This document shows, piece after piece, positions 1 through 23,177 of a stretch of DNA of 23,177 nt (its first letter is position 1; the number at the start of each line of letters is the position of its first letter). The notes beneath the pieces are model-generated. The model did no database searches and was not told the DNA's origin. It saw nothing but the letters and a program-made list of their open reading frames with translations. Location: IMG/VR virus record IMGVR_UViG_3300037963_001074, positions 1 through 23,177 of that record; one strand, written 5' to 3'. The stretch is from a virus. The translations under genes were made by a program, and so were the position numbers.

Positions 1-3
1 ACA

Positions 4-210
4 ATGGTATTTAGACGCACTGGTTCAACTTCTAAATCGAAAGTAGCCAAACCTTTTAATCAAGGCTACAAAAGTTTTCTAACAGGAAACTTAACTAATC
101 CTTATACTCAAAATACTAAAGAGTATAGGGACTGGGAGTTTGGCTTTAATAAAGCCTACTTCAAAAACAAGGAGCAAGTACTTGACAAAGAGTCTCGAAG
201 AAGAAGCTAA
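4..210 (+). CDS. Small RMF-like protein (possibly 5' partial)
   Basis: This 68-residue basic protein has the layout of the ribosome-modulation-factor/CrpP-like small-protein family: an N-terminal GY...F.tG segment (about residues 21-28), then NPY (32-34), and a RDWEFGFNKAYF block (42-53) with the aromatic-rich W..G pattern. RMF in bacteria binds 70S ribosomes and promotes dimerisation in stationary phase; whether phage members act on ribosomes is not known to me. Only three bases precede the ATG, so a longer N-terminus or an upstream partner outside the window cannot be excluded. The gene runs opposite to the late structural operon and overlaps the next gene by 29 bp if that gene starts at its TTG. 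Family assignment rests on motif resemblance only. Confidence 0.6.
   Translation: MVFRRTGSTSKSKVAKPFNQGYKSFLTGNLTNPYTQNTKEYRDWEFGFNKAYFKNKEQVLDKESRRRS
169..174 (+). promoter_or_regulatory. Shine-Dalgarno site for TTG-initiated gene at 182
   Basis: AAGGAG lies seven bases before the TTG at 182, inside the coding region of the preceding gene. It is the only good ribosome binding site for this frame. No ATG occurs in the frame before the middle of the protein, so this site decides the start in favour of TTG 182 over the farther upstream TTG at 140. Confidence 0.6.
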
Positions 211-388
211 AAAGTTTGCTCGACAAAAACGTAAACCTGCTAAGATAAAAGAGTTAACACCCAGAGTATATTTAGCAGGTCAAGCTATGGGTGGTTTTAT
301 TGCAGCAGGTAGACAGACTTGGAGAATGCAGGAAATTAGAAAGGCATCTTACGATTGGGCAGATTATATGTTAGAAGATGATAAATAA
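182..388 (+). CDS. Small hypothetical phage protein, TTG start
   Basis: A 68-residue protein if translation starts at TTG 182, which has a well-placed AAGGAG. The frame is open back to TTG 140 (82 residues), but that start has no binding site. The N-terminal half is highly basic with a charged helix (roughly residues 4-20, Lys/Glu/Arg rich). The middle has a small-residue GQAMGGF segment that could be a short hydrophobic helix, and the C-terminus holds an amphipathic IRKASYDWADYML stretch. I recognise this style of protein from marine phage genomes but know no function. It overlaps the preceding RMF-like gene by 29 bp in another frame, suggesting translational coupling, and ends just before the shared terminator. 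Confidence 0.6.
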   Translation: MTKSLEEEAKKFARQKRKPAKIKELTPRVYLAGQAMGGFIAAGRQTWRMQEIRKASYDWADYMLEDDK

Positions 389-390
389 AA

Positions 391-421
391 AAGAGGGGGG
401 CTAAATGCCCCCTTTTGTTTT
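391..421. terminator. Bidirectional intrinsic terminator between convergent units
   Basis: A hairpin has arms at about 392-401 and 407-416 (six G-C pairs, then G-U and A-U pairs) with a five-base loop TAAAT. On the plus strand it is followed by TTTTGTTTT; on the minus strand the other arm runs into CTCTTTTTTATTT. Both orientations therefore have stem plus U-tract. It starts three bases after the stop of the plus-strand gene, and the minus-strand gene stops at 420-422, so the hairpin can end both the small rightward transcript and the long leftward late transcript. Confidence 0.85.
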
Positions 422-3400
422 AGTCTAAGTTTAGATCTCCATAGAATATATCATCGTAGCTATCAACTAGAGTCTGTATTCGTAACAGTTGTTCGAGACC
501 ATCCTCCTCTTTTAATAAATCCTCTATTTTACCTTCAATACCCAAAAACTCCATAACGTTTCTAACTTCTTTTTTATTTTTATTTGAAAGAGTTCTTAAA
601 ACATTTATACTTTTTGGCATACCCTTTTTTACAATGTTAGTTACATCTTTTCTAACCTCTGTGGATATTGTATCTAATATCTTTTGTTTATCTGATAAAG
701 GTAATCTAAAATAATCTGGATTCTTTTTTAAATATTCTAAGGCTCTTGCTTCAAAAAATGGAGCTGCTAATGAATCCATTTTATTTTTAAGTTCTGCAGG
801 TCCATCAAAACGAATTGATTTCCAATAAGGTCTACCTGCAGCATTCATCATTTTTTCTATAAGGTTTGGTGTTTGAAGTGTTCTGTTTCCAAGTATTTGT
901 TTACCTATATCTGGAATAAACTGTCTACCTCTTGTTGGAGTTGCACGTCTTGGTAAATCATTATCTCCACCACCAATAATATTATCAATGTAACGAAGCA
1001 TTTGATTCTGAGTTTCTGCACCCTGTCTTCTATCAGGATTTAGATTAACATCAGATACCATACCCCAAACTTGGTTGATAGGATCTATTGGTCTTGTTGC
1101 ACCTTGAGTAATTCTAGCTCTAGCTCCACCTAGCATGTCTTCTAAAGGTTGAAAATTACCTTCGATAGCTTGCTCACTTGCATATACAATGGTCTGACCT
1201 GTTGCATCTAAATCTCTTACGGCTTGTCCTCCAACCTGAACTGCAAGTTCTTTCCAAAGATCTGAAGGAACTTCACTCCACCTCCAATTATTATCTACAC
1301 CTAAACCATGTGCACCTATCTGAGATAAAAGTCTCATAGTTGATACAGGCCAGTCATATGTTCTATCTTGGATGCTACCATCAGGTTGCATATCTTGATT
1401 ATAAGCTAAATTATTTTCTATACGATCTTTACCACCACCTGTTACATAAATACCTGTCGTAATTAGTGCCCAACCTGCAGCCATTTTACCCAAAGCTTCT
1501 GCACCCTCACGAGTTGCAAAATCTAATTCCTGACCAGTTGCCTTTTTAACGGCAAATCTCATAGCATTTATTCCAGTTAGATCAGACATGGTTGCTACTG
1601 TAGTATTTAAAAAGCTACCAAAAGGAACTATAAAACCTAAAGGAGTTCTGTTTGTAAATGCTTCAACACCTTTTGCCCAAGTTCTGGCAGAAATTAAAGA
1701 TTCTTTTCCTGGAAGTGTAGACCAATTGACAGATGCTGTTTCTCTTAATGTACGAAATACCGCTTTGTCTAACACGTTATTTTGAAATCTATCAGATGCC
1801 ATTTCAACAGCAGAAAAGTTAGCTTTCTTTGGATCAAAAAATTGTTCGAATGACATGCCGTATTCACGCATTATTGCTTGGTTTAAGTTTGTACCAAAAG
1901 ACCAACGCTTAGTTAGTTCATCTTGCAGTCTAACCATAGTTAATGTTTGGGCACCTTTAGTTACAGCATCAAGACCTCTAAATGCCAACATCTCAACTTC
2001 TTCTGTTCCTTCAAGAACACTGCCTGGTTTACGTTTAACCTTATCTAAATTAAAATCAGATAAAGCATCACGTACACCACCATCACCAGAGACATCTCTA
2101 AATAATTTTTCAGTAACTTTTGGATTTAGGGAAAGTATTTTGTCAGCATACTCCATGGGTATATCTGGAGATATTACATCAACTCCCCTACGAATAGCAC
2201 CCACAGCAGATCCATAAGCCCTATTCATAAATTTTTCTGCAGCTTCTGCATTACCTGTTTTTTTATATATAGCTGCTTGACCAAGATTAATAGCTGCTGT
2301 AAAAAAATCTGCAAGGCTATTAATACTTACAAGTTGTGTAAAACCTTTTACGTTTGCACCAGTTGTAGCTAGGTGAGATGTAAGAAGTCTTTTATAAACA
2401 GACATTGTGTATTGAAGTCGTTTAGGATCATCAGCTGTTTTAGCTTTACCTCCTGCTATTTCTACAGCATCTTTAATACCTATTCCATATTTTTCCATGC
2501 GACTAAGATGTGACGATAGCCACAAGCTTTCACCAGAAAGACTTGCTTGATTTGCAAAATGAGATCCAAGACTTACTGCAGTAACCTTGTCTCCCTTTGT
2601 AACCTTACCATTTTCATCAACAAAACGCAGTTTATATCCAGTATCTTTTTCAAACTTTCTAACTATCTGCCTAACTTTTGAGTTTTCTAGATACTTAATG
2701 GTCTGACCAAATACACCTGATATACCTACTCGTTTTTTTGTACCATCTTTTAAAGTTCTTACTTCTTCTAGCATAGATTCATGAACAACAAAACCTGCCT
2801 CTTTTAAAGCTTGATAATAACCTTTTGATTTACCGTCTGGACTTCCTAAAAAGAAATACTGAAAGAAAGCATTTGTTACTTCATCATCAGAATATTTTTC
2901 ACCACGAACTGCGACACGTTCTTTTGCCTTTGCCCTAAACTCAGGCCAAGCTAGTAGTTTTTTTGTATCCCCTTTAATTAGACCAAATGTATCATCAACA
3001 GTATCAATAAGTATTTGTTTATTTACTCGTTTGTCTAATTGTTTTTTAGCTTCTTTTGCGCCTATCTTAAGTAAGTTTTCATCAAACTCTCTGTAAGCTA
3101 AAAATTGAGGTGCTATATTACTTTTACGAAACTCCTTAACAGAAGCCCCTACAGATTTTAATATTGGAATAACGACAAGAGCACCTGCTGCTGCAAGTGC
3201 CGTTTGAGCTGCTTCATATTCTTTCTGTACACCTACGTCAATAAGTTGAGACTGGTAAGCAACATCTACTCCTGCACCTATTATAGCATCTGCCGTAGCA
3301 TAAGGTAAGGTAGTAGCAACAGCTTTCCCTACATTAGCTAGGGCTGTTTTTTTAGCTACACCTTTTTTAATCTGCTCTTGATATGCTTTAGTCATCAGCT

Positions 3401-4106
3401 TACGTGCGGCTGCAGAACTTGCCTTAGTTGCACCAAAGCCAAATAGTTTACCTAAACCTAAAGAAAGTATTGTCGATGGATCATAAACGGCAGACTTACT
3501 GTAGTCCCAAATAGCATCTCCCATCTCTGCCCAAGAACCTTCGCCTGTAAAAGCATTGTCCATCTGATCAAATAGGAGATACCCTGCTCCGAGTTTTGCC
3601 TTAGTACTATCATCAGATGACATACCATATGCAATCTCGTTAGCAGTTGTAACTGTCTGACCACCTGCAAAAGAACGTTGGTAGTTTTGCCAAACTTCAA
3701 AAACTTTATCGTCACTCATATCACGATAATCTTGAGAAGATAGTCCACCTATTGCCCCACCTGTTAAACCAGTAACTCCACGTCTAGCTTTAGTAAGCAC
3801 ACCACCTGGAGTAAATCTAGATTCAAGATTAGAACGAATAACTTCCATAAGACGATCATCTTCTAAGATGTCTTCTTTGGTTAGTTTACGACCATACTCT
3901 GCAAAAATATTCTCTAAGTCAACATATGAAGAGTCATCAATCCCTTGAGGCACAGTAGATGATTGAGTAGTTTTTTGTACTTCAGAAATACTAACTGATC
4001 TAGGTTGATTTGTAACATCACCTATACTTATAGTATTTATAGGTATAACATTATCTCTCTCAGGGGACTCTGAATTAACAACGTTAGAAATACTTATTGT
4101 TTCCAT
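420..4106 (-). CDS. Giant internal virion / DNA-ejection type protein
   Basis: At 1228 residues this is the largest gene and the last of the late operon, where T7-like phages carry internal core/ejection proteins. Hydrophobic stretches occur at about residues 303-318, 823-840 (containing GFIVPFGSFLN) and 873-890. The segment around 268-325 (ATADAIIGAGVDVAYQ onward) resembles the Ala/Gly-rich region I know from large internal virion proteins of marine podovirus-like phages. The rest looks mostly helical and charged. I see no clear transglycosylase, polymerase or protease motif. The N-terminus carries three copies of a short ISIxxV-like motif (residues 4-9, 26-31, 38-43). An AAGGA site overlaps the stop codon of the upstream gene, so the two are coupled. 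The role is inferred from size, position and composition; a tail-tip or other virion function remains possible. Confidence 0.6.
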   Translation of the reverse strand: METISISNVVNSESPERDNVIPINTISIGDVTNQPRSVSISEVQKTTQSSTVPQGIDDSSYVDLENIFAEYGRKLTKEDILEDDRLMEVIRSNLESRFTPGGVLTKARRGVTGLTGGAIGGLSSQDYRDMSDDKVFEVWQNYQRSFAGGQTVTTANEIAYGMSSDDSTKAKLGAGYLLFDQMDNAFTGEGSWAEMGDAIWDYSKSAVYDPSTILSLGLGKLFGFGATKASSAAARKLMTKAYQEQIKKGVAKKTALANVGKAVATTLPYATADAIIGAGVDVAYQSQLIDVGVQKEYEAAQTALAAAGALVVIPILKSVGASVKEFRKSNIAPQFLAYREFDENLLKIGAKEAKKQLDKRVNKQILIDTVDDTFGLIKGDTKKLLAWPEFRAKAKERVAVRGEKYSDDEVTNAFFQYFFLGSPDGKSKGYYQALKEAGFVVHESMLEEVRTLKDGTKKRVGISGVFGQTIKYLENSKVRQIVRKFEKDTGYKLRFVDENGKVTKGDKVTAVSLGSHFANQASLSGESLWLSSHLSRMEKYGIGIKDAVEIAGGKAKTADDPKRLQYTMSVYKRLLTSHLATTGANVKGFTQLVSINSLADFFTAAINLGQAAIYKKTGNAEAAEKFMNRAYGSAVGAIRRGVDVISPDIPMEYADKILSLNPKVTEKLFRDVSGDGGVRDALSDFNLDKVKRKPGSVLEGTEEVEMLAFRGLDAVTKGAQTLTMVRLQDELTKRWSFGTNLNQAIMREYGMSFEQFFDPKKANFSAVEMASDRFQNNVLDKAVFRTLRETASVNWSTLPGKESLISARTWAKGVEAFTNRTPLGFIVPFGSFLNTTVATMSDLTGINAMRFAVKKATGQELDFATREGAEALGKMAAGWALITTGIYVTGGGKDRIENNLAYNQDMQPDGSIQDRTYDWPVSTMRLLSQIGAHGLGVDNNWRWSEVPSDLWKELAVQVGGQAVRDLDATGQTIVYASEQAIEGNFQPLEDMLGGARARITQGATRPIDPINQVWGMVSDVNLNPDRRQGAETQNQMLRYIDNIIGGGDNDLPRRATPTRGRQFIPDIGKQILGNRTLQTPNLIEKMMNAAGRPYWKSIRFDGPAELKNKMDSLAAPFFEARALEYLKKNPDYFRLPLSDKQKILDTISTEVRKDVTNIVKKGMPKSINVLRTLSNKNKKEVRNVMEFLGIEGKIEDLLKEEDGLEQLLRIQTLVDSYDDIFYGDLNLD

Positions 4107-4116
4107 TATATTTTCC

Positions 4117-5115
4117 TTAAGGCGTTACCGTAATTTGATTAACTACTTCACCATCTTCAGAAACTATATCTATAACGTCACCTTCTCTTAGAATTCCTGA
4201 TTTAATTAAAGAATCAAGCATGTATTGCTGTATTTCCATAGGTACTCTAATATTTTTTTGCGAGGCATATAAAAGTTCAGGATCAATCAGGTCATCTTTA
4301 AATGTTCCATAACTTTCTTGAAGTTTTTTGATATAAGTTGTGCCATATAAACCTGCTATTGGTGTTACAATATCATCGTTATAAGCTTTTATAGCACGTT
4401 CAATTTCACTTTTTCTACTAGATAACCAACCTCTCTCTGCTATTTGATTTTGTGAAAGATTAGTGTTTTCTTCTATAGATATTATTTCACTAAGTCTGTT
4501 ATCAACTTTGTTTAATTCATCTTTAGCACGAGTAAAATTACCTTTCACAGCTCTTTTTTCAAACCTACCTAAATCTTCAAGATCAGGGGTAGGTGTAAAA
4601 CCAGGTTCAGGAAAAAACACAGCTCCAGGATCTGTTGATTGTGACTTCAACATTTGTTTATATAAAGAATCCATTTCACGACCAATAAATTTTTCTATTT
4701 TTGTAAAATCTATTTCTCTATTTGTAGGTTGAGTTATAACAGCACTTTCTACTATTCCAGAAACAACCTCATCTGGTAAAGTTAGACCAGCATCTATATA
4801 TTTTACTTTTTGTTTTTCTAATGTATCTAATAATCTACCTGCTGCTGTTTTATCACCACTAGCTAAGATAGGTGCAAGTGCCTCCTCAGTAAGTTTATAT
4901 TCTTTCATTAATGCAGCAGTTGCTATGTTTGTAGGTGTAGATTTACTTTTAGCTGAACCAGATCCTGAAGAAGAAAGAAAATTATCACCGTACTTCATTT
5001 GCATTTCAAAAGCTAGAAGTTCTCTTTTTTCTTCTTTTTCTTCTTCTCTAATTTTTTGTGCTATAGCTTCATCAATGTATTGATTAAATCCCCTAGATCT
5101 AAATTTAAATGCCAT
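4117..5115 (-). CDS. Hypothetical structural protein, 332 aa
   Basis: I do not recognise a named family. The protein starts with a basic patch, then a strongly charged helix (about residues 18-42, Glu/Lys-rich) likely to form a coiled coil, then a Ser/Gly/Lys linker (48-62). The middle and C-terminal parts are helical and charged, with a likely second coiled coil at about 184-245. The last 35 residues look like a small beta region (EGDVIDIVSEDGEVVNQITV). It starts two bases after the stop of the 166-residue gene and hands over to the giant internal protein with the binding site on its own stop codon. That position among late genes suggests a minor virion or ejection-complex component, but nothing proves it. 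Confidence 0.5.
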   Translation of the reverse strand: MAFKFRSRGFNQYIDEAIAQKIREEEKEEKRELLAFEMQMKYGDNFLSSSGSGSAKSKSTPTNIATAALMKEYKLTEEALAPILASGDKTAAGRLLDTLEKQKVKYIDAGLTLPDEVVSGIVESAVITQPTNREIDFTKIEKFIGREMDSLYKQMLKSQSTDPGAVFFPEPGFTPTPDLEDLGRFEKRAVKGNFTRAKDELNKVDNRLSEIISIEENTNLSQNQIAERGWLSSRKSEIERAIKAYNDDIVTPIAGLYGTTYIKKLQESYGTFKDDLIDPELLYASQKNIRVPMEIQQYMLDSLIKSGILREGDVIDIVSEDGEVVNQITVTP

Positions 5116-5117
5116 AA

Positions 5118-5618
5118 CTATGTCCTCGCCATTAAACCAGTTTTAATTGGCTCTTCTTCTTTAATTTCTGGTTCTGCCATCTCTACAGGTTGTTCAACAG
5201 GATCTTCATCTTCTTTAAGTTGTTTTAGCATCCTCTTGGCACGATTTAAATCACGACCATAGGATAGGGCTTTTTTAGCCTCTTTATTTTCAAACCCTTC
5301 TTCATAGTCTATTTTAGCCACTTCGGCAAAACCTTTTATATGTTCATGTAATACAGGTGCAATGATAAGACTTACATCAACACTGTGCACACCTTCCATT
5401 ACAGCACTTCTTAGTATCCCTTGAACGAGTGTTACTAAATCAACACCAGATTCTAAAAAATATAATACATCTTCCATAGCGCCATCTTCAGAAAGATTAT
5501 CTATATGTGCATCAAGAGCTTCTATAGGATCAGCTATTTCTGAAGGTCTTTCATAAGCCTGACTTTTAGGCTCTGCAGTCAGTGATTGTCCTGGTAAAGG
5601 TCTTTCAAACGTTAACAT
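5118..5618 (-). CDS. Conserved marine-phage protein of unknown function, 166 aa
   Basis: The N-terminus (MLTFERPLPGQSLT, then a Pro-rich stretch) followed by a helical core is a pattern I remember from hypothetical proteins of marine phages, including T4-like cyanophages; I cannot confirm the family here. The core, about residues 45-115, is well-conserved-looking and mixed hydrophobic (VDLVTLVQGILRSAVM and a following SLIIAPVLHEHIKGF stretch). The C-terminal 50 residues are acidic and proline-containing. Its ATG overlaps the stop of the preceding 86-residue gene by one base (TAATG), and its stop is two bases from the next ATG, so it is translated as part of a coupled set. It has no visible catalytic motif, signal peptide or membrane span. 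Confidence 0.55.
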   Translation of the reverse strand: MLTFERPLPGQSLTAEPKSQAYERPSEIADPIEALDAHIDNLSEDGAMEDVLYFLESGVDLVTLVQGILRSAVMEGVHSVDVSLIIAPVLHEHIKGFAEVAKIDYEEGFENKEAKKALSYGRDLNRAKRMLKQLKEDEDPVEQPVEMAEPEIKEEEPIKTGLMART

Positions 5619-5878
5619 TATTCAAAACTCCTATCTTCATCCATATCCATACTTGCTGTTCTGTCTAACATATCCATGTTTTGTTTTTGAACCTCATCCA
5701 TTTTTTCTAACATTCTTTTAGCTATAGATGTTTTATCAACATCTGATTCATCTTTATTAGTATTTAATGGCCTACCAAGACCTTTTACTTTTTCAGACTC
5801 CATCAAAGTTTTTTTAGCTGCATTCGGATCTACTTGAAGAGCTTTTATGATATTCTCATAATTTTGTTTATAGTACAT
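5618..5878 (-). CDS. Small acidic/charged hypothetical protein, 86 aa
   Basis: I do not recognise this protein. It is helical and highly charged, with a Lys/Asn-rich N-terminal half and a Met/Asp-rich C-terminal tail (MDMLDRTASMDMDEDRSFE). It could be a small chaperone or assembly factor, but there is no motif to support that. The start is favoured by an AAAGGT site nine to twelve bases upstream, in the 12-bp gap after the 1111-residue gene. Its stop codon shares a base with the next start, indicating coupled translation. Confidence 0.5.
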   Translation of the reverse strand: MYYKQNYENIIKALQVDPNAAKKTLMESEKVKGLGRPLNTNKDESDVDKTSIAKRMLEKMDEVQKQNMDMLDRTASMDMDEDRSFE

Positions 5879-5890
5879 TTTTCTTACCTT

Positions 5891-8800
5891 TTAATTTAGA
5901 AAACCTAATATTCCGTCTGGATCTGTGCCAAATAAAAATCTTGCAAGAAGTTTTGTGTCTTCAGCAGCAGCAGCCTCACTAAATTCTATCCTCGTTTTTT
6001 CTAAATCTTTATCTCCAAGAATAATTCTCAGTGCTCTATCCATAGCACCTTCAGATGATCTAAATGCAAAATCCATTATGTCACGTTCACGTTGCCATAT
6101 TTCGTCTAAGTTTTTCATGGACATTGCATTTATAGTTTTAGCAAAATCCATATTGCTCTCATTTTGAGCAGCAGTATTTAGAGTTGCAATACTCTGTCTC
6201 CATTTAGCATTAGCTTGAGCTATTACTAAACCATTTTGAGCATTAAATAGATCTCGTTGTTGCTGCATCTCAGAATTAAATTTTCTCAAAGAGTTAGTGT
6301 TATTTACATTAAACTGATTCATGGCGTTTGTTTGAGAAGCATTAAACTGTGATACAATAGATGATAAATTAGCAAAGAACTGGTTATTTTGATTTTCACT
6401 CTGAGCATTGAATTGCTCTGCAGCATTTTCAGCAGCGGCATCGCTTAATATTGCTGCTATATTTTGTTGTGTTTTAAAAATTTCAGTTTGCTGTTCATTA
6501 TTTAAGTTAGCCATATCCATTTGTAAAAAGTTTTGAGCATTTTGAACTTCAGCTTGCTGTCTATTATTTAGGCTAGCCATATCTAAATTAGACAGTGCAG
6601 CAGCTTCAGCCATAAGAAGTGCCTGTCTATTGTTTAAATTAGCAAGCTCCATAGTGTTTGCAGCTCTTGAGTTTTCTAATACAATCTGTTGATCTGCATT
6701 AAAGTTCGTATTAGCTATTTCAGATATTCTTGCTGCATTTATAACTTTAGCTTGAAAGGCTTGATCAAAATCTATTTGTAAAAATTTAGCTCTTTGTTCT
6801 GCTTTAAATAAAGCTACCTGTTGTTTATTACCTGCATCAATCTGTGCAATAGGCAATGCAGCTTCCATAGCTGCTTGAACAATAGCTTGACCTGCGATAG
6901 AAGATGCACCTAATCCTCTTTGAGCCATTATTGCTGTAGCTCTACGCATCGACCCTGCAGCCCATGCAGGTGTATCACCACCTTCAAATTGAGATAGAAG
7001 ATTTGCTAACTCACCTTGTACAGATGCAGCCTCTACCTCTCCAGTTCCAAATGCTTCATCTACTCTGGCTTGATCAACACCAGTTCCACTAATTAACTCT
7101 CCAGTTCCTCCAGTAGTTGTATCTAAAGTTCTTCTAGGAACTCCATCTTCTCCTGCAACCTCTTGAACTGTTAAAGCATCACCAGTTTCTGCAGTTAAAT
7201 CTGATACAAGACTCGTGTCTTCAGTTTGACCCACAACCTCTTTTGTTAAAGTATCTAGAGTTTGAGCTGTTAATGCATCAGTTTCTGCTTGTACATCAAA
7301 TTGAGTCTGAGTAGTATCAGCAGTTTCAACTTCAGGCATTATAGGTTGACCTGCTGTTTCAACTGCACCTACTGTAGCAACTTCTGTAAAAGGTGCTTGT
7401 GGTACAGTTTGACCTGCATCTACGGGTATGAATTCACCAGATGTGGGTATAATACCTGCAACATTAGCTTGTATAGGTTGCATAGTTTGACCTACAAGAT
7501 TTTGTTGCATAACTTGAAATTGTTCTTGATTTATACCTGCAGGTTGACCTGTTGCAGGGTCTCCTGTAGGATCTCCTCCAGGGTTATTTGCTAAAAACTC
7601 TTCAAGTTGATTATCCATTGACCCATCATTGCCAGTTACTTCATAACCACTTCCATTAAAAGTATATATATTACCAGTATTCGGATCAGTTAGAGTAGAA
7701 CCAACTGCAGGTGGATTTTCTTCTAACATTTTTGCTGTTGGTAATCTAAAGTATGCAGGAATACCACCAAAAGAAGGTTGTCCTGCACCCCCTGCAGCTT
7801 TTAACATTTGTTCTTCTTGAGGATTTACATAAGCAAGTCTATGAGGTTGTCCAGCTATATTTGCTTGATTAGGAACTACAGAAGTTTTCATGTTATCCAT
7901 AGCAGATCTATACAGTTTCATACGAGAAGCTGCATTTGGATTAGATTGTAAAAACTGATCTAACTCTTCAGGAGATCCATCAAAGTCTAATAATCTTTTA
8001 GCTAGCATAGAATCTCTATTTACATTGCCACCTTCAGACATACCAGTTGAAGATTTAGCAAATTTTCTAACAAATCCTGGTGGTACATATGTAATAGGTT
8101 GATTATTAAACTCTGTTACCATTATCTCTTGACCAGTTTGTCTATTTATATATGGGTGTTGTTCATAACCTGTATATATCTGTTGACCTGTTCCTGGAAG
8201 ATTAGTAATTAAATTTTCTGGTACTGCACCTTGAGTTCCTGCATATTGTGTTTTGTAAGTTATTTGACTTGGAACTGCTGATAAACCTGCTGTTTCAAGC
8301 GGTTGACTAGACGTACCAGTTACAGCAGACTGAGGAGCAACATTACCTGCGACATAAGATGAAGTAGGAGATGTAATAGATGTAGTCATATCTGCAGTGG
8401 TTGGTGTGCCAGTGCCAGTGCCTACTTGAGTTACTGGATCTTGATATGTAACTGGTGCAACATCTTGAACTACTGTCTGAGAAACATTAGGATCTATTGG
8501 TGCTACTTCACCTACACCCACATTTATTACATCGGTGGGAGGAGTTACAGAAGTAAAATCTGCACCTGCTACACTTGAATCTATAGGAGTTACTCTATCT
8601 TCTTCAGGTTGTTCTATAGGATCTACTGCAACTGATCCATCACCTGCACCTGTTCCCGTATCTTCTACAGGATCTTCTACAGGATCTTCTACAGGATCTT
8701 CTTCTACAGGATCGGCTAAAGAAATAGAAGACCTATTTATGTTTATAATTTCATCAGCTAAATTCTTAGCTGCAGTTATTTCATCACTTGTCCCACCTAT

Positions 8801-9226
8801 ATTTGTTCCAACAGTGCCTATGGTATTTCCTGCACTATCAGTTAGAGTTACAGTAGAAGCTTTATCTCTTTTAAGAAAACCTCCGCCACCTGTTGTTACA
8901 TCAGCATCAGTATACCCTATAGTTTCAGTACTAGCAGCAGCAGCCTCAGCCGCAGCTTTAAAGTTTGCAAACTCTGATTTTAATTTATTTGAATTGTAGG
9001 TCCTTCTTGATGTTGCGGAGACTCTATTTTTTCCTGAGCGTTTTCTTTTACCTTTTGCAGCATTTATAATAGTTTTAGTAGTAGTTCCATCTGCATTAGT
9101 TACTGTTTTAATTATACCAGTACCACTAGCTGAGGCTACAGCTTCAAACGTTGTACCATCAGGTGCAGTAAAAGAGTCTACAACTTGAGCAGAACCTGTT
9201 GTAACTACATAATCTAAATTAGACAT
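5891..9226 (-). CDS. Large low-complexity and coiled-coil virion protein, 1111 aa
   Basis: Three parts can be seen. Residues 1 to about 170 include a beta-rich start, a basic patch near 58-75 and Ala-rich helices. Residues about 170-800 are low-complexity, Thr/Val/Pro/Gln-rich, with four DPVE repeats (171-190) and an MSEGG motif (396-400). Residues about 818-1050 are a long Asn/Gln/Ala-rich helix with an 11-residue hydrophobic repeat, typical of a right-handed oligomeric coiled coil. The C-terminus (1050-1111) is helical and charged. A good AAGGA site sits eight bases before the ATG. Position after the fibre genes and before the giant internal protein suggests a tail-associated or ejected virion component; the coiled coil could be an elongated fibre or needle-like shaft. 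No enzyme motif is visible. Confidence 0.6.
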   Translation of the reverse strand: MSNLDYVVTTGSAQVVDSFTAPDGTTFEAVASASGTGIIKTVTNADGTTTKTIINAAKGKRKRSGKNRVSATSRRTYNSNKLKSEFANFKAAAEAAAASTETIGYTDADVTTGGGGFLKRDKASTVTLTDSAGNTIGTVGTNIGGTSDEITAAKNLADEIININRSSISLADPVEEDPVEDPVEDPVEDTGTGAGDGSVAVDPIEQPEEDRVTPIDSSVAGADFTSVTPPTDVINVGVGEVAPIDPNVSQTVVQDVAPVTYQDPVTQVGTGTGTPTTADMTTSITSPTSSYVAGNVAPQSAVTGTSSQPLETAGLSAVPSQITYKTQYAGTQGAVPENLITNLPGTGQQIYTGYEQHPYINRQTGQEIMVTEFNNQPITYVPPGFVRKFAKSSTGMSEGGNVNRDSMLAKRLLDFDGSPEELDQFLQSNPNAASRMKLYRSAMDNMKTSVVPNQANIAGQPHRLAYVNPQEEQMLKAAGGAGQPSFGGIPAYFRLPTAKMLEENPPAVGSTLTDPNTGNIYTFNGSGYEVTGNDGSMDNQLEEFLANNPGGDPTGDPATGQPAGINQEQFQVMQQNLVGQTMQPIQANVAGIIPTSGEFIPVDAGQTVPQAPFTEVATVGAVETAGQPIMPEVETADTTQTQFDVQAETDALTAQTLDTLTKEVVGQTEDTSLVSDLTAETGDALTVQEVAGEDGVPRRTLDTTTGGTGELISGTGVDQARVDEAFGTGEVEAASVQGELANLLSQFEGGDTPAWAAGSMRRATAIMAQRGLGASSIAGQAIVQAAMEAALPIAQIDAGNKQQVALFKAEQRAKFLQIDFDQAFQAKVINAARISEIANTNFNADQQIVLENSRAANTMELANLNNRQALLMAEAAALSNLDMASLNNRQQAEVQNAQNFLQMDMANLNNEQQTEIFKTQQNIAAILSDAAAENAAEQFNAQSENQNNQFFANLSSIVSQFNASQTNAMNQFNVNNTNSLRKFNSEMQQQRDLFNAQNGLVIAQANAKWRQSIATLNTAAQNESNMDFAKTINAMSMKNLDEIWQRERDIMDFAFRSSEGAMDRALRIILGDKDLEKTRIEFSEAAAAEDTKLLARFLFGTDPDGILGFLN
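6077..6775 (-). repeat. 11-residue (33-bp) periodic coiled-coil region in the 1111-aa protein
   Basis: Within residues 818-1050, hydrophobic residues recur every 11 positions: L861, M872, M883, V894, M905, I916, L927, then after one extra residue F939, F950, F961, F972, F983, F994. A LNN(R/E)Q motif recurs at 864, 886 and 908, a spacing of 22. This is a protein-level periodicity; the DNA copies are diverged. Confidence 0.8.
8661..8711 (-). repeat. 12-bp tandem repeat encoding DPVE units
   Basis: Four copies of TCTTCTACAGGA (plus-strand reading) lie at 8661-8672, 8673-8684, 8685-8696 and 8700-8711, with three extra bases before the last. They encode Asp-Pro-Val-Glu units in the low-complexity part of the 1111-residue protein. 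The unit length is a multiple of three, so gain or loss of a copy keeps the frame. Confidence 0.9.
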
Positions 9227-9236
9227 ATCCTATTCC

Positions 9237-9491
9237 TTATTTACCCATTGTCATCCACACTGCACCTGCAATAAATGTTAGCAGTGCGACAGTGGTTACT
9301 TTTACTATTGTTGACCAAACAGACTTACGTGTATCACGCCATGCTTCTAAAAGACTACGCATCTCAATAATATCTTTTGCAGCATCATCGTCAAGCAGTC
9401 CAATAGATCGTAGTGCCTCTTTAGCACCACGTCTAGCTGCATTGTCTAGCATATCTTCTAGATCTTCTGGAGATAGTTTAATATCACTCAT
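9237..9491 (-). CDS. Small membrane protein, DUF6127-like (possible holin)
   Basis: An 84-residue protein with a soluble acidic/basic helical N-terminal part (1-55) and one clear membrane span at about 61-82 (IVKVTTVALLTFIAGAVWMT), ending in MGK. The block DIIEMRSLLEAWRDTRKSVW before the span looks like the DUF6127 family of phage and alphaproteobacterial small membrane proteins, as I remember it. With no other lysis gene visible, a holin-like or other envelope role is possible, but the single span at the C-terminus is equally compatible with a virion or inner-membrane factor. It lies between the tail-chaperone-like gene (9-bp gap) and the 1111-residue gene (10-bp gap). Its Shine-Dalgarno is weak, so translation may depend on coupling. 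Confidence 0.6.
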   Translation of the reverse strand: MSDIKLSPEDLEDMLDNAARRGAKEALRSIGLLDDDAAKDIIEMRSLLEAWRDTRKSVWSTIVKVTTVALLTFIAGAVWMTMGK

Positions 9492-9500
9492 ATTAATTTA

Positions 9501-9998
9501 TTATGGTTTTGTAGGCCAATCGGCATCTTCTAAGTTAGGCCAGTTGCTATGTGTTGGCAGATCACGTAATGCTTGACGATATGTAGTTTGAGCAGAGGTC
9601 ATTGTACGATCTGATACTGCCCACCAGTCTGTTTCAACTAACAAGTTATTACGTTTATTGCGATTTCTATTTGCTGCACCAATATCCAGATTTGTTTGAT
9701 ATGCATCTTCCTGTTGTTTTTTAGTTTGCCCACCATCTATGTCTGCAAACATATCTACTATTTTCCAAACCTGAACCCAGTTACCTTTTGCATCTTGCTC
9801 TACACCATCTCGAACAACGTGTTGATATTGACCAATACCAGATGTAGGTTTAGGTGTTTCAAATACAGGGTCAACATTAAAACTATCTAATGTTTTATCA
9901 TTCCAAACTTTTGGTGCTCTCATGTTAGGTGCAGTGGCTTGTACCTCTTCTTTTGACATCATCAATGCACCAGTTGTTCTATTTCTATATTCACTCAT
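9501..9998 (-). CDS. Tail assembly chaperone-like protein (Phage_tail_APC-like)
   Basis: A 165-residue protein when started at the ATG at 9996-9998, which has AAGGA (10006-10010) at a spacing of seven. A TTG one codon upstream is less likely. The C-terminal region (about residues 110-150) has the pattern RNNLLVETDWWAVSD... YRQALRDL, which matches the Phage_tail_APC family found in small tail-fibre-associated proteins: R..LL..TDW, then YRQALRD. A Pro- and Asn-rich tail ends in W.NLEDADWP. The N-terminal 80 residues contain a beta-like section (YQHVVRDGVEQDAKGNWVQVW). Such proteins usually sit beside fibre genes, as here directly after the 671-residue fibre-like gene, and are thought to assist fibre or tail assembly. 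The family call is fairly strong; the exact role is inferred. Confidence 0.7.
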   Translation of the reverse strand: MSEYRNRTTGALMMSKEEVQATAPNMRAPKVWNDKTLDSFNVDPVFETPKPTSGIGQYQHVVRDGVEQDAKGNWVQVWKIVDMFADIDGGQTKKQQEDAYQTNLDIGAANRNRNKRNNLLVETDWWAVSDRTMTSAQTTYRQALRDLPTHSNWPNLEDADWPTKP

Positions 9999-10023
9999 CA
10001 ATTAATCCTTTTAATAAATTTAA

Positions 10024-12039
10024 CTATGCGATTGCTAAGAAAACGTAAGTTCCACCACTTGCATTGGCATCGTTACCACCTGTACCTGTAAGTTGAAATC
10101 CACTTGAATGTGGATCTATCCAGTCTGCATTGCTTGCAGCATTATTTTCGCTAAGAAGCAGATATGGATCATTACCTGAAACAATTCCCCTTGTACTATC
10201 GAAAAGTACCCAAGGTCTTTGACTATTAACAAATCCAGAGCTTTTAGTATTTTTTACTAAAACAAACCTAGCACCATTACTAAAACCACAATCTATTGTA
10301 TTTGTTGATGCATTTCCTGTATAGCTTCCTACTTTAGATACACCTGCAACTGTCGCAAATAAAAATGCTACATAAGTATTATTGTCAGAAGCACTACCAT
10401 TCACCCTTCTGTCTGCACTTACTTTAAAAATACTAGCAGTAGGTGCAGTATCATTAAAATCAGTAACATTTGATTCTGCATTACCACTAAAACGAAGTGC
10501 ATAATCTTCTGGATCAGTACCACCATTATTTCCTTTGTGATAAACAGTCCAAGGCTCTCCATTAGAGGAATCTCCATACCCCCTATTTTTAATCCAAATC
10601 ATTTCTGGCACTACACCTAAATTATGATTTATTGATCTACCAGAACTATTATTCCCCTCATAACAAACAACATCAAAAAAGCCAGGTGCACGTCTCCACA
10701 TCCAAGAATACCAATCAGTCCCTAAAGTGGTGCCCAACCAACCATTTTGAAAATCAAAAGCATAAACTGCATTAGACCCACCTGTGCCAGTTTTATCTGG
10801 ATTTAAAAATCTTCTATAAGATTGTCTAAAACCTAAAACCCAACTGTCTGTATTATTAACTTGTTTAAACATACCCATATCGACAGGAAAACCTGCAATT
10901 AATTGTGGATCATCATTAGATGAGTCACCCTGATCTATTGCAAAAACTTTAGTTGCATCTGTAGGTGGGGCTAGTGGACCTCTACGTATTGCTACATAAA
11001 TGTAAGATTCTCCACCATCTAAGTATTGATGAGTGTGTTTAGATTGAAAACCCGTAGCTGTTGGCTCTAAAATATCTCCGTCAGATCCGTTAGTACTTGT
11101 ATTTGGACTTAGTAATTCAGCCTGTCCTTCATCGTATGCTCCTCCAAAAGTTAAACCTCGTATAGCATCAACAATATACCAATTGCCACTTGCAGATGAT
11201 GTCTTTTTTACCAAAATCCATTGTGGCTCAAAACCAAGATCAATTGTAGTTGTAGTGCTTGTTGAACGTGTAAAAGCACCACACTTGATAATATCTTTGT
11301 CAGCATCAGGGCCAAACTCACCGTCACTGTTATTGTGTGCGAATATGTAGGCTGTGTAGGTTGCATTATTAACATTTACACTATCTGCTGTATTACCAGA
11401 ATTTGAATGAACTGGGGTTCGTATAACAGAGGATGTTGGTGCTAAACTATTTCCGTAATCTCCCAAACCACCTGGGTGAAAATCACCATTCAATCGCATA
11501 TACGCTTGTGTATATCCACTTGCAGGAGTATTAGCATGATATACTATCCAATTTCCTGAATCATCAGTTCTTTTAAAAAGTATCATACCTGGAGTAGAGC
11601 CAAGATTATGGCTTACAGTTTTTGTTGTAGATCCATCCCCAGTATATGTCACAATATCAAAAAATTTAGGGGCCTTGCGGAATGACCAAGATATGTAGTC
11701 TTGATTACTTTCGTTAGTATCGCCTAAATTATCATTTAACGTAAAACCATTTGTATTGTAAGTAACATTTGAGTGTGTAGAACCACTTGTGTTAGAATTT
11801 GAGACTAAGTATTTAGTAAGTCCTCTTACATTATCTACAAGAAAATGATCATTACCTCCATTACGTCTTTTAAACCAAACTAAACCACCTTCTGTAGAAA
11901 GGTCTATTCCGTTGACTATGTTGTTGCCACTACCACCATTCCCAAAATATTGAAATGTGCTGAACACTTCGTCTACATCAAGACCAGCACCACCTGCTGA
12001 CCCTGCTGTTGCCAATAATAAATTTCTTACATTAGACAT
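10024..12039 (-). CDS. Tail/fibre-like protein with duplicated beta-rich domains, 671 aa
   Basis: The protein is Gly/Asn/Ser/Thr- and aromatic-rich, typical of extracellular phage adhesins. It contains two related halves, about residues 50-355 and 389-671. Matching landmarks are SWSFRKAP(K)FFD (118) with SWMWRRAP(G)FFD (445), HNLGSTPGMILFK (144) with HNLGVVPEMIWIK (472), and a closing YIYVAIRRGP (346) with YVFLAIA (665). Strands of the type WhhhK followed by a W.V.. stretch occur about six times. I connect it with the family often annotated as DUF7483 in marine phages, from memory. It probably binds the host surface or decorates the tail. An AAGGA site seven bases before the ATG lies in the last codons of the 73-residue gene, so the two are coupled. 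The chaperone-like gene follows directly. Confidence 0.65.
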   Translation of the reverse strand: MSNVRNLLLATAGSAGGAGLDVDEVFSTFQYFGNGGSGNNIVNGIDLSTEGGLVWFKRRNGGNDHFLVDNVRGLTKYLVSNSNTSGSTHSNVTYNTNGFTLNDNLGDTNESNQDYISWSFRKAPKFFDIVTYTGDGSTTKTVSHNLGSTPGMILFKRTDDSGNWIVYHANTPASGYTQAYMRLNGDFHPGGLGDYGNSLAPTSSVIRTPVHSNSGNTADSVNVNNATYTAYIFAHNNSDGEFGPDADKDIIKCGAFTRSTSTTTTIDLGFEPQWILVKKTSSASGNWYIVDAIRGLTFGGAYDEGQAELLSPNTSTNGSDGDILEPTATGFQSKHTHQYLDGGESYIYVAIRRGPLAPPTDATKVFAIDQGDSSNDDPQLIAGFPVDMGMFKQVNNTDSWVLGFRQSYRRFLNPDKTGTGGSNAVYAFDFQNGWLGTTLGTDWYSWMWRRAPGFFDVVCYEGNNSSGRSINHNLGVVPEMIWIKNRGYGDSSNGEPWTVYHKGNNGGTDPEDYALRFSGNAESNVTDFNDTAPTASIFKVSADRRVNGSASDNNTYVAFLFATVAGVSKVGSYTGNASTNTIDCGFSNGARFVLVKNTKSSGFVNSQRPWVLFDSTRGIVSGNDPYLLLSENNAASNADWIDPHSSGFQLTGTGGNDANASGGTYVFLAIA

Positions 12040-12042
12040 TAA

Positions 12043-12264
12043 TTATTCCTTAGTAGAATCTAATTCTTCTTTTAAAGATTCATCTAACATAACTGTAAAT
12101 GCTTTTTTACCCACATTAAGTTGACTTAAATTAAATTTTGTTGATTCTATTTTTCTATTTAAATCATTAATATGATTGATAAATACTTTTTGTTGATCTG
12201 TTAATTGATCCTCTGTGTATTCTTTATCGTTTATAATAATGGTTTTTGTTTTTTTCTCTACCAT
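12043..12264 (-). CDS. Small DUF6447-like protein, 73 aa
   Basis: A short protein with a beta hairpin-like start (TIIINDKEYTEDQLTDQQK) followed by a long charged helix (about residues 26-60). This resembles DUF6447 proteins that I recall from marine T4-like and other phages, where INDKEY.. and D.QK...I..L...I...........A are typical. Function is unknown; the helix could make a coiled coil and act as a fibre-assembly partner. It sits between the two large fibre-like genes, has a strong AAGGAG seven bases before its ATG, and its 3' end contains the binding site of the next gene. Confidence 0.6.
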   Translation of the reverse strand: MVEKKTKTIIINDKEYTEDQLTDQQKVFINHINDLNRKIESTKFNLSQLNVGKKAFTVMLDESLKEELDSTKE

Positions 12265-12300
12265 CTTATTTCTCCTTATGTTGTTATTAATTTAGCATAT

Positions 12301-15300
12301 TTAAGCTGCTGCGTCAATTGCTAATGCACCATACCAATTTGAACCACCATCTCTTGTAATAAATACTAATACGTCAGTCTCACCATTTGCAGGTGCGTCT
12401 GGTGCAGTTCCTCCTGCAAACTTAACAGTTTGGTTTGTCTCATAGTCTACTGAACTACCATTACCTGTAATTTCTAAATAAAATCCGACTGTTTTACCAG
12501 ACTCAACACTACTAAATGTAAAAGTAGTAGCACCAGATACAGTTAAACTAAAACCACCCCCAGTATCAGCGTCTATAGTTGGGGTAGTGCCTGATAAAGC
12601 TTGATAGTCAGCATGAAAGTTTTCTGCTTTAACAACGTCATTAAATGTAGCTCTACCTGCATCAGACATATCCATAGTAAGTGCAGTAATTTCAGAACCA
12701 CCGTCATCACCTTTAAAAATTATGTCTTTATCTTGAACAAGCGATTTAATTGTTAAATTGCTAGAGTCTAAACTGACGTGACCTATATTTGTAGAACCGT
12801 TTTTAAAAATAACTTCTTCACCATCGGCATCTAAAATAATATCGCCATCTACGTCTAATGTTAAGTCTCCAGAGCTAAGATCAATCTCTGTACCGTCTAT
12901 AGTAATATTGTCTACAGTAATACCTCCATCTACATCTAAAACACCTGCAGAGCTTAGTGTCATTTTAGAGGCCGCTTCTTCACTTGCACCAGTATGAAAC
13001 TCTAATCGTGTAGCATTGCTAGAAGAACTAAAATCACCCTCTGCAACAGCTTGTATAGCAGCAGAAACAAGTATAGCATCTGTTCCTGTACCTTCATCAG
13101 GAGCCTGAAAAGCAATCTTACCGATTACATCATTAGCAGCCATATCAGTCTCACCTGTTTGTAAGGTAAGAACAATAGGTTTGTCATCTGCAGTTGCAGT
13201 GTGTTTTAATGTTAAACCAGTATCTGCAACATGAGTAAGAGTTACTTCACTATCAGCACCAAAATGTATTACAGATGAATCTGAAAGTAATTTTAAATCA
13301 TCACCAATTACAACATCTTTTACTACAGATAAACCACCATCTGTTTGTAAAGAACCATCAGTAGTGCTAGTAGCTTCTGTAGTATCATCTGTTTTTAATA
13401 TCCCACTAAAAGTTCCTGTTGTTGCAGCTAATGTTCCAGCGACAGTTAATGCAGCGTTACCTAGTGTTAATAAATCTGTGTCATTTGATCCACCGATAGT
13501 ACCACCAGATTTAAGAACTATATCATCTTTAATAGTAACAAGACCTGCACTACTAATAGTAATTGCATCTGCAGTTGAAGCGACACCGATAGTACCACCA
13601 TCTTTAATTAGTATGTCATCTTTAAATGTTACAATACCTCCTGATGATATTATCATAGCATCTGCAGCAGAGGCAGAACCTATTTGACCATCATCCGCTA
13701 TTTTAATATCGTGGTTAAATATAGCCGTACCTGCGTCTGACATATCTAAAGTTAGTGCAGTTATATCTGAGCTGCCATCAGTTCCTTTAAATATAATATC
13801 AGCATCACCAGCTTGTGCATCAATAGTTATGTTGCCAGAAGAAGTTGCAATAGTTACAGCAGCGTCACCAAGTGATATATCATCAGCAGCAGTCGCTGGA
13901 GAGCCTATGTATGTTTTAATCCTAGAAGCTGCAACTTTTCTATTTGTCCCTCCAGCACCATTATCAACAATAAATAAATCTGCATCAACTATAGCTTCAC
14001 CTATGTCCGTTGCACCATCTATATCTATAGCAGCTACAGGTAATGTTCCTGTATCACCTGTACCAATCAAAGTTCCTGTTGTAGAAGGAAGTGTTAATAC
14101 TGCAGAGCTACCAACACTATGTGCTGGACTTTTTAATTGCACACCATGAGTATTATTTTCACAATTAAACTGAATTGTACCTGGATTAGTGTTACCATAA
14201 ATAGTTACATGCCCTGTGCCTTTTGCAGCAAGATTTAAATCAATATTAGAGTCACCACCTGTTGCTGCTAGTTGTGGTGGATTACCTGTAGCTGCGTTAG
14301 TTATCTCAAATTGATTTACTGCAGAGCTAGTAGTTTGAAATACCAACTGTTCATTACCATTTTCATCACCAATAAAATGTGCATCATCAATTAATATATT
14401 AAAGTCGTTAGTATCTAAATTACCACCTAACTGTGGACTTGTGTCTTCTATTACATTTGATATGTTACCAGCTACACCAGTTCCTGCAATAATAGTACTA
14501 CGTGTAATCTTTTTAAGTCCACCACCAGAAGTGTCTATGGCTAAAAGAACATCATCATCTGCTGCTGTGCCAATCTCTGATAAAGAAGTTATTAAAGTGG
14601 GATTAAAGTTTGTACCATCTGCGATAAGTAAAGCACCTGCAGTGTTAGTAGCCATAGTAAGGTCGTCACCACTAATAGTAAGATCACCTGCTATAGTGAC
14701 ATTAGCTCCACTAAATGTCATGGCTGTAGTTGGAGTAGAACCTGACTTAATTACAAGCTCTCCACTACTGTCAGTTAATGAGCCATAAGTTGTTCCATCA
14801 TTTTTTAAAAATATATCAGCACCTTCTGCGTCAAGTATAATATCACCAGAAGAATCTAATGTAATATTTGTACCATCATTAGTAATAGTATCAAGAGCAA
14901 TACTACCTACATTAGAAATATCAAGATCTCCAAAATCTAAAGCACCTGCAACAGTTAGTGTTCCTGATATCTCTACGTTAGCATTAATGTCTACCAATGT
15001 TGCATTAAGTTCAATTTCATCTGTAGCGTTAATATCTAATACTGTTGCACTAGGAGCACCAATACTTTGACTAGCATCATTAAATTGTATTACGCTTGTA
15101 CCATTTAATAATAAACCTGTATCAGCAACATGCGTAAGTGTAACATCATTATCAACACCAAAACCTAACACAGCAGCATCACTATCTAGTTTAAGATCGT
15201 TGCTAACCGTTACTGCAGTAGAGGCGTTAAGATCAATGGTAGCCTCCCCATCTATACGTAACACACCATCTGATGATTGTTGTACGAAAGATGCAGCGTC

Positions 15301-15849
15301 ACCAAAAGTAAGTTTATTTGTGCTGTTTAGTGTAAGTCCTGTGCCATCTGTGTGTGTAAGAGTAGTATCATTATCTGCACCAAAACCTAATATAGCGGAG
15401 TCACTATCTAACTTTAAGTCATTGCTAATAAGCACAGCAGTAGAAGCATTAATATCTACTGTAGCCTCTCCATCTATTCTAAGAACACCATCAGAGCTTT
15501 GTTGTATAAAAGTAGCAGTGTCACCAAACTGTATTTTTTCTGTAGAAGCTACAAGGATATCATCAGAGAACTCAAAGTAATCCTCATCTTCCATCCATTT
15601 AAGTTCACCGTCATTAGTCTCACCATCAAAAGTTACTGTAATGTCAGTGCCTGTTGTGCCATCACCAATAGTAATAGCAGTTCCTAGAAGTTTAGTAATA
15701 GGACCACCCTCTGCGGCTGTACCATCATGAGTGTGTCCTGTGCTTGCTGCAAATGCAGCTAAAAGTTGATCATATTCATTATTAAACAGATCGGCAGTAA
15801 TAACATCACCGTCTGTAAAACTAGATTGTCTTGTGTATGTATTACCCAT
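12301..15849 (-). CDS. Long modular repeat-rich tail fibre, 1182 aa
   Basis: The N-terminus (YTRQSSFTDGDVITADLFNN then a GHTHDGTAAEGGP motif near residue 38-50) is the virion-attachment type start I know from marine phage fibres. The remainder is Asp/Gly/Thr/Ser/Ile-rich beta-repeat material: a 74-residue tandem duplication at 105-252 with a third partial copy at about 847-883, a 31-residue repeat run at 714-805, paired blocks such as DIIFKG.DG..(S/E)ITAL (684 and 1042) and GDIILDA(E/D)G (335 and 1002). The last 100 residues form a distinct beta-rich tip (about 1083-1182) with no visible intramolecular-chaperone motif. It probably builds an elongated trimeric fibre for host recognition. The ATG directly abuts the stop of the nozzle-like gene, so translation is coupled. 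Confidence 0.75.
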   Translation of the reverse strand: MGNTYTRQSSFTDGDVITADLFNNEYDQLLAAFAASTGHTHDGTAAEGGPITKLLGTAITIGDGTTGTDITVTFDGETNDGELKWMEDEDYFEFSDDILVASTEKIQFGDTATFIQQSSDGVLRIDGEATVDINASTAVLISNDLKLDSDSAILGFGADNDTTLTHTDGTGLTLNSTNKLTFGDAASFVQQSSDGVLRIDGEATIDLNASTAVTVSNDLKLDSDAAVLGFGVDNDVTLTHVADTGLLLNGTSVIQFNDASQSIGAPSATVLDINATDEIELNATLVDINANVEISGTLTVAGALDFGDLDISNVGSIALDTITNDGTNITLDSSGDIILDAEGADIFLKNDGTTYGSLTDSSGELVIKSGSTPTTAMTFSGANVTIAGDLTISGDDLTMATNTAGALLIADGTNFNPTLITSLSEIGTAADDDVLLAIDTSGGGLKKITRSTIIAGTGVAGNISNVIEDTSPQLGGNLDTNDFNILIDDAHFIGDENGNEQLVFQTTSSAVNQFEITNAATGNPPQLAATGGDSNIDLNLAAKGTGHVTIYGNTNPGTIQFNCENNTHGVQLKSPAHSVGSSAVLTLPSTTGTLIGTGDTGTLPVAAIDIDGATDIGEAIVDADLFIVDNGAGGTNRKVAASRIKTYIGSPATAADDISLGDAAVTIATSSGNITIDAQAGDADIIFKGTDGSSDITALTLDMSDAGTAIFNHDIKIADDGQIGSASAADAMIISSGGIVTFKDDILIKDGGTIGVASTADAITISSAGLVTIKDDIVLKSGGTIGGSNDTDLLTLGNAALTVAGTLAATTGTFSGILKTDDTTEATSTTDGSLQTDGGLSVVKDVVIGDDLKLLSDSSVIHFGADSEVTLTHVADTGLTLKHTATADDKPIVLTLQTGETDMAANDVIGKIAFQAPDEGTGTDAILVSAAIQAVAEGDFSSSSNATRLEFHTGASEEAASKMTLSSAGVLDVDGGITVDNITIDGTEIDLSSGDLTLDVDGDIILDADGEEVIFKNGSTNIGHVSLDSSNLTIKSLVQDKDIIFKGDDGGSEITALTMDMSDAGRATFNDVVKAENFHADYQALSGTTPTIDADTGGGFSLTVSGATTFTFSSVESGKTVGFYLEITGNGSSVDYETNQTVKFAGGTAPDAPANGETDVLVFITRDGGSNWYGALAIDAAA
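13435..13710 (-). repeat. 31-residue (93-bp) tandem repeats in the tail fibre
   Basis: Residues 714-744 and 745-775 are tandem copies with the core GxIGxAS.ADA(M/I)xISS.G(I/L)VT(F/I)KDDI. A third, more diverged copy runs to about 805 (GGTIGGSNDTDLLTLGNAAL). This looks like a beta-helical or beta-prism shaft segment. Confidence 0.75.
15094..15537 (-). repeat. 74-residue (222-bp) tandem duplication in the tail fibre
   Basis: Residues 105-178 (15316-15537) and 179-252 (15094-15315) align without gaps around QQSSDGVLRIDGEAT and SNDLKLDSD.A.LGFG.DND. The second half of the unit reappears at about residues 847-883 (DLKLLSDSSVIHFGADSEVT). The DNA has diverged, so the duplication is not recent. Confidence 0.85.
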
Positions 15850-17589
15850 CTAACGTCTTGCTCCTACTTGATATTCTAATTGAAACCCTTTTAGGGAATA
15901 TGGTGCTGTTGTACCACCGTCATTAACTCTTAATGCCACAGAAAAACCTGACCCTTCTACTGACTGTCTTACAAGTGGCTGTGAAGGACCACCAAAAACA
16001 AACTGTGCAGCACTGCTAGTTGTACTAAAAGTTGCAGAACCAAACTGTGCTGCAACCTGAGAACTGTCTAGAGGATATGCTGCAGGTCTTGCAGAATCAG
16101 AGGCTTCGTTGTCATAACGAACAAATAAATCTGCATCTATTGCTGACTCTGGTTTAAAGTTAAGGATAACTCTTTGCATGTGTTTTCTAACACCAGTATC
16201 TCCAAAACTTAAATCAGGGCTTCTATACCTTGCTAATATTGCTGTGCCATCAAAAGTATTACCTGCTTCTTGTCTATGAACATATCCTGAAAAATCACCG
16301 TGTATAACTCTTACATCTCCATCGACAACTAAAGCATCTGTAGCTGATGGTTTTACTCCACGTATTTCTGCAAACTCAAATCTATCTGCTCTTCTAACAC
16401 AGATAATACCTCTTGTTAAACCCTCACCCTGTCCTGCTTTTGAAAAGAATATTCTGTATTGAGTTTTATCTGGAATAACCACACTGTCAAAAACTGTAGA
16501 GTCTTTAATATTAGCATCAAAAATAGATTGTACATTTTGTGTAATGGCACCAAGAGCTGTATCACCAATTCTTGCAGTAGCAGCAACAGTTCTGAGTCCA
16601 TCAGGACCAAGGAATAATAAGTCACCTGCAAATTCTTGTATAGTGTCTTTATTTACACAGCCAATATCTCTAGTAACTGGTTGCATAGCAAAGTCACTAA
16701 TACTAGATCCTGTCATTTTGAATATTCTGTTTTCACAAAATATAAATAAAGAGTCCCTAAATACTTTTAGTCCAACAATATTATCGTCTACTTTAATAGT
16801 TCCTGCACCATCAGCTGTTTGAAAACCATCTTCATCAAAAGGTTCACTAAATACAATTGTCTGAGGTGTGCTAGACTTACCTGCATAAAACATATGATCT
16901 TTGAAAGCTACTACTATTGTAGAACCTGCTACAGAACTTTCACTAACATCTGTTGCAGATAGAGAAGAGTTAAAAATAGTTGGGGCATTTGCACCATCAA
17001 CAACAATGATCTTCTCATTACCGTCAAAGTTATATCTTTCAAAACTATATTTACCTGCACTAGTTCTGCCAGTATCTCTTTCAGTCCAAGACTCTGATAC
17101 TACATCGTCAATAGCATGATCAGCAGCAGTTGTGCTTGATGTAGCACGAGTTACACCTGTAAAACTAGTAGAGGTAACACCAGTATACGTAAATATTTCA
17201 CTGTTAATCTGCAGAGTTCCACTAGAAGAAAATCCTGTTGTAGAATCTACAGATATAGTTCCAGAGCCTGTCATACCTGTACTAGAAACAATCTTAGTCG
17301 CAAGCTCAGTAGATGCAGAGCTAAATATTTTTTCACCTCTAGCTGCTAATACTTTGTCTGCAAAGTTAGCAACCATAAGTATTTTTTCACCAGAGTCAGA
17401 TGTTTGAGGTACTTGATGATTTACATATTTACGAAAACCGTTTATTCTCCTGTAACCACCTTCGATGTCAGGCTCAAAGTTTTCTAACTCTAACGCTTCA
17501 CCAGGTTGCATTAGAAACGTAGAACGATTTAAAACTAAGCCACCCTCACAGTTAAATGCTGCAGGTTGGGCTTGAGAGAGATCTGGCAT
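15850..17589 (-). CDS. Tail nozzle / tail tubular B-like protein, 579 aa
   Basis: By position after the adaptor and before the fibre, and by size, this is the candidate for the tail nozzle (T7 gp12-like or P22 gp10-like). The sequence has the look of a beta-propeller: repeated hydrophobic strands ending in G-rich turns (for example VGLKVFRDSLFIFCENRIFKM and the following DLLFLGPDGLRTV region, about residues 268-345). The N-terminal stretch (GLVLNRSTFLMQPGEALELE) with YRRINGFRKY (46-55) resembles a pattern common to marine phage tail proteins of this type. A 54-residue insert (111-164) is shared with the upstream adaptor gene. The ATG overlaps the adaptor stop by one base (TAATG). Family naming is inference from context; structural role is likely. 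Confidence 0.6.
   Translation of the reverse strand: MPDLSQAQPAAFNCEGGLVLNRSTFLMQPGEALELENFEPDIEGGYRRINGFRKYVNHQVPQTSDSGEKILMVANFADKVLAARGEKIFSSASTELATKIVSSTGMTGSGTISVDSTTGFSSSGTLQINSEIFTYTGVTSTSFTGVTRATSSTTAADHAIDDVVSESWTERDTGRTSAGKYSFERYNFDGNEKIIVVDGANAPTIFNSSLSATDVSESSVAGSTIVVAFKDHMFYAGKSSTPQTIVFSEPFDEDGFQTADGAGTIKVDDNIVGLKVFRDSLFIFCENRIFKMTGSSISDFAMQPVTRDIGCVNKDTIQEFAGDLLFLGPDGLRTVAATARIGDTALGAITQNVQSIFDANIKDSTVFDSVVIPDKTQYRIFFSKAGQGEGLTRGIICVRRADRFEFAEIRGVKPSATDALVVDGDVRVIHGDFSGYVHRQEAGNTFDGTAILARYRSPDLSFGDTGVRKHMQRVILNFKPESAIDADLFVRYDNEASDSARPAAYPLDSSQVAAQFGSATFSTTSSAAQFVFGGPSQPLVRQSVEGSGFSVALRVNDGGTTAPYSLKGFQLEYQVGARR
17098..17259 (-). repeat. Inserted beta domain, copy in the nozzle-like protein
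   Basis: Residues 111-164 of the 579-residue protein. This copy aligns without gaps with residues 138-191 of the neighbouring adaptor protein, 30 of 54 identical, with a conserved core S(T)GTL.I..E..TYTG...FTG.TR..STTAA. Such modules are seen in many phage tail proteins, where they are thought to be small surface beta domains. Confidence 0.85.
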
Positions 17590-18533
17590 TACGAAGTAAC
17601 TCCTCCCATAAAGTTAGCAGAACCTCTAGGAGCAAGAATAACTGTAGACCTTATATACTCATATTTATTAATAAGTAGACTTTGCATATTCTTAATACCT
17701 TGCTCAAATCTAGCAAAGTTTAATTGATACTGTTGTATCTCACCTCGGTATTGATAAACAAAGGCAGCAGCACCATCTACAATTACAGGTGCAAATCTAT
17801 CTGGAATACTTGTAGTATCTCCATGTGCTGATAGATCAGATGGAAATGTAAAGTAATCAAATATAAGTGTATATTGTTTATCTGGATAAGGATATAATAA
17901 ATAATTATTATCGGGGGTTCTAACTATATTTCTAGGAACACCACCACCGTCAAACTGCGTTACTGTTGTGCTGTTTGCTATTGCTGCTGCTGTAGTGCTA
18001 TTTGCACCTCTAGTACATCCTGTAAAATCATTACCTGATATACCTGTGTAAGTTATTTGTTCTCCACCTATATACAAAGTTCCTGTAGAACTAAAATCTG
18101 TTGTAGATGCAACTGTTATTGTTGTTACAGAGGCAGATAATCCATCTGCAGCATTCACAGTTGTTGTAGCAACTTTATCTTCTTCAGCAGGATAATTTCT
18201 TTCTATATATTCATTATAATTAAGAACTGATAAATTATTCCCTGAAGTATTAAGATCATCATCTTGCTTAATTCTAGCAGTGGCATAATCTATTGATTTA
18301 CTATCTGTTGGTGCAGTATATCTACACACACCTGGAGTTAAGGTAGAAGAGTTTTGTGAGTGGTTAAAAGAGTATCCAAACTCTCTTTGATTTATATATC
18401 TGATAGATTCATTGACAGCATTTTGACATTGTACTTGAACACCTCTAGCATTAGCAAAAGTAGTAGAGGTAAGTGTTACTTCATTCATACGTGTTATTAC
18501 ATCATTAGTTAACGAAAGAAATGTCAAAGCCAT
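17589..18533 (-). CDS. Tail adaptor / tail tubular A-like (gp11-like) protein, 314 aa
   Basis: The N-terminal LTNDVITRMNEVTLTSTTFA (8-27) and the helical stretch to residue 50, then the C-terminal block with GVPRNIVRTPDNNYLLYPYP (198-217), a strand (TLIFDYFTFPSDL) and the helices DGAAAFVYQYRG and FARFEQGIKNMQSLLINKYEYIR match the tail adaptor proteins I know from marine podovirus-like phages. These resemble T7 gp11, which forms the ring between portal and tail nozzle. About 70 residues (122-195) appear to be inserted in the middle; part of that insert is shared with the next gene. An AAAGGA site precedes the ATG, and the gene follows a 56-bp gap holding a hairpin. Confidence 0.75.
   Translation of the reverse strand: MALTFLSLTNDVITRMNEVTLTSTTFANARGVQVQCQNAVNESIRYINQREFGYSFNHSQNSSTLTPGVCRYTAPTDSKSIDYATARIKQDDDLNTSGNNLSVLNYNEYIERNYPAEEDKVATTTVNAADGLSASVTTITVASTTDFSSTGTLYIGGEQITYTGISGNDFTGCTRGANSTTAAAIANSTTVTQFDGGGVPRNIVRTPDNNYLLYPYPDKQYTLIFDYFTFPSDLSAHGDTTSIPDRFAPVIVDGAAAFVYQYRGEIQQYQLNFARFEQGIKNMQSLLINKYEYIRSTVILAPRGSANFMGGVTS
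17961..18122 (-). repeat. Inserted beta domain, copy in the tail adaptor
   Basis: Residues 138-191 of the adaptor. They separate the two halves of the otherwise standard adaptor fold and match the insert in the adjacent 579-residue protein. Confidence 0.85.
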
Positions 18534-18556
18534 ATTTTTTCCTTTGGATAAGCTGA

Positions 18557-18580
18557 AGGGGCCAACCTAAGTCAGCCCCT
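18557..18580 (-). promoter_or_regulatory. Intergenic hairpin after the capsid/decoration genes
   Basis: On the transcribed strand AGGGGC and GCCCCT form a perfect 6-bp stem around a 12-base loop, ten bases after the decoration-protein stop. No U-tract follows, so it is not a full intrinsic terminator. It may slow polymerase or protect the 3' end of the upstream capsid message. Confidence 0.5.
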
Positions 18581-18589
18581 AAAGTTATT

Positions 18590-19126
18590 TTATGCTAGTA
18601 GATCACGATCTACTTCGGTAGCTGCCACACGGCCTCGTTTCCCTGTGTCAATGCAACATGCAATAACACGTAGGATACCTTCTGTAACATCTGCAGATGA
18701 AGCAATTAATTTAACATCAATTGTATCTGTAGTTGTTACGTGGGCTGTAAATGTATCTGCTGATGCAGTATTTACAACCATGGTTTGACCGTTTGTTCCA
18801 CCTGCTAGAAAACCTGCAGATGAAACATCACCACCGTCAACAATATCATCACCTGCTGCGAAATCAATATCCACAGTTGGAGATGTACCGTTAAAAGCAG
18901 TTTCAACTTCAGCACCTGCAAACAATACTAATGTATTAGCAGGAATTTCTAGAAGCTGAAAGATATCCCCATTGGTGCAGGAATATCCGTCTTCAACCAT
19001 TTTAGCAATGTCAAGACGTGCTTCACGCATGTACATTCCCATTGCCTGATGGCGTGAGGTAGCTGCTGCAATGCTGTCAGAATCGACACCAACAGTAGCT
19101 TTTGAGGTCATGTCAAAAGTAGCCAT
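18590..19126 (-). CDS. Probable head decoration / capsid-associated protein, 178 aa
   Basis: This gene lies immediately downstream of the capsid gene (14-bp gap) with a strong GGGAGGA site before its ATG, so it should be highly made. The N-terminal half includes a helix and a SCTNGDIFQLLEIPANTLVL segment. The central and C-terminal parts are beta-rich and Thr/Val/Asp-rich, with an odd TGKRGRV stretch near the end. Size, position and beta content suit a capsid-decorating protein. I recognise this kind of protein from marine phages beside capsid genes, but no named family is certain; a head-tail joining role is a second possibility. Confidence 0.55.
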   Translation of the reverse strand: MATFDMTSKATVGVDSDSIAAATSRHQAMGMYMREARLDIAKMVEDGYSCTNGDIFQLLEIPANTLVLFAGAEVETAFNGTSPTVDIDFAAGDDIVDGGDVSSAGFLAGGTNGQTMVVNTASADTFTAHVTTTDTIDVKLIASSADVTEGILRVIACCIDTGKRGRVAATEVDRDLLA

Positions 19127-19140
19127 ATCTTAATCCTCCC

Positions 19141-20214
19141 TTACGCTGCGTTGTATTTAGCAGTTGTGATTGCTTCTGGACGAAGAATCTTCCTGCCGTA
19201 TAGGTGCATACCACGAACAATGTCAGCAAAGCTGTCAGGGTCACGATATGTTTCTGTCTTGTTGATCTGCTCCGCAGTTGCTACAGCAGAATCATGTCCA
19301 GCAACAATCACACCAAAGTTTGAGTTTTGGTTTGCTGTTCCTGATGTACCTGGACCAGTACCTACAGCAGGTAGGTTTGATGACACGTACAAACGGAAGC
19401 CGTGAAAGTTATTGATTACAAGACCATTACGAAGTCCACCAGACTCACCATAGTCTCCATTCATAAAGCGTGAATCCTCATCGGATAATAGCTCCATAAA
19501 TACAGGGTCGATAACAAGCCATCTACCTTGCGTATCAACTTGTTGCTGATCAAGCAATCGTTTCATACGTGATACAATCATCGCAGGTGAAACTGTAGCT
19601 GTTGGTAAAGATGTAGCACCTGGCATACGTGCAGTTACTGGGATTGAATGATCCCCTGCAGATGTCGTTGTAATGTTACCAAATGAACTCTTAATCAACT
19701 TCATGCTTGAAAGCAATTCATCTGAACCTGCAGTAGTTACAGCTTTTGTACCATTTACTTGGTCATTAGCTGTATCTGCTGTTGCATGTAGAGCAGATTG
19801 CTTAAAACCTGACAAATAACCAAGAACTTCTTGGTCATACTGGTCAGCTAGTCTGTAAGCTGCACGATCTGTTGCAAGATCCATGAAGTTTACGTGTGAA
19901 TGAGCTTCTTCAATATCGTCCATTTTGAACGCAAAGTAGTTAGCTTTGTCCACTACTAACTGAAAATCTTCATCGTCAAGATCTTGTGCTGTAACTGTTG
20001 TGCCACGAGCATAAGACTGAACTGAGATTTCAGGCTCTTTAATGATGCGAACTGTGTCGCCTTGTGCGGCAATTTCACCAAAATAATCTGAATTGGTGAT
20101 ATCCCCTACGGTAGCAGCCTTGCGAAATGCAAGTTGTACCTTTTTGGAATAGATTACGGGACTAAAATTACCATTAGGTAAATTACCGTAACCCGATGCG
20201 GTTTGAAAAGCCAT
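19141..20214 (-). CDS. Major capsid protein (HK97-fold, P22 coat-like)
   Basis: The 357-residue protein has the expected landmarks of phage coat proteins of the P22 gp5-like type: an N-terminal helix region ending in FRKAATVGDITNSDYFGEI (30-48), the strand-rich DTVRIIKEPEISVQSYARGT (53-72), then AQDLDDEDFQLVVDKANYFAF (76-96) and the DDIEEAHSHVNFMD segment (99-112), a long helix to about 137, and a C-terminal axial-domain-like part with RWLVIDPVFMELL, FHGFRLYVSSNLP and VRGMHLYGRKILRPEA. It forms the icosahedral shell. The consensus AGGAGG seven bases before the ATG predicts very high translation, and a dedicated promoter lies upstream. The scaffold gene precedes it, as in T7-like phages. This is the most secure call in the window. 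Confidence 0.92.
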   Translation of the reverse strand: MAFQTASGYGNLPNGNFSPVIYSKKVQLAFRKAATVGDITNSDYFGEIAAQGDTVRIIKEPEISVQSYARGTTVTAQDLDDEDFQLVVDKANYFAFKMDDIEEAHSHVNFMDLATDRAAYRLADQYDQEVLGYLSGFKQSALHATADTANDQVNGTKAVTTAGSDELLSSMKLIKSSFGNITTTSAGDHSIPVTARMPGATSLPTATVSPAMIVSRMKRLLDQQQVDTQGRWLVIDPVFMELLSDEDSRFMNGDYGESGGLRNGLVINNFHGFRLYVSSNLPAVGTGPGTSGTANQNSNFGVIVAGHDSAVATAEQINKTETYRDPDSFADIVRGMHLYGRKILRPEAITTAKYNAA

Positions 20215-20324
20215 AATTAAATCCTCCTGATATTTGGCTTGAATTAAGCTTAAACATCTAAAAGGGGCTGTACGTTTTCTAGGGTGCAGTTAGTATTAGG
20301 TTGCGCTACCGAATACCACTGGGC

Positions 20325-20420
20325 CTATACTTGTCCAGGTAGTTCTTTGTAGTTTAGACTTTTTTGTAGATTTGGGTGTGACAAAAGGTAGTCAAAAGAG
20401 GCTTTTGTCAACATGCCCAT
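20325..20420 (-). CDS. Candidate 31-codon leader ORF upstream of the capsid gene
   Basis: The frame reads MGMLTKASFDYLLSHPNLQK... and ends at TAG. It could begin at ATG 20420 or, more likely, at ATG 20414, which falls close to the predicted transcription start; there is no Shine-Dalgarno site, so translation would be leaderless. Composition looks protein-like, but an open stretch of this length is not rare by chance in such DNA. It may be a leader peptide or nothing at all. Confidence 0.2.
   Translation of the reverse strand: MGMLTKASFDYLLSHPNLQKSLNYKELPGQV
20380..20409 (-). promoter_or_regulatory. 8-bp inverted repeat in the capsid leader
   Basis: GACAAAAG (20380-20387) and CTTTTGTC (20402-20409) are perfect inverted copies 14 bases apart, just downstream of the predicted transcript start. 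An internal CTTTTGAC-like copy lies between them, so two alternative pairings are possible. No U-tract follows. It may be an operator or a 5' leader structure. Confidence 0.4.
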
Positions 20421-20421
20421 A

Positions 20422-20449
20422 GTTATACTGTTGAATTTTAATTTGTCAA
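20422..20449 (-). promoter_or_regulatory. Sigma-70-type promoter for the capsid gene
   Basis: On the minus strand TTGACA (20444-20449) and TATAAC (20422-20427) are separated by 16 bp, one mismatch to consensus in total. The -35 box begins four bases after the scaffold stop. The predicted start is near 20415, giving a leader of about 200 bases before the capsid ATG. It would let host RNA polymerase boost capsid expression over the genes before it. Confidence 0.7.
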
Positions 20450-20453
20450 CAGT
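20427..20453 (-). promoter_or_regulatory. Operator-like dyad overlapping the capsid promoter
   Basis: ACTGTTGA (20427-20434) and TCAACAGT (20446-20453) are perfect inverted copies 11 bases apart (19-bp centre-to-centre). They cover the -35 box and the -10/spacer boundary. A 10-bp direct repeat TTTGTCAACA (20404-20413 and 20442-20451, exactly 38 bp apart) places a second related sequence at the transcript start. The layout suits repressor or activator binding; an RNA hairpin is the alternative. Confidence 0.45.
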
Positions 20454-21355
20454 TATCTGGCTTTACCAGATATATCGTAAACAAACTTACCCGAACGGAT
20501 AGCTTTGTTTATATCATCAGAGTTTTCTTCAAATTCCTTATCGGACATTTTAGCAACCTCTGACTCACGAATTACATCGTTTGCATCTTCTACGTCTACT
20601 TGTGTTTTAGTACGTTTAGTTACAGTAGAAGCTGCATCTTTAGCTCTTGCTTTTTTTGCACTTTTTGTAAGACCTTTATCTACTTTATAAAGATCTATAA
20701 CACGAACTACAGAAGCTGGATCATCTGAGTTTTCATACAGTGCATCTTGTACCCACTTAGGTTGTTCATCAACCCAATTATGAAACTCATCTGATGCACG
20801 TAAGTCATCAAAGTCTTCGTGTGATTTACGTATGATACTTTCAGCCTTAGTTCTTTCAGCTTCTGTTTGAATCTTATCAAACTCCTGCATACGAGCTTCA
20901 GCTTTACTAAACATCTCTTGAGCTTTTTTAGCAGCAATAGTTTCTACTATACCTGCTACATCTGGATACTCTTTAGACCACTCTTCTATATCTTCGTCAG
21001 ACTTAGGTGGTACAATAGATTCTTTTTCTAATCGTTTTTCAAAGGCTTTGAACTTCTCGTCCCACTCCTTTTCTTTTTCTTGCATGTGGCGTCTTAGATC
21101 ACCATATCGTTTTTTAAACGATTTTTCTTCAGCAGATAGCGTTTCTTCTTTAACTTCTGTATCGGTCTCTTTCTTTTCGGAAGTTTCTTTTGGTTGCTGT
21201 TCTTCGTTGGTTGATTCTTCTCCACGTGCTTCAGCTTCAAGTTTACGAATCTCCTCTTCTTCAACTTCCATTTGCTTACGCTTCTTTTCGTAGTTGTAAC
21301 CTCTGTCAACAAATCCTGCTGTTTTTGGTGTTTCTACTTGTGCTAGTTCAGGCAT
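20453..21355 (-). CDS. Capsid scaffolding protein
   Basis: This 300-residue, highly charged protein has the features of phage scaffolds: a disordered acidic N-terminal half with Glu/Lys coiled coil (about 22-110, including YGDLRRHMQEKEKEWDEKF), a second helix (134-175), and a C-terminal conserved part. That part includes HEDFDDLRASDEFHNWVDEQ and the PKWVQDALYENSDDP stretch (179-213), then RVIDLYKVDKG, which I know from scaffolds of marine T7-like phages. The basic C-terminus (231-252) could contact the coat. It would fill the procapsid and direct coat assembly. The gene immediately precedes the capsid gene, separated only by the regulatory gap, and its ATG has AAGGAG at a spacing of six. Confidence 0.82.
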   Translation of the reverse strand: MPELAQVETPKTAGFVDRGYNYEKKRKQMEVEEEEIRKLEAEARGEESTNEEQQPKETSEKKETDTEVKEETLSAEEKSFKKRYGDLRRHMQEKEKEWDEKFKAFEKRLEKESIVPPKSDEDIEEWSKEYPDVAGIVETIAAKKAQEMFSKAEARMQEFDKIQTEAERTKAESIIRKSHEDFDDLRASDEFHNWVDEQPKWVQDALYENSDDPASVVRVIDLYKVDKGLTKSAKKARAKDAASTVTKRTKTQVDVEDANDVIRESEVAKMSDKEFEENSDDINKAIRSGKFVYDISGKAR

Positions 21356-21379
21356 ATTGTTCTCCTTTTTATGTTGGGG

Positions 21380-21393
21380 TCAGCCGAAGCTGA
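21380..21393 (-). promoter_or_regulatory. UUCG-tetraloop hairpin between structural and scaffold genes
   Basis: The transcript reads TCAGC-TTCG-GCTGA, a perfect 5-bp stem closed by a C(UUCG)G tetraloop, an unusually stable small hairpin. It sits ten bases after the stop of the 589-residue gene and upstream of the scaffold binding site. It has no U-tract, so it may stabilise or mark processing of the mRNA rather than end it. Confidence 0.5.
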
Positions 21394-21402
21394 GTAGCCT
21401 TA

Positions 21403-23172
21403 TTATTTTTTTGCCTTTTTCTTTTTGCCTTTGGTCATCAGACCGCCTTTATTTACTCCAGGACCACCTGAACCTGTTGGATCTTGTGATCTTGCGTCTA
21501 AATTTTGTTGTTCTGTAGTAGAAGGTCTAATTACTGGTTTAGGTGTATCCTCTCCAGCTTTATAAACACTAACTGTTGATCCATCCTTATCTTTTATAGA
21601 ATCAATTTTTGTACCACCTAAAAATGTTTTATCTCCAGCTTTAGATACTTTAGGTTTTACTTCTTTGTTAATATCTGGTATTTCTTCAATGTTGTCTACA
21701 TTGTATACATTATTTGCTACATTATTAGCTAAATTATTTGCTGTTGGAAAAATATCATCAAGAAAGTTTACTAAACCACCCGATTTATTTTTATACTCAT
21801 CAATTTCTTTTTGGAGTTGTTCTGCTAGTTCAGTATGACCTCTAGCATCAGCAATAATTTGTGCTGCTGTTATTGTTTGCAATTCTCTGTATGCTTGACC
21901 ACCTTGAATTGCTGAAACAAATGCTGCCCCAGGTAAACCAGCAATTGCAAAACCAATACCCCTTATAAATTTACCAGTTTTAGGGCTTATGTTACCTTCT
22001 GAAGCATCATCTACAAACTTTCTGATAGCATCAGGATCATCCCAATTAACCTCTGCTCCCCAAGGTTTATCTTCTTTTTCTTCACCTGGTGGTGTAATTG
22101 TACCACTTGTACCACCTGATCCACCAGTTCCACCTCTTTGAGATCTGTAAAGATTATACTGAGCTAAAGTCATATTAAAACCAGCGTTTCTTGCTTCAGT
22201 TTCTTCTTTTGCACTTGTAACTCTTCTAAAGTCACCATCTACATTATATAAATCTTTAGTTTCAAAAGCAACAGCTTGATTTTGTTGTGTAGTTTGTTGA
22301 GCAGTAGCAGGAGTGGAACCTCCAAAGATAGAAAAACCTAATGGTTGTCCTACATAAGGTTCTTTGTTAGCAGCAGACAACATTTGTTGTTCAACTTGAG
22401 CTGATGTTTGACCACCTAACATATTAGACTCTATTTGATTAGAGGTTACATCTCCTGCAGTTTGATATCCACTAACTTTACCACCACCATACATACCCAT
22501 TACTTCTTGTATAACTTTCATCTCTTGTGGCGATATTCCATCTTTATTTACTGGACCACCATCGGGCACAGGCTCTCCACCAATACGTCCATTAGCTTCC
22601 ATCTCAGCTAAACCTATTTTGGCTCTATCTCGTAGATCTTCAAAAAATTTAACACCGTAATATCTAACAACATCAGCAGGTACGACATACTCACCTTCAG
22701 AAAGTTGTGCAGGAATATCATCTCTTACCTCTTCTGCAAGAGAACCTGATGGTACTTCATTACCTGATACTGGATCTTTATCCATACCATCGTCTTTTAA
22801 TCCACCCTCACTCATAAAAGCCATCTGCATTTGATCGCCTATAATTCCACCTTTATTTAATCTTTTGTTGTACCAATAAGTTTCAAACTCTTCTCTTGTA
22901 GGATTATTCTCATCAAGAAATTTTCGTATTTGTTTTTCAGTATTCATACCTACGACAGGTTCGTTTGCTGTACCTCTTTCAGCTATTGTTTCAAGAGCTT
23001 TATCAAAAGCAATTCTTTTTCCATCTTTAAATATAATAACAGGAATTTCTACTGGAGTTCCATCAAAATCATATTCTTCTTTATATACTCCAGCTTTACG
23101 TTCAGGTTTTTCCTGTGGTTTAACGTCAGGAAAAGGTCTGGTTTCTGGTTTTGGTTCTGGTCTCATTGTCAT
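21403..23172 (-). CDS. Marine-phage structural protein with SEGEYVVPADVVRYYG domain (5' may be cut)
   Basis: A 589-residue protein first in the visible operon. Residues about 131-195 hold the conserved block DKDPVSGNEVPSGSLAEE... SEGEYVVPADVVRYYGVKFFEDLR, which I know from structural proteins of many marine phages, where the gene usually lies between portal and scaffold. Upstream of it is an unrecognised domain (30-105) and NKGG (106-109) plus MSEGG (120-124) motifs. Beyond 200 it is Gln/Asn/Gly-rich, with a hydrophobic segment at about 403-425 that may be membrane-associated, a charged helix (430-462) and a Lys-rich end (NKGGLMTKGKKKK). The ATG is only five bases from the window edge and the frame is open there, so the true start could be outside. 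A portal-associated or ejected virion role is likely but unproven. Confidence 0.65.
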   Translation of the reverse strand: MTMRPEPKPETRPFPDVKPQEKPERKAGVYKEEYDFDGTPVEIPVIIFKDGKRIAFDKALETIAERGTANEPVVGMNTEKQIRKFLDENNPTREEFETYWYNKRLNKGGIIGDQMQMAFMSEGGLKDDGMDKDPVSGNEVPSGSLAEEVRDDIPAQLSEGEYVVPADVVRYYGVKFFEDLRDRAKIGLAEMEANGRIGGEPVPDGGPVNKDGISPQEMKVIQEVMGMYGGGKVSGYQTAGDVTSNQIESNMLGGQTSAQVEQQMLSAANKEPYVGQPLGFSIFGGSTPATAQQTTQQNQAVAFETKDLYNVDGDFRRVTSAKEETEARNAGFNMTLAQYNLYRSQRGGTGGSGGTSGTITPPGEEKEDKPWGAEVNWDDPDAIRKFVDDASEGNISPKTGKFIRGIGFAIAGLPGAAFVSAIQGGQAYRELQTITAAQIIADARGHTELAEQLQKEIDEYKNKSGGLVNFLDDIFPTANNLANNVANNVYNVDNIEEIPDINKEVKPKVSKAGDKTFLGGTKIDSIKDKDGSTVSVYKAGEDTPKPVIRPSTTEQQNLDARSQDPTGSGGPGVNKGGLMTKGKKKKAKK

Positions 23173-23177
23173 GCCCC

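Follow-up and report, generated by a model that had tools for sequence, protein, structure and literature searches.

The coat gene locus and its promoter

The window (the whole stretch of DNA that was analyzed) is a viral fragment of 23,177 bases, and its genes lie on the minus strand. A P22-type coat gene is preceded by a gene of unknown function whose position is that of a scaffold gene. The coat protein is 72% identical to that of Puniceispirillum phage HMO-2011 and up to 79% identical to coat proteins of Roseobacter phages; the window was therefore placed among the HMO-2011-type phages of alphaproteobacteria, which are described as dominant and broadly distributed in the ocean (PMC9038755). 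The two genes are separated by 238 nt and the next-largest gap among the late genes is 56 nt, in agreement with the original prediction of a single large gap in a packed late operon. The following features frame this gap.

20453-21355, minus strand: upstream gene, 300 aa, scaffold-like by position (phrog_13678, unknown function)
20427-20453, no strand assigned: 8-bp dyad ACTGTTGA-N11-TCAACAGT spanning the -35 box and meeting the -10 box, lineage-specific (pattern search)
20422-20449, minus strand: host-type promoter TTGACA-N16-TATAAC, followed by an invariant TA (sequence and conservation in relatives)
20212-20228, minus strand: Shine-Dalgarno AGGAGG and coat start codon ATG (sequence; conserved in relatives)
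19141-20214, minus strand: major coat protein, P22-type, 357 aa (phrog_267, E=5.7e-63)

An ORF of 178 aa just after the coat gene (18590-19126) had no PHROG match. The slot after the coat gene varies among relatives, with a methyltransferase-annotated protein in CRP-9 and no annotated gene in CRP-1. A host prophage origin was rejected: the close matches to genome contigs at 53-83% identity are contigs within metagenome-assembled genomes (MAGs), and they look like marine phage contigs binned together with cells. Matches in isolate genomes were distant (mostly 28-36% identity). The Flavobacteriales MAG TMED123 and the Neomarinimicrobiota MAG MED589 both contain the same contigs of 62,825 and 55,371 bp (L452-L455), which suggests misbinning of phage contigs in both.

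On the minus strand, the TAA stop of the upstream gene is followed by CTGTTGACAAATTAAAATTCAACAGTATAACTATGGG. The -35 box TTGACA (20449-20444) and the -10 box TATAAC (20427-20422) are separated by 16 nt and lie at the upstream end of the gap, as had been claimed. Compared with the E. coli consensus, the two boxes differ at one of their 12 positions, a C at -7. A scan of the window allowing at most one mismatch over both boxes gave two sites against 0.31 expected by chance, and the coat promoter was the only exact TTGACA-16-TATAAC site. A sigma-70 scan with an obligatory T at -7 did not list the coat promoter because of its -7C. This base is expected for the host group, since most alphaproteobacterial sigma-70 promoters lack the -7T (PMC8407463) and TATAAC fits the -10 core TANAWC of Caulobacter RpoD (PMC8144410). 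With a -35 TTGAC and a TANAWC-type -10 at suitable spacing, the site has the layout of an alphaproteobacterial sigma-70 promoter (PMC8144410). It shares the TTGACA -35 box, the TANAWC fit and the non-T base at -7 with promoters of Rhodobacter and Caulobacter RpoD; however, the host promoters are variable at -7, whereas -7C and the next TA are nearly invariant in the coat promoter. The predicted transcript start is near 20415.

Relatives of the coat and scaffold genes were gathered from IMG/VR and from GenBank phages, and the gap between the same two genes (mostly 212-335 nt) was compared. The -35 box was exactly TTGACA in 81 of the 84 non-redundant gaps, the -10 box plus two bases read TATAACTA in 78, and the spacer was 16 nt long in 81, while its sequence varied. 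This comparison, a check proposed with the original prediction, thus shows that boxes and spacing are fixed while the spacer drifts, and this supports the proposed dedicated, host-type promoter for the capsid gene.

The dyad fared differently. The perfect repeat ACTGTTGA-N11-TCAACAGT was found exactly as described, at 20427-20453 on the plus strand, and its pattern occurs once in the window and in none of 100 dinucleotide shuffles. At its outer edge it takes in the final A of the upstream gene's TAA stop, and it has one base in common with the -10 box, the first of that box. The prediction was that such a dyad would allow regulated capsid expression and would be kept in relatives together with the boxes. 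If the dyad were an operator for a phage or host regulator gating the promoter, with the rest of the gap passive, its span over the -35 box would be well suited to that role, and within the dyad class the three free outer pairs do co-vary (CTG/CAG 25, TAG/CTA 4, CTA/TAG 4). However, at least six of seven pairs are kept in just 35 of 149 distinct exact-box promoters, the dyad was gained and lost often on the coat tree (17 changes against at least 25 in shuffles), and the strong conserved signal is carried by the leader downstream. We consider an operator of this kind unlikely. The dyad lies outside the common promoter design and is a lineage-specific extra that may matter in some lineages.

It had also been argued that phages with a single-subunit RNA polymerase do not usually show such an arrangement at the capsid gene. 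The T7-type polymerase domain (RNA_pol, PF00940) was detected in none of 17 HMO-2011-type records, nine of them whole GenBank phage genomes (the window itself is a fragment only); T7 was matched as the positive control. Because no complete relative encodes a T7-type RNA polymerase of its own, the comparison falls, and T7 in fact has its phi10 promoter at precisely the scaffold/capsid junction. A dedicated promoter between these two genes thus occurs in T7 and equally in a virus group for which no T7-type polymerase was detected. The likeness ends there: the T7 promoter lies 63 bp before gene 10, whereas the coat promoter is host-type, is accompanied by no phage RNA polymerase gene in the complete relatives and is followed by a long structured leader. 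From this comparison, the placement of a promoter at the junction seems to be convergent, not unusual. A paper on HMO-2011-type phages makes no mention of promoters or RNA polymerase.

A structured leader RNA before the coat gene

The original prediction had missed a conserved structured RNA of about 200 nt that fills the gap between the predicted transcript start and the ribosome-binding site of the coat gene. In the alignment of gaps, short motifs that do not vary are interspersed with segments whose changes come as complementary pairs. The full P1/P0/P2/P3 model was drawn by eye and has the following parts in the window.

20244-20411, minus strand: structured leader RNA core (covariance-model match, 146 bits, E=3.5e-28)
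20380-20409, minus strand: P1 hairpin with internal loop G[CC]/[CUAC]C (helices 1-2; also in the MAFFT-only fold); outer GGG/CCC extension at 20374-20418
20352-20362, minus strand: 5' strand of the long-range helix P0, AAAGUCUAAAC (helices 3-4; its own partner beats all 20 swaps)
20336-20347, minus strand: 5' strand of P2, AAGA[ACUAC]CUG (helices 5-7)
20280-20327, minus strand: P3 hairpin, UAGG[CC]CA...UG[CAC]CCUA (helices 8-10; loop statistics), with the apical loop core GCGC at about 20303-20306
20262-20270, minus strand: 3' strand of P2, CAG[CC]CCUU, consensus CAGCCUCUU (helices 5-7; near-invariant)
20241-20255, minus strand: 3' strand region of P0, GUUUAAGCUU...; these bases are alternatively available for P4
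20229-20259, minus strand: hairpin P4, an alternative to P0 that cannot coexist with it and that ends at the ribosome-binding site (predicted by folding)

A C-rich asymmetric internal loop of one type, with CC facing YAC, recurs in P1, P2, and P3.

Covariance model R1 was built from a seed of five relatives that excluded the window. It recovered the leader of the window at the score given above and gave 91 matches in 100 loci. Over these 91 sequences, standard pairing was observed in 92.2% of pair cells and compensatory changes in 41 of 44 pairs; the covariation score was 0.449, whereas slid partners gave at most 0.069 and none of 500 shuffles reached it. A second, more diverse set (mostly HMO-2011-like and CRP-2-like phages) gave 0.628 against at most 0.083 in controls. 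These pair counts were taken from alignments fitted to the model, which inflates pairing; the low slid controls and the detection of the window by a model built without it argue against fitting as the source of the signal. With a MAFFT alignment alone, RNAalifold returned a fold of 12 pairs that includes P1, nine of them with compensatory changes. This fold was not accepted as the full structure: P1 was recovered and the rest was misplaced because hairpin lengths vary. Comparative evidence thus shows a structured leader, with compensatory changes beyond the slid and shuffled controls.

Conservation of the gap could also reflect a small protein coded there, and the window does hold an ORF of 31 codons (MGMLTKASFDYLLSHPNLQKSLNYKELPGQV; 20324-20419, minus strand, starting at 20419). 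In 93 of 149 leaders, however, no ATG ORF of at least 10 codons starts in the first 100 nt, the leaders differ in length by single bases, and the pairs change in a compensatory manner. The ORF was rejected as the conserved element because most relatives lack it, and we regard a coding origin of the conservation as hardly credible.

The P3 hairpin of the window is almost identical to that of one relative (L136), while the P1 sequences of the two differ, and long GATC-type P3 hairpins occur in unrelated leaders. Judged from these sequences, P3 looks like a cassette exchanged by recombination.

Possible action on coat expression

We consider it rather likely that the gap holds an expression cassette for the coat gene, in which a promoter for the host RNA polymerase drives the coat gene and the folded leader of the coat transcript affects, in cis, its translation or stability. 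The strong promoter, right after the stop codon of the scaffold-like gene, would be read by the housekeeping RNA polymerase of an alphaproteobacterial host. We infer that transcription occurs here; with a start near 20415, a structured stretch of about 200 nt would lead the mRNA, opening with hairpin P1 and continuing into the P0-P2-P3 arm, which the long-range helix closes. We suggest that the leader, which ends at the coat Shine-Dalgarno, raises or tunes coat synthesis relative to the operon neighbors; an effect in cis on the translation of coat or on the stability of the message would explain the arrangement most simply. The message would be stabilized by its 5' hairpin. With P0 and P2 formed the ribosome site would stay accessible, whereas P4 would bury it; which fold prevails could depend on binding of a protein (coat or scaffold) or a small molecule, or on an RNA partner. 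The folded leader of about 200 bases probably controls the amount of coat protein made; alternatively, it may act as a structural or trans-acting RNA.

It is possible, though we hold this tentatively, that the leader works as a riboswitch-like or autoregulatory translational switch, in which P0 (on) competes with P4 (off), the two being mutually exclusive, and the outcome is set by binding of coat protein, scaffold protein, or a metabolite. The middle strand pairs better with its own than with swapped partners, for both P0 and P4, in a swap test made without kinship correction. The accessibility of the ribosome site in forced folds was 0.36 with P0 and 0.08 with P4, about a fourfold difference, and the invariant unpaired bases suggest specific binding. 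P4, however, showed no compensatory evidence in the fixed alignment: covariation beyond shuffles was not found there, although P4 was paired in 87% of cells, and P4 as the off state is thus a folding prediction. By thermodynamic folding P4 is the more stable, on average by 3.5 kcal/mol, and P0 would therefore have to be assisted. Because P0 covaries and P4 does not in that alignment, the switch is offered here as a hypothesis, though the partner swap favors both helices.

The apical loop of P3 raises the question of dimers. Among 158 unique hairpins with loops of 4 or 6 nt, 132 have a self-complementary loop core (GGCC 105, GCGC 26, TGCA 1), and longer loops are often GATC or GTAC. Core positions 2-3 are complementary in 97%, against 67% expected. 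A loop-loop pseudoknot inside the leader was rejected, as GCGC-type loops have no complementary partner. No second copy of the core was found in GCGC-type leaders, and 14 GATC-type leaders hold only one between them; an internal partner for the P3 loop is therefore unlikely. On the strength of the palindromic core and its differing forms, the leader might dimerize through the P3 loop and be, or be processed into, a multimeric RNA, as GOLLD and ROOL. Against this, GGCA (14) and GGCG (6) are recurrent exceptions, and leaders with short loops lack the palindromic loop. The GGCC and GCGC cores interchange about ten times on the coat tree, but exchange of hairpins between phages could produce the same class changes. 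We doubt that such a multimer is formed. That the leader represents a new class of phage regulatory RNA, pairing with its own second copy through palindromic P3 loops (GGCC, GCGC, GATC, GTAC), seems to us quite improbable; if true, self-pairing would make coat translation depend on the amount of coat mRNA or on an assembly protein that bridges the dimer.

Known RNAs and range of the leader

No Rfam 15 family matched the leader of the window at gathering score, and none relevant was found for the relatives up to E 0.5. The DUF2800 RNA (RF02960), likewise a cis-regulatory RNA, showed a weak local resemblance (18.3 bits); however, this score is far under the gathering threshold of 60.2 (E=0.41) and the downstream gene is different. 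GOLLD and ROOL are also structured RNAs encoded by phages, and kissing loops are possible in both cases. They are often found near tRNA islands and are much larger, GOLLD members exceeding 800 nt (PMC12286853), whereas the leader described here has about 200 nt, lies before the coat gene and has no Rfam match. A literature search for phage capsid leader RNAs gave nothing relevant and no description of this leader. We rate it as a new structured, probably cis-regulatory leader RNA of phages, attached to an ordinary host-type promoter. The outcome is a precise promoter and an RNA family with a usable covariance model, absent from Rfam 15; control of capsid dosage by a structured leader becomes directly testable in cultured Roseobacter phages.

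Of 21 whole genomes or records searched with R1, 14 gave a single match, always in the gap before the coat gene, and none gave a match elsewhere. A scan of IMG/VR with a P3-derived motif gave 80 matches, 73 of them directly before the coat gene; the other seven had neither the promoter nor a coat gene and look like chance. In the wider group, the Pelagibacter phages HTVC115P and HTVC033P have gaps of only 58 and 31 nt, and no leader was matched in CRP-738 by covariance model; the leader is thus not essential in every relative.

In MW202701 (ctYwJ313; L164, positions 1700-2458), an ORF for an HNH endonuclease (1815-2384) lies between a promoter-like site (TTGACA/TATAACTA) and the leader core, an arrangement that resembles the insertion of a homing endonuclease gene into the coat leader. 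With model R2, an unfiltered 8-kb search gave weak matches directly upstream of the coat gene in two soil rhizobial phages (E 0.001 and 0.0035). P1- or P2/P3-like modules are visible in the rhizobial versions. In these Rhizobium and Sinorhizobium phages (L173 and L174) a reduced leader lies upstream of the coat gene, with the same CC/YAC loop modules in a different arrangement.
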